DNA from: Streptomyces rapamycinicus NRRL 5491
Lineage (GTDB): Bacteria; Actinomycetota; Actinomycetes; Streptomycetales; Streptomycetaceae
DNA length: 64,000 nt
Reading direction: 5' to 3'
NCBI RefSeq assembly: GCF_024298965.1
Contig: NZ_CP085193.1
Location: 12,338,001 to 12,402,000 of the forward strand
Shown one piece after another: positions 1-64,000 of the stretch. Made by a program: the position numbers and the translations under genes. Below the pieces are notes generated by a model. That model ran no database searches and had not been told where the DNA came from. It saw nothing but the letters and a program-made list of their open reading frames with translations. The stretch's first letter is position 1. Every line of letters begins with the position of its first letter.

Positions 1-1175
1 GCGCGATCCTCACCCCCGGCTTCGTCGACACCCACCGGCACGCCTGGGAGGCGCAACTCCGACGGATCATGCCGGACGTCGATGACCTCGGTGGCTATGT
101 TATGGCCACGCTGGCCGGATACGCCACGGTCTACCGACCCGAGGACATGTACATCGGCACCAAGCTCGCCGCTCTGACGGCGATCGACAGCGGCATCACG
201 TGCATGCTGGACTTCTCCCACAACTCCCGTACCCGCGAGCACTCCGACGCCGCGATCCAAGCCCTACTCGACACCGGCATCCGTGGTGTGCACGCCTCCA
301 TGGGCCCGCACTTCGGCGACTGGGATCAGCAGTGGCCCGGCGACCTGAACCGGCTCAAGGACCGGTACTTCAGCAGCGATGACCAGCTGCTGACACTGCG
401 CCTGGCCACCTTGGCCACCGACGAGATCGCCGGACCGGCCCTCGTTTACGGTCCCCAGCTCGCCCGTGTCGCCCAGGAGTTGGGCATCGGGGTGAGCGTC
501 GACGCCGTCTTCGGTGCGTCGTCCTCCGAGGCCGTGCTGCGCTGGGCCAAGGACGGCATCCTCGCTCCCGACGTCACCCTGATCCACGCGACCGGCCTGA
601 CCTCCGAGGCATGGAGCGCGATGGGAGAGACCGGTACCACCGTGGCCCTCGCTCCCACCTCCGACGCACAGATCGGACTGGAAACCGCCATCCCGGCGGT
701 CGATGAGGCGCTGGCCGTCGGCATCCGTCCCGGTCTGAGTATCGATGTCGAAGTCGCCCTGGCCAGCGACATGTTCACCCAGATGCGGTCGCTGCACGCC
801 ATCCAGCGGATGCGCGCGGTCAACACGGTTTACGACACCGATCGACAGCCGTCCCGCATCACCACCCGCGACGTCCTGGACTTCGCCACCCTTCAGGGCG
901 CCCGCACCAACGGCCTGGCCGGTGTCACCGGCTCCCTCGCCCCAGGCAAGAAGGCCGACCTGCTGGTCATCCAGGCCGAGGACCTGAACAACATGCCCCT
1001 CAACGACCCCATCGGAACCGTCGTCCTGGGATCCGACGCCCGTAACATCAGCGTGGTCCTCATCAACGGCGAGCCCCGCAAATGGAACGGACGGGTCCTC
1101 GATGTCGACCTGCCCGCCCTCCGCGACCAAGTGCGCGCCTCACGTGATCACGTGCTGAGCACTACCGCCAGCTGA
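1..1175 (+). CDS. Amidohydrolase (metallo-dependent hydrolase, ATZ/TRZ-like), 5' partial
   Basis: The reading frame is open from the first base. It begins inside the conserved PGFVDTHRH motif, so only the N-terminal beta-sandwich and the start codon lie outside the window; the first ATG at 69 is internal. The HxH metal ligands are encoded at 33-41. A later HATG motif on a strand end, and an SIDVE segment, fit the remaining barrel metal ligands, and the C-terminal LAPGKKADLLVI motif is typical of the superfamily. These enzymes hydrolyse C-N or C-Cl bonds of cyclic or heterocyclic compounds; the substrate cannot be read from sequence. A carrier and an aldehyde dehydrogenase follow on the same strand, suggesting an uptake and degradation unit. 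Family call is firm, the specific reaction unknown. Confidence 0.85.
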   Translation, partial: AILTPGFVDTHRHAWEAQLRRIMPDVDDLGGYVMATLAGYATVYRPEDMYIGTKLAALTAIDSGITCMLDFSHNSRTREHSDAAIQALLDTGIRGVHASMGPHFGDWDQQWPGDLNRLKDRYFSSDDQLLTLRLATLATDEIAGPALVYGPQLARVAQELGIGVSVDAVFGASSSEAVLRWAKDGILAPDVTLIHATGLTSEAWSAMGETGTTVALAPTSDAQIGLETAIPAVDEALAVGIRPGLSIDVEVALASDMFTQMRSLHAIQRMRAVNTVYDTDRQPSRITTRDVLDFATLQGARTNGLAGVTGSLAPGKKADLLVIQAEDLNNMPLNDPIGTVVLGSDARNISVVLINGEPRKWNGRVLDVDLPALRDQVRASRDHVLSTTAS

Positions 1176-1290
1176 ACGGCACTCTCCCACCATCGCCGGT
1201 GGCCTCCTGACCATTTCTCGCCCGGCGGCGCCGTGGCCACCTCACTGTACGCACTGTGCGCCCACCGGCCACGCCACATCTGGAGTTCTC

Positions 1291-2523
1291 GTGTCCCTCC
1301 CCACCACCTCTTCCAGGCCGTCCATACCGGTGACCAGTGCCCCGGAGGAGCCCCCGGCCTGGGCGCCTGCCGCGGCGACCATCGCGCTGCTGACCACACT
1401 CGGCGTCCTGGTCGTCGGCCAGATGTACACGGTCCTGGCCATGCTCCGCCCGATGGCCGACTCATGGGCCACCACATCGGGGCAGGTGACCTGGACGGCC
1501 ACGGCGTTCGGCTTCGCCTACGCGACCGGATTCCTGGTCGCCGGGCCGCTGGCCGACCGTTACGGATCACGCGCAGTGATCAGCGTCGGACTGGTGGCGG
1601 CCACGATCGCCACCGCGGCGGTCAGCGCCGCCCCCCACCTCGCCTGGGGCATCGCCCTGCGCGTCGTGCAGGGACTGACGGCAGCGACGTTCACGCCCGC
1701 CGCGTTCGCCTACGTCGCCCACCACATCGCACCGCGTCGCCGGGGCATCGCTCTCACCTGCGTCACCAGCGGCATGCTCGCCGCCGCCGTGCTCATGCAG
1801 ATCGGCGCCCAGGCGGTCGAGGCCGCGCTGGGTTGGCGCGCGGTCTTCCTGCTCAGCGCCGGGCTCATCGCCCTGGGCGTGCTGCCCGTGCGACGCATCC
1901 TGCACCGCACACCGCGCCGTCAGACCAGCGGCGGTCTGCTCCAGGCATTCGCCGCGATGCCCCGGCTGCTGCGCCGGCCGCGTCTGGTCGCCCTGTACGC
2001 GTCCACCATGACCTTGATGGCCGCCTTTATCGCCGTCTACACGGCGGTGGCCATCGCCGGGCCGCCCGGTATCGCCGGACGCTCCGCCGCCATCATGACC
2101 CTGCGGGCCAGCGCGTTGCCCGCCATGGTCGCCATCCCCCTGCTCGCCTCCGTCCTTCAGCGCTTTCCCGCACCGCTGCGCATAGTCCTCGCCATCGCCG
2201 TGGCCGCCGTCACCGTCGCAGCGGGCTCCCTGCTCGGTGGCCACACGCTGCTGCTGGCCCTGGCGCTGCTGCTGTTCGTGGCCGCTGTCGCGGCGGCGGC
2301 ACCCGCAGTCGTCGAGACCGTCAACGCCACCGCCCCGCACGCGTGCGGCGCGGCCGTGGCTCTCTATGCCTGCAGCATGTTCATCGGCGCCAGCCTGGGC
2401 CCGCAGCTGGCCGGCGCCCTCACCGCCCAGGGGTTCGGCGGCATCCTGCGCATCGTCGCCGCCGCGCTTCTCCTGGGCATCGTCCTGGCCCTGCCGACCC
2501 TGCGCCGCCAACGCTCCGAATGA
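1291..2523 (+). CDS. MFS transporter (12 TM, drug/metabolite type)
   Basis: A 410-residue hydrophobic protein with about twelve membrane segments. The GPLADRYGSR motif after TM2 is the cytoplasmic loop signature of the major facilitator superfamily. The GTG start is preceded by TGGAG. It resembles the YnfM/AraJ-like group of proton antiporters or metabolite exporters rather than the MHS symporters found elsewhere in this window. It lies 115 bases after the amidohydrolase and 40 bases before the aldehyde dehydrogenase, so cotranscription is likely and it may import the substrate or export a product of that pathway. Substrate and direction are not determinable from sequence. Confidence 0.85.
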   Translation: MSLPTTSSRPSIPVTSAPEEPPAWAPAAATIALLTTLGVLVVGQMYTVLAMLRPMADSWATTSGQVTWTATAFGFAYATGFLVAGPLADRYGSRAVISVGLVAATIATAAVSAAPHLAWGIALRVVQGLTAATFTPAAFAYVAHHIAPRRRGIALTCVTSGMLAAAVLMQIGAQAVEAALGWRAVFLLSAGLIALGVLPVRRILHRTPRRQTSGGLLQAFAAMPRLLRRPRLVALYASTMTLMAAFIAVYTAVAIAGPPGIAGRSAAIMTLRASALPAMVAIPLLASVLQRFPAPLRIVLAIAVAAVTVAAGSLLGGHTLLLALALLLFVAAVAAAAPAVVETVNATAPHACGAAVALYACSMFIGASLGPQLAGALTAQGFGGILRIVAAALLLGIVLALPTLRRQRSE

Positions 2524-2563
2524 CCACCCCGACCCCCACTTCCCCCGTATGAAGGACAGCGAC

Positions 2564-4123
2564 ATGCCACACCTCCAAGGGCCCACCGAAACCCGCACTT
2601 CCAGCGGCGTGCTCGTCACCACCGGTGGCTTACCGATGAGCGAGCGCGCCCGCGAGCTGGGTGCGGGCGTCACCCGCACCTATATCGATGGGGCCTGGCA
2701 CGACGCCGTGACGGATGAGCGGTGGCAGCACCATCACCCGGCGACCGGCGAACCGGACTTCACGGTCTGCGTCAGCTCCTCCAACGAAGTCGACCGCGCG
2801 GTCCGCGCCGCCCGGCGCGCCTTCGACGAGGGACCCTGGGCGCGGATGACTGCCCGCGAACGCAAGCTGGCACTGCGTCCGCTCGGTGACCTGATCCGCG
2901 CCCACGAGCGTGAGTTCGCCCAGCTTCAGTCGCTCGACAACGGCCTTCCGGTCACCGTCGGCGGCGGATTCCGGTTCTCGGCGCACTTCGCCGCCGACGT
3001 CTTCGAGTACTTCACCGGTTGGATCGACAAGCTCGACGGTCTCGCCCCGCCCGTCTACACGGAAGAGATCAACAACCAGTTGATCACCATCAAGGAGCCG
3101 GTGGGCGTGGTAGCGGCGATCACCCCGTTCAACGCGCCGGTGATGCAGTTCGCCCAGAAGGTCGCGCCCGCCCTTGCCGCCGGCTGCACGGTAGTCTTCA
3201 AGCCGTCGGAGTACGCCACCAACGTCGCCGCGCTCTACGCACGACTCATCGAGCGGCTCGATCTGCCGACGGGTGTGTTCAACCTGGTTCCGGGAACGGC
3301 GAGCACCTCACAGGCCCTGGTGGCGCACCCGCTGGTCGACAAGGTCGCCTTCACCGGCCGTCGCTCCGTCGGCGAGCAGATCCTCACGACCGCCGCGCCC
3401 GGCCTCAAACGCGTGCAGCTGGAGTTGGGCGGCAAGAGTCCGAGCATCGTGTTCGACGATGTCGAAGACATCGGCCGGACCGCGCAGTACGCGATGAGCC
3501 TGGTCTCCATGGGCCTGTCCGGACAGCTGTGCTCGACCCAGACCCGCGCGCTTGTACATCGGTCCGTGTACGACGACTTCGTCGCCGCCGCGGCCGAGCA
3601 GCTTAAGGAGGTCCACCTGGGCGACTCGTTCGATCCGGCCGTCACTTCCACTCCGCTGGTGAACCCGGCCGCGTCCGATCGGGTCATGCGGCTGATCGAG
3701 GGCGCCATTGCCGAGGGGGTGCGGCCTGTCGTGGGCGGGAACCGGATCACCGTCCCCGGGGGCGGCAACTGGGTCGAGCCGACCCTGTTCACCGATGTCA
3801 CCCCCGACATGGAAATCGCCCACGAGGAGGTGTTCGGACCGGTGCTGGTGGCCATCCCGTTCGACACCGAGGAGGAGGCCATCCGCATCGCGAACGATTC
3901 CGAGTACGGTCTGTCGGCCGGCGTCTACACCCGCGACACCTCCCGGGCGGTCCGCGTCGCTCGCCGACTGCGCACCGGGACGGTCGGCGTCAACAGCCTC
4001 TTCGTCGCCACCCCGACCGCGCCGTTCGGCGGCTACAAGACCTCGGGGCTGGGCCGGGAAGGCGGCCGTGATGGCCTCGAGGGCTATCTGGAGACCAAGA
4101 CGATCAGCATCCCGCTCGGCTGA
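2564..4123 (+). CDS. NAD(P)-dependent aldehyde dehydrogenase
   Basis: 519 residues with the full aldehyde dehydrogenase fold. The general base Glu287 lies in the LELGGKSP motif and the catalytic thiol Cys323 in GQLCSTQ; the EEVFGPVL and PFGGYKTSG motifs follow. It should oxidise an aldehyde to the acid in the cytoplasm. The frame stays open much further upstream in the shadow of the MFS gene. I chose ATG 2564 because GAAGGA sits about 8 bases before it; ATG 2549 and ATG 2636 are alternatives. It is 40 bases behind the carrier and ends before a short convergent region facing the MHS transporter. Likely it handles an aldehyde made from the amidohydrolase product, which is inference. Confidence 0.88.
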   Translation: MPHLQGPTETRTSSGVLVTTGGLPMSERARELGAGVTRTYIDGAWHDAVTDERWQHHHPATGEPDFTVCVSSSNEVDRAVRAARRAFDEGPWARMTARERKLALRPLGDLIRAHEREFAQLQSLDNGLPVTVGGGFRFSAHFAADVFEYFTGWIDKLDGLAPPVYTEEINNQLITIKEPVGVVAAITPFNAPVMQFAQKVAPALAAGCTVVFKPSEYATNVAALYARLIERLDLPTGVFNLVPGTASTSQALVAHPLVDKVAFTGRRSVGEQILTTAAPGLKRVQLELGGKSPSIVFDDVEDIGRTAQYAMSLVSMGLSGQLCSTQTRALVHRSVYDDFVAAAAEQLKEVHLGDSFDPAVTSTPLVNPAASDRVMRLIEGAIAEGVRPVVGGNRITVPGGGNWVEPTLFTDVTPDMEIAHEEVFGPVLVAIPFDTEEEAIRIANDSEYGLSAGVYTRDTSRAVRVARRLRTGTVGVNSLFVATPTAPFGGYKTSGLGREGGRDGLEGYLETKTISIPLG

Positions 4124-4260
4124 TCAGGAGGAGCGGGCGGGGTGGGATGCGCAAGGGGCGCAGCCCGCTGGGCCTGGGGAGTGGTCGGGCGACACATTTC
4201 CCAGGCCCGAGCGCGCCGGTCGCGTCGCAGACACCGGAGAGCTCGCCGGAGGAGCTACCT

Positions 4261-4279
4261 CCTGCGCGGAGAGCGCAGG
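4261..4279. terminator. Possible hairpin between convergent genes
   Basis: A perfect 7-bp GC-rich stem (CCTGCGC/GCGCAGG) with a 5-base loop lies in the 173-base gap between the convergent aldehyde dehydrogenase and MHS carrier genes. There is no T tract. Position argues for termination, but the stem is short. Confidence 0.35.
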
Positions 4280-4296
4280 GGGAGCGGACGCCGGGA

Positions 4297-5655
4297 TCAG
4301 CCGGCAGCGGCCTGCGTCGTGGCTGTCGGCCCATCGGCGGGTTCCCCGCGCTCGGAGAGATCGGCTCCGAGGGTTTCGGGCAGGTAGCGCAGGAGCGTAA
4401 CCGAGGCGATCAGCGCGACGCCCGCGATGTAGAAGGCCGGGGCGAAGGCGATGCCGGTACCGGTGGCCAATGCTGCCGCGATCAGCGGCCCCGGGCCGCC
4501 GATCACGGCCTGGGCGAGGTTGAAGCCGATGGCGCCGCCGCTGACGCGGGTGTGGGGTGGGAAGAGCTCAACGAGCAGTACGCCCAGCATGACGTTCACC
4601 AGCGCCTCGAATGCGGCGAACAGCGTCAGGCCCACGAGGGAGAGTCCGACGTCGCCGGTTCCGATGAGCAGGAAGCACGGGACGGCGATGACGCCCAGGC
4701 CCATGCCACCGGCGACCACCGTCCTGCGGCGGCCGATGCGGTCGCCGACCATGCCGGCGAGCGGGCAGAGGAGCGAGTAGAGGACGAGTCCGGCGACCGT
4801 GAGGAGCAGAGCGTCCGTCTTGCCCCAGCCGACCACGGTGGTGAGGTGGGTGACGACGTAGACCGCCAGGTAGTAGAAGCCGAGGCCCGCCATGGCGGTG
4901 CAGGCGAATACCAGGGCGATACGAGCCATGCCATGCCGACCGAGCCGGCGCACGGGATCCTTGGCCACCTGCTGCCTCTGCTCCAGCTCGCGGTAGACCG
5001 GAGTGTCCTCCAGCTTGAGTCGCATGTACAGCCCCAAGATCGACAGCGGGGCCGCGAGCAGGAACGGGAGGCGCCAGCCCCAGGCGCTCGCCTGGTCGTC
5101 GGGCAGCCACGCGCTGATGGCCAGCGCGGTGAGTCCGGCCAGCAGGACTCCCAGCGCGGCGGTCGCCGAGATGACGCTGCTCCACAGGCCCCGGCGTGCC
5201 CGTGGTGCGTACTCGATCAGGTAGGTGGCCGCGCTGGCGTATTCCCCTCCGGCCGAAAAACCCTGGAGGCAGCGCAGCAGGACGATGGCGATGGGCGCCA
5301 GGACCCCGATGACGCCGTAGGTGGGGACGAAGGCGATCAGGGTGGTGGACCCGCCCATCAGCAGGACGGAAAGAGCCAGCGCGGGCTTGCGTCCCGCGCG
5401 GTCGGCGAACCGGCCGAGGACGAAGCCGCCCGCGGGCCGCACGACGAAGGCGACGCCGAACACCGCGAGGGCGGCCATCAGCGAGCCAGTCGGGGAGTGC
5501 GACGGGAAGTAGAGCTCGCCGATGGTGACCGCGAAGAAGCCGTAGATGGCGAAGTCGAACCACTCGAGCAGGTTCCCGGCTGCCGACGCGGCGAGGATTC
5601 TCCGGGCGGACGTCCTGCGGACGCTGACCGCCGAGGCGGTGTGAAGGGAGTTCAT
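4297..5655 (-). CDS. MHS-family MFS symporter (metabolite:H+)
   Basis: A 452-residue, 12-TM carrier. The N-terminal NLLEWFDFAIYGFFA motif, the GRFADRAGRKPAL loop and the [14 protein letters not shown] segment are hallmarks of the metabolite:H+ symporter family that includes ShiA, KgtP and ProP. Such proteins import organic acids, betaines or aromatic acids with protons. The gene is divergent from the GntR regulator, sharing a 303-base intergenic region that carries two copies of a candidate operator. This suggests substrate-induced uptake for the CoA-ester pathway downstream. The substrate is unknown. Two other MHS carriers occur in this window, each attached to a different operon. Confidence 0.88.
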   Translation of the reverse strand: MNSLHTASAVSVRRTSARRILAASAAGNLLEWFDFAIYGFFAVTIGELYFPSHSPTGSLMAALAVFGVAFVVRPAGGFVLGRFADRAGRKPALALSVLLMGGSTTLIAFVPTYGVIGVLAPIAIVLLRCLQGFSAGGEYASAATYLIEYAPRARRGLWSSVISATAALGVLLAGLTALAISAWLPDDQASAWGWRLPFLLAAPLSILGLYMRLKLEDTPVYRELEQRQQVAKDPVRRLGRHGMARIALVFACTAMAGLGFYYLAVYVVTHLTTVVGWGKTDALLLTVAGLVLYSLLCPLAGMVGDRIGRRRTVVAGGMGLGVIAVPCFLLIGTGDVGLSLVGLTLFAAFEALVNVMLGVLLVELFPPHTRVSGGAIGFNLAQAVIGGPGPLIAAALATGTGIAFAPAFYIAGVALIASVTLLRYLPETLGADLSERGEPADGPTATTQAAAG

Positions 5656-5764
5656 CGTTGAAGTCCTTGTTCGAGACGCAGATGAGTCGGACGGACGGGG
5701 CCGGTGGTTTCACGGGGACGGTGCACAGCTCTGGCTCTTCGTCCCGGCACCATGAATCTCTGCA

Positions 5765-5775
5765 ATTTGTACGTA
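5765..5775 (+). promoter_or_regulatory. Candidate GntR operator half-site (ATTTGTMCGTA)
   Basis: ATTTGTACGTA lies in the divergent MHS/GntR intergenic region and extends into a GTACGTAC palindrome. It matches the site at 17166 upstream of etfB at 10 of 11 positions. An inverted relative lies at 5879. Assignment to the neighbouring regulator is inference. Confidence 0.45.
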
Positions 5776-5878
5776 CGTTTTTGGACTGTAGGGACGGCGT
5801 GGGATTCACGTCAACCGTTCTGCAAGCAGAAAGGTGATGGTTCCCCTGTGAGGCACCTTGATTTGCTTGTTAATTGGT

Positions 5879-5889
5879 CCGTACAAGCT
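5879..5889 (-). promoter_or_regulatory. Candidate GntR operator half-site, inverted
   Basis: TCCGTACAAGC is an inverted, diverged copy of the ATTTGTMCGTA motif (8 of 11 positions on the opposite strand), about 70 bases before the GntR start. Together with the 5765 site it makes an inverted pair spanning about 125 bases, the same layout as the pair upstream of etfB. Confidence 0.4.
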
Positions 5890-5958
5890 CTATTCTGGTT
5901 GCGGTAGGCCGCAGCCGGCCCGGTGTGAGCGCCGGGCCCCGGACAGGATGAGACCCCA

Positions 5959-6711
5959 GTGACGGACAAAGAGCAGCCCGCTTCCCCACGGCGCAAGACG
6001 CCCGCGTACCGCCTGCTCACCGACGCGCTGCGCGCGGACATCGAAGAGGGCGTGTACGCCCAGGGGCGCAAGATGCCCACGGAGGAGGTGCTGCGGACCA
6101 GGTACAACGTCAGTCGGCACACCGTCCGTCAGGCGCTGCAGACACTGCTGACAGAGGGCCTCATCTACCGGGTGCAGGGCAGCGGGACCTATGTGAGCGG
6201 GCGGCAGTCGTCCGGCCGCTATCTGCGCTCGATCGGTTCGCTCGACGAGATCGTCGTCTGGCCCGATACGGAGACCGAGGTGCTCGAGCGGTTCGCCACT
6301 CAGGTCGATCCGTCGATCGCGCAGCGCCTTGAGCTGCCCTACATCGAGGTGAGCCGGGCGCTGGTCCGGCGGTCCTTCAAGGGGGTGCCGTTCGTGCTCA
6401 CCCGCCACTACGTCGCGCCGGAGCTGGGGGACACCCTGCGGGCGGAGGGCATCCCCGCGAAAGGAGAAGGCACGGTCATCGGTTCCGCGGAGCCGTTCCT
6501 GGAGCGACCGGTCGCCGGTGCGCGCCAGGACATCACAGCGATGAACGCGCCCGCCGAGGAAGCCGAGTTGATCGGCTGCAAGCCCGGCGACGCCATTTTG
6601 CTGATCGAGCGCCTGTACTACGACACGGCGGGCAACTTCGTGGAATTCACCGCCTCCCATTTCAACCCGCGCCGCTACGGCTACCGTATGGAGCTTCGCC
6701 GCGCTCAGTGA
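5959..6711 (+). CDS. GntR/HutC-family transcriptional regulator with UTRA domain
   Basis: 250 residues. A winged helix-turn-helix occupies roughly residues 15-80 (PTEEVLRTRYNVSRHTVRQA is the recognition region), followed by a UTRA ligand-binding domain from about 100 to the end. The GTG start follows a weak AGGA at a usable distance. HutC-type regulators are usually repressors released by a pathway metabolite. The gene is divergent from the MHS carrier and convergent with the thiolase, the last gene of the CoA-ester operon, with a strong terminator between them. Shared motifs around 5765, 5879, 17166 and 17283 suggest it controls both its own region and the etfBA promoter. Confidence 0.9.
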   Translation: MTDKEQPASPRRKTPAYRLLTDALRADIEEGVYAQGRKMPTEEVLRTRYNVSRHTVRQALQTLLTEGLIYRVQGSGTYVSGRQSSGRYLRSIGSLDEIVVWPDTETEVLERFATQVDPSIAQRLELPYIEVSRALVRRSFKGVPFVLTRHYVAPELGDTLRAEGIPAKGEGTVIGSAEPFLERPVAGARQDITAMNAPAEEAELIGCKPGDAILLIERLYYDTAGNFVEFTASHFNPRRYGYRMELRRAQ

Positions 6712-6713
6712 GC

Positions 6714-6744
6714 CCGGTGGGGCCGACCGGGTCGGCCCCACCGG
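6714..6744. terminator. Bidirectional stem-loop terminator
   Basis: A perfect 14-bp inverted repeat (CCGGTGGGGCCGAC with its complement) around a 3-base loop, starting 3 bases after the GntR stop and ending 10 bases before the thiolase stop. It sits exactly between convergent genes, as expected for a shared terminator. Confidence 0.85.
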
Positions 6745-6753
6745 TCCCTCGGG

Positions 6754-7905
6754 TCATCGGGTCATGATCACAGTGGTGACCGAGGCTCCGTCCGTGCCGC
6801 TCACCGACCCACCCTTGCAGTAGGCGAGCCCCGTGCGCGCCCCCTCGACCTGCCTGCCCCCGGCCCGGTCCGTCAGCTGCCAGAACAGCTCACAGATCTG
6901 CGCCACTCCGGTGGCGCCCACCGGGTGGCCCCGGGAGAGGAGACCCCCGCTGGGGTTGACCGGGAGCCGGCCTCCGAGGCTGGTGTGTCCCGCCTCGGTC
7001 AGCCGTGCTCCCTCTCCGCGGGGCAGCACGCCGAGTCCTTCCAGCCGCACGATCTCGGCGATGGTGAAGCAGTCGTGCATCTCGACGAGGTCGATCTCGT
7101 CGGCGCCGATGCCCGAGACGCGGTACGCCTCTTCACCCGCCCGTCGTGACACATCCTCCTCGTTCACATCGCCGAGTCCGGTCTGGACGGTGCCGCTGAC
7201 CAAACCGCAGCCGGCGACCTTCGGCGCGGAGGCGACCCCCAGCCGTCGCAGCCCCGCCTGGCTGGCGACCACTACCGCGGCAGCGCCGTCGCTGATCGGC
7301 GAACAGTCGAGAAGCCCGAGCGGCTCCGCGATGGGGCGGGCCGTCAATACGTCCGCGAGCGAGACCGGCTTCTGGTAGTGGGCATAAGGGTTCATGACCG
7401 AATGGGCGTGGTTCTTCACCGCGACCATGGCGATCTGTTCGCGGGTCGCGCCGTAGTCGGCTATGTAGCGACGGGCGCTCAGGGCGTGCCCGGCGGCGAA
7501 GATGAAGCCGGACGCGGCGTCGAGGTCTCCCGCGTCGGGCTGTACGCCACCCTTGATGCGGTCGGTCATCTTCTCCACGCCGAGAACGAGCACGAGATCG
7601 TAGAGACCGGCGCCAACGGCGATCCATGCCTCTCGCAGTGCGGTGGCACCGCTGGAGCAGTAGTTCTCGTGGTTGCTCACCGGCTTGCCCGCCAGGCCGA
7701 TGCGGGCGCCTATGCGTTGTCCCGCGACGGGGCCGCCGAAGACGTGACCCACGTACAGGGCTTCGATGTCGGCGGGTCCGACTCCGGCGTCGGTCATCGC
7801 CTGGCGTGCGGCGCTCGCTCCCATGGTCTCGAGCGTGACCTCGCGCGGATACTTGCCGAACCGGATCATTCCGGCGCCCGCGACGTGGACGGGGTCCAGT
7901 GTCAT
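6754..7905 (-). CDS. Thiolase / SCP-2-type acetyl-CoA acyltransferase
   Basis: 383 residues of the thiolase superfamily, lipid-transfer/SCP-x type. The nucleophilic Cys83 lies in NYCSSGATAL; the C-terminal SRGHPVGATG motif supplies the catalytic His, and a late Cys in LAYCKGG fits the second catalytic position. It should cleave a beta-ketoacyl-CoA with CoA. Its ATG overlaps the stop of the DUF35 gene by 4 bases. This tight pairing is typical of thiolase/DUF35 complexes such as BbsB-BbsA of benzylsuccinate beta-oxidation and thiolases of sterol catabolism. It is the last gene of the minus-strand operon and probably performs the final cleavage of the pathway. Confidence 0.9.
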   Translation of the reverse strand: MTLDPVHVAGAGMIRFGKYPREVTLETMGASAARQAMTDAGVGPADIEALYVGHVFGGPVAGQRIGARIGLAGKPVSNHENYCSSGATALREAWIAVGAGLYDLVLVLGVEKMTDRIKGGVQPDAGDLDAASGFIFAAGHALSARRYIADYGATREQIAMVAVKNHAHSVMNPYAHYQKPVSLADVLTARPIAEPLGLLDCSPISDGAAAVVVASQAGLRRLGVASAPKVAGCGLVSGTVQTGLGDVNEEDVSRRAGEEAYRVSGIGADEIDLVEMHDCFTIAEIVRLEGLGVLPRGEGARLTEAGHTSLGGRLPVNPSGGLLSRGHPVGATGVAQICELFWQLTDRAGGRQVEGARTGLAYCKGGSVSGTDGASVTTVIMTR

Positions 7906-8300
7906 GACGCCTCCTCGGCACGGAAGACGAACATCACCGATGTGTCATCGGGGTTGTCCACGGGGCGTGTTCCCAGCTCTACCGTGGTGCCGACGCGCAC
8001 CACGTCCGGTGCGATGCCCTCGACCCGCGCCAGCACCCGCACCTCGTCCTCGGGCAGGTCGATGTAGGCGAGCACATAGGGGGTCGCGAGACCGGGCGGT
8101 GCCTGGCGCACGACGGCGTAGGAGTAGATCTCGCCACGGCGCGACAGGGGGACCTGGTCTCCGCTGGGGGCGCCGCACGATGGACAGACGTCACGGGGTG
8201 GGAACGCCTTGTTGCCGCAGTCGCGACAGTGTGAGGCCAGCAGGGTGGGCGGGTCGGCCGTGAAGACATCAGGCCGGAAGGAAAGGACGGACTGTCCCAT
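7902..8300 (-). CDS. DUF35 OB-fold/zinc-ribbon protein, thiolase partner
   Basis: 132 residues. An N-terminal rubredoxin-like zinc ribbon with Cys25, Cys28, Cys39 and Cys42 (CRDCG and CPSCG) is followed by an OB-fold rich in beta strands. DUF35 proteins bind acyl-CoA and form complexes with thiolases or hydratases. The ATG has GGAGG 9 bases upstream. It ends 4 bases inside the thiolase start, implying translational coupling and a 1:1 complex, and begins 18 bases after the CaiB-type gene. The partnership is inferred from family knowledge and the overlap. Confidence 0.85.
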   Translation of the reverse strand: MGQSVLSFRPDVFTADPPTLLASHCRDCGNKAFPPRDVCPSCGAPSGDQVPLSRRGEIYSYAVVRQAPPGLATPYVLAYIDLPEDEVRVLARVEGIAPDVVRVGTTVELGTRPVDNPDDTSVMFVFRAEEAS

Positions 8301-8318
8301 GGGGGTGTGCCTCCGCTT

Positions 8319-9521
8319 CTAGATGACGCCTGCCCGGCGCCAGTGTGCGAGGTCCTGCGGCGTGGCCTCGGCCAGCTCACGCAGTACCTCCTCGTTGTCC
8401 TCGCCGAGCTGGGGAGCGGAATGGGGGAGGGGCGGCTCATAACCGTCGAGCAGCGCCGGTGTGCGGATCATCCGCCGCGGGCCGGCGTACGCGTCGTCGA
8501 TGTCGAGGAACATGTCGCGCGCCGCCAGGTGCGGGCACTCGTAGATCTCCGGCACGGTCTGTACCACGCCTGCGGGCAGTCCGATCTCGGAAAACCGCGC
8601 GACGACCTCGCTGCGGGTGCGCGAACGGGTCCACCGTTCGGCTTCCGGACGTATCAGTGAGGAGAAGTTCTCGGCTCGCGACAGCACCGAATCGAGCTTC
8701 GGATGGTCGAGAAGATCCTCACGGTCGATCGCCACACACATCCGGCGCCACATTTCGTCCGTGGGGATGATCAGGGCAACGTACCCGTCGCTGGCTTCCA
8801 GGGAACCCAGCGGGGCGTAGCCGTCGACTCCGCGGCGGCGCTCGTGCCGGGTGAAGTCCCAGAGCATGAGCTCCCGTTCGAGCAGCGAGGCCGTCGAGTC
8901 GTACATGCTCTGGTCGACGAAGGTGCCCCGTCCGGTGACGGCCCTGCCCTGCAGGGCGGCGAGCACCGAGAACGCGGCGTGCACGGCGGTGAAGAGATCG
9001 GCGAAACCGGTGATCGTGGGCAGCGGCGGCCCGTCCGCTTCACCCGTGACCGCCATGAGACCGCCCATGGCCTGGATCGCGGTGTCGAACGCGGGTCGGT
9101 CGGCGTAGACGCCACGGTGATCGGCCAAGCGGCCGTAGCCGCTGATGGCACAGTAGATCAGCCGCTCGTTGTCCTGGCGCAGCACCTCGTACCCGAGCCC
9201 GAGCCGGTCGACCGCGCCGGGACGCAGGTTTTCCACGATGACATCGGCACGGGACGCCAGCCGGCGGTAGACGGCGCGGCCTTCCTCGGTGGTGAGGTCC
9301 AGGGTCACCGACCGCTTGTTGCGGTTGTAGCTGAGAAAACCGCCGCTGAGCCGGCCGTTCTTGTCCTCGATCAGGGGATCGTAGGACCGGCGCGGGTCGC
9401 CGGTGCCCGGACGCTCGATCTTGATGACATCGGCGCCGAGGTCGGCCAGCATCATGGCGCAGTACGGGGCCGCGATGTATTGGCCCATCTCCAGGACCAC
9501 CAGCCCGTCGAGCGGCCTCAT
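8319..9521 (-). CDS. CaiB/BaiF family (class III) CoA-transferase
   Basis: 400 residues. The start MRPLDGLVVLEMGQYIAAPY, the ADLGADVIKIERPGTGD segment and the NKRSVTLDL motif define the class III CoA-transferases. A FVDQSMYDS segment fits the region of the catalytic Asp that carries the acyl anhydride. The frame is open far upstream, but ATG 9521 overlaps the alcohol dehydrogenase stop by 4 bases and matches the family N-terminus. The enzyme should transfer CoA between an acyl-CoA donor and an organic acid, activating the substrate. A second, broken CaiB gene lies at 18840; two-subunit CoA-transferases such as BbsEF exist, so loss of that partner could matter. Confidence 0.9.
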   Translation of the reverse strand: MRPLDGLVVLEMGQYIAAPYCAMMLADLGADVIKIERPGTGDPRRSYDPLIEDKNGRLSGGFLSYNRNKRSVTLDLTTEEGRAVYRRLASRADVIVENLRPGAVDRLGLGYEVLRQDNERLIYCAISGYGRLADHRGVYADRPAFDTAIQAMGGLMAVTGEADGPPLPTITGFADLFTAVHAAFSVLAALQGRAVTGRGTFVDQSMYDSTASLLERELMLWDFTRHERRRGVDGYAPLGSLEASDGYVALIIPTDEMWRRMCVAIDREDLLDHPKLDSVLSRAENFSSLIRPEAERWTRSRTRSEVVARFSEIGLPAGVVQTVPEIYECPHLAARDMFLDIDDAYAGPRRMIRTPALLDGYEPPLPHSAPQLGEDNEEVLRELAEATPQDLAHWRRAGVI

Positions 9522-10675
9522 GTCGACACCTGGGCCGCTGTCACGTGGGGGACGAGCACGGGCTTGATGTCCCGCTGGGCGCGCATGCGGGTGAGCGCCT
9601 CGGTGGCCTGCTCCAGCGGGTAGCGGTGGGGTACGAGCGTGCCGAAGTCGTAGCGGCGCCGGGTGTTCTTCATGAACTGCAGTGCCTTGCGGTACTCGGC
9701 GATGTGGCCCGACCAGGTGCCCATGATGGTCAGCTGCTGACGAGTGATGAAGCCGGGACGCACCGGCACTTCCTTGCCCGGTCCGTCGATCTGGCCGGTG
9801 ACCATGTAACGGCCGCCCTCCTTGACCATGCCGAGCCCTTCGGTGAACGCGGTCCGCGCACCGGAGAATTCGAAGACGACATCGGCTCCCCGCCCGCCGA
9901 GCAGCCCCCGGACGGCGTCGATACGGTCCTGCGGTTCGGGGGCGTCGGCGATGGACACGATGTCGGTGGCGCCGAAGGAGGTGGCGATCTTCAGCCGGTC
10001 CTCGGGGGCGCCGATGGTGATGACCCGTTCGGCGCCGAGGTGGTCGGCGAGCGCGGTGGCGAACAGCCCGAGGGGGCCCGACCCTTGGATGACCACGGTC
10101 TCCCATGGGTTGAGCCGGCCGATCCGGTCGAAGGAGTGCACCACCGTTCGCAGGGCACAGCTGGCGGCCGAGGCCCACTCGGTGGGCACCTCGTCCGGCA
10201 CCTTGACCCGCCCCGAGTTCTGGAAGACGTAGCAGTACTCGGCGAATCCGCCCACGAGGTAGGGGGCTTGGGCGCAACTGGTGAACATGTAGTACTGCCG
10301 GTTGGCGCACAGCGTCGGCTGGTTGTCCAGACGGCAGTGTTCGCACTGGTTGCACGACGCGTGGGTGAAGCAGATCCGGTCGCCCGCCCGGAGCGGCTGA
10401 CCGAAGGTGTCACGCTCCGCGCCCTCGCCGATGCGGACTACGGAGCCGACCATCTCGTGTCCGGGGATTACCGGCAGGCTGAGGGCCTGGCTGCCGGCCA
10501 GCGACCCGTCCCACAGATGCAGGTCGGAGCCGCAGACCGTGGCGGCCTCGATCTTGACGAGCAGGGCTCCCGGCTCCAGCTCGGTGGGAATGGGCAGCTC
10601 CCTGATCTCCAGGGGCTCGCCGTGTGCGGTGAGTACCGCGGCGCGGCTGGTCTTGGGAACAGTCTCGATCGACAT
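9518..10675 (-). CDS. Zinc-dependent medium-chain alcohol dehydrogenase
   Basis: 385 residues. Catalytic zinc ligands are Cys48 (CGSDLH) and the PGHE motif at His73; the structural zinc ligands are Cys108, Cys111, Cys114 and Cys123. A Rossmann-type GSGPLGLFATALADHLGA segment binds NAD(P). It should interconvert an alcohol and an aldehyde or ketone. The ATG has AAGGAG 7 bases upstream, 19 bases after the aldehyde dehydrogenase stop, and the gene overlaps the CaiB-type gene by 4 bases. With the neighbouring aldehyde dehydrogenase it could convert a primary alcohol to an acid that the CoA-transferase then activates. Confidence 0.9.
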   Translation of the reverse strand: MSIETVPKTSRAAVLTAHGEPLEIRELPIPTELEPGALLVKIEAATVCGSDLHLWDGSLAGSQALSLPVIPGHEMVGSVVRIGEGAERDTFGQPLRAGDRICFTHASCNQCEHCRLDNQPTLCANRQYYMFTSCAQAPYLVGGFAEYCYVFQNSGRVKVPDEVPTEWASAASCALRTVVHSFDRIGRLNPWETVVIQGSGPLGLFATALADHLGAERVITIGAPEDRLKIATSFGATDIVSIADAPEPQDRIDAVRGLLGGRGADVVFEFSGARTAFTEGLGMVKEGGRYMVTGQIDGPGKEVPVRPGFITRQQLTIMGTWSGHIAEYRKALQFMKNTRRRYDFGTLVPHRYPLEQATEALTRMRAQRDIKPVLVPHVTAAQVST

Positions 10676-10694
10676 GCCATCACTCCTTTATTGA

Positions 10695-12191
10695 TCAGCC
10701 GAGCTTGAACGGGTCGCGGCTCGCGCCGGTCAGCTCGACCCAGACCGACTTCGTCTGGAGGTAGGCGTCCAGGCCCTCGAGCCCGTTCTCCCTGCCGATG
10801 CCGCTCTGCCGGAAGCCGCCGTACGGCACGTTGTAGGCGAGCACACGGTAGGAATTGATCCAGATGGATCCGGCGTTGAGCTGGTGGGCGACGCGGTGGG
10901 CGCGCTGGATATCTCGTGTCCACACCGCGGCGGCCAGGCCGTAGGCGGTGTCGTTGGCGATCCGGACGGCTTCCTCCTCGCTGTCGAAGGGGATGACCGA
11001 CAGCACAGGACCGAAGATCTCCTCGCGGGCGACCCGCATGTCGTTGCGCACACCGGTGAGGATCGTGGGCTCGAAAAAGTACCCGTCGCGCAGGTCTCCC
11101 TCGGTCGGCCTGCGTCCGCCGGACACCAACGTGGCTCCCTCGCCGAGGCCGATCTCCACATACGAGCACACCTTGTCCAACTGCCCGTCGAAGGCGATGG
11201 GCCCCACTTCCGTGGCCGTGTCGAGCGGGTCGCCGAGCTTGATCGTCTTGATGCGTTCGGCCAGCTTGCCGACCAGTTCGTCGTGGATCTCCCGGGCGAC
11301 GAGCAGCCGGCTGCCGGCGATGCAGGTCTGCCCCGTCGCGGCGAAGATGCCGGCCATGACCCCGTTCATGGCTGCTTCGATGTCGGTGTCGGCGAAGACG
11401 ATGTTGGGGGACTTGCCTCCGAGTTCGAGGGTCACATCCGCGATGTGCTCGGCGGCCGCCTTCATCACGGCCGTTCCGGTCGCCGTGGAGCCCGTGAAGG
11501 TCACCTTGGCCACTCCGGGGTCGGCGGACAGGGCCGCACCGGTCGCTCCGGCACCGGTCACAACGTTGAAAACCCCGTCGGGGAATCCCGCTTCCGCGAC
11601 GAGTTCAGCGAACTTCAGGGTGGACATCGGGGTCTGCTCGGCCGGTTTGGCCACGAACGCGCAGCCGGCGGCGAGCGCCGGTGCGAGCTTGCTGGCCAGC
11701 AGGTACAGCGGGCTGTTCCAGGGCAGGATGGCGGCCACCACGCCGATCGGTTCCCGGCGGGTGTAGGTGAAGAAGTTGGTGTGCGGCGAGGGGATCGTCG
11801 ACCCCTGGATCTTGTCGGCGGCTCCGGCGAAGTACTCGTAGGTCGCGGGGAGCCCTGCCATCTGGCCCCGGGTTTCACGAATGACCTTGCCGTTGTCCGT
11901 GGTCTCGATCTCGGCGAGTTCCTCCGTGTGCTCGGCGATGAGCTGCCCCAGGCGCCGGATGAGGGTGCCCCTCGCCGAGGCGGACATCGTGCCCCATGGC
12001 CCGCTCAGTGCGTCGGTCGCGGCCCGGACGGCCTTGCGGACGTCGGCCGCCCCGCCGAGCGGAGCCCTGGCCCACACCTTCCCGGTGAACGGGTCGACCG
12101 TCCCGAAGGTCTCTCCCGTCTCGGCGTCCACCCACTTGCCACCGATGTACATCTGCCGGTACTCGACGTCACCGGCTCCACGACGTGACAT
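10695..12191 (-). CDS. NAD(P)-dependent aldehyde dehydrogenase
   Basis: 498 residues with aldehyde dehydrogenase motifs LELGGKSP (general base Glu), GQTCIAGS (catalytic Cys), EEIFGPVL and PYGGFRQSGIGRE. It resembles betaine- and hydroxymuconic-semialdehyde-type dehydrogenases in general form. An ATG-rich longer frame reaches 12254; I preferred ATG 12191, which has GAAGG about a dozen bases upstream and matches the family's usual N-terminal length. It is 108 bases downstream of the MmgE/PrpD gene and 19 bases upstream of the alcohol dehydrogenase. Together with the amidohydrolase-linked enzyme at 2564 it makes two aldehyde dehydrogenases flanking one regulator, which may act at different steps. 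Confidence 0.88.
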   Translation of the reverse strand: MSRRGAGDVEYRQMYIGGKWVDAETGETFGTVDPFTGKVWARAPLGGAADVRKAVRAATDALSGPWGTMSASARGTLIRRLGQLIAEHTEELAEIETTDNGKVIRETRGQMAGLPATYEYFAGAADKIQGSTIPSPHTNFFTYTRREPIGVVAAILPWNSPLYLLASKLAPALAAGCAFVAKPAEQTPMSTLKFAELVAEAGFPDGVFNVVTGAGATGAALSADPGVAKVTFTGSTATGTAVMKAAAEHIADVTLELGGKSPNIVFADTDIEAAMNGVMAGIFAATGQTCIAGSRLLVAREIHDELVGKLAERIKTIKLGDPLDTATEVGPIAFDGQLDKVCSYVEIGLGEGATLVSGGRRPTEGDLRDGYFFEPTILTGVRNDMRVAREEIFGPVLSVIPFDSEEEAVRIANDTAYGLAAAVWTRDIQRAHRVAHQLNAGSIWINSYRVLAYNVPYGGFRQSGIGRENGLEGLDAYLQTKSVWVELTGASRDPFKLG

Positions 12192-12299
12192 TTCAAACTT
12201 CACCTTCCCGCGGCGCGGCCGCGTCCGTTCTGTGTCCGAGGAGGAGGCCCGCATTCGCCGCGGCCCCCTGCCGGGGTTCTTTCTCGGTATCCGGAAGTT

Positions 12300-13643
12300 T
12301 CAGCGGCGTGAGAGGACCGCTCCCAGGAGCCCGTCCAGGCTGTTCGCCTCCGGCAGCGCTGCGACGGCGGCGAACAGGGCCTCGAGCCCTTCCTCGGTGA
12401 ACCCGGTCTCCGGCCGTAGCCGCCGGGCGTTGTCCCGCACCTCAGCCGAGTCCCAGGACAGTTCCTGGGAGGAGTCCTCGATCGCCGTCCGGATCTGCCG
12501 TCCGTCGACCAGCGTGAGCGTCGCGGCGGCCGTCTTCGGCGGGCGGCTTGCCTCCGGGACGATGACGATGCGCTCGACCAGGTCGAGCAGCGTCGGGTCG
12601 TCGAAGCGGGTCAGCGCCGCATAGGTGATGTGCCCTTCGGCCAACGCGACGGCGATGCCGAAACGCACGCTCATCAGCGTCTGCGCCACCTCCCGGAAGG
12701 GCCCACTGCTACCCACCCCGGGATAGACGGCCTCGCGCTCGTTCATCCGCACGACCAGCGAGGCCACGTCTGCCGGTTTGACGCCATGCGTGGTGGCGAG
12801 CCGTGCCGCGACCAGGGCCGGCGTCTGGTTGAACGCGCAAACCGGGTAGGGCTTGAAGGTGACGTCCAGGATCCTCCAGCGGCGGCCGAGTTCGGCCGCC
12901 AGCCCATCCGGCTGTGGAGCCCGCCCTCGGACGAAGCAGTCGAGGAACCCGGCCTGCCCCTCTATCGCGCTGGTTGAGCCTCGCGCTCCGGCCTTGGCCA
13001 GTCGCGCGGCGAGCAGGCCGTTCATGGCGGCCACACCGGTCTGGTAATGCCATTCGTCGGTGCCGGCGGCGAACGGTTCGCTGCCACCGCCCGCGAAGGC
13101 GGATGCCAGGCCCAGGGCCGAGGCGAGAGGTGAGGCTCCCAGGCCGAGGACACGTCCCGCCGCCGCGGCCGCGGCCAGCGGGCCGAACAGGCCGGTCGCC
13201 CGGAACGGCGGTGTGGTCCGCTCGGTCAGTGGGTCGGAGACCGCCGTACCCACCTCATAGCCGGCCAGGACCGCGGCCAGGAACGTCGGGCCGTCCACGC
13301 GCTCGGCCTCCGCGGCCGCGAGAGCCGCGGGGATCGTCGCCACCCCGGGGTGGAACGTTCCGTGGGTGTCCTCCTGAGCGCGGGCGTGCAGCAGCGCGCT
13401 GTTCGCGAAGGCGGCGAGCGGCGCGGTCGCGGTCCTGCCGGAGGCGAGCAGGTGAGCCTCGCCGCAGTCGGCACCACCGAGTGCCGCCTCAGCCGTCTCG
13501 CCGAACCCGACCCCCGCCCCGGCCGCACCGACGACCAGGGCGTGCACGAGGCAGTCCTGGGCACGCGCGACGACTGCCGCCGGCACCTGGTCGAGCTCGA
13601 TCCCGGCGGCGAAGTCGCCGAGCCGTTCCACCACGCCCGTCAT
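12300..13643 (-). CDS. MmgE/PrpD family protein
   Basis: 447 residues of the MmgE/PrpD fold, which includes 2-methylcitrate dehydratase, cis-aconitate decarboxylase and iminodisuccinate epimerase. Visible family features are the all-helical N-terminal domain with HARAQEDTHGTFHPG, a central KPYPVCAFNQTP segment, and the C-terminal lid domain. ATG 13643 is preferred over a TTG at 13706 because the family begins close to the GVVERLGDFA segment. A 15-codon ORF (ATG 13687, with AGGA upstream) overlaps this start as ATGA and may act as a coupling leader. The IS110 element ends about 75 bases upstream and separates this gene from etfA. The reaction cannot be decided between hydration, epimerisation and decarboxylation. 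Confidence 0.8.
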   Translation of the reverse strand: MTGVVERLGDFAAGIELDQVPAAVVARAQDCLVHALVVGAAGAGVGFGETAEAALGGADCGEAHLLASGRTATAPLAAFANSALLHARAQEDTHGTFHPGVATIPAALAAAEAERVDGPTFLAAVLAGYEVGTAVSDPLTERTTPPFRATGLFGPLAAAAAAGRVLGLGASPLASALGLASAFAGGGSEPFAAGTDEWHYQTGVAAMNGLLAARLAKAGARGSTSAIEGQAGFLDCFVRGRAPQPDGLAAELGRRWRILDVTFKPYPVCAFNQTPALVAARLATTHGVKPADVASLVVRMNEREAVYPGVGSSGPFREVAQTLMSVRFGIAVALAEGHITYAALTRFDDPTLLDLVERIVIVPEASRPPKTAAATLTLVDGRQIRTAIEDSSQELSWDSAEVRDNARRLRPETGFTEEGLEALFAAVAALPEANSLDGLLGAVLSRR

Positions 13644-13736
13644 GCCACGCCGTCCACGGTTGACGGGCCGATTCCGCTGCCCCACATGAGGAGTCCTACC
13701 TTTCAAGGGTGGTTGCTCTGGTCATTCGTAAGATCG

Positions 13737-13919
13737 GAGGGCCCAGGGGTTCTGGGTATGGCTGGCATGTGGGCGCCGTTGGCAAGGCTCAAAGGACTTG
13801 GCCGCCCGGGACCCCGCGACGACTCGACCGCCAATTGGGAGACGCGACTCGATCGCTGCTGTAGGACAACGTCGGCGAGGTCGTCTGCGGGTGACATGTG
13901 AGACGGCGAGCTGGCGGAG
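13737..13919 (+). ncRNA. Candidate IS110 bridge RNA (left-end noncoding region)
   Basis: About 180 bases between the left end and the transposase lack a plausible gene. Blocks such as GGCCGCCCGG and CCCGCGACGACTCG are shared with the same region of the degenerate copy at 18605-18790. IS110 elements of the IS621 group are known to encode a structured bridge RNA from this non-coding end that pairs with target and donor DNA. Assignment here is by position and conservation; I did not derive loops. Confidence 0.4.
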
Positions 13920-13925
13920 GTGGCC

Positions 13926-15116
13926 GTGCCCGAGATCTGGGCCGGAGTGGACATCGGCAAGGAACACCACCACTGCGTGGTGATCAACGCGGACGGCGAA
14001 CGGCTGCTGTCGCGCCGGGTCCTGAACGATGAGACCGAGTTGCTTCACCTCATCGGCGATGTCCTGGCGATATCCGCGGACGTGCTGTGGGCCGTCGATC
14101 TCAACCACGGCGGAGCTGCCCTGCTGATCTGCCTGCTCCTCAGCCACGATCAGCCGATGGCCTATCTGACCGGCCTGGCAGTCCACCGTGCCTCGGCCAC
14201 CTACAAGGGCGAAGGCAAGACGGACGCGAAGGACGCCTTTGTCATCGCCGACCAGGCCCGCGTTCGCCGGGACCTCGGGCTGCTGAGGCCCGGTGACGAG
14301 ATCGCTGTCGACCTGCGCACGCTGACCAACCGGCGCCTTGACGTGGTCTTCGACCGCACCCGGCAGATCAACCGGCTCCGCGCCCAACTGCTGGAGATCT
14401 TCCCCGCGTTGGAGCGGTCGCTGGACCTGGTCAATAAAGGCCCGGTGATGCTGCTGACCGGCTACCAGACCCCGGCCGCGATCCGCCGCGCCGGCGTCCA
14501 GCGGATCGAGACCTGGCTGAAGAACCGCAAGGTCCGCGGTGCCGCGGCGCTGGCGAAGACGGTTGTGGAGGCCGCCCGGGCCCAGATGACCGCACTGCCC
14601 GGCGAGAAGCTGGCGGCCGCCATGGTGGTCCGCCTCGCGAAGGGGGTGATGGCCCTTGATGAGGAGATCGTCGAGCTTGACGCCCTGATCGAGGCCACGT
14701 TTCGCGAGCATCCGCACGCCGAGGTGATCCGTAGCCTGCCCGGTATGGGCCCCAAGCTCGGCGCCGAATTCATCGCCGCGACCGGCGGTGACATGGACGC
14801 CTTCGGCAGCGCCGACCGCCTGGCCGGCTTCGCCGGCCTTGCCCCCAGGCCCCGTGACTCCGGCCGCGTCAGCGGCAACCTGCGCCGCCCCCGGCGCTAC
14901 CACCGCGGACTGCTGCGGTCGATGTACCTCTCGGCGATGGTCAGCATCACGACATGCCCCGCGTCCAAGGCGTACTACCAGCGGAAGAGAAGCGAGGGTA
15001 AGGGCCACAAGCAGGCCCTGCTCGCGCTCGCCCGCCGCAGGCTCAACGTCCTGTGGGCGATGATCCGTGACGGACAGTGCTACCAAGGTTCACCTCCCGT
15101 CACGACTGCGGCTTGA
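13926..15116 (+). CDS. IS110-family transposase (DEDD/serine recombinase)
   Basis: 396 residues. The N-terminal RuvC-like domain starts WAGVDIGKEHHH (first acidic residue) and contains AVDLNHGG and TDAKDAFVIADQAR motifs. The C-terminal transposase domain has the helix-hairpin segment RSLPGMGPKLGAEFIAATGGD and ADRLAGFAGLAPRPRDSG, containing the conserved Ser region. GTG 13926 is preferred to GTG 13920 because GGAGG lies 5-6 bases before it and the degenerate copy starts at the equivalent GTG. The frame is uninterrupted, so it may still be active. It probably acts with an RNA made from the upstream non-coding region. Confidence 0.92.
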   Translation: MPEIWAGVDIGKEHHHCVVINADGERLLSRRVLNDETELLHLIGDVLAISADVLWAVDLNHGGAALLICLLLSHDQPMAYLTGLAVHRASATYKGEGKTDAKDAFVIADQARVRRDLGLLRPGDEIAVDLRTLTNRRLDVVFDRTRQINRLRAQLLEIFPALERSLDLVNKGPVMLLTGYQTPAAIRRAGVQRIETWLKNRKVRGAAALAKTVVEAARAQMTALPGEKLAAAMVVRLAKGVMALDEEIVELDALIEATFREHPHAEVIRSLPGMGPKLGAEFIAATGGDMDAFGSADRLAGFAGLAPRPRDSGRVSGNLRRPRRYHRGLLRSMYLSAMVSITTCPASKAYYQRKRSEGKGHKQALLALARRRLNVLWAMIRDGQCYQGSPPVTTAA

Positions 15117-15250
15117 CATCACGATTGGGAAGTCCTTTCAGGCCAGGAGAACATTCATCGTGAAATGTCGACACCGGTGCGGCATGCGGCCCACCTATCC
15201 GGTCGAGGGGCCGGCACGCGTGCCGGGGACGGAGCTCGTCGGGGAGTGAC

Positions 15251-16213
15251 TCAGCCCTTGCGGGCGTTGATCTCCTCGGTGAGCTGGGGGATGACCTGGA
15301 AGAGGTCGCCGACCACGCCGAAGTCGGCCAGGTCGAAGATCGGTGCGTCCGGATCCTTGTTCACCGCGACGATCGTCTTCGATGTCCGCATACCCGCCCG
15401 GTGCTGGATGGCGCCGGAGATGCCGTTGGCGATGTAGAGCTGCGGGGAGACGCTCTTGCCGGTCTGCCCGACCTGATGGGAGTGCGGGTACCAGCCGGCG
15501 TCCACCGCCGCCCGCGAGGCACCCACCGCGGCGCCGAGGGAGTCGGCGAGCGCCTCGACGATGTGGAAATTCCCTGCGTCACCCACGCCGCGCCCACCCG
15601 AGACCACGATCGCCGCCTCGGTCAGCTCCGGGCGCCCCGTCGACTCCCGCGCGGTACGGGCTGTGACCCTGGTGCCCGTGGCCGACTCGCCGAAGGTGAC
15701 GGCGAGAGGCTCGACCGCGCCCGCGGCCGGCGCCGCCTCCGCGGCCGCCGAGTTCGGCTTGACCGTGATGACCGGTGCGCCCTTGGTCACGCGGGAAGTG
15801 AGGGTGAACGCCGCCGCGAACGCCGACTGGGTGGCCACCAGGCCGTCGTCGCCGGGCCGTACGTCGATGGCGCCGGTGACGATCCCGGAGCCGATACGGA
15901 GCGCGAGGCGGGCGGCGATCTCGTTCCCTTCCCCGGACGACAGCATCAGCACCGCCGCCGGGGACACCCGTTCGTAGGCGGCCCGCAGGGCGTCCACCTT
16001 CGGCACGACGAGGTAGTCGGCGAACTCGGGGGCATCCGCCACGAGCACCCTCACCGCGCCGTGTTCGGCCAAGGCGACGGCGGTGTCCTGAGCGCCGGAA
16101 CCGAGCGCGAGCGCGACCGGGTCACCGAGGCGACGGGCCAGCGCCAGCAACTCCAGGGTGGGCTTGCGGACCGCGCCGTCCACATGGTCGACGTAAACGA
16201 GCACTTCAGTCAT
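15251..16213 (-). CDS. etfA: Electron transfer flavoprotein alpha subunit
   Basis: 320 residues, FixB/EtfA. The N-terminal alpha/beta domain starts [13 protein letters not shown]; the C-terminal FAD-binding domain shows [54 protein letters not shown] and [12 protein letters not shown] motifs (quoted in short pieces of the known pattern). It accepts electrons from acyl-CoA dehydrogenases and passes them to the quinone pool. ATG 16213 is 8 bases after AGGAGG and 13 bases after the etfB stop; ATG 16219 is too close to the ribosome binding site. Downstream the IS110 element separates it from the MmgE/PrpD gene. A dedicated ETF implies an acyl-CoA dehydrogenase step; the only one nearby is the remnant at 19585. 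Confidence 0.93.
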
Positions 16214-16226
16214 GGCCATGCCCTCC

Positions 16227-17024
16227 TCAGATGAACTTCCTGCTCGCCAGGAACTCGGCCAGCCGCTTTCCCCCCACACCGCCGTCCTCGACCACGGTCC
16301 CAGCCGAACGCACCGGACGCTCCGCCGCCGAGTCCACCGTCGTCCAGGCCCCGCTCAGGCCCACCGCATCCGCATCGATGCCCAGATCCGACAGACCCCA
16401 GGATTCGACCGGCTTCTTCTTCGCCGCCATGATCCCCTTGAACGATGGGTAGCGGACCTCACCCGACTGATCCGTCACCGAGGCCACCGCTGGCAGCGAT
16501 GACTCCAGCCACTCGGAGGCGGTGTCACCGTCCCGGCGGCCCCTGACCGTGCCGTCCTCGACCGAGATCTCGGACAGCAGCGTCATCTGCGGCACCCGCA
16601 GGCGTTCGGCCAGCAGCGCCGGCACCACGCCCATCGCGCCGTCCGTGGCCGCCATTCCGGAGACCACCAGGTCGTATCCGGCCGTCTCGATCGCCTTCGC
16701 CAGGACCAGTGAGGTGCCGATCACGTCCGTGCCGTGCAGTGCCTCGTCCTCCACATGGATGGCCCTGTCGGCACCCATCGCCAGAGCCTTGCGCAGCGCG
16801 TCCTCCGCGTCCCGCGGCCCCACCGTGACCACCGTGATCTCGGCATCGTCGCCGTTCTGGCCCCGGCTTTCGGCGATCCGCAGCGCCTGTTCCACGGCGT
16901 ACTCATCCAGCTCCGACAGCAGCCCGTCCGCGTCGTCCCGGTCGACGGTCAGGTCATCGGCAAAGCGCCGGTCGGCTGCGGCGTCAGGCACATACTTCAC
17001 GGTAACGACAAGGCGGAAACTCAT
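16227..17024 (-). CDS. etfB: Electron transfer flavoprotein beta subunit
   Basis: 265 residues, FixA/EtfB. It starts [15 protein letters not shown] and carries the [14 protein letters not shown] segment, the [26 protein letters not shown] pattern (AMP-binding region) and a C-terminal KKPVESW tail that wraps the alpha subunit. ATG 17024 has AGGAGA 7 bases upstream; the longer frame to 17330 crosses non-coding promoter DNA and a run of nine G. It is the first gene of the etfBA pair. Two sites resembling the GntR motif lie 140-270 bases upstream, and the degenerate IS110 copy begins beyond them. Confidence 0.93.
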
Positions 17025-17165
17025 TGCGCTTCTCCTGAACGGGGGGGGGTGCGGGCCGCGGCGACCGGCGAGGAACAGCGGGCGACGGGCGAGTTCGAGG
17101 AGTGGCCGGTCGATCGTCAAGACGGCTCCCTGCGGGTCTCGCTCGTACCGTTCACCGTCGGCAAT

Positions 17166-17176
17166 ATTTGTCCGTA
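17166..17176 (+). promoter_or_regulatory. Candidate GntR operator half-site upstream of etfB
   Basis: ATTTGTCCGTA matches ATTTGTACGTA at 5765 at 10 of 11 positions. Its position upstream of etfB and 11 kb from the regulator suggests a common regulon. Confidence 0.45.
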
Positions 17177-17282
17177 TGAATCTGCGGCTCAGTTTGTGAG
17201 GCAACCTCCGTCCTGTCAACCGTTGTGCGGCTGAGAACCGGACATCCGCCGACAGTCGGGGGTTGACCGTACTCGCATTTTG

Positions 17283-17293
17283 ACCGTACAAAT
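17283..17293 (-). promoter_or_regulatory. Candidate GntR operator half-site upstream of etfB, inverted
   Basis: ACCGTACAAAT is the inverted motif (9 of 11 positions on the opposite strand). With 17166 it forms an inverted pair spanning about 128 bases, close to the 125-base span of the pair at 5765/5879. Confidence 0.4.
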
Positions 17294-17389
17294 TATTGGC
17301 AGTGGGTGCGCTCCAGCGGACCCCGCCCACCTCAGGGAAGGATTCCCAATGACGTTGTCAAGCCGGGGCGGCGACGCCTTGTGACTGGG

Positions 17390-18604
17390 TCATGCCGCTC
17401 TGGCGGCAGGGCTGAGGGTGACGGCCTCGAAGGTCCGGTGGTCGCGTATCAGGGCCCAGAGCACGTTCAGGCGGCGTCTGGCCAGCGCGAGGAGGGCTTG
17501 CTTGTGGGACTTTCCCTCGGCGCGTTTGCGCTGGCAGAAGGTCTTGGACTGGGGGCAGTGCATCGCGGCGACCTGGGCGGATAGGTAGAACATGCGCAGC
17601 AGTCGGCGGCTATAGCGTCTGGGCCTGCGCAGGTTGCCGCTGACCTTGCCCGAGTCGCGGGGGCGGGCGCGAGTCCGGCGACGCCTGCGAGCCGGTCGGG
17701 GCTGCCGAAGGCGGTCATGTCACCGCCGGTCGCGGCGATGAACTCGGCGCCGAGCATGTCGCCGATGCCGGGCATGCTGGTGATCACCTCTGCGTCGGGA
17801 TGCTCGCGAAACCGGCCCTCGATGAGGGCGTTGAGCTCGGAGATCTCCTCGTCGAGGGCCATCACCTCCCTGGCCAGGGTGTGGACCATCCTCGCGGCGG
17901 TCTTCTCCCCGGGGACGACGGTGGACTGGGCCTCGGCAGCGGTGACCGCGGTGTCGGCGGCGCTCTTGGCAGTCCTGAGTGTGCGGACGCCGTGGTTCTT
18001 GAGCCGGACCGTCAGCCGGGCGCGGCCGATCCGGCGCAGGGCGGCCGGGGTCCGGTACCCCGTCAGCAGGATGAGCGCGACCTTGGACGTGCTGTAGTCG
18101 AAGGCCCGTTCCAGAGCGGGGAAGTACTCAAGGATCTGCGCTCGGAGCCGGTTGATCGCCCTGGTGCGGTCGGCAGACAGGTCCAGGCGGCGGGCGGTCA
18201 GGATCTTCAGATCGACCGCGATCTCACTGGTCTCCTGCAAGGGCTGGAGGTCGCGGCGCATGCGGGCCTGGTCGGCGATGACGAAGGCGTCCTTCGCGTC
18301 GCTATTGCCGTCGCCCCGGTAGGAGCCGGAGGCGTGGTGGACAGTCCGGCCGGGGGTGTAGAACAGCCGCTGCCCGTGGTTGACCAGCAGGGCGATCCAC
18401 ACAGTGCGGCCCCGCCGGCGTTGAGGTCGACCGCCCAGTGACGGGGTCGCCGTCGGCCAGGGCCAAGACGTCGCCGAGCAGTTGCAGCAGCTCGTCCTCG
18501 TTGTTCGGCACCCGGCGCGAGAGCACCTTGGTGCCGTCCGTGTCGATCACGGTGCAGTGGTGTTCGGCCTTGCCCGCGTCTGTCCCTGCCCACAAGTCGG
18601 GCAC
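17390..18604 (-). pseudogene. IS110 transposase pseudogene
   Basis: Reading from GTG 18604 the product starts MPDLWAGTDAGKAEHH, like the intact copy. The homology then moves between frames: near 18440 (between the DVLALADGDP and AVDLNAGGAALC segments), near 18400 (into the long segment containing DAKDAFVIADQARMRRDL), and near 17650 (after RLAGVAGLAPAP). The C-terminal piece at 17390-17593 (HKQALLALARRRLNVLWALIRD) is in another frame. At least three frameshifts separate it from a working transposase. Residue identity to the intact copy is visibly moderate, so the two are relatives rather than a recent duplication. Confidence 0.88.
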
Positions 18605-18790
18605 CAGACCCTCCCTCGTCGTTCTCCTGTGCTGTCCCAGCAGACGACCTCGCTGTCACGTCCATACGAGCGATTCGGTTCGCGCATCCCAATCAGCAGC
18701 CGAGTCGTCGCGGGATGCCGGGCGGCCAATCCTTCCAAGCCACGACAACGGCTCAACCATGGCAGCCACACCCAGCATCCCTGGGTGTCC
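18605..18790 (-). ncRNA. Left-end noncoding region of degenerate IS110 (relict bridge RNA candidate)
   Basis: Counterpart of 13737-13919: it shares GGCCGCCCGG and CCCGCGACGACTCGG blocks and a GTCGTCTGC block in the same order. No gene is visible. Conservation of a non-coding stretch between two diverged copies supports an RNA or end-recognition function. Confidence 0.3.
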
Positions 18791-18839
18791 CGATCTTACG
18801 AATGACCCGGATCAACCCACGAAGAAAGGTATGGAAGCC

Positions 18840-19580
18840 ATGGTGTCCCTCGCCCGGTCCTCGGAGAGCTCAGGGAGCGGTCTGTCCCTTGAGGGCATCA
18901 CCGTCGTCAGCCTCGAGCAGGCCGTCGCCGCTCCGTTCGCCACCCGGCAGCTGGCGGATCTCGGCGCGGCGGGTCATCAAGGTCGAACGGCCAGAGAGCG
19001 GCGACTTCGCGGGGCGTTACGACGAATCCGTGCGCGGGCAGGCGAGCTACTTCGTCTGGCTCAACAGGTCCAAGGAGTCCGTGAGCCTGGACATCAAGTC
19101 CGAGGCCGGACGGAAAATCCTCGACGACCTGCCCGACGGGGCGGATGTGTTCGTCCAGAACCTCGCGCCCGGCGCGGCTGCCCGGCTGGGACTGGACGCG
19201 GACTCCCTGAGGCGGGTGCACACGTCCCTGGTGGTGTGTGACATCTCCGGCTGCGGCAGCAAGCGGCTCCTGGCCGGCCGAAAGGCTTACGACCTGCTCA
19301 TCCAGTGTGAGACGGGAGTGGTCTCGCTCAGCGGCAGCGAATCGGAGCCGGCCAAGGCGGGCATCTCGATCGCCGACATGACAGCCGGGATGTACGCCTA
19401 CTCCGGGATTCTGTCCGCGCTGTACACCCGGGCCACGATGGGCCGGGTACCCGCCGTCGAGGTGCGTCTGTTCGACGCCCTCGCCGAGTGGATGGGTCAG
19501 CCGCCTACTACACCCGCTACGAGGGAAAACAGCCGCTGCTGCTGTCGGTGCAGAATGAGCGCGAATGGTCATCCGAAAGC
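18840..19580 (+). pseudogene. CaiB/BaiF CoA-transferase, frameshifted and 3' truncated
   Basis: The start MVSLARSSESSGSGLSLEGI follows AAAGG at ATG 18840. The family motif ADLGARVIKVERPESGDF is broken near 18970 by what looks like one extra G; the rest continues in the next frame (WLNRSKESVSLDIKS, NLAPGAAARLGLD, GRKAYDLLIQ). A second one-base loss near 19503 shifts the frame at the AYYTRYEGKQP segment. Homology stops at VQNEREW (about 19566) and passes straight into acyl-CoA dehydrogenase sequence, so the C-terminal half is deleted. The gene starts about 35 bases from the IS110 left end. It may be the lost partner of the intact CaiB gene at 8319. Confidence 0.88.
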
Positions 19581-20124
19581 TGTGAGATTTCCTTCGGCGA
19601 CTTCCGCGTCCCCGCCCACGCCGTGCTCGGGGGCCAGGAGGGCAAGGGGTTCCCGCAGATGATGAGGGGGCTGGAGACCGGCCGGATCCAAGTAGCCGTG
19701 CGAGCACTGTGAGTTCGGTGGGCAGCACGGGAGGACGCCCTGAACTACACCCGGGGGCGGGAGAGTTTCGGCAGGCCGATCTGGCGACACCAGTCCGTCG
19801 GCAACTACCTGGCGGACATGGCGATCAAGCTCAGCGCGGCTCGGCAGCTGACGTTGCACGCGGCACGTGAGGCCGACGCCGGACGGCGGGTCGATATGGA
19901 GGCAGGCATGGCGAAGCTGTTCGCCTTCGAGGTGGCCATGGAGATCGCACTTAACGCGATGCGGGTGCGCGGGGGGTTACGGATACTCCACGGAGTACGA
20001 CGTCGAGCGCTACTTCCGTGACGCTCCGCTGATGATTGTCGGAGAGGGCACCAACGAGATCCAGCGTGGTGTGATCGCCTCCCAGTTGATGTCCCATGGT
20101 GGTCTCGACGCGTGGGGCGGGTAA
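19581..20124 (+). pseudogene. Acyl-CoA dehydrogenase C-terminal remnant fused to CaiB remnant
   Basis: From about 19581 the sequence is the C-terminal half of an acyl-CoA dehydrogenase: EISFGDFRVPAHAVLGG, then EGKGFPQMMRGLETGRIQVA. An in-frame TGA follows at 19709-19711, then ESFGRPIWRHQSVGNYLADM, a frameshift at the RGG/YGY motif near 19975, and the FAD-binding end DAPLMIVGEGTNEIQRGVI. The N-terminal half is absent, replaced by the CaiB fragment, so a deletion joined two neighbouring genes. The intact ancestor would have been the electron donor for the EtfBA pair encoded at 15.2-17 kb. Confidence 0.88.
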
Positions 20125-20309
20125 AATGGCCGCATCATGGTCGGGGGGCGGGACCAGCACTCGGGTACGCCACCGTGCACTCATCCCGGTCGGGCTGCCG
20201 CCATGACGGCACCGCCGTCCCGCCAGCCGAGATCCTCTCAGCCACTATCCGCGGACTGGCTGTCGTGCCGACCCGCACACAACGGGAACCCCCACACCCG
20301 AGGAGAGCT

Positions 20310-21209
20310 ATGAACCCCCGGACGCCACGCACCGGCCGCAGATTAGCGGTGACAGCCGCTGTCGCGGCCTTCGTCGTCTGTACCGCCCCCGCAAGTGCGG
20401 CACCACTCGTCGTCGAAAACTGGGTCGGTGACTCTCCCTACTTCTCCAGCACCGGTGCGCCGGGCGGCAGCCCCGAACCGGTCTCCCAAACCGGCGCCGA
20501 GGACGGCAAGGCGCTGCGCATGCGGCTCAACCCCAAGCCGGCAGCGGGCCCCGGGGGCGGGGTGGAGATCGCCAGTAACGACAAGAGCTACGGATACGGC
20601 ACCTACGGCACCCGTATCCGTACGGCGGTCTGTACGGGCCAGGGGCGCGTCGGGGTGGTCACGGGAACGTTCACCTACGCCGCGGACCATTCCGACGCCA
20701 ATGGCAACGGCGTGCCCGACAACGACGAGATCGACGTCGAAGTCCTGTGCGCCCAGCCCCACGTACTGTGGCTGACGATCTGGACCGACTACGGCGAATC
20801 GACCGGGCAGGTCCGCAAGATCTCCCGGGCGCTCGACATGCGCACCGGGGAAGTCCTGTACAACTGCTTCGTCACTCAGCTCGGCGGGCAGTGCACGGAC
20901 CCCAAGGAGGGCGAGAACAGCCCGGAAAGCGTCACACCGATCGAAGGGTTCAATTCGGCGACCCAGTTCCATACGTACATGTTCGACTGGCAGCCCGGTT
21001 CGGTGACCTTCTGGACGTACAACGACGACGGCACCAAGAACATCCTGTGGGACTACCGGGGCCCGGCGAACCGCATCCCGCATAAGCCTTCGGCCTTCAT
21101 GCAGAACGTCTGGCACACGAACTCCTGGGACCCGCTGGACGGCCCCGCTCATGAGCAGCCGCAGTCTGCCACGACCGCCTACATCGACTCGACAACCCTG
21201 CCGCGCTGA
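20310..21209 (+). CDS. Secreted GH16-family glycoside hydrolase
   Basis: 299 residues. A basic N-terminus, hydrophobic core and ASA|AP site at about residue 30 make a clear Sec signal peptide. The family 16 active site DEIDVE supplies the nucleophile Glu140, the assisting Asp142 and the acid/base Glu144. Beta-jelly-roll segments such as FHTYMFDWQPGSVTFW follow, as in laminarinases, lichenases and agarases. It should hydrolyse a beta-1,3/1,4-linked polysaccharide outside the cell; the substrate is not assignable. ATG 20310 follows AGGAGAG. The gene is intact and followed by a strong terminator although it sits between decayed regions, so it is probably under selection or newly arrived. Confidence 0.88.
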   Translation: MNPRTPRTGRRLAVTAAVAAFVVCTAPASAAPLVVENWVGDSPYFSSTGAPGGSPEPVSQTGAEDGKALRMRLNPKPAAGPGGGVEIASNDKSYGYGTYGTRIRTAVCTGQGRVGVVTGTFTYAADHSDANGNGVPDNDEIDVEVLCAQPHVLWLTIWTDYGESTGQVRKISRALDMRTGEVLYNCFVTQLGGQCTDPKEGENSPESVTPIEGFNSATQFHTYMFDWQPGSVTFWTYNDDGTKNILWDYRGPANRIPHKPSAFMQNVWHTNSWDPLDGPAHEQPQSATTAYIDSTTLPR

Positions 21210-21217
21210 TGCTCCCC

Positions 21218-21251
21218 CGTGGATGCGCGCCCCGTGCGGCGCGCATCCACG
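21218..21251 (+). terminator. Stem-loop terminator after GH16 gene
   Basis: A perfect 14-bp inverted repeat (CGTGGATGCGCGCC with its complement) around a 6-base loop, beginning 9 bases after the GH16 stop codon. A strong intrinsic terminator without T tract, as common in Streptomyces. Confidence 0.85.
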
Positions 21252-21336
21252 TGCGGGACGGACACCCACGTGCGGGGTCGTCCTCCGGAGAAGCGGCGGG
21301 AGGAGTCGTCCTCCGGCCCGTCCGGGGCCAGGGACA

Positions 21337-21535
21337 CTCGGGGTGAGTTTCTGGCAGCGACTCACGGCGACCTGGCGTTCTTCACCACCTCCGACCGCTT
21401 GGCAGGCTTCGCAGGCCTCGCTCCCGCGCCTCGGGACTCCCGACGCGTCAGCGGTAACCTCCACCGGCCGAAGCGATATCACCGCGGACTCCAACGGGTC
21501 TTCCACACATCCGCGACGGATATAGCCAACCCGTC
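21337..21535 (+). pseudogene. IS110 transposase C-terminal fragment
   Basis: The translation contains EFLAATHGDLAFF, SDRLAGFAGLAPAPRDSRRVSGN and a PKRYHRGL segment, the same C-terminal transposase motifs as the intact copy at 14740-14910. Neither the N-terminal RuvC-like domain nor ends are present. This is a third IS110 relic within 8 kb. Confidence 0.8.
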
Positions 21536-21699
21536 ATGGGGCCCACCTGATCTGCTGGTTTGGCACAAAAACTCGCGATCTGGTGCCGACTACAGTCCAC
21601 TGGCCAGTATGAATAGTCAGAGCACTCTCCTTCCGACCCGTTGGTCACCACGGACTGGCTCGCCGCCAGCACCTCGGTGAGCCCGACGCCGCGGAGACC

Positions 21700-22323
21700 G
21701 TGCCCGGCAGCGGCATCTGGCTGGCCATCGACGGCGGCCGTGCCGCCATCACGATCGCGTGCCCCGCCCAGCGAACACCCTCGATAGCCGTGCACTGGCC
21801 GGATTCATCCCAGCTGACCGCGTGCTTCGACCGGTGGACGACACGTCGAACACCGGTCGTGAGCACCGTCGACGGCGACGCCCGGGCCTTCGCTGCCGCG
21901 GTGGCGCTGACCAGCGCCTTCACCCTCGCAACCCCGGCAGCCTCCTTCGGACTGCCCGAGACGAGCCGGGGCGTCGTCCCCTCGTTCGCGATCGGGCTGC
22001 TGGGTACGCGCCACACCTCGCGACTCGTGCGCGAGGTGGCCCTGAGTACTGTCCCGATCGCGGCCCGGGACGCCGCGCACCGTAACCACATCAGCGCCGT
22101 TGTGCCGGACGCCGAGTATGGCGAGCGGTGCGCCCACCGACTGCTGTCCCTGTGGTCCGAGGTCGGTGCCGCCACGATCCGTGACGCCATGCAGACCCTT
22201 GCCGACGTCGATGCCGCACCTGACCTCGCCAGGATCCGGCGGATCGCCGTCGCGGGCGTGGAGGAGCAACTGCGCCGGTTCGGTGACGGCCGAACCGACC
22301 AGAGCTATCTCACCCCCGAATAG
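21700..22323 (+). CDS. Crotonase-like (enoyl-CoA hydratase/isomerase) ORF, probably truncated
   Basis: 207 residues from GTG 21700; the frame is open from 21613 but has no better start. The pattern GDARAFAAAVALTSAFTLATP followed by ASFGLPETSRGVVPSF recalls the crotonase core (oxyanion-hole strand, then the conserved FGLPE). The glycine-rich oxyanion motif is poorly conserved and the N-terminal part seems short, so it may be a decayed or specialised member. A hydratase would fit the CoA-ester pathway between the dehydrogenase and thiolase steps, but it lies 4-15 kb from them amid pseudogenes. Alternatives are a polyketide-associated crotonase or a pseudogene. Confidence 0.5.
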   Translation: MPGSGIWLAIDGGRAAITIACPAQRTPSIAVHWPDSSQLTACFDRWTTRRTPVVSTVDGDARAFAAAVALTSAFTLATPAASFGLPETSRGVVPSFAIGLLGTRHTSRLVREVALSTVPIAARDAAHRNHISAVVPDAEYGERCAHRLLSLWSEVGAATIRDAMQTLADVDAAPDLARIRRIAVAGVEEQLRRFGDGRTDQSYLTPE

Positions 22324-22387
22324 AACGGCCCCAGCTCAACTCATTCCCCACTGCTTCTGAATCTCCCGCCGCGCGGCGGCCCGCCCG

Positions 22388-23090
22388 GCAGAGTGTTGTC
22401 GCCCTTGCCCAAGGCAAGCCCGTCACCGTCGAGACCATCGTCATTCCAGACCCCGGTCCCGGCGAGGTCGTTGTGGAAATCCAGGCTTGCGGGGTCTGCC
22501 ACACCGATCTGCACTACCGCGAAGGTGGTATCAGCGACGAGTTCCCCTGCTCTCGCCGGCACTCGGCATCGGCGCCTTCGCCGAGAAGACGCTCGTGGCG
22601 GCCGGACAGTGCACCAAGGTCGACCCGGCAGCCGAAGCAGCGGTCGCAGGACTCCTGGGCTGCGGCGTGGTGGCCGGCATTGGAGCAGCGATCAACACCG
22701 GCAATGTAGGGCACGGCGACTCAGCCGCTGTCATCGGCTGCGGCGGCGTCGGGGACGACGCGATCGCCGGAGCCCGGCTCGCCGGCGCGGCAAAGATCAT
22801 CGCGGTGGACATCGACCGCCGAAAGCTCCAGACCGCACAGACGATGGGGGCGACTCACACCGCCAACTTCCGAAACGCTGACCCCGTGACGGCCGTGCGC
22901 GAACTGACCGGCGGCTTCGGCGCCGATGTCGTCATCGACGCGGTCGAAGTCCTCCTGGCACGGCGACTGCTTGCCTTCCCGGGACTTCCCCATGCTCGTC
23001 GATCTCCACCTCCAGGGCCGTCTTGACCTGGACGCCTTCGTCACCGAGACCATTGCGCTCGGTGACGTGGAGCAGGCATACCTGGGACGT
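22388..23090 (+). pseudogene. Zn-alcohol dehydrogenase remnant (S-(hydroxymethyl)mycothiol dehydrogenase-like)
   Basis: Three joined pieces of one enzyme. The N-terminus has [25 protein letters not shown] (in part) at 22450-22540 with the catalytic Cys. The next piece starts [19 protein letters not shown] and covers the coenzyme domain, where [18 protein letters not shown] keeps the Rossmann pattern. The C-terminus ([21 protein letters not shown]) is in another frame. The catalytic-zinc His and the structural zinc Cys cluster are missing, as is a stretch before the C-terminus, so at least two deletions and a frameshift occurred. Similarity is to mycothiol-dependent formaldehyde dehydrogenase, and the next remnant fits that pairing. 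Confidence 0.8.
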
Positions 23091-23349
23091 CGAGAACAAC
23101 GTGTGGATCGTCGGTGACGACTCCGAAGTGACCGTCATCCGACGCCGCCCACGACGCGGATGCCACCGCTCAGGCAGTGGGAGAGCCAACACTGCGTGCC
23201 ATCGTCTGCCCCCACGCGCACAATGATCACATCAACGCAGTTCCCGAGCTCGCGGCCCGCACCGGGGCACCAGAGACCGACATACGCACAGGCACGGCGA
23301 AGGCACCACCATCGGAAGCGAAGCACCGCACGTACGGGAACGGATCGTG
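23086..23349 (+). pseudogene. Metallo-beta-lactamase-fold hydrolase N-terminal remnant
   Basis: [15 protein letters not shown] continues, after a one-base frameshift near 23140, as DAAHDADATAQAVGEPTLRA and VCPHAHNDHINAVPELAA. HAHNDH is the HxHxDH metal motif of the superfamily. The product ends at TGA 23347 after an unrelated tail, so roughly two thirds are lost. Such hydrolases are commonly encoded right after mycothiol-dependent alcohol dehydrogenases in actinomycetes, so this looks like a decayed two-gene formaldehyde detoxification operon. Confidence 0.75.
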
Positions 23350-23508
23350 ACTCGGCGCGGGCCGTTCCCGCACGAGAAGTCGGCCGGGTAACCGTCGTAC
23401 CGGATGCGGCCGTCGTCCGCGTGCGCGTTGCCCCCGGCGTGGATGCGGCGCTGCTGCGGTCCGGCACCGCCGCGGTGGCCGCCGCTGTCCAGGGTGTCCG
23501 CGGGCCGG

Positions 23509-23916
23509 TCAGCCGTGGCGTGAGAAGTACATGGTGGCGAGGATGTAGGTCACGCCGCCTGCCCCGCACAGCACATCCCAGGGGTGACCGCTGTGCCCGC
23601 GGATCAGTTCGGTCACGAAGCCGGCCAGGAGCACCAGCACGAGAACGTTCAGCGTGAACGCGGACGCGCGTTGGTTGATGGCTCGGCGGCGCTCGTCCGT
23701 GGCCTGACCGCGCAGCAGCGCGGCGGACTCCGACCGGCGCGAGGCCATGACGAGGATCAGCACATAGGTGGCCATGACGGCGAAGCCGCCGGCAGCCATT
23801 CCGGGGTCGTTCCGGGCCAGGAAGATCGCGATGTAGACGACACCCATGGCCAGCCCCACGGCTGGAACGGCCCAGCGCTGGCCGCGGGTGGTCTCTGGCT
23901 TGTGGTCAGTCGACAT
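23509..23916 (-). CDS. Small membrane protein, four predicted TM segments
   Basis: 135 residues. A hydrophilic N-terminus is followed by hydrophobic stretches AVGLAMGVVYIAIFLA, GGFAVMATYVLILVM, TLNVLVLVLLAGFVTEL and a C-terminal segment ending YILATMYFSRHG, with a charged cytoplasmic loop (RRSESAALLRGQATDERRRAI) between TM2 and TM3. It resembles DUF2178-type proteins by layout only. ATG 23916 has GAGGAG upstream and overlaps the end of the XRE regulator gene by 11 bases, so the two are translated together. Function unknown; such pairs often consist of a regulator and a membrane sensor or target. Confidence 0.85.
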   Translation of the reverse strand: MSTDHKPETTRGQRWAVPAVGLAMGVVYIAIFLARNDPGMAAGGFAVMATYVLILVMASRRSESAALLRGQATDERRRAINQRASAFTLNVLVLVLLAGFVTELIRGHSGHPWDVLCGAGGVTYILATMYFSRHG

Positions 23917-24097
23917 GGAAGATCTCCTCAACTGTCTTACCGAAGTACCGGGCCATACGGATCGCCAGGGGCAGCGAGGGGTCATAGCGAGACTGTTCGA
24001 TGGCGTTGACCGTCTGCCGGGAGACGCCCAGCGCCCGCCCCAGCTCCTGCTGGGAGAGCCCCTTGACGATGCGCAGCTGGCGTACCTCGTTCCGCAT
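23906..24097 (-). CDS. Short XRE-family regulator (helix-turn-helix only)
   Basis: 63 residues, essentially one Cro/CI-type helix-turn-helix: RNEVRQLRIVKGLSQQELGR and ALGVSRQTVNAIEQSRYDPS give the two helices, and a C-terminal ARYFGKTVEEIFHVD tail closes the fold. Proteins of this size (YozG-like) usually autoregulate a small operon with a membrane protein. ATG 24097 lies just 6 bases after a candidate -10 box, so the message may be leaderless. Two CTTTACATC direct repeats around the promoter are candidate operators. It overlaps the downstream membrane protein gene by 11 bases. Confidence 0.88.
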   Translation of the reverse strand: MRNEVRQLRIVKGLSQQELGRALGVSRQTVNAIEQSRYDPSLPLAIRMARYFGKTVEEIFHVD

Positions 24098-24103
24098 ATG
24101 TGG

Positions 24104-24133
24104 AAAGTAGGCTTTACATCCGGGGTGTGTCAA
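24104..24133 (-). promoter_or_regulatory. Promoter of the XRE/membrane protein operon
   Basis: On the minus strand a TTGACA -35 box (24128-24133) and a TACTTT -10 box (24104-24109) are 18 bases apart. The predicted transcription start falls at or next to ATG 24097, suggesting leaderless translation. The direct repeats CTTTACATC at 24112-24120 and 24139-24147, one in the spacer and one upstream of the -35 box, are likely operator sites. Confidence 0.6.
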
Positions 24134-24354
24134 GTGACCTTTACATCGCTGGAGGTCTGGCGAAGGAACTCCTCGAGGTTGTCCCCTCGACCCGTCCGCG
24201 CTCTGTGGGGTGTGAACCGGCTCCGTAAGGGCACCCCCCAGGGCCGTGGATGTGTGCCTGTGCCGGCGCAATGCCCAGGCTCGCCATCGGGGCGTGCTGA
24301 CCGCACGGCGCACGGAACGCGCCCGCGTGCGCAGCGAGAACGGGGACGTCCGCT

Positions 24355-24402
24355 GGGGAGGCAGCCCGTCAAGCCGCACGCAGCCTGACGGGCTGCCTCC
24401 CC
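24355..24402. terminator. Very strong perfect hairpin (17-bp stem)
   Basis: GGGGAGGCAGCCCGTCA (24355-24371) and its exact complement (24386-24402) enclose a 14-base loop. It stands in about 500 bases of otherwise unassigned DNA between the XRE operon and the RibD-like gene. It could be a transcriptional insulator or the terminator of a lost gene. Confidence 0.6.
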
Positions 24403-24611
24403 CGGGGGGGCGCCACTGGCGTGCCCTTTTTGCCGACTGGGCGCCGCGCCACCGGGTATCGGGATGCTGCCGAATGCCGCACGTGACCGGTCGTGCCGGG
24501 CACACCTGGGGAAAAGCTGCGGTCCGCTGTCGATCCGGCCACGTCTCGTTCGACGTCCTGATGTGGGGCACCTCGCCGCACGAGGATTCGAACAGGACGA
24601 TGAGGAAACAC

Positions 24612-25256
24612 GTGGATCAGCTGCTGAGAGTGATGAACTTCAACGTCTCAAGTGAGGGAATCGGTGCCGGTGAGCATCAGAGCCTCGAGAGCCCGTTCGG
24701 TTGCGCCGATCCCGAAAGGCTGTTCGCCTGGGCTGGCGCGACGGCGAGCTGGCCCATGCGTACCGACCCCGGGGGGAGCCGTGGTCTCGATGACTACTTC
24801 ACGCGGGACTTCGCACGCAACGTCGGCGCCGAGATCATGGGCCGCAACAAGTTCGGCCCCCAGCGCGGACCCTGGAACGACCATGACTGGTGCGGCTGGT
24901 GGGGCGAGGAGCCCCCGTTCCACACCCCGGTGTTCGTCATGACCCACCATGAGCGTCCATCGATCACGCTCTCCGACACCACATTCCACTTCGTCGGCGG
25001 CGACCCGATCACGGTCCTGGAACGGGCACGGGCGGCAGCGCGGGGCAGGGATGTCCGGCTCGGCGGCGGGGTCACCACCGTCCGGCAGTTCCTTGATGCC
25101 GGCCTGGTCGACACCATGCATGTGGCGGTCTCGCCGGTGCAGCTCGGGTCCGGCCTCCGCCTCTGGGAGTCGCCCGATGAACTGCTCGACCGGTTTCATC
25201 TCGAGGTCGTGCCCAGTCCAAGCGGCGTGAGGCATCACCTGTTCTGGCGCAAATGA
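24612..25256 (+). CDS. RibD C-terminal / dihydrofolate reductase-fold protein
   Basis: 214 residues from GTG 24612, which has GAGGAA 4 bases upstream and gives the expected family start LLRVMNFNVSSEGIGAGEHQS; ATG 24600 is an alternative. The RibD_C fold is seen in GAEIMGRNKFGP, TPVFVMTHH, the PITVLERARAAARGRDVRLGGG NADPH-binding pattern and a C-terminal strand region. Such proteins are NADPH-dependent reductases distantly related to DHFR and riboflavin deaminase/reductase; most are uncharacterised. No operon partner: the XRE operon is divergent and a pseudogene chimera follows. An intact stand-alone gene of unknown substrate. Confidence 0.8.
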   Translation: MDQLLRVMNFNVSSEGIGAGEHQSLESPFGCADPERLFAWAGATASWPMRTDPGGSRGLDDYFTRDFARNVGAEIMGRNKFGPQRGPWNDHDWCGWWGEEPPFHTPVFVMTHHERPSITLSDTTFHFVGGDPITVLERARAAARGRDVRLGGGVTTVRQFLDAGLVDTMHVAVSPVQLGSGLRLWESPDELLDRFHLEVVPSPSGVRHHLFWRK

Positions 25257-25503
25257 CGCGAGGGGGTGCTCCGGGATCCCAGTACGGTCGATGCGAGCGT
25301 TTCGGTACATGAACACGTAAGTTGTGGGAGGCCCGGATACGGCCCGCCGTGAGCTCAAGGCCGAACCCCTGGCCACAACAGGAACGCCCCGGGACCACGG
25401 CGCGCCTGAGCACCCCTCCACCGCCGAAACGCTGCTTGCCCGGTAGCGGGCTGCTGGGCCGGCCCGCTGCGCGGTATCACCGGCCGGTCCCAGGACGAGA
25501 GCG

Positions 25504-26243
25504 GTGGCCGACCGTCCAGCCGTCAGCCGTCAGCCGTCAGCGGTCCTGGCGCAGGCTGGCGCCCTGCGGTGGCAGACGCGCGTCCCGGTCGCCGTCCTGG
25601 CCGTGAACACGGCGACCGGGCTCGTGGTGTGGGTGCTGCTGCCTGTGGTGACCTTGACCGGGGCTCTGCTCGCGGCGCAGGTCACTTTGTGCGTGCTGTC
25701 GGCCACCAGGCCGCGCCGGGTCTCGGTACGGGCACTGGTGGCGATGTGCTTGCCGGCGCCGCCTGCGTTCGCAGCCGGCGGCCCCACGGGTCTGACGGCA
25801 TACCTCCTGACGGTGGTCCTGACCTGGACCGCGGGCCGGTGGCGCGGGGCCCAGCAGGCACGCATCAGGGCGGAGACGCGCCGGGCGGTGGTGGAGGAAC
25901 GCACCCGGATCGCGCGCGAGGTGCACGACGTCGTGGCACACACCCTGTCGGTTATGGTCATCCAGGCGAGCGCCGCCGCCGTGTTCACCCGGCAGCCCGA
26001 ACAGGCCCGCCAGGCACTGCGCGCCATCGAGACCGGCGCCCGCTCCGCGCTCGGCGAACTGCGCCTGCCCCTCCGCGTGTTCCGCCCCGATGCGGAGGAA
26101 GACGCGGCGGGGGAGCAGCGGGAGCCGGGACCCTGGCTGGCGCGCCTGGAGGAGTTGGCCGAGACGGTGCGTGCGACCGGGGTGACCGTGCATCTCCACA
26201 ACACCGGCGCCATCGGCACGTTGCCGACCGCGGTGGACCCGGC
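25504..26243 (+). pseudogene. NarL-type sensor histidine kinase, N-terminal part of a chimera
   Basis: The open frame starting at 25504 first encodes a membrane sensor: hydrophobic segments at about residues 30-105, then the HisKA_3 motif VEERTRIAREVHDVVAHTLSVM with the phospho-acceptor His in REVHD, followed by the dimerisation helix. The ATPase domain should follow after VHLHNTGAIGTLPTAVD, but the sequence switches there (about 26240) to an unrelated esterase without losing frame. With no ATP-binding domain it cannot work as a kinase. It may have been half of a two-component pair; no response regulator is nearby. Confidence 0.85.
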
Positions 26244-26658
26244 TGGGACACGGGACGCGACCCGGCCCGCGGACCCCTGCCCGCAGCCGCCGGGCGAGGT
26301 GCCCGGCGGCAGCCTCAGCGAGGACTGTCTCCATCTGAACGTCACCACGCCCGATGGCGCGGCATCGGCACGCCCCCGGCCGGTGATCGTATGGCTGCAC
26401 GGCGGCGGCTTCACCACCGGAGCGGGCAGCTCCTACGGCGCCCACCGTATGGCCACCCGCGGCGACGTCGTGGTCGTCACCGTCAACTACCGCGTCGGCG
26501 CCCTCGGCTTCCTCGCCCACAGCGGTCTGCCCGGCTCCGGCACCTTCGGCCTGGCCGATCAGCAGGCGGCACTGCGCCGGGTCCGCGCCGAGATCGGCGC
26601 CTTCGGCGGCGATGCGCACAACGTGACACTGGCCGGCGAGTCGGCCGGCGGCTCCAAG
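26244..26658 (+). pseudogene. Type-B carboxylesterase internal fragment, middle part of a chimera
   Basis: In the same frame as the kinase piece: SEDCLHLNVTTPD, VWLHGGGFTTGAGSSY (oxyanion hole), VVTVNYRVGALGFL and the nucleophile elbow AGESAGG are standard para-nitrobenzyl-esterase/carboxylesterase B motifs. The N-terminus and everything after the nucleophile Ser (acidic residue, His) are missing. The reading frame ends 21 bases later in a short unrelated tail. Without the His it cannot be active. The junction with the kinase fragment is near 26240, the one with the patatin fragment near 26658. Confidence 0.88.
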
Positions 26659-27146
26659 ATCAGGCGGAGAACCGCCTGATCGCCCAGCGCGCCGCACTGA
26701 TCGGCGCCGAGAGCTGGCCGCGGCAGCCTCTGCTGATCCCGGCCGTTGACGCCGAGACGGGCGAGCCGATCGTGTGGGACGCGGCCGCGGGCGTCCCACT
26801 GGTGCGCGCGGTCGCCGCGTCCAGCGCCTTCCCCGGAGCCGAGCCGCCCGTCACCGTCGACGGCCGCCGCTACCTGGACGGCGCCTTGCGAGACGGCACC
26901 AACACCGACCTGGCCACCGGCGCCCATACCGTGGTGGTCATCGACCCGCTCGCCCACCGCCACCCCCGCTCCACGACCGACGGCGCCCACCTCGTGGCCG
27001 CCGATCCGGGCACGGCGCGCCTGCTGGACGCCGAGCGGAGCGACCCTGAAGCGTGGACAGCGGCCTACCAGGCCGGCAAGGCCCGGGCCGGCGCGGCAGC
27101 CGAGGAACTACGCGCGCGTTGGCGGCCCGCCACCGATCGCGGTTGA
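26659..27146 (+). pseudogene. Patatin-like phospholipase C-terminal fragment, last part of a chimera
   Basis: From about 26659, in another frame, the sequence encodes AENRLIAQRAALIGAESWP, IPAVDAETGEPIVWD, AVAASSAFPGAEPPVTVDG and RRYLDGALRDGTNTDLATGA. This is the C-terminal half of a patatin-family lipase, with the catalytic Asp in the DGALRDG strand, ending at TGA 27144. The GXSXG half is missing. Together with the two preceding fragments it makes three unrelated genes spliced by deletions within 1.65 kb. Confidence 0.8.
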
Positions 27147-27801
27147 GAGGCTCCGGATCGCCCTGCGCCCGCTTCCTCGCATCTTGGACGATGTGGGGAG
27201 GCCGATATTGAGCATGGTTGCGGGGCGTCCGGCTTGGGCCGCGGCGATCGACGTGATCCGCAAGCCCGCGCCTCCCGCGCTGCTGCGCGGCCCGGCCCGG
27301 GGTCTGCGGTTCGCGGAGGCGTATGAGGAGACCGGCAGGTGCTGGCCGCGGACGCGAGCGAGCGGCTGTACTGGCGGGTGCGGGACGGGCTGGCGTGCTC
27401 AGCAGAAGTGCAGCGGGTGCGCAGTGTAAATGGGGGATCGTTTCAGCAGGGTGTTTCCTGCTGTGGGCGGTAAGAGTGGCGAGTGGCGCCGGCACCGTGC
27501 TCATCCACCAGCCCAGCCGGTCGAAGATCCGTTGAGTGGCGTGCGCTGCTTGGCCAGAGCATCCAGGTCCGCCGTCTTGGTGACTCCCGCAGCCACCTCG
27601 AAACGACTCGCGCACCGAATACATGGTCAGACTATCGCCTTGCGGATTCATCAGGTTGTGTGGTTTATCCATGGTTTGGCCGTTTCGCAGATCTTGTCTG
27701 CTGATGATCGAGGAGTGCCCGGTTGCCGGTTTGGGGGATGTGTTCGTGATCTCCGGCGTGCCTGGCCGCATGCACTGTCCGACCAAGAGAAATGGCTCAT
27801 C
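27147..27801. other. No supported gene; low-coding-quality region
   Basis: About 650 bases between the patatin fragment and the urease operon. Open frames exist but mix unrelated compositions. A VLAADASERLYWRVRDGLA segment near 27340-27395 looks like coding remnant, but I do not recognise it. Base composition falls around 27640-27760 compared with the flanks. The urease promoter should lie here; no clear boxes were chosen. Confidence 0.5.
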
Positions 27802-28650
27802 GTGCATTTGACTCCGCATGAACGGGAGCGCCTGCTGATCCATGTCGCGGCCGACGTCGCACAAAGGCGCCGCGAGCGCGGGCTGCGCCTCAACTATCCA
27901 GAAGTGATGGCCCTGCTTACGGAGCACGTCTTCGAGGCGGCGCGCGACGGCAGGACGGTCAGCGACATCATGGACTCGGGACGGCGGTTGTTCACTCGTG
28001 ATGAGGTGATGGACGGCGTCCCGGAGATGATCAAGAACGTCCAGGTGGAGGCCACTTTCCCGGACGGTACAAAACTGGTCACTATCCACGACCCCATTCC
28101 GGAGGGCGCAGAGGAGAGCGAGGTCTACCCGGGCAAGGTCGAGCACCCCCAGCCGCCCCGCAGGCCAGGCTCCCCGGTCGACTGCGGCGACTCGTCCGTA
28201 GGCCGCGACGAGATCGACGACGCGGTCTCCCGGTACGACGCGATCTACTTCAATGTTCACCTCGACGGGGATACGCAGGGCGTCAGCCTACAGAGTGACG
28301 CCACCTCCTTGCCGGGGCCGGGCAGGACGAAGATCAAGGTGAAGAACGAGTCGGACCGTCCCATTCAGGTCGCCTCCCACTATCACTTCGCCGAGGTCAA
28401 CCCGGGGCTCAAGGTCGTCAGCATCCAGGTCCCTGCCGGTCAGACAGTCCCGGATGACCGCAGTCTGTGGAACTGCGAGGCGGCGAAGGGCCGACGGCTC
28501 AACATCGCCGCGGGCACGTCCGTGCGCTTCGAACCGGGCGACGAGTGCTGTGTGGAGCTGGTGCAGATCCAGGGTGATGTCACGGCCGGCGGCAGCAACA
28601 CCAGCGACCTGACCAAGATCCAGGGACTGCGCGAGGGGATCGTTCGATGA
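27802..28650 (+). CDS. ureAB: Urease gamma-beta fusion subunit (UreAB)
   Basis: 282 residues. Residues 1-100 are the gamma subunit ([20 protein letters not shown], then [18 protein letters not shown]); a 60-residue linker rich in Pro and acidic residues leads to the beta subunit, recognised by [22 protein letters not shown] and [10 protein letters not shown]. Ordinary UreB has a short ALxFDR turn after HYHFxExN; here about 20 extra residues ([19 protein letters not shown]) replace it. Fused gamma-beta subunits are known from a second urease class in actinomycetes. GTG 27802 fits the family N-terminus; the longer frame upstream does not. It overlaps ureC by 4 bases (ATGA). Confidence 0.9.
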
Positions 28651-30662
28651 GTAACCCGCAGGGACAAGGCCGTGGCCAGGCGAAGAAGCCGAGCAATGAG
28701 CTGACGCGGGCGGATTACACCGCGCTGTACGGGCCGACCACGCGGGACCGGGTCCGGCTCGCCGACACCGACCTCACGCTGGAGATCGAGGCCGACTGGA
28801 GCGGCGGTCCTTCGTACAGCGGCAGTGAGATGGTCTTCGGCGGCGGCAAGGTGATCCGCGAGTCGATGGGCATGTCGCACGTTGCCAGGGACGGACAGCG
28901 CAGCGACGGTAACGCTACGGACCACAGGCCCGTCGACACCGTCATCACGGGCGCGCTGATCCTCGACTGGTGGGGCGTGGTCAAGGCCGACATCGGCATC
29001 CGCGACGGCAGGATCGCGGCCATCGGCAAGGCGTACAACCCCGAGACGATGGACAAGATCACGAGCTTCGAGATGCCGGATCGTGGGCCCACGAAGGAAG
29101 CCTCGGCCCCGACGCCGACGAACTTCGTCATCGGGCCGAGCACCGAGGCCGTCTCCGGCAATGGGCGGATCCTCACCGCGGGTGGTGTGGACACCCATGT
29201 CCACTTCATCTGCCCCGGGGAGATCCACGAGGCCCTGGCCTCGGGGGTGACCACCCTGATCGGCGGCGGCACGGGACCGGCCGAGGGCAGCACGGCCACC
29301 ACCGTGACCCCGGGCGCATGGCACATCAGGCGGGCCTTCGAGGCGCTGGATGAGTTCCCGGTCAACATCGGCCTGCTCGGCAAGGGCAGCACGATGAACG
29401 AGCACGAGCTCAACGCTCAGGTGGACGCCGGTGTCTGTGGCTTCAAGATTCACGAGGACTGGGGCGCCACGCCCGCGGTGATCGACCGAGCCCTGGACGT
29501 CTGTGAAGAGCGCGGTGTCCAGCTTGCCCTGCACGCCGACTCGCTGAACGAGTCGGGGTTCCTGGAGAGTACGCGAGCGGCCTTCACAGGCGATGGCAGG
29601 GACGCCGGGGGAAAGTTCACGAGGAAGAAGGCACGCTCCATCCACATCTTCCATGTCGAGGGTGCCGGCGGCGGTCACGCGCCGGACATGATCGAGCTGG
29701 TCAAGGAACCGAACGTCCTGCCGGCCTCGACCAACCCGACGCGTCCTTTGACGGTCAACACCGTCAAGGAGCACGTCGACATGATGATCGTGTGCCATCA
29801 CCTCAACCCGCAGATTCCGGCCGACATGGCCTTCGCCGACTCCCGGATCCGGCCCTCCACCATGGCCGCGGAGGACCTCCTGCACGACATGGGCGCCATC
29901 TCCATGATGTCCTCCGACGCCCAGGCGATGGGCCGCATCGGCGAGATGATCATGCGTACCTGGCAGACCGCGCACGTCATGAAGCGCCGCTACGGGCCGC
30001 TGAAGGAGGACCTCGAAGCCGCGACGGCCCGCACGATCACCGAGGACACCAACCACTCCTTCAACGACCAGCAGCGGCAGCCGAACGACAACTTCCGGGC
30101 GCGCCGATATGTCGCCAAGTACACGATCAACCCAGCGATCACCCACGGCATCGACGGCCACGTCGGCGACGTGCAGACGGAGAAGCTCGCCGACCTGGTG
30201 CTGTGGGAGCCGAAGTTCTTCGGCGTCAAACCGCACATGGTCCTCAAGGGCGGCCAGCTCGCCTACGCGCAGGTCGGCGACGCCAACGCGTCGATCCCCA
30301 CGCCGCAGCCCTACCAGCCGCGCCCGGTCTGGGGCTCCACCGGCCGCTCCCCGGGACGCAACTCGGTGAACTTCGTCGCTCCGGGCGTGGCCGACAACCT
30401 GAACGGAGACGGCACCAGCAGTAGTTCCGGTCTCGGCCTCGACAAGGACTTCGTGGACATCACCAGCACCCGGCACGTCACGAAGGCCGACATGAAATTG
30501 AACGACACAGTGCCCGACAGCCTCGAAGTCGACCACAACAGCTTCGAGGTCACCATCGGCGGTGCGACCACGACCGACACTCGCGCCGAACTCAATGGTG
30601 CGACCGTGCCGCGTTCCTACGTCAACGAAGTACCCCTGGCGCAGCGGTACTTCCTCTTCTGA
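28647..30662 (+). CDS. ureC: Urease alpha subunit, enlarged form
   Basis: 671 residues against about 570 for typical UreC. All catalytic residues are visible: nickel ligands His184 and His186, the carbamylated Lys267 (GFKIHEDW), His296, the [12 protein letters not shown] loop, flap Cys383-His384-His385 and Asp424 (SSDAQAMGR). It hydrolyses urea to ammonia and carbamate in the cytoplasm as part of the UreABC complex. The extra length comes from several insertions: about residues 132-160 before the HxH strand, 312-330 (basic), 452-478 after the conserved helix, and in the C-terminal domain at 600-620. The start overlaps ureAB. Accessory genes ureF, ureG and ureD follow; ureE is absent. Confidence 0.93.
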
Positions 30663-30781
30663 GAACCACCGCCTGCCCGGCCGCCCAAGCGCCAGCACCG
30701 CCGTCGGGCCCTCGGGCGGGCAGGCCGGGCCCGCCCGCGCTCGGCACACCTTCCGACCCCGTGAAAGGCAGCCGCTCACCC

Positions 30782-31456
30782 ATGAGCCGTGCAGCCCTGC
30801 TCCTGTTGGCCGACGGCCGCTTCCCCGCCGGAGGGCACGCCCACTCCGGAGGCGTCGAAGCCGCCGTAGCCCACCAAGCCGTACACAACACCGACAGCCT
30901 TCAGGCGTTCTGCCGCGGTCGTCTGCACACCACCGGCCTGACCATGGCCGGCCTGGCCGCCGCGGCGGCGGCCGGACTCGACCCGCCGCTGCTGGACGAC
31001 GCCGCCGACGCACGCACCCCCGCGCCCGCGCTGCGCGCCGTCGCCCGGCGGCTCGGCCGGCAGATGATACGCGCAGCCCGTGCCACCTTCCCCTCCGAAG
31101 ACCTGGAACGGCTGGCCGCCGCACGCCCCCAGGGCGCCCACCAGCCGATCGTGCTGGGCCTGGCAGCCAGGGCCGCCGGGCTCACCCCACTGGACGCCGC
31201 CTACGCCACCGCGTACGAGAACGCCGGCGGCCCGGCCACCGCGGCAGTGCGCCTGCTCGGCCTCGACCCGCTCGACGCCTCCGGGCTGCTGGCTCGTCTC
31301 AGCTCCGACATCGACGCCGTCGCCACGGCTGCCGCCCAAGCCGCGGACCGCGTCACGGCCGAGGGCATCGACGCCCTGCCGTCGGCGTCCTCTCCGCTGC
31401 TGGACATCACCGGTGAACAGCACGCCGCCTGGACTGTCCGGCTCTTCGCCTCCTGA
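30782..31456 (+). CDS. ureF: Urease accessory protein UreF
   Basis: 224 residues, all-helical, starting [21 protein letters not shown], the conserved UreF N-terminal pattern. UreF bridges UreD and UreG in the nickel-insertion complex and acts as a fidelity factor. ATG 30782 matches the family start; GTG 30761 is an alternative. The 119-base gap after ureC contains GC-rich inverted repeats but probably no terminator, since the following genes are tightly spaced. UreG starts 28 bases after the stop. Confidence 0.9.
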
Positions 31457-31484
31457 AACCTTCCCTTCTCACCTGGAGTTCTAC

Positions 31485-32180
31485 GTGCACCTCGACCACC
31501 CCGTGACCATGCCGCAGCGCCACACCCACAGTGCCGGGCCGCTCCGCGCCGAGGGCAGCCGCCGAGCCCTCCGTGTCGGTCTGGGCGGGCCCGTCGGCTC
31601 CGGGAAGACTGCCAGCGTCGCCGCGCTCTGCCGCACCCTGCGCGACCGCTGGGCGATGGCCGTCGTCACCAATGACATCTACACCCGCGAGGACGCCGAG
31701 TACCTGCTGCGCGAGGCCGTGCTGCCGCCCGAGCGGATCACCGCGGTGGAGACCGGCGCGTGCCCGCACACCGCGATCCGCGACGACATCTCCGCCAATC
31801 TGGAGGCGGTCGAACACCTGGAGCAGACGCTTAATCCCCTCGACCTCGTGCTGGTCGAGTCCGGTGGCGACAACCTCACCGCCACCTTCTCCAAGGGCCT
31901 CGTCGATGTGCAGATCTTCGTCATCGACGTCTCCAGCGGCGACGACATCCCCCGCAAGGGCGGCCCCGGCATCACCATCGCCGACCTCCTCCTCGTCAAC
32001 AAAACCGACCTCGCCCCGCACGTAGGCGCCGACCTCACCACCATGGCCGCCGACGCCAAGCGGCAACGCGGCGACCTCCCCGTCATCTTCACCAGCCTCA
32101 CCTCCGACGACGGCATCCGTGAGGTCGCAGACTGGGTCACCGCCCACCTCACCGAGTGGCACGCCAAGGCGGCCGTATGA
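31485..32180 (+). CDS. ureG: Urease accessory GTPase UreG
   Basis: 231 residues. P-loop GGPVGSGKT, switch residues in [15 protein letters not shown], the metal-binding CPH motif ([12 protein letters not shown]), the [13 protein letters not shown] segment and the NKTD guanine-specificity motif are all present. It provides GTP-driven nickel delivery to apo-urease. GTG 31485 follows TGGAG by 6 bases and gives the usual VHLDHP start; an ATG at 31509 is too short. A short His-containing N-terminus is the only extra nickel site, which may matter because no UreE metallochaperone is encoded. The stop overlaps the ureD ATG by 4 bases. Confidence 0.95.
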
Positions 32181-33025
32181 GCCCCGCCGCACAATTCGCC
32201 GAACACCGGGCAGCGTTGACCGGAGCCCCCTCCGGCCTCGACGAGCCCGCCGGGCACCCGGACGGGGTGCGGGCCACGGCCCGCATCCACGCCACCTACA
32301 ACGGACGCGTCACCACGCTTTCCCAGCTGCGCAGTGACGGCCCGTTCCACCTCCGGCGCATGCGCACCAACGGGAACTCCGCCAGGGTGGGGATCATCGG
32401 TGCGATGAGCGCCCCCCTCGGCGGCGACCGGCTCACCATCGGCGTCACCGCCGGGGACCGGGCCGTGCTGGAGGTCACGACGGCTGCTGCCACGCTCGCC
32501 CTGCGCGGCCCCACCAGCGCCCCGGCCAGCTACGACGTAAGGCTCACCGCCGGGGAACACACGAGCCTGCGCTGGCTGCCCCAGCCGCTGATCAGCGCCG
32601 CCGGCAGTAACCTCCGGCAGACCTATACCGTCAACCTCGCCGCCACCGCCCGGCTGTTGCTCCGGGAGGAGCAGCTCCTGGGCCGGGCCAACGAGGAACC
32701 GGGTCACCTCGTCAGCCGACTCCTGGTCCACCGTGCCGGAAGACCGCTGCTCGTCCAGCGGACGGCATACGGGGCCCCAGAGCCCGGCTGGGACGGCCCG
32801 GCCGTCTTGCACGGACACCGCGCCGTCGGCCAACTCCTGCTCGTCGACCCGGAGATGGGAATCCGCCGCGGCCCCGTCCTCCTCGGCGAGGACTCCCGGG
32901 ACGGGTGCGCCGTCCTCGCACCGCTGGCCGGCGGCCCGGCACTGCTCGCCACCGCCGTCGCACCAACTTCCTCGGGCCTGCGGGAACTGCTCGACGAGGC
33001 CCTCGTACACGCCCTCCACAAGTAA
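32177..33025 (+). CDS. ureD: Urease accessory protein UreD/UreH
   Basis: 282 residues, predominantly beta. Recognisable patterns are [36 protein letters not shown] and the C-terminal end. UreD binds the apo-urease trimer and recruits UreF-UreG for nickel insertion. ATG 32177 overlaps the ureG stop (ATGA), which favours it over GTG 32156. It is the last gene of the operon: a hairpin follows 10 bases after the stop. The gene order AB-C-F-G-D is the usual actinomycete one. Confidence 0.88.
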
Positions 33026-33034
33026 CGCGGGTGG

Positions 33035-33055
33035 CCCGCCGCTCCTTGGCGGGCG
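33035..33055 (+). terminator. Hairpin after urease operon
   Basis: GCCCGCC and GGCGGGC make a perfect 7-bp stem with a 7-base loop, starting 10 bases after the ureD stop. Likely operon terminator. Confidence 0.6.
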
Positions 33056-33263
33056 GTCGGCCACGCTGGCGGGCCGGCCCCAAGCATCCACGCCCCGCGC
33101 CGAACCAGGGACCTCGCCCAGCGAGCCCGCTCCCTTCCCGCACGAAGTGCAGCGCTGCTGCTCGCGCTGTCGTCGGTGGGCGGGGGGTGTGCCGTGGCGC
33201 CCCCTTCGCCCACCCCTGCTCGCCCACATGTCAGCACGCCTGCGAGAGAGAGCAGGACCGAAC

Positions 33264-34195
33264 GTGACCGTGCCTGTCAACGACCTGGGCATCTCCTCCC
33301 CGGGCCGGATCCACCCGCGGGTCGACCAGATCGGCTCGGGATTGGACGTGTGGGCCGTGCGAACCGGTCCGGCAGGGGGTGCGGCCCAGCGCGCACGCCT
33401 GCGCGCAGCCGGCTTCCACCGCATGGCAGCCCGCATGATCCCCGACGCTCCCGCCGCGGACGTGGAACGGCTGGCCCAGTGGATCACCTGCTCTTCCACC
33501 TCGACGACGAGCAGGACGAAGGCCCCATGGGCCGCTCCGAGACGGCGGTAAGCGACACGTACGCGGCGCTCACCGCCGTCATCGAGGGCCGCCCGCCGCA
33601 TACCCACCGAGCGTCGCCTTCTGTCCTCACCGCGGTGGCCGGCCTGTGGCCCGCCACCGCATTCGGGATGTCACACCGACATCGCTTCCGCGACCACCTC
33701 CACCGGCACCGGGACGCCTTCCCGACCCAGATCGCGCACCGCGGCCACGGCGCATGGACCAACGAGCTGCTGTCCCTCCCACGGGAGGCAGCGGCGGGGG
33801 AGACCACGAACTACGTCATCGTCCTGAAGCATGCGGCAGACTGCGGCCTTGAGGCCGCCGTACGGCAGGTGACCGACCGCATGCAGCGCCGGCGTCGCAG
33901 ATGGCCACCGCACGCCGCGGGCCGCACCACGTCACCAGGACTCCGCGCCCCTCCACCCGGGCTTGTGTCGCCCAGGTCGCCCACACGATCTGCACCATGC
34001 CCGGCACCCACCTCGCCTGGCTCCAGGAATCCGGCCGCTATCCGCCGCCCCTGGCCGACGCTGATCCTCTGCGCTTCGACTGCGCAACCCGCCGGTACGC
34101 CACCTCCTTCCACCCCGCGGCCCGCCCACGAACCCCAGCCCCATACGAATACCAGCAGCCGAATGTGCCCGACCGACGAGAGCAATTGTCAAGAC
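33264..34195 (+). pseudogene. Class I terpene synthase, two frameshifts
   Basis: Three segments in three frames reproduce one bacterial terpene cyclase. From GTG 33264: the N-terminal part up to RMIPDAPAADVERLAQWIT. A base is lost near 33488, then LFHLDDEQDEGPMGRS carries the aspartate-rich metal motif DDxxD. The same frame gives WTNELLSLPREAAAGE, the NSE metal triad (N-x3-S-x3-E). Near 33898 the frame changes again to CVAQVAHTICTMPGTHLAWLQESGRY, the usual C-terminal helix. All metal ligands survive, so inactivation looks recent or may reflect sequencing errors. No prenyltransferase or P450 gene is adjacent; product unknown. Confidence 0.85.
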
Positions 34196-35205
34196 CTGTG
34201 GATGGGAGCCGCGCCGACCCATTGGTGGTAGGCGTCTACGTCGACGTTGCTGCCGCACACGATGGTGACGACGTGTCGGTCGGCGAAGCGGTCACGGTCT
34301 TCGAGGATGGCCGCGATGCCGAGCGCGGCCGACGGTTCGACGACGAGGCCGGCGTGGTCGAGGAGCATCCGCATACCGGCGATGATCGACGCTTCCTGGA
34401 CCAGGACGGCGTCGTCAGCGACCAGGAGGAGGTCGTCCAGGACGGCCGGGATGGGACACCGGCCGGCGACGCCGTCGGCGATCGTATTGGTCGAGTCGGT
34501 GGTGACGACGCGCCGCTGGCGCCACGAGTGTGTCAGCGCCGGTGCCCCCAGCGGCTGGACGCAGATCACCTCGACTTCGGGTGCCAATGCCTTCACCACA
34601 TGGCCCACGCCGGTGGCCAGCGCACCGCCGCCGAGAGCGATCAGGACGGTGTCGAACGACGGTGCGGTGTCCACCAGTTCCAGGCCGATGGTCGCCGCGC
34701 CCTCGCAGGTTTCGATGTCCAGGCTGTCTTCGACCAGCCGGATGCCGTCGTACCTCGCGATGGCCGCCGCCCGCTCGCGAGCCATCTCGTGGTCGCCGTC
34801 CACCAGCTCCAGCCTGGCGCCCAGTGCGCGGATGCGATCAAGCTTGGCCCGAGTCGCAAAGCGGGATGCCACGACGGTGACGTCGAGCCCCCGGCCGCGG
34901 CCGGACCAGGCGAGGGCTTGGCCGAGGTTGCCCGCGCTGGCGCACACCGCGGCTCGCGGGCCATTGTCGGCGAGCAGGCGCGCGACTACCTCGGTGCCGC
35001 GGGCCTTGAAGCTGCGGACTGGGTTCGCGGTTTCGAGCTTGATGCTCACCGTGCACCCAAGGCCGGGCTCCAGCGCCTCGCAGCGGTACAGCGGAGTGTC
35101 GAGAAAGACCGGGTCGATCACCCGGCGAGCCGCCCGGATCCGAGCAGTGTCGAGACGCGTCTCCTGCACAGCACAGCAGCCTAGCGCCACCGGGCGCCGG
35201 TCCAT
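34189..35205 (-). CDS. PLP-dependent threonine/serine dehydratase-like enzyme
   Basis: 338 residues of fold type II. The PLP Lys is in SFKARG, the phosphate-binding loop in GGGALATG and the amino-acid contact in SAGNLGQALAW. It is the size of catabolic threonine dehydratase without a regulatory ACT domain; related proteins include serine racemase and ectoine-type EutB dehydratases. ATG 35205 was kept, but GTG 35169 (VQETRLD) would match the usual N-terminal length better. It is convergent with the terpene synthase pseudogene and ends over its last bases. No obvious operon; the IS256 element lies upstream. Confidence 0.82.
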   Translation of the reverse strand: MDRRPVALGCCAVQETRLDTARIRAARRVIDPVFLDTPLYRCEALEPGLGCTVSIKLETANPVRSFKARGTEVVARLLADNGPRAAVCASAGNLGQALAWSGRGRGLDVTVVASRFATRAKLDRIRALGARLELVDGDHEMARERAAAIARYDGIRLVEDSLDIETCEGAATIGLELVDTAPSFDTVLIALGGGALATGVGHVVKALAPEVEVICVQPLGAPALTHSWRQRRVVTTDSTNTIADGVAGRCPIPAVLDDLLLVADDAVLVQEASIIAGMRMLLDHAGLVVEPSAALGIAAILEDRDRFADRHVVTIVCGSNVDVDAYHQWVGAAPIHRS

Positions 35206-35242
35206 GAGCAACTGTCAGGAGTTGCAGGCCGGTTGAGGTGTG

Positions 35243-36399
35243 TCACGCTGCGGCGGGCTCCTCGGGATGTTCGACGAGGTGACCGTTCTCGAAGCGGGCC
35301 CCGTTGCGGACGAGGGCGACGAGGTGGGGTGCGGTGACCGCGCGCCAGCGGCCCTGGGCGGACTCGACAAGCTTGAACACCATCGCGAGGGCCGCTGCAG
35401 GGCTGCCGGCCCCACGGGTGACCTTGGTCCTCAACTTCACGGTGCTGAAGGTGCTCTCGATGGGATTTGTCGTGCGCAGGTGCACCCAGTGCTCGGCAGG
35501 AAAGTCGTAGAAAGCGAGGAGCTCGTCAACCTCGTCGGTGACCTTCCTGGCCGCTTTCGGCCACTTCGCTCCGTAGGCGCGCTCGAAGCCCTTGATCGCC
35601 TTCTCCGCGTGGTCGCGGTCCTCGGCGTTGTAGATCTCCTGCAGGGCCTTCTTCGCTCCGGGTTGAGCCGACTTCGGTAGCGCGTTCATGACATTGCGGG
35701 TTGTGGACCCAGCACCTCTGATGCCTGGCCTGCGGAAACACCTCTGCGAGGGCCCTCCACAGGTCCATCGCGCCGTCGCCGACGACGAGTTCGGCCGTCG
35801 GGGCGCACACCCATCAGGACCAGGACGCAGGAGTGGGCCTGGCCGAGGCGGACCTTGGGGTGGACGCCGTCGGCCCACACGTAGACGTAGTCGGAATCCG
35901 ACAGGTCGCGGGCCTGGAAGGCGGTGTGGTCGTCGGTCCTATGCTTCGTCAGCCGGGTCACCGTCGCCGGTGAGAGGCCGGCCGTCGAGCCCAGGAACTG
36001 CTCCACGGCGGGCACGAAATTCCCGGACGACAGTCCGTGGAGGTAGAGCAGGGGCAAGACCTCGCTGATCTTCGGGGACTTGCGGCACCACGGCGCGAGG
36101 ATCTTCGACGAGAACCGCTTGCGCTCACCGGTCTCCACGTCGACGCGCTTGTCGTTCACGCGGGGCGCCTTCACCGCGACCGGCCCGGCGGCGGTGGTCA
36201 CCGCCCGTTCGCGATGATGGCCGTTGCGGACCACCAGACGACGGCCGACCTCGTCCCGCTCACCGGCCAACTCAGCTATGTACTGGTTGACTTCGGCCTC
36301 CATGGCCGCAGTGAGCATCCGCCGGGCGCCCTCGCGGACGATGTCGTCCATCAGGGATCCGGTCTCGGTGGTTCCGTCGTTGTTGACTACGCTGAGCAT
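35243..36399 (-). pseudogene. IS256-family (mutator-type) transposase, frameshifted
   Basis: From ATG 36399: MDDIVREGARRMLTAAMEAE, KAPRVNDKRVD, LYLHGLSSGNFVPAVEQFLG and YVYVWADGVHPKVRLG (first catalytic Asp region) are IS256 hallmarks. The frame breaks near 35800 (VGDGAMDLWRALAEVFPQARHQRCWVHN lies in another frame) and again near 35690, where the C-terminal half (ALQEIYNAEDRDHAEKAI, HLRTTNPIESTFSTVKLRT) resumes. The DDE residues all appear across the three frames but no single product is possible. Terminal repeats were not found by eye, so element ends are open. Confidence 0.9.
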
Positions 36400-36487
36400 G
36401 GGCGTGCCTTCCCAACCCGTGCTGCAACGCGGGTCTACTCGGTGACCGCCTGCACGGATGCCGCAGCTTCGATCGAGATCCGTTCCG

Positions 36488-37186
36488 CTACGAGCTGGAT
36501 GGCAGTAGTCCGCGGGCCAGGGTGAAGGCGGCCGTAGCGGTGGACAGGAGGGCGTTGATCCTTCCGAGGACGCGAGCCGTCCTGTCGGCATCCTGCGCCT
36601 CGACGGCCGCGGCCAGGTCGTCGGCGTACTCCCGCGCCCTTACCGCCTCGTCGGACGTCGCGGTGTCCGCGTCCGTGCGCAGGGCGTCGATCAGTTGCTG
36701 GTGGGGAATGTCAGGCGCGTTCGCCCGGTTGCCGTAGCCTCCGTGGGCCACCGAGTGATGGCTGTTGACGTTGGCCACGACGAAGCCGCCCGGTCCGGTG
36801 GAGATGTGCACCCCTTCGCCTCCTGTCCAGATGAACTTGCCCTCGTACTCGGTCCAGCCCTTGTGCGTCACGCTATAGCTGCCGAACCGCCAGCCCTCCA
36901 CAACGATCATTTTGTGCTTGAGCAGCTCGGCCAGGATGCGCATGACGTCTGCCCGATTCCATCCTCGCTCGGCGAAGTAGTCGGTCATCATCACGCGCCG
37001 CCCCGAGTGCGCCGCCCGTCGGCACATCTCGCGGAATGCCTGCCCCTGATAGATTTCCAACTTGCCCGGGGCGACCGACGGCTCCGGCAGCCGCCGCCGG
37101 TGCACGACTGTGCGGATCCATACGAACAGTGCGTAGACCAACCAGCAGATCAAGGCGATCACAATCAGCACCGGTGTCGGCTCCAC
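36488..37186 (-). CDS. Hypothetical single-pass membrane protein
   Basis: 232 residues. One N-terminal TM segment (VLIVIALICWLVYALFVWI) is followed by basic residues, then a winged-helix-like soluble part (YFAERGWNRADVMRILAELLKHKMIVVEGW) and a helical acidic C-terminus. GTG 37186 has GGGAGG 9 bases upstream; the frame extends to 37222 without a better start. I do not recognise a family. The TAG stop at 36488 lies about 90 bases before the IS256 transposase start, so the gene's own 3' end may have been altered by the insertion. Function unknown. Confidence 0.7.
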   Translation of the reverse strand: MEPTPVLIVIALICWLVYALFVWIRTVVHRRRLPEPSVAPGKLEIYQGQAFREMCRRAAHSGRRVMMTDYFAERGWNRADVMRILAELLKHKMIVVEGWRFGSYSVTHKGWTEYEGKFIWTGGEGVHISTGPGGFVVANVNSHHSVAHGGYGNRANAPDIPHQQLIDALRTDADTATSDEAVRAREYADDLAAAVEAQDADRTARVLGRINALLSTATAAFTLARGLLPSSS

Positions 37187-37365
37187 GCTCGTCAACCTCC
37201 CCCGTTGACCCCGAGCCAACACATTTTAGGACTTGTTGGCGCGTTGTGGAATCGGTGCCGCCAAAGCAAGTCGGATGGCGGCCGCGCGCCGTGGGCGTCG
37301 TCGGCGCGGGTAAACGTGCGGATGCCACTGCCACTCACCGGCGGGTGGCCAGGGCATGAACACCG

Positions 37366-37608
37366 GTGTCCAGGATGCCAACAACCTGGGCTGGCGACGA
37401 AGCCGCGCTGCCTGCCGACTACCGCCGGATCCTGGCGATCGTGCGGGCTGTCGGAGGGGGTGTGCAGGTCAAGTCGGTGGATGAGGAATTGGGGCTTGAG
37501 GTGGGGGTGCGGGGGAAGCTGGAGCCGCTGCGGGCGAAGATGACCAAGCTCGCCGATCGTGGCTGGCTGCACAAGCGGCCTGACGGGAAGTTCACCGTGC
37601 GCCTGTAG
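37366..37608 (+). CDS. Small winged-helix-like protein of unknown function
   Basis: 80 residues. The core LPADYRRILAIVRAVGGGVQV followed by EPLRAKMTKLADRGWLHKRPDGKFTVRL has the pattern of a winged helix: three helices, then a hairpin at RPDGKF. Similar short ORFs accompany transposase genes in Streptomyces, so it may be a leftover accessory or regulatory piece of a mobile element; no transposase follows here. GTG start, no clear ribosome binding site. Real coding is supported by the coherent helix pattern only. Confidence 0.5.
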   Translation: MSRMPTTWAGDEAALPADYRRILAIVRAVGGGVQVKSVDEELGLEVGVRGKLEPLRAKMTKLADRGWLHKRPDGKFTVRL

Positions 37609-37921
37609 CGGTGCCGGACCGGGGGCGGCAAGGGGGTAACCAGCAGTGAATCTCTCCTGGTCCCGCTTGCGTGGGATCGCCGCACCGCCTCGGCCCGGCT
37701 CACCACGGCACCCACCAAGCCCGTCCCCTCGAGGACACCTTGACGAGGCCCGTGATGGGACAACGGGACCAGCCCTGGTGTCCCACCCAACGTCATTACC
37801 GGTCGCCGGGCTGATCCACAGCGTCGCCCCGCTGCTTCCTCGCCGAGCTGAGGGCAGGTAGTGCCGCGTCGCTGTTGCCAGGAGTTTCGCCAATCGGCCT
37901 GGGCCGCCGCCAAGGATCTGC
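37609..37921. other. No supported gene
   Basis: About 310 bases between the small winged-helix ORF and the end of the LysR gene. Only short, low-quality frames are present; no repeat, terminator or promoter was convincing. Confidence 0.5.
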
Positions 37922-38830
37922 CTACATGAGAATGTCATCACCGATCTGCTCGATCAGGTGCGCGAGGAAGGCCCGCACCGCCGCGGGCAATGCGCGCCGC
38001 GCCATCGATTGGATCTGCATGCTCCGGCGGCTCAGTTCCGGGTTGTGGATGGGAACGATCGCCAGGCGGTCTGCATCGAGCCGCCGCCGCACCGTCAGCG
38101 GACCGACCAGGGTGACCCCACCGCGTAGCTGCGCGAAACTCTGTAGCGCACCCGAGTAGTTGCTGACGAGTGCGGGCTCGAAGCTCAGCCCCTCCAGCGC
38201 GACGCAGACGTCGAAGAGTTGCCGGATCGTGGTTCCCTCGTCCATCAGCGCGAGCGGGTACTCCAGCAGGTCCGCGAGCTCGACGTACTCCCGGTGCGCC
38301 AGCGGATGATCGTCGGGCATCAGCGCGTAGATCGGCTGCTGCTGCGAATACTCGACCTTGATTCCCCATTCCGGTCCGAGGCTATAAGTGACGGCCAGGT
38401 CCACCGTGCCGTCTATCACCTGCCGCGTCGCCGCGGTGGGGCCGGTGACATTCAGTCGGAACCGCACCCCCGGATATTTTTCCCGAAATGCGGTGATAGC
38501 CGCCGGCAGGAAATCGCGCGCGAAACCCTCGGAGCTCGCGAGTTTGACGGTACTGCGGTGCAGGGCCTGGACGCCGTGCACGTCGGCGAGCACCTGCTCG
38601 GCCTCGAGCGCGCTGCGCCGGGCGTAGGCGGTGAGAATCTCGCCCGCCTCCGACAGCACCATCCCCCGCGGCTGGCGCTCGAACAGCGGCGCCCCGACGT
38701 CCTGCTCCAGCTTCGCGATCTGCCGACTGATCGCCGACGTCGCCACGTGCAGGCGCTCCGAGGCCTCGCTGATCGAACCGGTGCGCGCGACCTCGAGGAA
38801 GTAGCGCAGCGACGTGGGCAGGAGGTGCAT
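37922..38830 (-). CDS. LysR-family transcriptional regulator of the ACC deaminase operon
   Basis: 302 residues. The N-terminal helix-turn-helix spans about residues 5-65 (YFLEVARTGSISEASERLHV, then TSAISRQIAKLEQDVGAPLF), followed by the LysR substrate-binding domain (DGTVDLAVTYSLGPEW, MDEGTTIRQLFD). It resembles the NAC/CynR group in general form. ATG 38830 is the family start. The gene is divergent from the M20-MHS-acdS operon across 200 bases that contain a 13-bp inverted repeat. LysR regulators usually activate such a divergent operon with a pathway metabolite, so this is probably the operon's inducer-responsive activator. Known acdS regulators are mostly Lrp-type, making this arrangement different. 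Confidence 0.9.
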   Translation of the reverse strand: MHLLPTSLRYFLEVARTGSISEASERLHVATSAISRQIAKLEQDVGAPLFERQPRGMVLSEAGEILTAYARRSALEAEQVLADVHGVQALHRSTVKLASSEGFARDFLPAAITAFREKYPGVRFRLNVTGPTAATRQVIDGTVDLAVTYSLGPEWGIKVEYSQQQPIYALMPDDHPLAHREYVELADLLEYPLALMDEGTTIRQLFDVCVALEGLSFEPALVSNYSGALQSFAQLRGGVTLVGPLTVRRRLDADRLAIVPIHNPELSRRSMQIQSMARRALPAAVRAFLAHLIEQIGDDILM

Positions 38831-38927
38831 TCCGAGAATGTACTCCAGTGCGAAGCGCGTCCGCTGAGGGTGGTGGTGGGGAAGCCGCCGACCGTAGCCG
38901 TTGCCGCCAGGGCAATACACCCTTCGA

Positions 38928-39013
38928 AAACGTGCAATTTCCCGCTCTATCGCCGCCCTATCCCGCTCCGTAAACTCAGCACACCGGCCGGACGCATTGT
39001 AAATCGCACGTTT
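38928..39013. promoter_or_regulatory. Inverted repeat in LysR/M20 divergent promoter region
   Basis: AAACGTGCAATTT (38928-38940) and AAATCGCACGTTT (39001-39013) are complementary at 12 of 13 positions, separated by 60 bases. The second copy overlaps the likely promoter/5' end of the M20 gene. Candidate binding sites for the divergent LysR regulator. Confidence 0.45.
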
Positions 39014-39031
39014 CTCATGTTAAGGGTAATG

Positions 39032-40423
39032 ATGACCCGTGCTGCCGTGATCGATTGCGCCACCGAATACTACGATTCCGGGGAATTCCTCGCCGACCTC
39101 GGCCGCCGGGTCGCGTTCGCGACCGAAAGCCAGGACCGGGCCGGGGCGCGGACGCTGCGTTCCTACCTCACCGACGAGCTGGCCCCTGCGCTCACCGGCC
39201 GGCTGGGCTGCGAGGCACGCGTCCTCGACAACCCCGCCGGCGACTACCCGCTGCTCGTGGCGACCCGGCACGAGGGCGATGAGATGCCGACGGTGCTGGT
39301 CTACGGCCACGGCGACGTCGTCCTCGGCGAGCCGGAGCGGTGGCGGCCCGGCCTCGATCCGTGGCAGGTCGTGGTCGAGGGCGACCGCTGGTACGGCCGC
39401 GGCACCGCCGACAACAAGGGCCAGCACACCATCAACTTCGCGGCACTCGAGCAAGTGCTCCGCGTGCGCGGTCGGCTCGGCTTCAACCTCAAGGTGCTGG
39501 TCGAGACCGGGGAGGAGTCCGGCTCGCCGGGCCTGCGCACGGTCTGCGCCCAGTTGCGGGACGAGCTCGCCGCCGACGTGCTGATCGCGTCCGACGGGCC
39601 GCGCGTGGCCGCGGAGCGGCCGACACTGTTCCTCGGTTCACGCGGCTCCACCCCGTTCACGCTGCGGGTCGACCTGCGTGAGGGCTCCTACCACTCCGGC
39701 AACTGGGGCGGTCTGCTGCGCAACCCGGCGACCGTGCTGGGGGCGGCGCTCGCCTCCATCGTCGACGCGCGGGGCCGCATTCTCGTCTCCGGTCTGCGGC
39801 CGCGGGAGGTCCCCGAGAACGTCCGGGAAGCCCTGCGCGACATCGCGGTCGGCGGCGGACCGGACGATCCGCCCGTCGACGACGGCTGGGGCGAACCCGG
39901 TCTCACCCCGGCCGAGCGCCTCGTCGGCTGGAACAGCGTCGAGGTGCTCTCGCTCGCCGCCGGCAACCCGGACACCCCGGTCAACGCCATTCCCGGCAGC
40001 GCCCACGCGCACTGCCAGCTCCGGTCCGTGGTCGGCACCGACGTCGACAAGCTCGGCGTCATCCTCCGTACCCACCTGGACGACCACGGATTTCCCATGG
40101 TCGACGTCGAGGTCGGCCCGACCATGCCGCCGACCCGGACCGATCCGGACGACCCCTGGGTGCACTGGGCGCTCGGCTCGATCAGCAGCACCACCGGCGC
40201 GGAACCGGCGCTGCTGCCGAACCTCGGCGGCAGCCTTCCCAACGACGCCTTCGCAGGCGCGCTCGGGTTGTGCACGCTCTGGATCCCGCACTCCTACCCC
40301 GCCTGCGCTCAGCACGCCCCGGACGAGCACCTGCTGGCCCCGGTGGCGCGGGAGAGCCTGCGCATCATGGCCGGCCTGTTCTGGGACCTCGGCGAGGACT
40401 CTCCCGTGAGGAGTCACCCATGA
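39032..40423 (+). CDS. M20-family metallohydrolase (peptidase/amidohydrolase)
   Basis: 463 residues with the M20 dinuclear zinc site: VYGHGDVV (first His, catalytic Asp), GRGTADNKGQH (bridging Asp), VETGEESGSPGL (catalytic Glu and ligand Glu), ASDGP (ligand Asp) and a C-terminal HSYPACAQHAPDEH (ligand His). A dimerisation domain lies between about 190 and 330. It hydrolyses an amide or peptide bond. ATG 39032 is 5 bases after AAGGG; ATG 39029 is an alternative. The stop overlaps the MHS carrier ATG by 4 bases. In front of acdS it may release ACC from a conjugate such as malonyl- or glutamyl-ACC; that is inference from position alone. Confidence 0.88.
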   Translation: MTRAAVIDCATEYYDSGEFLADLGRRVAFATESQDRAGARTLRSYLTDELAPALTGRLGCEARVLDNPAGDYPLLVATRHEGDEMPTVLVYGHGDVVLGEPERWRPGLDPWQVVVEGDRWYGRGTADNKGQHTINFAALEQVLRVRGRLGFNLKVLVETGEESGSPGLRTVCAQLRDELAADVLIASDGPRVAAERPTLFLGSRGSTPFTLRVDLREGSYHSGNWGGLLRNPATVLGAALASIVDARGRILVSGLRPREVPENVREALRDIAVGGGPDDPPVDDGWGEPGLTPAERLVGWNSVEVLSLAAGNPDTPVNAIPGSAHAHCQLRSVVGTDVDKLGVILRTHLDDHGFPMVDVEVGPTMPPTRTDPDDPWVHWALGSISSTTGAEPALLPNLGGSLPNDAFAGALGLCTLWIPHSYPACAQHAPDEHLLAPVARESLRIMAGLFWDLGEDSPVRSHP

Positions 40424-41697
40424 CCACACGGACCGTAGCCCCCGAAGCACCACCGGTGAAGGTGCACCGCGTCATCGTCGCCGCGTCCATCGGGAACGCG
40501 CTGGAATGGTTCGACATCCTCGTCTACGGCTTCTTCGCCGCGACGATCTCGGAACAGTTCTTCCCCACCGCCGACGAGACCGTGTCGCTGCTGCTGACGC
40601 TCGGCACGTTCGCGGTGGCCTATGTGGTCCGTCCGCTGGGGGCACTCGTGCTCGGCGCGTATGCCGACCGTGCTGGGCGCAAGCGTGCGCTCATGGTGTC
40701 GATCCGGCTCATGATGGTCGCGACGCTGCTCATCGCGGTCATGCCGCCGTACGCGACGATCGGGCTCGTCGCACCGATCGCGATCCTGATCGCCCGGCTC
40801 CTCCAGGGCTTCTCCGCGGGCGGGGAGTTCGGCAGCGCCACCGCGTTCCTCATCGAGCACAGGCCCGAGAAGCGCGGCTTCATGGCCAGCTGGCAGTTCG
40901 CGAGCCAGGGCTTCGCGACGCTGCTCGCGTCGGCGTTCGGCACGGTGCTCACGGCCACGCTGTCCGACGCGCAGCTGGAGTCGTGGGGTTGGCGCATCCC
41001 GTTCTTCTTCGGTCTGCTGATCGGCCCGGTCGGCTACTACATCCGGCGTTACGTCGGCGAGGCCGGTGAGTTCGTCAAGACCGCGGACCAGGAGCGCGCG
41101 CCGGTGAAGGAGACGTTCCGTACCCAGAAGGACCGCATGTTCGTGGCCATGGGCGCGCTCGCCGTGTCCACCGCGATCAGCTACTTCATCACCTACATGC
41201 CCACGTTCGCGGTGAAGGAACTGGACCTGCCGGCGTCGACCGGATTCGCCTCCACTCTGGTCACCGGGATCGTGCTGACCGGCCTGACTCCCGTGGTGGG
41301 TCACCTGTCGGACCGGTTCGGCCGCACCCGGATCATGCTGATCTTCGCGGCGCTGATCCTCGCACTGGTGTACCCGAGCCTCGCGTTCCTGGTCGCCGCC
41401 CCGGGCTTCGGGGTGATACTCGGCGTGATGTTCCTGGTCGGCGTGTTGAAGGCCGGTTACTTCGCCCCACTGCCCGCGATGATGGCGGAGCTGTTCCCCA
41501 TCACCAACCGGGCCACCGGCCTGGCGGTGAGCTACAACATCGCCGTGATGCTGTTCGGCGGCACCACACCGCTGATCATCGTCTGGCTCGTCGATGTGAC
41601 CGGCAGCAAGCTCGCGCCGACCTTCTACCTGATGTTCCTGGCCGTACTCAGCCTGTCCTGCGTGGCGTTCGCGCGGCGCAGGCTCGACATCCACTGA
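40420..41697 (+). CDS. MHS-family MFS symporter in ACC deaminase operon
   Basis: 425 residues, 12 [23 protein letters not shown] (in part), the [13 protein letters not shown] loop and [15 protein letters not shown] place it in the metabolite:H+ symporter family. ATG 40420 overlaps the M20 stop by 4 bases, and acdS begins 13 bases after its stop, so translation of all three is linked. It probably imports the operon's substrate, either ACC itself or the conjugate cleaved by the M20 enzyme. No MHS member with that substrate is known to me. Confidence 0.9.
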
Positions 41698-41710
41698 TCG
41701 GAGATATCCC

Positions 41711-42721
41711 TTGTCCCTCAACGACTTCGACCGCTACCCGCTGCTGTTCGGCCCGTCGCCGGTGCACCGCCTGGAGCGCCTGACCAAGCACCTGGGCGGC
41801 GCGGAGATCTGGGCCAAGCGCGAGGACTGCAACTCCGGCATCGCCTACGGCGGCAACAAGACCCGCAAGCTGGAGTACCTCGTCGCCGATGCCCTGGCGC
41901 AGGGCTGCGACACGCTCGTGTCGATCGGCGGCGTGCAGTCCAACCACACGCGCCAGGTCGCGGCGGTCGCGGCCCGGGCGGGGCTCAAGTGCGTGCTGAT
42001 CCAGGAAAGCTGGGTCGACTGGCCGGACGCGGTGTACGACAAGGTCGGCAACATCCTGCTGTCCCGGCTCGCCGGAGCGGACGTGCGGCTGGTGAAGGCG
42101 GGGTTCGGCATCGGGTTCAAGGAGAGCTGGGAGCAGGCGATCGCGGAGATCGAGGCAGCGGGCGGCAAGCCCTACGCGATCCCCGCCGGCGCCTCGGACC
42201 ACCGGCTCGGCGGGCTGGGCTTCGCGAACTGGGCGTTCGAGGTGGCGGAGCAGGAGCAGCAGCTCGGGGTCTTCTTCGACACCATCGTGGTGTGCTCGGT
42301 CACCGGCAGCACCCAGGCCGGCATGATCGCCGGATTCGCCGCGCTGGGCGGGCGGCCGCGGCGGATCCTCGGCATCGACGCCTCGGCCAAGCCGAAGGAG
42401 ACCTGGGACCAGGTGGCCCGGATCGCGCGCGGAACCGCGTCGCTCATCGGCCTGGACCGGGATCTCACCCACGACGAGATCCTGCTCGACGAGCGCTACC
42501 ACGCGGGCACCTACGGCATCCCGGACGACTCCACCATGGACGCGATGCGGCTGGCCGCACGGACCGATGGCATGATCACCGACCCGGTGTACGAGGGCAA
42601 GTCCATGGCGGGCCTCATCGACCTCGTCACCCGAGGCGAGATCGCCAAGGACGCCAAGGTGCTCTACGCCCACCTCGGCGGGCAGCCGGCACTGAACGGC
42701 TACAGCGCCCTGTTCGGGTAG
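41711..42721 (+). CDS. acdS: 1-aminocyclopropane-1-carboxylate (ACC) deaminase
   Basis: 336 residues, fold type II PLP enzyme. PLP Lys50 is in [11 protein letters not shown], and the pattern from [19 protein letters not shown] onward follows AcdS throughout. The residues that separate true ACC deaminases from D-cysteine desulfhydrase relatives are at canonical numbers: Tyr294-Glu295 (DPVYEGKS) and Leu322 (YAHLGG). It opens the cyclopropane ring to give 2-oxobutanoate and ammonia. The TTG start has GGAG 8 bases upstream. It is the last gene of the LysR-controlled operon. ACC deaminase lowers plant ethylene, so this suggests a plant-associated lifestyle. Confidence 0.95.
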
Positions 42722-42929
42722 GCGTCAACCGGAGAGCGTCGGTGAGGTCTACCCGTCCTCACGGCCCGCCCCGGGCGGAGATCGCGTGCCGGCAAGGCCT
42801 TTCGCGCGGTCAGGCGCCGAGCGTCGCCGCTCGGGACGCAAGCATGGCAAGAAGAACACGGCGAGGTGCCCTACCGCGATCCCTCGATACCTGGTGGCGA
42901 CTGACCGTGGCAGCGGGAAGGGGGGCCAG

Positions 42930-43393
42930 CCGCCGGGGCCGGGCTTCCGGGCCGCCGCGGTCGCCCACCGCTGCGACGGCACCACGGATGAGCTGAGGTG
43001 CGACCTCGCCGCGGCCTACCCGCCCGAAGCAGGGCTGACTCGCTGGCTTCGTACGTTCCGGCTCGTACGCGGCGCGGACGACGACGAGCGCATTGAGATC
43101 GGCGACGCCTGGGACTGCTCCGCCCCACCGGGCTCACTGGCGCTGCACCTCCTGGCCGGCGGGGATGTAGCCCTCGCGAACGGGGGCGGCCGGGCCGTCG
43201 TCAGCCCGTCGGCCGGGCACGTGGGCTGATCCTGGGCTGGGACGCCGTGGCGTTCACCGCCTCAGCGGAGACGATCCCGCTCCCCGACCTGGCCTTCACC
43301 CGCGTGTGGGGCCCGGCGATTCACCGGCTCATTCTCACCGCCCGCCGGTCCGCGACCGAGGGTGAGCACATGCTGACGGTGCGGCCGAATTCC
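42930..43393 (+). pseudogene. Heparinase II/III-like C-terminal fragment, frameshifted
   Basis: From about 42940 the frame gives HRCDGTTDELRCDLAAAYPPE, LTRWLRTFRLVRGADDDERIEI and DAWDCSAPPGSLALHLLAGG, the beta-sheet domain of heparinase II/III-family lyases. Near 43228 it must move to another frame to continue LGWDAVAFTASAETIPL and FTRVWGPAIHRLILTARRSA up to double stops at 43402. The catalytic N-terminal alpha/alpha toroid is missing. A relic of a polysaccharide lyase gene directly after acdS. Confidence 0.65.
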
Positions 43394-43632
43394 GGGCGGG
43401 TGTAGTAGTACTTGCCGCCCACGGGAGACGGAGGGCACGAACCGGCGGGCCAACCCACAATTGCTGGTCCCGCCGCAGTGAATAATGCGCCAAACGCAGG
43501 CTGACGGGTGCGACTGGGCAGCGTTTCCTGCGGGGTTGGGGCGTTGAGGACGAGACCCAGACCGGCAAGCTGGTCCTCCTGGCTGGTGCGTGGGCCGGCC
43601 CGCGACGTGCTCGCCCTGCTTGCAGCGTTGGG
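43394..43632. other. No supported gene
   Basis: About 240 bases between the heparinase remnant and the end of the hydratase operon. The segment QRFLRGWGVEDETQTGKLVL (near 43520-43580) might be coding remnant but matches nothing I recognise. No terminator was found for the minus-strand operon. Confidence 0.4.
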
Positions 43633-44397
43633 TCACCGGCAGCCCAGCTCTACTGAGCCGAGGCGATCGATGGTCGCGGTGACGACATCCCCGGGCCTGA
43701 CCGGGACGGCGGCGGTGAGTCCGCCGGAGAGCACGATCTGTCCGGCGGCCAGGCCTTCGTCCTCGGCGGCGAGCTGCCGGACGAGCCAGGCGACCGCGGC
43801 TGCCGGGTGGCCCAGCGACGCCGCTCCGGAGGCGGTCGCGACCACCTCACCGTTCTTCTCCAGGAGGACGCCCACCAGGCGCAGGTCGACCCCAGGCGTC
43901 GTGACCGGCACCCCGACGACGAACCGGCTCGCCGAGGTGTTGTCCGCGACAACGTCGGCCATGGTGAAGCCGTAGTCCACGAATCGGGAGTCGAGGACCT
44001 CGATACCGACGGCGACCCCCGACGACGCGGCGACGACATCGGTCGCGGTGATGTGCGGGCCTTCGAGGTCCCGACCCAGAGTGAATACGATCTCCGGCTC
44101 GCAGCGAGGCTGGATGAGCGCCGAGGTGTCCAGTGGCTCGCCGAGGTCCACTGCCCCCGTGGCCGGCAGGAAGCCGTAGATCGGGCTGTCCACTCCGACC
44201 TGGGCTTGCTTGGCACGTGAGGTGACGCCGAGCTTCCAGCCGGCGATCTGCCCGGTCGCGGACCGTAGCTCGCGCTGCACTCGGTAACCGGTGGGGATGT
44301 CGAGTTCGGGGAACTCGTCGGTCAGTTTGGTGATGGCGGTACGATCCGCAACGGCCTTGCTCAGCCGGGCGGCCAACTCGCTTACGTTCACGCTCAT
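43633..44397 (-). CDS. 2-oxopent-4-enoate hydratase / oxalocrotonate decarboxylase family
   Basis: 254 residues of the MhpD/XylJ fold (fumarylacetoacetase-like). Patterns are GYRVQRELRSATGQIAGWKLGVTS, RCEPEIVFTLGRDL (metal-binding E-x-E: EPEIVF), GIEVLDSRFVDYGF and LSGGLTAAVPVRPGD. It hydrates 2-oxopent-4-enoate or decarboxylates oxalocrotonate in the lower meta-cleavage pathway. ATG 44397 overlaps the stop of its paralogue by 4 bases. It is the last gene of the IclR-controlled operon. Which of the two paralogues is hydratase and which decarboxylase cannot be told by eye; the two normally form a complex. Confidence 0.88.
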   Translation of the reverse strand: MSVNVSELAARLSKAVADRTAITKLTDEFPELDIPTGYRVQRELRSATGQIAGWKLGVTSRAKQAQVGVDSPIYGFLPATGAVDLGEPLDTSALIQPRCEPEIVFTLGRDLEGPHITATDVVAASSGVAVGIEVLDSRFVDYGFTMADVVADNTSASRFVVGVPVTTPGVDLRLVGVLLEKNGEVVATASGAASLGHPAAAVAWLVRQLAAEDEGLAAGQIVLSGGLTAAVPVRPGDVVTATIDRLGSVELGCR

Positions 44398-45182
44398 GCG
44401 GTCCTCACCGTCACCGGGCCCAGCCGGTCGAACTCGGCCCGGAACACGTCGCCCGGGTTCATGGGAAGGGCCGCGTGCAGCGCGCCCGTCAGAATCAGGT
44501 GCCCGGGCTCCAGGGCAACCCCGTGCTCGCCCAGGGTGTTCGCCAGCCACGCGACGACGGCGACCGGGTCTCCCAGCGCGGCGGCGCCGGCGCCCGTGTC
44601 GACCAATTCGCCGTTGCGGGTCAGAACCATCCCGGTCAGCCGGGGATCCCAGCTGTTCGGACCGTCGCCGAGAGGCACGATGCGGCTCGAGGTGGCCATG
44701 GCGCCGTTCGACGCCAGGTCGGCGACGGTGTCGGCGAGTTTGATCCGCCAGTCCGCGATCCTGGAGTCGATGATCTCCATCCCGGCCACGGCACCCGCGA
44801 TGGCGGCCCGGGCCTGGGTGACGGTGACACCCGGGCCCTCGAGCCGGTCGCCCAGAATGAAGACGATCTCGGCCTCGACCTTGGGTGCCACGAACGCGTC
44901 GAGCGGGACCGCGTCCCCGTCGCGGTAGACGGTGGAGGCCAGAACCGGTCCGTAATCGGGAGTGTCGATGCCGAGCGCCTTCTGCATCGGGGCAGCGGTG
45001 AGCCCGACTTTGTGCCCCACGACCCGATCGCCGTCGGCGAGCAGGAGACGCACGAGCTCCTGCTGGATGGCGTAGCCGTCGTCCATGCCGAGACCGGGTT
45101 CGGCGTCGGTGAACGGCGGGATGGCGGTACGGGTGCGCCGGGCCTCGTAGAGAGCGTGGGCCTTGGCCGTCGTATCGGTCAT
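44394..45182 (-). CDS. 2-oxopent-4-enoate hydratase / oxalocrotonate decarboxylase family, paralogue
   Basis: 262 residues, same fold as the next gene: [41 protein letters not shown] (metal E-x-E), [12 protein letters not shown] and [15 protein letters not shown]. Decarboxylase (DmpH) and hydratase (DmpE) are known to form a physical and metabolic unit, which fits two overlapping genes here. ATG 45182 overlaps the stop of the DmpF/DmpG chimera by 4 bases. Confidence 0.88.
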
Positions 45183-45697
45183 GTGGTCTGCTCCTCGGCC
45201 AGCGCGATGTCGATGTCGATGATCATGTCCTCCTGGGTGTCGACGTAGCCGCGCTCGCCGCAGCGGCGCGCGATGGCGTGCGCGGGGACCTTGTACCGCT
45301 CGGCGTTCTGGTGACCGTGGTAACCGACCCAGGCCTCGTCACCGACCTCGGCGACCAGGGCCTCGAAGCGAGCGCGCGCGTCGTCCATGAGCAGAGCGCC
45401 GGCGGAGTCGGTGACGTACCGCGCCTGGCGGCCGGCGTCGATCATGATCGGGGCCTGCTTCGCCAGGTTCTCCGGGTCGGTCATGTGAGCCGTCATCAGG
45501 AACCCGGCAGTCTCCGTGCCCAGCTCCCGGGCCACGGCGAAATGCTGCGGGGAGACGTCGGCCTCGGTGCGGTGGGTGGCCTCCATCCCGGCGGTGTCCG
45601 GCGCGCGGACCGTGTCGCGGACTTGGGTTTCGGTGAAGGGCTCGGTGCCTATGTTCCCGGGGCCGACTATGGCCGCCGGGATCTTCTGCTGCCCCAT
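45179..45697 (-). pseudogene. Chimera: acetaldehyde dehydrogenase N-terminus joined to 4-hydroxy-2-oxovalerate aldolase pieces
   Basis: 172 codons in one open frame. Residues 1-19 ([19 protein letters not shown]) are the Rossmann start of acylating acetaldehyde dehydrogenase (DmpF/MhpF). From about 37 on the protein follows 4-hydroxy-2-oxovalerate aldolase (DmpG/MhpE): [44 protein letters not shown] and VGYHGHQN (metal-binding HxH, but Gly-His-Gln-Asn instead of Ala-His-Asn-Asn). It then jumps to the extreme C-terminus, [13 protein letters not shown] and QEDMIIDI. Most of DmpF and much of the aldolase barrel are deleted. Frame and ATGA overlap with the next gene are kept, perhaps for coupling. 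Activity is unlikely. Confidence 0.8.
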
Positions 45698-45707
45698 GGT
45701 GGGACCG

Positions 45708-46607
45708 TCACATCCTCTCGATCGGGTTGGGAGAGAGCGCCCCGCTCAGCGGAGCGCGGGAAACCTCAGGGGCGACGAGTTCGCGCAGGTGGGCGTACAT
45801 CCGCGAGGGATCCGGCTCCAGGCCGGTGAACAGCCGGAAGGCATCGGCGGCCTGGTGGGCGTTCATCCGGCCGCCGTCGAGGAAGACCGCGCCCGCCTCG
45901 GCTGCGGCCGCGAGCAGAGCGGTGTGGAGCGGCCGGAACACGATCTCGGCGACCCAGAGGTCGGGCCGCAGGCAGTTGCCGGGCACTGCCTGGCCGGGGT
46001 GATCAGCCATCCCGACCGGGGTTGCGTGCACGACCCCGTGCGCGTGTCCGAGCAGCGTCGGGAGCTCGGTGAGTCTGCCACCGCGGACCCGGTACGGGTC
46101 GAGGTCGGCGGCCAGGCGAGCCGCCCGGTCCGGGTCGGCGTCGACGACGTCGAGTCGCTCAGTACCCAGGTCGAGCAGCGCGTAGGCTGCCGCGGCGCCC
46201 GCCCCGCCCGCGCCGACGAGGACGACCCGGTCCAGCGGGGCGCCCGCGAGCCCGTCGACGAGGCCGCGCCGGAAGCCGGTCCAGTCGGTGTTGTGGCCCG
46301 CGAGGCCGTCCTCACCGATGACCACGGTGTTCACCGCGCCGATCGCCGCCGCATCAGGGGACAGGGTGTCCAGGTGCGCGAGGACCAGCTGTTTGCAGGG
46401 ATGGGTGATGTTGAGGCCCCGGTAGCCGGCATCCCTGGCTCGTAGCAGCAGGTCGCCGATATCGCCCGGAGAGGCCCCCAGGGCGTGGAGGTCCCACAGG
46501 TCGTAGCGCAGCTCATGGCTGAGCACTGCAGCCTCCCGCTCGTGCATCACGGGGGACAGCGAGAACCCGATCCCGCTTCCGATCAGGCCCGTCAGCAGAG
46601 TCGTCAC
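45708..46607 (-). CDS. aroE: Shikimate/quinate dehydrogenase (AroE family)
   Basis: 299 residues. The N-terminal substrate domain has [14 protein letters not shown] and [17 protein letters not shown] (catalytic Lys in the HPCK motif); GHNTDWTGF carries the catalytic Asp; the NADP/NAD site is [20 protein letters not shown] followed by VVDADPDRA. An acidic residue at the end of that second strand suggests NAD preference, as in catabolic quinate/shikimate dehydrogenases. GTG 46607 has GAGGGG 5 bases upstream and overlaps the small oxidoreductase remnant. Beside aroQ and an MHS carrier, and far from biosynthetic aro genes, it probably works in quinate/shikimate catabolism. Confidence 0.88.
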
Positions 46608-46750
46608 GATTCCCCCTCGGGGTCGGCCGAGGCGAGCACGGGCTCGATGTCGTCGATGCCCACCAGGCCGACACCGGGGATCGCCTGAAGCGCGGCGGCG
46701 CGGTTGACGGCGATCCCGGTTCCGATGATGCCGGTCCGCAGCGCGCTCAT
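46604..46750 (-). pseudogene. 48-codon remnant of a Gfo/Idh/MocA-type oxidoreductase N-terminus
   Basis: [20 protein letters not shown] followed by LQAIPGVGLVGIDDIEP has the GxGxxx nucleotide-binding start of Gfo/Idh/MocA dehydrogenases, then an unrelated tail ends at TGA. It overlaps the aroQ stop by 4 bases (ATGA) and the aroE GTG by 4 bases, so the remnant sits as a translational bridge between two intact genes. It may persist only for coupling. Confidence 0.6.
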
Positions 46751-47202
46751 GGGGCGTCCTTCCGTACGAGGGCACGGTCCAGCGCCTCGACCCCGTAGAC
46801 GTAGCCCTGGATCCCGGCTCCGACGAAGACTGCCTCGGCGATGTCGGAGACGTAGGAGTGGTGCCGGAACTCCTCGCGCTTGTGCACGTTGGTGATGTGC
46901 ACCTCGGCGATGAGCAGTTCGGAGGCGAGCAGTGCGTCACGCAACGCCACGGACGTGTGGGTGAACGCACCCGGATTGATCACGACGCCGTCCGCGCTCC
47001 CGCGCGCCTCGTGGAGCCGGTCGACGAGCGCGCCCTCCCAATTGCTCTGCAGGAAGTCGGCTTGGTATCCGAGCGCCTCCGCGCGTTGCGCGGTGATCCG
47101 CTCGACGTCGGCGAGGGTGTCGGCACCGTAGAGGGCGGGCTCACGGATCCCGAGCATGTTCAGGTTCGGGCCGTTCAGGATCAGCAGGCGGCCGTGCCGC
47201 AT
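46747..47202 (-). CDS. aroQ: Type II 3-dehydroquinate dehydratase
   Basis: 151 residues, the usual length. [20 protein letters not shown] contains the catalytic Tyr; the ring of conserved residues continues in [31 protein letters not shown] and [21 protein letters not shown] (catalytic His). It converts 3-dehydroquinate to 3-dehydroshikimate as a cytoplasmic dodecamer. In this operon it most likely acts catabolically on quinate-derived dehydroquinate. It lies 9 bases after the MHS carrier gene. Confidence 0.93.
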
Positions 47203-47211
47203 GGAGGCTCC

Positions 47212-48558
47212 TCACAAGGTGGTGGTCACGCGGGCTGCGGGGGCCGCTGCGGTCGTCCGCGGGGTGCGTCCCAGCTGTTTCAACGGCACGTGGGCGGTCT
47301 CGCGGCCTGCGAAGGCCGCCGCCGCGGCAAGCACGCAGAGCACGGCGAGCAGGATCGCGAGCGGAACCCAGCCGAACGCCCCCGTGCCGATCATGAGCGC
47401 GGCGATGGTGGGCAGGAAGCCCTGGGGCACGTTTGCGAACTGGGTCGAGACCGCCAAACCGGTGTAGCGGACCCGGGCATCGAACATCTCCGCGTACAGC
47501 GATGGCCAGACACCGTTCGGCGCCGCGTAGCACACCGAGCCCAGCAGGACTGAGGCGAGCACGACGAGTGACCAGTTCGAGGTCGTGATGGCCCAGAAGT
47601 AGACGAACACCGACGCGGCGCAGCCCAGGGCGCCCACGGCGAACACCGGGCGGCGGCCGATCTTGTCCGAAAGCTTGGCCCACAACGGGATCGTGACGAC
47701 CTGGCCGATGTTGGAGATGACGATCGTCCACAGCATCGAGGAGCGCGAGATGTTCCACTGCTCCACCGCGTACCCCAGGCCGAACACCGTCACGGTGGTG
47801 GAGATCGTGGCGTAGAGGTGGCAGACGACGATCCGGAGGAACGAGCCCCAGTAGTGGCGAATGAAGACCATCAGCGGGAACTTGACGACCTCCTGGCTCT
47901 CCTTCATCTCCTCGAAGGCGGGCGGCTCCTCCAGCGTGCGACGCACGATCATCGCGACGATCACCACGATCGCGCTGGCCCAGAACGGCACCCGCCAGCC
48001 CCAGGAATAGAGGGCCTCGGTCGGCAGGGCCGCGACCGGGATGAAGGCCAGTGTCGCCACGACCAGCCCGGCCTGGGTCCCGGAGAGAGTGAAGCTGGTG
48101 AAGTAGCCGCGCCTGCCCTCGGGAGAATGCTCGAGGGTCATCGAGCTCGCGCCGCTCTGCTCGCCTGCGGCGGAGAACCCCTGCGCCACGCGGCACAGCA
48201 CCAGCAGGATCGGTGCCCAGACGCCGATGACGGAGTAGCTGGGAAGGCAGCCGATCAGGAAGGTCGAACCGCCCATGGTGGCCAGCGTGAAGATCAGGAC
48301 GCGCTTGCGGCCGATCCGGTCGCCGAAGTGGCCGAGGAAGAACGAGCCGATCGGCCGGGCGATGTAGGCGACCGCGAAGGTCGCCAGCGCGGCCAGCGTG
48401 CCGGTGGCCGCGCCGGCGTCGGGGAAGAACACATGGCTGAAGACCAGCGCCGACGCCGATCCGTAAATGAAGAAGTCGTAATACTCGACCATGCTGCCCA
48501 GGAAGGAGGCGAGCGCGGCCTTCTGGGGTGTTTGGCCCGTTGTCGTCGTATGGGACAC
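47212..48558 (-). CDS. MHS-family MFS symporter (ShiA-like)
   Basis: 448 residues, 12 TM. GSMVEYYDFFIYGSASALVF, GHFGDRIGRKRVLIF, LCRVAQGFSAAGEQSGASSM and a central KLSDKIGRRPVF loop give a clear MHS assignment closest in form to shikimate permease ShiA. Its place between aroQ and the putative dehydroshikimate dehydratase supports uptake of quinate, shikimate or dehydroshikimate. ATG 48558; 76 bases separate it from the preceding gene. Substrate is inferred from context. Confidence 0.88.
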   Translation of the reverse strand: MSHTTTTGQTPQKAALASFLGSMVEYYDFFIYGSASALVFSHVFFPDAGAATGTLAALATFAVAYIARPIGSFFLGHFGDRIGRKRVLIFTLATMGGSTFLIGCLPSYSVIGVWAPILLVLCRVAQGFSAAGEQSGASSMTLEHSPEGRRGYFTSFTLSGTQAGLVVATLAFIPVAALPTEALYSWGWRVPFWASAIVVIVAMIVRRTLEEPPAFEEMKESQEVVKFPLMVFIRHYWGSFLRIVVCHLYATISTTVTVFGLGYAVEQWNISRSSMLWTIVISNIGQVVTIPLWAKLSDKIGRRPVFAVGALGCAASVFVYFWAITTSNWSLVVLASVLLGSVCYAAPNGVWPSLYAEMFDARVRYTGLAVSTQFANVPQGFLPTIAALMIGTGAFGWVPLAILLAVLCVLAAAAAFAGRETAHVPLKQLGRTPRTTAAAPAARVTTTL

Positions 48559-48634
48559 GAGACACTTCCTTGTGTCAGGTTCGAGCTGGATTTTGTGACG
48601 GATTCACGCCGGAGGCGACCGGGAGGTCCGCGGA

Positions 48635-49459
48635 TCAGCCGTTGAGAACGGCGGTGGCCGAAGCGAAGGCCTGCCGGGCGGCCTCGTCGACCGGCAGGGC
48701 GCGGAACCACGGATCGTTTACCTCGACCGACCAGGGGCCGGTGTAGCCGAGGTTGCGGAGCTCCGCGACCAGCGCGCGGACGGGGAGCTCACCCCTGCCC
48801 GGCAGTAACCGGGTCGAACGGGCCTTGCGCAGCATGTCCGGGTCGTCCGGGCGGACCCGGGGACCGTCGTTGAGCTGGACGCCGACGACTTCCCGGGCGT
48901 CGATGTCGTGGAGCACGGCGGCGTCGGCACCGGTGGCGAACCAGTGCCAGATGTCGATCATCACGCCCGCGTTCGGCGCCCCGCTGCGCCGGACCACGTC
49001 GAGTGCCGCGGGATAGTCGCACAGCGCGCCCCAGGCGAATGCCTCCACCGCCAGGGTGACGCCCAGCGGGGCCAACCGGGCAGCCAGCTCGGCGAGGCGG
49101 TCGGCCGCGCGTCCGGGATCGGCCGGCCCGGCGGCGAACTCACCGGAGGTGACCCGGAGCGGCCCCCAGGCGCGCGCAGCCTCAGCGAGCGTGACCTCGG
49201 CGTCCGACGGCGCCGCAACCGACTCGGCGAGCGCCCACCCACCGAGGAACTCGGCCTCGGTGACGGCGAGCCCGGCATCGGCGGCCACGGTGCGCACGGC
49301 ACCGACCCCGCCGTGCGCCGCGAGGTCGGCGAACTGCACACCGAGCCCGGTGAATCCCGCCCGCGCGGCAGCGGCGGCCCGCGCGGCGAAAGGAGTGCGC
49401 GCGGGATCGGTGAACCCGGCCCCGTGCAGCGTCACATAGCTCGCGGTCAGCCCGGTCAC
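48635..49459 (-). CDS. Sugar-phosphate-isomerase-like TIM barrel, putative 3-dehydroshikimate dehydratase
   Basis: 274 residues of the AP-endonuclease-2/xylose-isomerase barrel family. Metal-ligand patterns include LAVEAFAWG (Glu), GVMIDIWHWF (Asp, His), VQLNDGPR and SVEVNDPWF (Glu). The family includes 3-dehydroshikimate dehydratases (AsbF, QuiC N-terminal half) that make protocatechuate. GTG 49459 overlaps the stop of the dioxygenase gene (GTGA). In Pseudomonas QuiC such a domain is fused to a two-domain VOC protein; here the two halves would be separate genes. Function is inferred from operon context; inosose or hydroxypyruvate isomerase are alternatives. Confidence 0.7.
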   Translation of the reverse strand: MTGLTASYVTLHGAGFTDPARTPFAARAAAAARAGFTGLGVQFADLAAHGGVGAVRTVAADAGLAVTEAEFLGGWALAESVAAPSDAEVTLAEAARAWGPLRVTSGEFAAGPADPGRAADRLAELAARLAPLGVTLAVEAFAWGALCDYPAALDVVRRSGAPNAGVMIDIWHWFATGADAAVLHDIDAREVVGVQLNDGPRVRPDDPDMLRKARSTRLLPGRGELPVRALVAELRNLGYTGPWSVEVNDPWFRALPVDEAARQAFASATAVLNG

Positions 49460-50424
49460 GCGGACGCCCCTCCGAACGGCGGGGTCGCGTGGGTGTGGAA
49501 CGACTCCGGCACGCCCAGGCCCCACGCGGTGCCGCGGCCTTTCGACTCGGCGTCCCACGTGACGGTCTCGAAGTCCGGCGCGAAGATGTGGATCCCGCCG
49601 GTGAACACCTCGACGCGGTTGCCGCCGGGCTCGTACACGTAGAGGAAGAAACCTTGAGTGCGCGAGTGCTTGGCGGGACCGAACTCGATGAACACGTCGT
49701 TCTCGAGGAAGACGTCGGCGGCGCGGATCACATCCGAGGTCTCGGGCACGGCGTAGGCCAGGTGGTGCAGTCGTCCGGTGGTGGGGGCGGGTTCTTTCGT
49801 GAGCGCGAGGTCGTGGGCCTTCGTCATGACCGAAAGCCAAGCGCCGACCTCGTCGCCCCCGGCGGGGACGAGCCGCTCACGCAGCTTGAACCCGAGGGCC
49901 TCCTGCTGGAAACGGCTCGCCTCGACGACGTCCGGCACCAGCAGGTTGATGTGGTCGATGCGCGCGGCAGCGGCACCCTTGGGGGCGAAGCGCTGCGGCT
50001 GGTTCGGAAGGGCCGGCGCCTCGCCGGGCGGCGGCACGTACTTCTCGGTCTCGAAGTACACCTCCTGGACATGCCCGCCGACGCCGGTGTAGCGGTAGGC
50101 CTTGCCGTGGCCGAAGTCGCCGTCATGCCAGGCGCCCTCGACACCGTGCTTCTCCAGCGCCGCGACCCGTCGCTCGAGGGCCTGCGGGCTGGTCGCCCGC
50201 CACGCCACGTGGCCCAGACCGGCCTCGGGGGCGCCCGTCAGAGTGAGTGAGGTCAGGACGTCGTCGTTCCAGGCACGCAGGTGCGCCCGCCCGGGGTCCT
50301 CGCCGACGAGGGTCAGCCCGTAGACCTCGGTGAAGAACGCGACGGACTCCTCGGGCCGGGGCGTGAGCAGCTCGGCGTGGCCGAGCTGGGCGATGGCGTA
50401 GATCGGCTCCGGGCGGCTGTTCAT
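49456..50424 (-). CDS. Extradiol (type I, VOC-fold) ring-cleavage dioxygenase, catechol 2,3-dioxygenase-like
   Basis: 322 residues with two VOC modules. The catalytic C-terminal module shows RIDHINLLVPDV (first metal His), GRLHHLAYAVPE (second His) and GNRVEVFTGG (Glu), the 2-His-1-Glu Fe(II) triad of catechol 2,3-dioxygenase. It opens a catechol-type ring next to the hydroxyls, giving a semialdehyde for the hydratase/decarboxylase genes downstream. It overlaps the genes on both sides (ATGA before, GTGA after). Substrate could be catechol or a protocatechuate derivative. Confidence 0.85.
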   Translation of the reverse strand: MNSRPEPIYAIAQLGHAELLTPRPEESVAFFTEVYGLTLVGEDPGRAHLRAWNDDVLTSLTLTGAPEAGLGHVAWRATSPQALERRVAALEKHGVEGAWHDGDFGHGKAYRYTGVGGHVQEVYFETEKYVPPPGEAPALPNQPQRFAPKGAAAARIDHINLLVPDVVEASRFQQEALGFKLRERLVPAGGDEVGAWLSVMTKAHDLALTKEPAPTTGRLHHLAYAVPETSDVIRAADVFLENDVFIEFGPAKHSRTQGFFLYVYEPGGNRVEVFTGGIHIFAPDFETVTWDAESKGRGTAWGLGVPESFHTHATPPFGGASA

Positions 50425-50870
50425 CGCACCGTGCCTTCCTCGGCGATGGCCTTGGCTTCCAGCTCGGCGACGCCCTCCAGGATGGACGGCGCGTGATTGG
50501 CGATCGAGACGCCACCGAAGAGGTAGGCGAGGTTGATCGCAGCCTGAAGCTCTTCCCAGCTCGCCCCGGCCCGCCGGGCCGCATGTCCGTGGATCTTCGC
50601 CGCGTCCCGCAACTGCACCGCCAGCACTGCGAACAGGATCAGCTGGACGGTCTTCTGATCCAGCACATCGGTGTAGGTGACGAGGTTGCAGACCTTCTCC
50701 TGCGCGAGGAGCAGCTCTGGGTTCGTCCGGGCCAGGCTGTCGAAACGGGCCTGGATACGCGGTGGCACGAAGCCCGCCATCTCGCGGTAAGTCTGCAGGT
50801 AATGGTCGATCTCGTGCTGCTGCTCCGTGGTGGGGGCCGCGCCCTCGGCGTCCCGTGTACTGCCAGTCAT
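50421..50870 (-). CDS. Carboxymuconolactone decarboxylase/AhpD-like protein
   Basis: 149 residues, all-helical. LLLAQEKVCNLVTYTDVLDQ and AVQLRDAAKIHGHAARRAGA follow the CMD fold, with the His in IHGHAARR, but there is no CxxC pair, so it is not an AhpD peroxidase reductant. True carboxymuconolactone decarboxylases are similar in size. In this meta-type operon its role is uncertain; it could decarboxylate a ring intermediate. ATG 50870 has GGAAGG 7 bases upstream; the stop overlaps the dioxygenase ATG by 4 bases. Confidence 0.72.
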   Translation of the reverse strand: MTGSTRDAEGAAPTTEQQHEIDHYLQTYREMAGFVPPRIQARFDSLARTNPELLLAQEKVCNLVTYTDVLDQKTVQLILFAVLAVQLRDAAKIHGHAARRAGASWEELQAAINLAYLFGGVSIANHAPSILEGVAELEAKAIAEEGTVR

Positions 50871-50872
50871 GG

Positions 50873-50951
50873 GTGACCTTCCCGTATCGGTGGCAAAGGT
50901 CACGGTCGTGGCTGCGGCAGGTGTGGCGAAAGTCTGCGTTCCCATTGAACG
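50873..50951. promoter_or_regulatory. Palindromes between IclR regulator and catabolic genes
   Basis: GTGACCTT (50873-50880) and AAGGTCAC (50896-50903) form a perfect inverted repeat that includes the ribosome binding site region of the CMD-like gene. CGTTCCCATTGAACG (50937-50951) is a 5+5 palindrome. The second resembles GTTCn(5-7)GAAC at 51748, suggesting an IclR operator. Confidence 0.5.
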
Positions 50952-50970
50952 GGAGTGCAGAGCGGAAAAA

Positions 50971-51738
50971 TCAGGGATGGGAGCGAATCTGCTGGTCACG
51001 TAGCGCGCGGGAAATGGAGATGGCGGCGGTGCGTACGGCGGGCGCCAGCCGTTCCGGGCGTCCACCAGTGGTGTGCAGGACGACATCCAGTGCCGCGACA
51101 ACCGCTCCCGAGGCGTCTTGAATGGGCGCGGCGACCGACAGTGACCCCAGTGTGAGCTCCTCGTAGGCGAAGGCGACGCCCGTGCCGCGTACGTCGTCGA
51201 GGACCCGGACGAGCCGGCCGGGTTCGACGATGGTGTGTCGGGTGAAGCGTGTCAGTGGCGCCGCCAGAACCTTGGCCTGCACCTCTTTGGGCGCATGAGC
51301 CAGCAGCACCTTGCCGACCCCGGTGGCGTGCAGCGGCAGGCGCCCGCCGCGGCGCGACTTCACCAGCAGCGCACCGGACCCGGAGATCTTCTCTATGTAA
51401 AGCGCCTGACCGTCCTGACAGACGGCGAGGTGAACGTTCTCCTTGGTCCCCTCGAACAGGTCCTGCATGACCGAGAGGGCGACGTCGCGCAGCGACTCGC
51501 CGCGAGGGGCGAGCGATCCGAGCTCCCACATGCGTAGCCCGACCCGGTAGCCGGCACCGTCACAGCGCTCCAGCCCGCCCCACGCGACGAGCTCGGTGGC
51601 CAGCCGGTGCGCCGTCGACAAGGGCAGCCCGGTGCGGGCGCTGAGCTCGTTGAAGGTGAGCTCAGGGGAGTCAGGGCCGAAGGCGTCGAAAAGCGCGACG
51701 ACCTTGCTCGTTACTGAGCGCCCCGGAATCTCGGCCAT
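50971..51738 (-). CDS. IclR-family transcriptional regulator
   Basis: 255 residues. The N-terminal winged helix (residues about 5-70: LTFNELSARTGLPLSTAHRLA) is followed by the IclR effector domain (VCQDGQALYIEKISG, LPLHATGVGKVLLAHAP, GVAFAYEELTLGSLSVAAPI). Members such as PcaR, PobR and KdgR respond to aromatic or sugar acids. ATG 51738 has GGAGG. It is upstream of, and co-directional with, the ten-gene catabolic block, separated from it by 100 bases containing palindromes; a GTTC-N7-GAAC palindrome also lies at its own start, implying autoregulation. Confidence 0.92.
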   Translation of the reverse strand: MAEIPGRSVTSKVVALFDAFGPDSPELTFNELSARTGLPLSTAHRLATELVAWGGLERCDGAGYRVGLRMWELGSLAPRGESLRDVALSVMQDLFEGTKENVHLAVCQDGQALYIEKISGSGALLVKSRRGGRLPLHATGVGKVLLAHAPKEVQAKVLAAPLTRFTRHTIVEPGRLVRVLDDVRGTGVAFAYEELTLGSLSVAAPIQDASGAVVAALDVVLHTTGGRPERLAPAVRTAAISISRALRDQQIRSHP

Positions 51739-51747
51739 GGTTCCTCC

Positions 51748-51762
51748 GTTCACCGCTTGAAC
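51748..51762. promoter_or_regulatory. Candidate IclR operator at its own start
   Basis: GTTCACCGCTTGAAC, a 4+4 palindrome with a 7-base centre, lies 10-24 bases upstream of the IclR ATG. Similar to the CGTTC-N5-GAACG site at 50937. Autoregulation is inferred. Confidence 0.45.
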
Positions 51763-52337
51763 CGGGGCATCTCCAGAAACGCCGTTCACTGGACAGGCCT
51801 GTGTCACCCGCAGCTCTCGCCATAAGGTGGGTGTTCCAGCTGCGAGCAGCCCGGCGGGTCCATTGGAATGCTGCGGTGACGCTGGTGTCCAGAGTCTCGC
51901 TCAAGACGGGGGCGGGCAGGGATGCGGCCGGCGCAAGCAGGTGGCGCCGGGTTCGGCGTCGGTGAACGCGGTCATGGGCCGTGGGCTCTTCCTTGTGCGG
52001 GAGGTGGTGCTGCGGGGCAGCCGGGGTTGATGTCGACGGACGCCTCGCAGGCATGAGGAGGTGGTCCCACCCGGGGTCGGGGGTGGGGTCAGTGGGCGGC
52101 GAGTGCTGCGCGGTGCTCCTGTCGGTGCGCGACGGAGGAGGCGGGCGTGGCGCTCGGGTGTGCCGGTGCTTGGTAACCACCAGGGGGCGGGAGGGCAGTG
52201 CGCCATTCATGACGACGCGCGCGTCCTGCTCTGAGGAAGCTGCGCTGCGGCTAGTGCCGCATCAGGCAACGTTCACCCCGTCGTGAGGTATTGCCCGGTT
52301 GCTGTGCTGGGCGGCACCGGACCGTCAGAATGATCAC
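51763..52337. other. Noncoding stretch with IS630 end
   Basis: About 575 bases upstream of the IclR gene without a supported gene. On the minus strand a TAAFQWTRRAARSWNTHLM segment near 51830-51900 looks like a coding remnant I cannot place. The sequence from about 52250 (GTGCCGCATCAGGCAACGTT) looks like the end of an IS630-type element feeding into the transposase fragment at 52338. Confidence 0.45.
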
Positions 52338-52413
52338 GTGGCTGAGCGTGTGCAGGTCCGTGAGATCGATGATGACGAGGGCAGACGGCTGCTGCGGATC
52401 GTCCGCCGGGGCG
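52338..52413 (+). pseudogene. IS630-family transposase N-terminal fragment
   Basis: GTG 52338 starts AERVQVREIDDDEGRRLLRI and VRRG, the standard N-terminus of IS630-type transposases. Homology stops after 25 codons and ECF sigma factor sequence begins at once. Remnant only. Confidence 0.75.
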
Positions 52414-52925
52414 TCCTGGCCGTTGGACGGCGTTCGTCCTGCACGACGTCTTCCGGTACCCGTTCGCCGAGATCGCCGACGTTCTCGGCCGGACCCCCGC
52501 GGCCTGCAAGCAGCTGGCGGCCTCCGCCCGGCGGCGGGTGAGCGTCGCGCGCGCTCCGGTGACGGCGACCGGCCAGGCCGACGTGGTGAGGCACGTCAGA
52601 GAGGCATGGGAGACCAAGGACATCGCAGCCCTCGTCGGTCTCCTCAACCCGGCCGCCGTGATGACCGCCGACGGTGGCGGCATGGTCCGGCACCGTCCTG
52701 CGCCCGGTCGAGGGCGGCGCGCATCGCCCAGTACCTGGTCGCCACTGCCGATAAGGCTCCTGGGCTCGAACTCCTGGAGCGGTCGGTCAACAATGTGCCG
52801 GGCTTGGTGGCCATGCGCGCCGGTGCCGTCATGACCGTGGCCTCGTTCGGCGTCTCCGACACAGGGGGCGTCACCCGGATCTGGGCGGTCCGCAACCCGG
52901 AGAAGCTGCGGCCGTGGGCGCGGTT
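52414..52925 (+). pseudogene. ECF41/SigJ-type sigma factor C-terminal remnant
   Basis: FVLHDVFRYPFAEIADVLGR and TPAACKQLAASARRRV are the sigma region 4 of an ECF factor. The SnoaL-like C-terminal extension follows: REAWETKDIAALVGLLNPAA, VMTADGGG, then after a frame change near 52685 VEGGARIAQYLVA, VAMRAGAVMTVASFGVSD and, after another, TRIWAVRNPEKLRPW. The sigma region 2 is missing. At least two frameshifts and a 5' deletion where the IS630 fragment is attached. Confidence 0.8.
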
Positions 52926-53046
52926 GCGTCCGAGCACCTCGCAGACCATTTCGTCAGGAGTTCTCGGGAGCAGCCTGCCAGGGGCGTCGGCGGGCCGCCC
53001 CCGTGGCATGCCGTCGGAGGTTCGAGGCATGCCATCGGCGCGTTCT

Positions 53047-54477
53047 TCAGAGCCGACGCAGCTTGGTGGTGAATACATAGCCGGCGACCTGGTCGCCGAG
53101 CTTTATCCCGTCCTCGGCATCCCACGGGAAGTGGACCCCCAGCCAGACTCGGCTGTAGGCGTCATCGCGGGCCGCTGAGCTGAAACTCTCGAAGTGTCGC
53201 TTCTTCACCGGAGACTGCGGCTCGTCGGTGGTCAGGTCGAACGCGATGGCGTCATTGTCGAAGTACCGCTGCAGGATGCCCGCCCAAGCCGCCCCGAACG
53301 TGGCATGTCCCGACGCCCAGGCCGGGAAGCATGGGGTGACGTTCACACCCTTCTGGTTCTTCAGTAGAGGCTTCCACTCGGGGTCCAGTCCGCCCTCGCG
53401 GATCGCCGACACCGGGCGCCACAGATCGATGGCCGTCAGGTATTTCACATCACGCACGGCGATTCCCGCGTCCGCCAACGCGATCGAGACCAGAGCGAAC
53501 AGCCGTGCGTTCTGGTAGGTGTTCAGGCCGCGAACGGTCGCGATGTCCCGGGTCGCCTGCAGCAGCTGCCCCGGAGGCTTGTAGGTGCCGTCCAGGTCAT
53601 TGGCCCAGAACCAGGCCGCGGCCTCCTGGGTCGCGGTGCGGTTGACGACGGGCGTCTTCGCCGTCGGCTTGTCCGCTCCCGCCGAACGCGCCGCCTCGAC
53701 TTGGGCCTTGTAAGCATCGCTGGCCAGGAGTTTCTCGTAGGTGCCGTAGAGGCCGGGGGTGTCGGGACGGAACTGCGATCCGGAGGTGAGCGCGAACGGC
53801 TTGACCAAGCCCCAGTACGGTGTCACGGCCTGACTGTGCTGTGCGCAGGAGGGGTCCGGCATGTCGGGGTAACTGGTCGGCCGCCATGCTCCCGGCTCGA
53901 ACGTGCCCGCGTACACACGGTCGTCGTCCGAGCCGTCACCGTTTCTGGCGTCCATCATCTGCGTCACCATCTTGTTGACGACGGTGACGTCGAGGATGTC
54001 GAACTCGGTGGGCTCGGTGCCGAACCGCTCCCGGAACTTGGCGTCGAGGAATTGGGTCTGGTTCTTGCCGTACAGCTTGAGCAGGATGTTGTACGCGGTG
54101 CGGCCGATCACCCGTTCTTCCTCGTCGGGTCCCTCAAGGATGCCCGCGTACTTCTCGGCGTGGATATAGGCTTCAGAGGTGATCTTTCCCTTCCATCTCA
54201 GCTGGTAGGAGCTCTCCGCGTCGTAGATCGCGGCGTTCAGCATCGCGGCCGAACGCGCCATCGGACCCGGACCTCCGCCCTCGCGTCTGATGACCTGTAA
54301 CAACACGTCGTTCCAGTAGTGCACGGGATCAGCGATGGGACGCGGGGGAAGAGCGGCGTAAGCGGGCTGGGGAGCGACCGACAGGACACTCCCGGCGGCG
54401 GCGAGAACGGCCGCGGCGGACAGAACCTTTCGCCACGCCGCCTTCCGGCGGCGGATCATTCCATGAGGCAGAGGCAT
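53047..54477 (-). CDS. Secreted vanadium-dependent haloperoxidase / PAP2-superfamily protein
   Basis: 476 residues. A signal peptide (basic IRRRKAAWRK, hydrophobic core, APQPAYA|A near residue 40) is followed by an all-helical domain with the vanadate/phosphate site of the superfamily: TAIDLWRPVSAIREGG (Lys/Arg motif region), FPAWASGHATFGAAW (PSGHA-like) and SRVWLGVHFPWDAEDG (SRxxxGxHxxxD, catalytic His). It may oxidise halides with hydrogen peroxide or act as a phosphatase; the length favours the haloperoxidase type. ATG 54477 has GAGGAG 9 bases upstream. It is a single intact gene inside a block of pseudogenes. Confidence 0.85.
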   Translation of the reverse strand: MPLPHGMIRRRKAAWRKVLSAAAVLAAAGSVLSVAPQPAYAALPPRPIADPVHYWNDVLLQVIRREGGGPGPMARSAAMLNAAIYDAESSYQLRWKGKITSEAYIHAEKYAGILEGPDEEERVIGRTAYNILLKLYGKNQTQFLDAKFRERFGTEPTEFDILDVTVVNKMVTQMMDARNGDGSDDDRVYAGTFEPGAWRPTSYPDMPDPSCAQHSQAVTPYWGLVKPFALTSGSQFRPDTPGLYGTYEKLLASDAYKAQVEAARSAGADKPTAKTPVVNRTATQEAAAWFWANDLDGTYKPPGQLLQATRDIATVRGLNTYQNARLFALVSIALADAGIAVRDVKYLTAIDLWRPVSAIREGGLDPEWKPLLKNQKGVNVTPCFPAWASGHATFGAAWAGILQRYFDNDAIAFDLTTDEPQSPVKKRHFESFSSAARDDAYSRVWLGVHFPWDAEDGIKLGDQVAGYVFTTKLRRL

Positions 54478-54699
54478 CGCACGGACTCCTCGTGACGAAC
54501 GCTGGGGAAGCCACCCGGTCCGGGGCGGCGGCGAGAGCACCCCGCGCCCCGCACCCGGTCCACAGGCCGTACCGCATGGAATGGCTCATACCGGGCATGC
54601 GCATGCCCGAAAATCCTCAGGGCCGCCGCCCTTGGGCCAAGCCGGGAATGCAATCGGTGTTGGACGATCCCTGGACGTGCCAGAGGCCTCAGTAGGCTT

Positions 54700-55563
54700 G
54701 TGCAGCCGCTGCCGAAGCTGAAGCAGTACCTCGCGTATCTGCCCGAGGGGCCGGTCATCGACTGGGCGGCCCCGGATCTGGAGCGGTGGCTGGAGCCGAT
54801 GCTCGCGTACGTGAAGGGGCAGGGAGCGTTCTCGGTGAAGATGAGGCCGCCCGTGGTGGCGCGCCGATGGAGTGCCGAGACGGTGAAAGCAGCGATCCCG
54901 ACCCGCGGGCCCGGCGACTGCGCGACGTCGAAGCGACCACGCATGAGCCGAAGGCTTGCATATCGACGACCGGCTGCGCCGGATGGGCTGGCGCCAGAGC
55001 GAGGCCGGTGGCGAGGACGGCTTCACCGTGGGTCAGCCGCGCTACGTCTTCCAAATTCCCTTCGCCGGACGACCACTCGAGGAAATCCAGCGGGGCTTCA
55101 ACCACCAGTAGGGACGAAACCCCCGAGCGGGACCGGTTCCTCCCCCTCCCACTGACCTCCTTCCAGCGCATGTGGACCGCGCTGACAGCCGAGGACCCCG
55201 ACCGTATGCGCCTTTGCCTTGCCCACCACGAGGGTGAGGTCCTTGCTGCGGCCACGATGCTGACCGTCGGCCGCCATGTCTGGTACTCCTACGACGCCTC
55301 GACCAGCCGCAAACGCGAAGTCCAGCCGAACAACGCGATCCAGTGGCGGATGATGTCCGACGCCCACAGACTCGGCGCGGCCGTCCACGACTTCCGGGGC
55401 ATCACCGACACCCCGGAAGAGAGCAACCATCTGCTGGGCCTCCTGCGGTTCAAGGTCGGCACCGGCGGCGAGGCCGTCGAATACCTCGACGAGTGGGACT
55501 ACCCGCTCAACACGATGCTGCACAAGGCTCTCGGCTTCTACATGTCCCGGGCTGACCCGCTGT
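54700..55563 (+). pseudogene. FemX/FemAB-type peptidoglycan aminoacyltransferase, broken
   Basis: Pieces in order: PEGPVIDWAAPDLERWLEPM and GAFSVKMRPPVVARRW (54730-54880), DRLRRMGWRQSEAGGEDGFT and RYVFQIPFAGRPLEEI in another frame, a stop near 55110, then LTSFQRMWTALTAEDPDRMR, AATMLTVGRHVWYSY, QPNNAIQWRMMSDAH and GITDTPEESNHLLGLLRFKV. These are the two GNAT-like halves of Fem aminoacyltransferases, which add bridge residues to the cell-wall precursor using aminoacyl-tRNA. The 5' end, part of the middle and the frame are lost. Confidence 0.82.
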
Positions 55564-55683
55564 CCGTACCCCCGTGCCGACCGCTGTTCGGCCGCAGACC
55601 CCGTTCCTCTCCGCTCAGGCGGAGGTGCCCCGTCCAGTTCTGTGGTGTCGATCGGTACCAGCCCTACGGCAAACTTGGCAGCA

Positions 55684-55862
55684 TGGTGAGTCTGCACGTC
55701 CTCACGGCAGGTGACTGGCCGCTGTGGTGGGAGATCTTCCAGGCCACCACTGCGCTGGCCTGCTTCCTGCACGTCCCCCACCCCGCCGCGCGCCTTTCGG
55801 CGCAGGACCGCGGAGGCAACTGGCAACTCCCCGAGAACCCGGCACTGACCGGCGCCGTCTGA
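55684..55862 (+). pseudogene. GNAT acetyltransferase N-terminal fragment
   Basis: 59 codons starting MVSLHVLTAGDWPLWWEIFQ, the first strand-helix of GNAT N-acetyltransferases; the acetyl-CoA-binding motif is absent and the tail is unrelated. Probably a relic. Confidence 0.5.
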
Positions 55863-56143
55863 AAGCGACCGCGCAGTTCGCACCGACGGCCGCCACGGCC
55901 ACGCCCGACCGGCGGTGCGGACTGTGGCAGGACGAAGGCTCCTGTCCACTGCTGGTCTTCTCCGGGCCATTAGCGGTGCCGCAGACGGGGCGGCGCTTGG
56001 GCCTGAACGGGCGGAGGTACTGATGGCTCCTACTGCCGTGGTGGCCGTCGCAGGTTGGCTGGGATCGATGGTCGTGGCGGCTCCATATGCACCTGTACCG
56101 AAACCAATTTCGGCGGCAACCATGGAGAAGCGGGTCGTGGACG

Positions 56144-56316
56144 GGGCAGCGCTGTCACGGTTCCTGAGCCGGGAGAATGTCCAGGCCGCCGAGGTCAACC
56201 AGCCCGCTCGCGCCACTCGTCGCGAGCGCGGCAAGGCCGACGCCGTCGACGCGGAGGCCGCCGCCCACACGGTGCTGTCCGGACGCACGGTCGGGGCCGT
56301 GCGCCGCCGCAGGTAG
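56144..56316 (+). pseudogene. IS110-family transposase internal fragment (different lineage)
   Basis: RFLSRENVQAAEVNQPARAT followed by RRERGKADAVDAEAAAHTVLSG is the DAEAAA part of the RuvC-like domain of IS110 transposases. Its motif differs from the TDAKDAFVIADQAR form of the other copies here, so it came from another IS110 lineage. Confidence 0.7.
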
Positions 56317-56559
56317 TTCGTGAGGGTCGGGTGGTAGCAGACCTCGGGTCCGGCGGTGGCGGCGCTCTTTGTCAGGAGCAGCACCGCCGAGGTGGAGGCC
56401 AGGGTGGCCAGAACGCGCCGAAACCATGCGAACGCGATCACAATCGGCTCTCCATCAGGCGGAACAGGGCATGGGTAGCGCGGTCAGGGACGCTACGCGC
56501 GAGTTTCCGGGCAACACCGAATCGGCGTCCAGCATGAAACCGACATTCTGCCATCGGGT

Positions 56560-56995
56560 TCGAGGTCTGGCTGCCCCAGCGGGGCTGGAACGACCGGCTG
56601 GTCATGTTCGGCAACGGCGGATACAGCTCGGCCATCGACTTCGGCTCCATGGGCCGTCTGCTGTCCGCCGGATACGTCACCGTCGGCACGGATACCGGTC
56701 ATACCGGCGATGACCCGGACGTCTTCATGCAGGGCGCGGCCAACCCGGAGATCATCGTGAACTGGGGGCACCGTGCGGTGCACGAGTCCATCGTGAACGC
56801 GAAGCGAGTGGTGAAGGCGTTCACCGGTGCGAAACCGAGCTACTCCTATTTCGTCGGCTGCTCCATGGGCGGTCAGCAGGCGCTGATGGAAGCACAGCGA
56901 TATCCGAACGAATTCGACGGCATCGTGGCCGGGGACCCTGGCAACAACCGGATCAGCCTCAATGCCGGATTCCTCTGGCAGTACCTGCGGCTTTT
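56560..56995 (+). pseudogene. Tannase/feruloyl-esterase family fragment
   Basis: FEVWLPQRGWNDRLVMFGNG, YSSAIDFGSMGRLLSAGY and VTVGTDTGHTG lead to the nucleophile motif FVGCSMGGQQALMEAQRYP and FDGIVAGDPGNN. The 5' part is missing and the IS3 fragment cuts it at about 56995, before the disulfide loop and catalytic Asp/His. The family hydrolyses gallate or ferulate esters of plant phenolics. Confidence 0.82.
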
Positions 56996-57255
56996 TTCAG
57001 GATCTCGATCGTCTTCTGCTGCTCGGCGTTCTGCCGGCGCAGCCGTGTGAGCTCCTCACGCTCGGCGCTGGTCAGCTAGCCTGGCCCGCTCTCACCGCGG
57101 TCGATCCGGTCACGCTTGACCCAGCCGCGCAGGCTCTCCGGGCTCACCCCCAGATCCCGCGCGACCTCCGTGATCGTCTTGCTGGAGGAACGGGCCAACG
57201 CGATCGCGTCCCGCTTGAACTCCTCCGAACACCGCTTCGAGTACTGACTTCCCAC
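56995..57255 (-). pseudogene. IS3-family OrfA with in-frame stop
   Basis: From GTG 57255: SQYSKRCSEEFKRDAIALAR, SSSKTITEVARDLGVSPESL and RGWVKRDRIDRGE form the IS3 OrfA helix-turn-helix; a TAG follows, and in the same frame LTSAEREELTRLRRQNAEQQ is the leucine zipper. It ends at KTIEILKKA against the tannase fragment; OrfB is absent. Confidence 0.8.
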
Positions 57256-57313
57256 CTGGCACTACTTCCTCTGGAACCTCGTCCCAGTCTCCAGGTGTCC
57301 ACGATCAAGGGAA

Positions 57314-57935
57314 AGCTTCAGAGTCCTGGTCAGCGAGGGCCTGCGCTACCCACGCCGGAACGGGGCCAGCATCATCTACCTGGCCGAATCCGAAGTAGCC
57401 GCCGCCTACCAGGACCGCTTCGCCCGCCGCCTGATCGCGCACGGCGGCTCCGAGCCCGCGAAGGCCGAATGGGTCGCGTGCGAGCTCCATCAGAGCGGTG
57501 CCGGCGCCTTCGCTGCGATCGCCGCCAACCGCACCGACCTCGCCCGGCCTGGCCGGGTGGATGAGAACACGACTACCAGCCGGATCGATGACGAGGACCT
57601 GGTCCTCGACATCTGGTCCGGACTCCGGTTCCTGGCCCGCCACGCTCGAGACCGGTCCGCGGCCGGAGGCATCGCCACGGTCCAGGCGACCATCGTGCCT
57701 GTCACCGCTGACCTTCCGGCCGAGCTGCACCAACCGCGGAGCCACGGCGGCATCCTTGGCACTCATCAGGTGACGGAGCCGCCTCAGGCGATGTCCGTCT
57801 TCGATATCGACGACCTTGCCGAAGACGGGTCGGGCCTGATCGCGACCACCTCCGTTCTTGCCGCAGGTCTGATCCAGCACTTCGGCTTTCCGGAGACGCT
57901 CCAGATGAGCACGCACGGTGTCATCCGGACCCAAT
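57314..57935 (+). pseudogene. Unidentified coding fragment between two IS remnants
   Basis: A coherent frame without start: RVLVSEGLRYPRRNGASIIY, AESEVAAAYQDRFARRLIAH, WVACELHQSGAGAFAAIAAN and DLVLDIWSGLRFLARHARD. It ends at about 57935 where ISL3 sequence begins on the other strand. Composition and helix pattern look like a real cytoplasmic protein, truncated on both sides. I do not recognise the family. Confidence 0.5.
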
Positions 57936-58609
57936 ATTGGAGTTCGCATCGCTACGCGCCCGTCGACGGGACGGTGGATGGTCATGTCGATCAGGATCGT
58001 CGCGTAGGTCCTGCGGCGGCGCAGGGCGAACTCGTCGACACCGAGGACGGGGATGAGGCCCGGCTCCGGGGCGGGCAGTGTGCGGATCAGCCGGAGCAGA
58101 GTGTTCTTGCGGGTCGTGATGGGCATGCGTGCGGACAGGCGGGTTCCCGGACGGCCGCCCAGGAACAGTGCCACGTCGGTGAGCAGGGCAGTGAGGGACT
58201 GCGTCCTGCGGGCGTGGCGGCGCGTCAGCCCCGGTATCTGCTCGGCGGAGGTCCGATGGGTGCAGGAGGCGTTCTCGCAGACGAGGCGTCGTGCCCGCAG
58301 CTCTGTCCGCACACGCCTGCTGGCGACGGGACGGTCGGCCAGACACCGCTCGTAGTAACAGTGCACCCGTGATGATCTCTGTCTGCACTCGGGGCAGGCC
58401 GCCGACGCAGCCCGGGACCGTACGGTCACACACACCTCGACGTCCGTGAGCATCAGGCGCTCGACCTCCACATCCACACCCGGGAAGAGGAGGTCAGCCA
58501 CGCGCACCGCTTCGTCCACACCCAGGTGATCCCACCTGCCCAACGACGACAGCCACCCCCAGATCGGCGACAGAGCCCATAAAGTGATGCGGATTTGTAT
58601 CGGTGACAC
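57936..58609 (-). pseudogene. ISL3-family transposase, 3' truncated
   Basis: The N-terminal zinc ribbon CPECRQRSSRVHCYYERCL and later CENASCTHRT, the helix-turn-helix region TALLTDVALFLGGRPGTRLS, and VLGVDEFALRRRRTYATILI with the first catalytic Asp (GVDEFA) are typical of ISL3. The frame leaves homology after DMTIHRPVDG (about 57950), losing the other two catalytic acidic residues. The left end of the element should lie near 58600. Confidence 0.85.
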
Positions 58610-58739
58610 GCGCCCCCGGGTTTACCGGGCAACCGCAGGACACCGACGTAACGACCAGAAAAAGCGCGCCCATCCGACTGAACCGCTCCGGGATCAGTGG
58701 AGGCTCTGTGCGTTGACTCCAGCCGCCGGTTGGCGCTGG

Positions 58740-58880
58740 TGTTGAGCGTAGTAGTCGGCCGGTGCACCGGATCCGGCGTGTCCTGCCCGGATTGCGGCAC
58801 CTGGTCGGATCGGGTGCATGCCTCTTACCTGCGGTTTCCTGTGGACCTGCCCAACCCGGGGCAACGTGTGGTGCTGTCCC
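58740..58880 (+). pseudogene. Second ISL3 transposase N-terminal scrap, opposite orientation
   Basis: GSGVSCPDCGTWSDRVHASY and LRFPVDLPNPGQRVVLSL repeat the zinc-ribbon start of ISL3 transposases on the plus strand, head-to-head with the fragment at 57936. Homology fades after about 45 codons. From 58881 to 59032 nothing else is supported. Confidence 0.6.
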
Positions 58881-59032
58881 TGTTCCGCCCGTCACCAACT
58901 GGCTCTGCCGGGACTTCCGGTGATCCACCCGGCCCACTGTCCCGACCATCCGCAGAAGAGTGACGGCTCTCCCGGGCCGCCGCGGCCGAAGTCGGCCGAC
59001 GACGCCGAGGCCGCCTTCCTCGCGCGAGGCGA

Positions 59033-61807
59033 TCAGGCCGGGGCGTGCCCGACTGTCCCGTCTGCCCGGACCTCGTCAGGCGCGACGGGTGTGCCGCGGG
59101 AGGCAGCGATGGCCAGACAGACCCGATCACGTGTCATCGGCATCGTGTCGAGCCGAACCCCGGTGGCGTCCCGCACCGCGTTGGCCAAGGCGGCAGCGAC
59201 CGGGAGGAAGGGGCTCTCGCTCATCGACTTGGCGCCCAGGGGACCGAGGGTGTCGGTGGTGTCGGCGAAGTACACCTCCGTCCGCGGCACATCGGCGAAC
59301 TCCGGGATGCGGTACTCGCGGAAAGTCGCCGTGGTGACGTGGCCCTCCTCGTCCATCACCAACGACTCGTGCATGGCCGCGCCCAGGGCCTGCGCAACAC
59401 CGCCCTCGATCTGTCCACGGCACTGCATCGGATTGACGACCCGGCCGGCGTCGCCCGCTTGGACGCTCATCAGGATCCTGATCTCACCGGTACCGGTATG
59501 GACCGCGATCCGGAAGCCATGGACGTTGAAGGCGACCGAACGCGGAGAGCCCTCGCAGGTGCCGGTCGCGCGCAGCTCCCTGCCGGCGGCCTGGGACACC
59601 GCCCCGAGCTCGGCGAGCGGGATGCGCACACCGTCGCAGCACACCTGGTCCTCGTCGAGCTCACCGGCTGACCGTTCGCCGCCCACGTGGTCGGCAGCGG
59701 CAGCGATGATGCTCTCACGCAGTGACTCCGCGGCACGGGCGGACGCCAGGCCCGCGACCACCGTCCCGGTCGAGCCGAACCCTCCGGTGTCGTAGCCGAC
59801 CTGGTCCGTATCACTCTGCGCAATCAGAATCCGGTCGGGACTCGTATGGAGCACGCTCGCGGCGAGCTGCTGGTGCACGGTCGTCGTGCCGGTGCCGAAT
59901 TCGACGCTGCCAACGGCCAGTTGGTAGCGGCCGTCCGGCAGCAGTCCGATCCGCGCCTCGGCTCGATGCCCGTGGGGCGGACTTGTAATCATCATCGCCA
60001 GCGCCGTCCCCTGCCCGACGAGCCATTCCTCGCCCGGCGGCGCCTGAACGTCGTTGCCGCGGCGCAATGCCGTGTCGACGAGGGTCAGGCACTGGTCGAG
60101 GCCGTAGCTGCCGATCTCGACGTCATCCGGCTCGGTGCTGAAGCTCACCACGGCGTCGCCCGGCCGGATCACGTTACGTTCCCGGAAGGCGATCGGGTCC
60201 ATGCCGAGCGCGCGGGCGAGTTCATCCATCGCCGACTCGACGGCGAAGACCGTCTGGCTGAGCCCGTACCCGCGGAAAGCGCCGGAGGGCATGTGATTGG
60301 TGTACACGGCGTACCCTTCGACCTTCTTGTTCGCACAGCGGTAGACGGCGATCGACTCGTTGCACGAGCGGGAGACGGTGCAGGCGTGGTTGCCATACGC
60401 CCCGGTGTCGGAGACGACCCGCAACTGCACGGCCGTGAGCGTGCCGTCGCGCCGTGCGGCCACCTTGACGCGGACGCTGACCGGATGGCGGGTGACGGTC
60501 GCGGTGAACTCCTCCTCCCGCGTGAACTCCAGCTGCACGGGGCGCCCGGTGCGCAGCGCGGCCAGCGCGACGACGTCCTCGGTGAGCATCTCCTGCTTGG
60601 CCCCGAAGCCGCCGCCGACACGGCCGCACACCACCCGTACCTTCTCCGTGGGCAGGTCGAGGAGGGTGCACAGTGCCTTCCTGGTGAGGAACGGCACCTG
60701 GCTGCTCGTCCGTACGGTGAGGCAGCCGGACTCGTCCAGCCAGGCGATCGAGGCGTGGGTCTCCAGATGCGCGTGTTGGATACGTTGGGTGACGTAGGTG
60801 CGCTCGCACATCACATCGGCCTCCGCGAAGGCCGCCTCCACATCGCCGATGTCACCGTGCACCTGATCGGCGATGTTGCGTTTCGCGTGCGCGATGTACT
60901 GCTCGGTCGCCTTGTCGCCGTGGAGCACTGGGGCGCCCGGCGCCATCGCCTCCTCGGGGTCGAACACGCTCGGTAGCAGGTCGTAGGTGACGGCCAGCCT
61001 GCGGCAGCCCTCCTCCGCGGCTGCCACCGTGTCGGCCACGACGGCCGCGACCCGCTGCCCGGCGAACCGGACGACGTCGTCGAAGAGCCGTGTGTCGGCG
61101 GGATCGCCCTTAGGGTCCTCATGCCGCCCCGTCGAGTACAGCTGTGGCGGTGAGTCCTCGTGGGTGAGCACAGTGTGCACACCGGGAACGGCACGCGCGG
61201 CGCTCGTGTCGATCGCCGTGATCCGCGCGTGCGCGTGCGGGGAGCGCAACAGCTTCATATGCAGCAGGCCATCGACGGGGACGTCCAGGGTGTAACGGAC
61301 CGCTCCCGTCACTACCTGCCGGCCGGCGGGCGCCGGCAGGTTCCGTCCGAACGGCTCCCCTCCCGGATCCTGCTCCACCCGTACGATCCCGTGGACGGCG
61401 TCCTCGACCGAACGGTAGCCAGTGCACCGGCAGAAGTTCCCCTTCAGCGCCCTGGGGAGATCCTGCAATTGGGCGGGGTCGAGTGCGGCCACCGTCGTGA
61501 TCATGCCCGCTGTGCAGAAGCCGCACTGGAAGCCCTGGGCGGACAGGAAGTCGCGCTGGACCGGATGGAGATCCCCGGCGCGGGCGAGTCCTTCCACCGT
61601 GGTCACCCGATGGCCGGCCGTGCGAAACGCGGGATAGAGGCAGCTGTGCACAGGCTGCCCGTCGACGTGTACGGTGCACGTGCCGCAGTCGCCCGCGTCA
61701 CAGCCATTTTTCACCCCGAACCAGCCGAGATCCCGCAGGTAGCTCCGCAAACACTGCCCGGGGCGCGCTGGTTCGCTGAAGATCTCACCGTTCACCTCGA
61801 TCTTCAT
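59033..61807 (-). CDS. Molybdenum hydroxylase with fused [2Fe-2S] and Mo-binding subunits
   Basis: 924 residues. The N-terminal 160 residues hold both iron-sulfur clusters: the plant-type set in NGCDAGDCGTCTVHVDGQPV (and a following Cys) and the second in CGFCTAGM and NFCRCTGYRS. The molybdopterin part follows, with GRVGGGFGAKQE, GAFRGYGLSQT, VGSVEFGTGTTTVHQQ and a late GAKSMSES containing the catalytic Glu position. It hydroxylates a purine, N-heterocycle or aldehyde using water; substrate open. FeS-Mo fusion without FAD domain recalls Desulfovibrio aldehyde oxidoreductase, but here a FAD subunit gene lies immediately upstream with a 4-base overlap. ATG 61807 is the family start. Confidence 0.9.
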   Translation of the reverse strand: MKIEVNGEIFSEPARPGQCLRSYLRDLGWFGVKNGCDAGDCGTCTVHVDGQPVHSCLYPAFRTAGHRVTTVEGLARAGDLHPVQRDFLSAQGFQCGFCTAGMITTVAALDPAQLQDLPRALKGNFCRCTGYRSVEDAVHGIVRVEQDPGGEPFGRNLPAPAGRQVVTGAVRYTLDVPVDGLLHMKLLRSPHAHARITAIDTSAARAVPGVHTVLTHEDSPPQLYSTGRHEDPKGDPADTRLFDDVVRFAGQRVAAVVADTVAAAEEGCRRLAVTYDLLPSVFDPEEAMAPGAPVLHGDKATEQYIAHAKRNIADQVHGDIGDVEAAFAEADVMCERTYVTQRIQHAHLETHASIAWLDESGCLTVRTSSQVPFLTRKALCTLLDLPTEKVRVVCGRVGGGFGAKQEMLTEDVVALAALRTGRPVQLEFTREEEFTATVTRHPVSVRVKVAARRDGTLTAVQLRVVSDTGAYGNHACTVSRSCNESIAVYRCANKKVEGYAVYTNHMPSGAFRGYGLSQTVFAVESAMDELARALGMDPIAFRERNVIRPGDAVVSFSTEPDDVEIGSYGLDQCLTLVDTALRRGNDVQAPPGEEWLVGQGTALAMMITSPPHGHRAEARIGLLPDGRYQLAVGSVEFGTGTTTVHQQLAASVLHTSPDRILIAQSDTDQVGYDTGGFGSTGTVVAGLASARAAESLRESIIAAAADHVGGERSAGELDEDQVCCDGVRIPLAELGAVSQAAGRELRATGTCEGSPRSVAFNVHGFRIAVHTGTGEIRILMSVQAGDAGRVVNPMQCRGQIEGGVAQALGAAMHESLVMDEEGHVTTATFREYRIPEFADVPRTEVYFADTTDTLGPLGAKSMSESPFLPVAAALANAVRDATGVRLDTMPMTRDRVCLAIAASRGTPVAPDEVRADGTVGHAPA

Positions 61808-62640
61808 CGGCCTCGCCCACCGAGTGATGACAGTTCTGACCGAATCTCCTCGGCGAACCGGAGAGTCATGTGGCGCCGCCACGCCGGTGCTCCGTGCACG
61901 TCCCGGTGGTAGAGCTCCGGCGGGATCGCCTGGTCGAGGGCGGCGTGAAGCTCGCCCGGCTCGGGTATCCCGCGGAAAGCCAGCCGGACCGGACGCACGG
62001 TCGATGCGGTCACTGTCAGCACGAACGCACCGTCGTCGGGTGACCGCCTGCCGATGACCAGTGCGGCGGACCGGCCCTGCGGGGCCGGCGAGATCTGACG
62101 GAAAGCCGTGTGACAGCGCAGCGCGGACGCCGGCAAAGTGATCGAGCGCAGCAGCTCACCGGGTCTGAGTACGTTGCGCTGCGGACCAGCGACGAAGTCG
62201 GTGGCCGTGACCTGTCGGTCGCCGCCTTCGCGGGTCCAGATGGTGCAGACGCCGTCGAGAGACGCCATGAGCGAGATCATCGAGCCGGCAGGCAGTGACA
62301 GGCAGAGGTTGCCGCCCACGGTCGCCTCGTTCCAGACCTTGAACGAAGACAGCAGCGCCTGACGGCACTGGTCCAGGAGCGGGGTCGCAGTCCACTCCGC
62401 GGGCGTCGGGATGTCGACGAGTCGCGCCAGCGTGCACGTCGCGGCGATCTCCAGCCCGTCGGCGTCGGTCTTGAACGGTGCCCAGCCGAAACCTCTCACA
62501 TCGATGAGGCGGCGCAATTCCGGTTGTGGCTCGGAGAACAGCCACGTGCCGCCGGCAAGCCAGGCGTCGCCCGCCTGCCACACCGACTGCTCGGCACGGG
62601 TAGGTGCCTCGACGACCGTCTCGATGGTGTTCAGATCCAT
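61804..62640 (-). CDS. FAD-binding subunit of molybdenum hydroxylase (CoxM type)
   Basis: 278 residues. AGDAWLAGGTWLFSEPQP is the first FAD-binding motif and NEATVGGNLCLSLPAGSMIS the second, with the CO-dehydrogenase-flavoprotein C-terminal domain after residue 180. It passes electrons from the iron-sulfur clusters to NAD or oxygen. ATG 62640 gives the usual start DLNTIETV; no strong ribosome binding site is visible. The stop overlaps the large-subunit ATG (ATGA). This gene begins the two-gene operon; no XdhC-like maturation factor is in the window. Confidence 0.87.
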   Translation of the reverse strand: MDLNTIETVVEAPTRAEQSVWQAGDAWLAGGTWLFSEPQPELRRLIDVRGFGWAPFKTDADGLEIAATCTLARLVDIPTPAEWTATPLLDQCRQALLSSFKVWNEATVGGNLCLSLPAGSMISLMASLDGVCTIWTREGGDRQVTATDFVAGPQRNVLRPGELLRSITLPASALRCHTAFRQISPAPQGRSAALVIGRRSPDDGAFVLTVTASTVRPVRLAFRGIPEPGELHAALDQAIPPELYHRDVHGAPAWRRHMTLRFAEEIRSELSSLGGRGR

Positions 62641-62924
62641 TCGGAACCCTGAGCGCGGGGGAAGGGTGTCAGTACGGATGCCGCTGAGCCTGTCCGTCCA
62701 CGCCACCCCAACGTGAGGTGCATCTGCTCGACGGTGATGCTCCGCGCGCTGCGGGCTTTCCGAAGTCCTCATGCTGAGGGCATCACCGAATTCGTTGTCC
62801 TCGGTGCCATTCTAGTCGCCGCTGGAGTAGAGGGCGTCGATCCGCGACCAGTAGAGGGCGCGTATGCGCATCGGGCAAAATACGCCACTGGTGCAGACCG
62901 CGGATCCCGCGTGAATACGCTCCG
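62641..62924. other. No supported gene; likely promoter of the molybdenum hydroxylase operon
   Basis: About 280 bases between the FAD-subunit gene and an IS1182 remnant. No convincing promoter boxes, repeat or ORF. Confidence 0.4.
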
Positions 62925-63090
62925 TCCGCGCCAAGCAGACCACCGACCGGTGGCAGGCCGAGTACGCCCTGCGCGTCGGCGTGGAAGGCGCGATCAACCA
63001 GGTCCTCGATGCCACGGGCCTGCGCCGAACCCGCTACCGCGGCCTGTCGAAGGTCACCCTCCGGCACGCCTGCTCCGCGACCGCGATCGG
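62925..63090 (+). pseudogene. IS1182-family transposase C-terminal fragment
   Basis: RWQAEYALRVGVEGAINQVL, DATGLRRTRYRGLSKVTLRH and ACSATAI correspond to the C-terminal catalytic segment (containing the GVEG Glu) of IS1182-type DDE transposases. Frames around it are broken. Nothing else is supported up to 63340. Confidence 0.75.
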
Positions 63091-63340
63091 ACGCACTTCC
63101 GCGGGGAGCCGCGTATCGAGCTACGCAAACACAGCACCTCAGGCAGGTTGCCGCCAAGCGCAGGTCACTTATGGTAAAGGAGCCGGAGCGTGACTATCTG
63201 ATTCAGGACCGACCAACATTTACCGAATGCCGTGTTTGCCGGCCGGTGAGACGCGCGTTCACAGTGGCCGGTGCAAGGTGCTGAAAAACAGGCCCACGCT
63301 CGTCTGGGCAAGATCAACCGGATGAGCCAAACCAGCAGCG

Positions 63341-64000
63341 TTACGGACACGATGGCTCTGCCGCCACCTCGAACCACACCGTTTTTCCCCGGCCGCTGGG
63401 CGAATTGCCCCAGCGGTCTGCCAGTGCATCCACGATGAGCAACCCGCGGCCGCTCTCCGCAGGATCGCCGTCCTGTAGGGGCGAGGTGTCCTGCCGCGCC
63501 GGGTGCACGTCACTGTCCCGCACCTCGACACGCACACAGTCCGAGTATCCGCGCACACACACATGCACGTCGGTGGCGGCATGAATCAGCGCATTGGTGA
63601 CCATCTCGGATACCAGTAGCTCCATCTTTTCGGCTACCTGACCCAGCTCCCACTCATGCAGCCAGCCATGGACGGCAGAACGAGCGCGATGAGCACCTCG
63701 CAAATCATTTTGCGTGATTTCAAGCTGACGAATGCGCGCATGCACAGGAGGGCCCTCAAATTGCAGCAGCAGCAGCGCTGCGTCATCGGTCATGCGATTG
63801 CTGCGGCGGCGGATCAGCTCGTCTGCCAGAGTTTCCAACTCATCAGCACCGGAGGATTTAATGGCGGCCTCCATGATGTCCGACTGGGTTTCCTCTTGAC
63901 TGATCACTCCATCGGTGTGGAGGGCCAGCAGTGTGCCCGGCCCCAAAATGGCCTCGGTCACCATATATGAGCTATCGGGATCGACTCCCAGTGGCACACC
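63341..64000 (-). CDS. PP2C/SpoIIE-type phosphatase fused to anti-sigma (HATPase) domain, 5' partial
   Basis: The frame enters from the right edge; 219 residues of the C-terminus are visible. First comes the end of a PP2C phosphatase domain: LGPGTLLALHTDGV (metal Asp in HTDGV) and NRMTDDAALLLLQF (Asp pair). An RsbW/HATPase-like domain follows with EKMELLVSEMVTNALIHAAT (N box) and SGRGLLIVDALADRWGN (G box), ending EVAAEPSCP. Such proteins, often with N-terminal PAS/GAF sensors, are abundant in Streptomyces and adjust sigma factors through anti-anti-sigma phosphorylation. Sensor domains are outside the window. Confidence 0.88.
   Translation of the reverse strand, partial: GVPLGVDPDSSYMVTEAILGPGTLLALHTDGVISQEETQSDIMEAAIKSSGADELETLADELIRRRSNRMTDDAALLLLQFEGPPVHARIRQLEITQNDLRGAHRARSAVHGWLHEWELGQVAEKMELLVSEMVTNALIHAATDVHVCVRGYSDCVRVEVRDSDVHPARQDTSPLQDGDPAESGRGLLIVDALADRWGNSPSGRGKTVWFEVAAEPSCP

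Follow-up and report, generated by a model that had tools for sequence, protein, structure and literature searches.

Among the means by which bacteria act on plant ethylene, the best known is ACC deaminase (AcdS), which turns 1-aminocyclopropane-1-carboxylate (ACC) into 2-oxobutyrate and ammonia; most accounts of the enzyme deal with its action on free ACC. Described acdS loci differ in the company that the gene keeps. Proteobacterial acdR-acdS loci feature an Lrp regulator; several are also linked to an M20 metallohydrolase of the PRK07079 subfamily, which is often part of an ABC-importer unit. Canonical actinobacterial loci (acd-AR) host a GntR gene, located immediately upstream of acdS in both streptomycete loci scanned (L167 and L170), and no M20 or carrier homologue is found in the annotated loci. 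A third arrangement, an MFS-M20-acdS operon, has been described by Nascimento et al. (2014, PMC4048297) in Streptomyces hygroscopicus ATCC 53653 and Saccharopolyspora erythraea. The same report places a LysR gene near acdS, and an M20 gene near acdS in some strains (Brenneria, B. xenovorans, Dickeya and Pantoea At-9b). The section of that paper devoted to the locus treats it as a question of regulation, and assigns no function to the M20 or MFS proteins. Neither a function for M20 in an acdS locus nor a bacterial ACC-conjugate hydrolase was found in the available sections of the open-licence PMC literature.

The locus analyzed here resides in a window of 64,000 nucleotides from the soil bacterium Streptomyces rapamycinicus NRRL 5491, and has the gene set of the third arrangement. 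Its AcdS belongs to the same family as those of the canonical loci, but is accompanied by LysR, M20 and carrier genes. As originally predicted, four genes, all present and open, span positions 37922-42721. The gene for a LysR-type regulator (37922..38830, minus strand) diverges from three plus-strand genes, encoding an M20 metallohydrolase of 463 residues (39032..40423), an MFS symporter of 425 residues resembling the MHS (metabolite:H+) type (40420..41697), and AcdS (41711..42721, TTG start). Spacings of 4 and 13 bases had been proposed; a gap of 13 nt indeed separates the carrier gene from acdS, but the other spacing is really a 4-base ATGA overlap of the M20 and carrier genes (40420-40423). 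The linkage had also been regarded as unique among known acdS loci, a notion not compatible with the 2014 report; the M20 of S. hygroscopicus ATCC 53653 (elsewhere S. himastatinicus) is 94% identical to the M20 of the window. Relative to the section on the locus in that report, the novelties are the recurrence counts, the ABC variant, the M20 subfamily and residue analysis, and the likely purpose of the genes.

The 12.47-Mb genome contains 24 M20-domain matches, 23 of them over the cut-off, hence chance alone would place about 0.012 of them within 3 kb of any one acdS. Given this figure, and since related species retain the block, the M20-acdS neighbourhood in the window is beyond chance. Confinement of the triad to the source genome, set in advance as a ground for abandoning the original prediction, was not observed. 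The whole block is found in one match in 5 of 392 genomes of the genus, the source genome included, and S. erythraea provides a published case. The other four genomes are 95-99% identical to the source in this region; dN/dS ranges from 0.12 to 0.40 in all 16 gene comparisons with them, and no stops occur. Judging from these ratios, the block is under purifying selection. Two genomes of the genus (G104 and G146) carry the M20 gene and lack acdS, and in Streptomycetaceae, where 2 of 4 M20 carriers have acdS, the association is not significant (p = 0.09). A second acdS of the source genome has no PRK07079 M20 partner in its 18-kb locus. The single terminator-like site, inside the MHS gene, is unconvincing, as 1.7 are expected by the consensus scan.

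The identification of AcdS as a genuine ACC deaminase, predicted on the basis of Lys50, Tyr294, Glu295 and Leu322, is supported by both model scores and residues. The protein scores 560.5 bits with TIGR01274 (cut-off 392), and stays under the cut-off with the CuyA (321.4 bits, cut-off 450) and D-cysteine desulfhydrase (243.8 bits, cut-off 429) models. In the PDB, the nearest sequence belongs to the ACC deaminase of 1rqx (6 entries). The four residues are shared by all 67 sequences compared, some of which are identical, and E295 and L322 set ACC deaminase apart from D-cysteine desulfhydrase (PMC4048297, in part). By these markers the protein is a bona fide member of the ACC deaminase family; scores and residues rule against a D-cysteine desulfhydrase or a D-cysteate lyase annotated under the wrong name. 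Position 79 is a histidine, dismissed as a sign of altered specificity because it recurs in 55 of the 67 AcdS sequences. In the AcdS tree the window sequence, which reaches 85% identity with streptomycete homologues in the sample, groups with 27 streptomycete sequences (SH-aLRT 98), and a recent import from proteobacteria is thus unsupported.

The M20 protein scores 739.8 bits with NF005478/PRK07079 (cut-off 330), the next-best NCBIfam model, PRK07907, reaching 167.3 bits against a cut-off of 300. Of three possible ATG start codons, the relative L194 retains only the one at 39032. The metal ligands and the catalytic glutamate (H93, D127, E161/E162, D188, H428) are found in 45 of 45 family rows, as are R191 and R331, and the arginine for the C-terminal carboxylate is intact. 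In M20 enzymes the fourth metal ligand is Asp in the dipeptidase class and Glu in the aminoacylase class (PMC6271292, in part). With five metal ligands, the catalytic Glu and Asp at the fourth ligand, the window protein falls on the dipeptidase side; the Glu of the aminoacylase/carboxypeptidase class, expected for a malonyl-ACC hydrolase, is replaced by D188 in all 45 rows. Carnosinase-like structures rank first in Foldseek, and the fold is carnosinase-2-like. The protein differs from its streptomycete paralogues in carrying R191 and N397-L398, where those readable have M and R-E; M at position 191 was found in 17 of the 17-18 usable rows of a group of 26, about 8 of which were read in the wrong frame and are noise. 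The Asp ligand and the carnosinase-like fold are dipeptidase-like features, and because of them gamma-glutamyl-ACC, or another ACC dipeptide, seems to fit M20 better than malonyl-ACC. The latter, originally named alongside gamma-glutamyl-ACC, is not supported as leading substrate and was downgraded after the D188 result. Gamma-glutamyl-ACC has a free amine as far from the scissile bond as that of homocarnosine, and an extra carboxylate that could be held by the invariant Arg191; for these reasons gamma-glutamyl-ACC appears the best active-site fit among known plant conjugates.

The best model for the carrier is TIGR00883, of the MHS type (375.9 bits); since the score is under the cut-off of 443.45, the protein is better called MHS-like than a certified MHS member. 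TcuC is likewise under its cut-off (358.8 bits, cut-off 445). The regulator scores 130.5 bits with LysR_substrate (PF03466) and 81.5 bits with HTH_1 (PF00126). It was expected to differ from the usual Lrp-type AcdR, and it does: no Lrp/AsnC gene flanks acdS, which has the carrier gene upstream and two ORFs lacking a Pfam match (42786-43229 and 43262-43636) downstream. Yet a LysR gene near acdS is not new, as it figures in the 2014 paper. A single inverted repeat was found in the interval 38820-39040. Its 13-nt arms, AAACGTGCAATTT (38928..38940) and AAATCGCACGTTT (39001..39013), are 92% complementary and 60 nt apart, lie in a block conserved among aligned relatives, and may function as an operator. 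Overlapping the right arm, the LysR strand carries a promoter-like site (39023-38996; 10 of 12 consensus matches, 0.2 expected in shuffles), possibly the LysR promoter.

PRK07079 M20 genes recur beside acdS in Actinomycetota and in alpha-, beta- and gammaproteobacteria. Among the best 80 loci of the scan, 12 have acdS within 10 kb of the M20 gene, against 0.17 expected. The importer varies, some loci having a peptide ABC importer and others an MHS carrier, while the LysR gene mostly stays: a homologue lies within 6.5 kb of M20 in all 48 MHS-type loci and in 25 of the 33 ABC-type ones, with 39-58% identity where the window LysR is the best query. In one locus (L149) the MHS label came from a distant MFS match, in another (L069) acdS is at the locus edge, and some acdS-linked loci include a 2-oxo acid dehydrogenase gene. 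In 198 genomes of Pseudomonadaceae acdS occurs in 14, the M20 gene in 12, and both in 10 (Fisher 3e-12; 4e-11 without the central genome of the sample), at a distance of 6.9 kb or less in all ten. Nine of these ten have a divergent AcdS (481-492 bits); they share a single long branch and look like members of the same lineage, which lowers confidence in the main reading. Classical AcdS (>650 bits) is found in four Pseudomonadaceae, three of which lack the M20 gene. In a tree of 105 M20 loci, some of them chosen for having both genes, the linkage requires a minimum of 13 changes, and well-supported branches force 10 of these; the AcdS tree needs 6, 5 of them forced. The data support a real and recurrent M20-acdS link, of the kind fitting an ACC-releasing hydrolase. 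PRK07079 enzymes must nonetheless have other substrates in Pandoraea, G104 and G146, and cannot be ACC-specific everywhere, because 43 of the 48 MHS-type loci lack acdS in the flanks examined and 5 of 5 sampled Pandoraea M20 carriers lack it genome-wide.

The operon may accordingly be viewed as a small catabolic unit for a plant-derived, ACC-containing amide or dipeptide. The LysR protein would sense the substrate, the proton symporter would import it, the M20 protein, a two-metal peptidase, would cleave the amide bond to release ACC, as linkage and residues suggest, and AcdS, identified by its sequence, would split the freed ACC into ammonia and 2-oxobutyrate. Two observations on other loci also speak for this reading: M20 adjoins gamma-glutamyltransferase in the Salipiger and Palleronia loci, and the single ABC binding protein examined (L072) has its closest match in GsiB, which binds glutathione, though at 164 bits it is far under the cut-off of 594. 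That the operon imports and opens an ACC conjugate and then destroys ACC has, in our judgment, a little less than an even chance of being correct. As to the substrate, gamma-glutamyl-ACC is a tentative choice; another ACC dipeptide or amide is rather unlikely, and malonyl-ACC slightly more so as main M20 substrate. ABC-type loci may widen the range, 18 of them encoding a second, CPG2-like M20 (M20b) with Glu, read by eye, at the fourth metal ligand. That acdS-linked PRK07079 proteins are dedicated gamma-glutamyl-ACC hydrolases, and together with M20b of ABC loci also handle malonyl-ACC, is an equally tentative proposal.

A serious competitor, doubtful yet not negligible, is that LysR-M20-MHS is a general cassette importing and cleaving small dipeptides or N-acyl amino acids, acdS being one of alternative downstream genes for amino-acid enzymes; ACC would arrive free, or AcdS would act on D-amino acids such as D-serine. 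The scarcity of acdS among MHS-type loci, and an Asp ligand typical of general dipeptidases, speak for it. The same cassette is followed by a gene for a beta-lactamase-fold serine hydrolase in many Paraburkholderia and Caballeronia loci (the L069 protein was scanned), by aminotransferase V in P. aromaticivorans, and by no further homologue of the query set in G104 and G178. Yet couplings to acdS are more frequent than chance predicts and came about more than once, several phyla would not have the same enzyme there if it were a mere passenger, and the two streptomycete loci with a GntR gene have no M20. Alternatively, M20 could take part in glutathione use as a Cys-Gly or gamma-glutamyl dipeptidase, acdS lying near it since one plant exudate supplies both ACC and gamma-glutamyl compounds. 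This is unlikely, as the stretch between LysR and acdS in the window contains neither a gamma-glutamyltransferase gene nor a sulfur gene or a peptide ABC importer, and likeness to Dug1p is equally shared with CN1, CN2 and Sso-CP2.

It is still less probable that the operon detoxifies or recycles a substituted-ACC amide, for example a coronatine-like conjugate of coronamic acid, or else an ACC-bearing microbial product. ACC deaminases accept some substituted ACCs, streptomycetes make coronafacoyl amides, and ILR1-like M20 enzymes cleave hormone-amino acid amides; but TIGR01891, the model of that amidohydrolase type, is not among the 25 best NCBIfam matches of M20, and no biosynthetic enzyme was found among the scanned neighbours (seven proteins and eight short ORFs or fragments). 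Fortuitous co-transcription of three unrelated genes might be imagined, as 85-90 kb separate the block from the contig end, which would place it in a chromosome arm, arms being variable, and a split mutator-type transposase gene is nearby. The tight junctions, the conservation in four other genomes under purifying selection, and the M20-acdS pair in other phyla, printed for Saccharopolyspora too (PMC4048297, in part), make this extremely improbable.

The import and opening of an ACC conjugate, the preferred reading, bears on the conjugated ACC of plants. One review, in the part available, puts malonyl-ACC at a five to tenfold level of ACC (PMC7820975), and another calls unknown the plant enzyme returning malonyl-ACC to ACC (PMC4227472, in part). 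A conjugate-opening operon would supply a bacterial candidate gene for such an ACC-releasing reaction, and the question could be put to the test without delay in both Streptomyces and Pseudomonas. If acdS-linked PRK07079 proteins are the dedicated hydrolases tentatively proposed above, bacteria from several classes in two phyla, known plant-growth promoters included, would tap stored, inactive plant ACC by a complete route. It would lead from the importer through the hydrolase to AcdS and, in some loci, on to a 2-oxo acid dehydrogenase, and ethylene homeostasis would have an added bacterial control point.

The gene block at 37922-42721, in a window covering positions 12,338,001-12,402,000 on one contig of 12,466,108 bases, comprises a LysR regulator gene on the minus strand (37922-38830) and, on the plus strand, genes for an M20 hydrolase (39032-40423), an MHS-like symporter (40420-41697) and AcdS (41711-42721). 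The M20 and symporter genes share an ATGA overlap, and 13 bases separate the latter from acdS. AcdS matches the ACC deaminase model TIGR01274 at 560.5 bits (cut-off 392) and carries K50, Y294, E295 and L322; the M20 enzyme matches its subfamily model PRK07079 at 739.8 bits (cut-off 330), and the carrier scores 375.9 bits against the MHS model TIGR00883, below the cut-off of 443.45. The observation behind the original prediction is confirmed. Among named species, the M20 protein is closest to those of Streptomyces rhizosphaericus (95%) and, next, S. himastatinicus ATCC 53653 (94%), pointing to a Streptomyces from their clade as the source. Of three possible ATG starts for M20, that at 39032 is the sole one kept in L194, a relative aligned over the intergenic region. 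The original prediction took the linkage of acdS to an M20 and a symporter to be unique. This does not hold, and the gene order is not new, because Nascimento et al. (2014; PMC4048297) describe acdS as apparently in operon with MFS and M20 peptidase genes in Saccharopolyspora erythraea and Streptomyces hygroscopicus ATCC 53653. LysR genes near acdS, in some cases with M20 as well, are also described there for several Proteobacteria; section 13 of that paper proposes no function for M20.

The whole 4.8-kb block was matched in 5 of 392 genomes of the genus, source genome included, at 95-99% identity in the other four; in a sixth genome, assembled in many contigs (G976), the acdS part was matched at 97%. 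All four genes are open in four pairwise comparisons, with dN/dS from 0.12 to 0.40. Between the LysR and M20 genes there is a single inverted repeat, AAACGTGCAATTT / AAATCGCACGTTT, with arms 60 bases apart; it resides in blocks conserved among relatives, and we regard it as a candidate operator.

A UreD urease accessory protein (32156-33025; PF01774, 101 bits) places another gene of nitrogen metabolism roughly 5 kb away from LysR, and a threonine-dehydratase-like PALP enzyme (34189-35211), 2.7 kb from the LysR gene and scoring under cut-off with each of the 25 models listed, is possibly another source of 2-oxobutyrate. Next to the operon, two overlapping minus-strand ORFs at 35243-36591 each match one half of a transposase of the mutator family (PF00872 positions 17-194 and 258-377) and represent a split, probably inactive element. 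At 45179-45697 a DmpG-like aldolase is cut to 172 aa (HMGL match only from profile position 112, DmpG_comm domain present), and the adjoining meta-cleavage block may be degraded.

An alignment of the M20 subfamily served to scan GTDB species genomes, and the best 80 loci among the matches listed were taken. Their genomes carry acdS in 63 of 80 cases (40/50 and 23/30). Flanks of up to 10 kb include a linked acdS in 12 of these loci, 0.17 being expected from genome sizes; the 12 are not independent, as they include five Pseudomonas and two Herbaspirillum and amount to seven genus-level groups. On plasmids, acdS lies within 7 kb of M20 in 4 of the 8 loci read. Among 198 Pseudomonadaceae genomes, a sample built around one genome in which the two genes were known beforehand, acdS was found in 14, M20 in 12 and both in 10, always 1.9-6.9 kb apart; leaving out the central genome, nine have both (Fisher 4e-11). 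These nine have a divergent AcdS (481-492 bits, above the TIGR01274 cut-off), and the five sequences compared (L180-L183, L189) keep E295 and L322 and form one clade on a long branch of the AcdS tree. M20 is nearby in 9 of the 10 genomes with the divergent clade (480-492 bits); three of the four with classical AcdS lack such an M20. Among 249 Streptomycetaceae, acdS exceeds the cut-off in 34, M20 occurs in 4 and both in 2, an association that is not significant (p = 0.09), and the genes are linked in the source genome only. Its second AcdS (contig positions 11680709-11681704) belongs to another clade, being 74% identical to that of the window, and the 18-kb locus around it holds no PRK07079 M20, LysR or MHS homologue from the query set. 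Mapped on the M20 tree (105 sequences), linkage requires at least 13 changes, 10 forced by well-supported branches; some loci were fetched for having both genes, and the tree therefore shows repeated coupling, not its frequency. On the AcdS tree it requires 6 changes, 5 of them forced.

M20 loci come in two architectures. One, as in the window, consists of LysR, M20 and MHS. In the other, LysR is joined by an ABC importer for peptides encoded by five genes, by M20, frequently by a second M20, and by acdS together with its Lrp regulator. LysR homologues occur close to M20 in 48/48 MHS-type and 25/33 ABC-type loci; in 23 further loci the queries matched neither importer. The one ABC binding protein scanned is nearest to glutathione-binding GsiB, far below cut-off (164 vs 594 bits), and the two second M20s scanned have PRK07338 hydrolase and PRK06133 glutamate carboxypeptidase as their nearest models, reaching the cut-off of neither. 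Gamma-glutamyltransferase genes lie upstream of M20 in Salipiger and Palleronia plasmids, acdS being 29 kb off in Palleronia; none is annotated at the Paroceanicella locus. The Salipiger cluster (L175:10250-25978) gathers peptide importer, gamma-glutamyltransferase, M20, TauE-type exporter, D-serine ammonia-lyase, amidase, RidA and acdS. At two loci (L070:2000-4699, L133:13992-16691) a 2-oxo acid dehydrogenase E1 of the homodimeric type (TIGR03186, above its cut-off) stands beside acdS and M20. This enzyme has an MdeB-like role and is a natural consumer of 2-oxobutyrate; its position suggests local use of this product. Methyl-accepting chemotaxis proteins are found in or beside acdS-M20 loci (L104:6293-7870, L070:9353-10993), where chemotaxis to the substrate is possible.

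The M20 subfamily cannot be tied to ACC alone, because 43 of 48 MHS-type loci have no linked acdS, all five Pandoraea carriers of M20 lack acdS, and in the genus of the source neither G104, which has the cassette, nor G146, whose LysR and M20 genes sit at the end of a contig, has an acdS over cut-off. In Burkholderiaceae a serine hydrolase is often downstream in place of acdS. The proposal that plant ACC conjugates are imported and cleaved gains partial support, gamma-glutamyl-ACC or some other dipeptide of ACC ranking above malonyl-ACC; that the physiological substrate of the window operon is an ACC conjugate of any kind has slightly less than an even chance. What can be said most safely is that the cassette takes up a small amide or dipeptide and cleaves it; in acdS-linked cassettes, the window operon included, the amino acid set free is most likely ACC.
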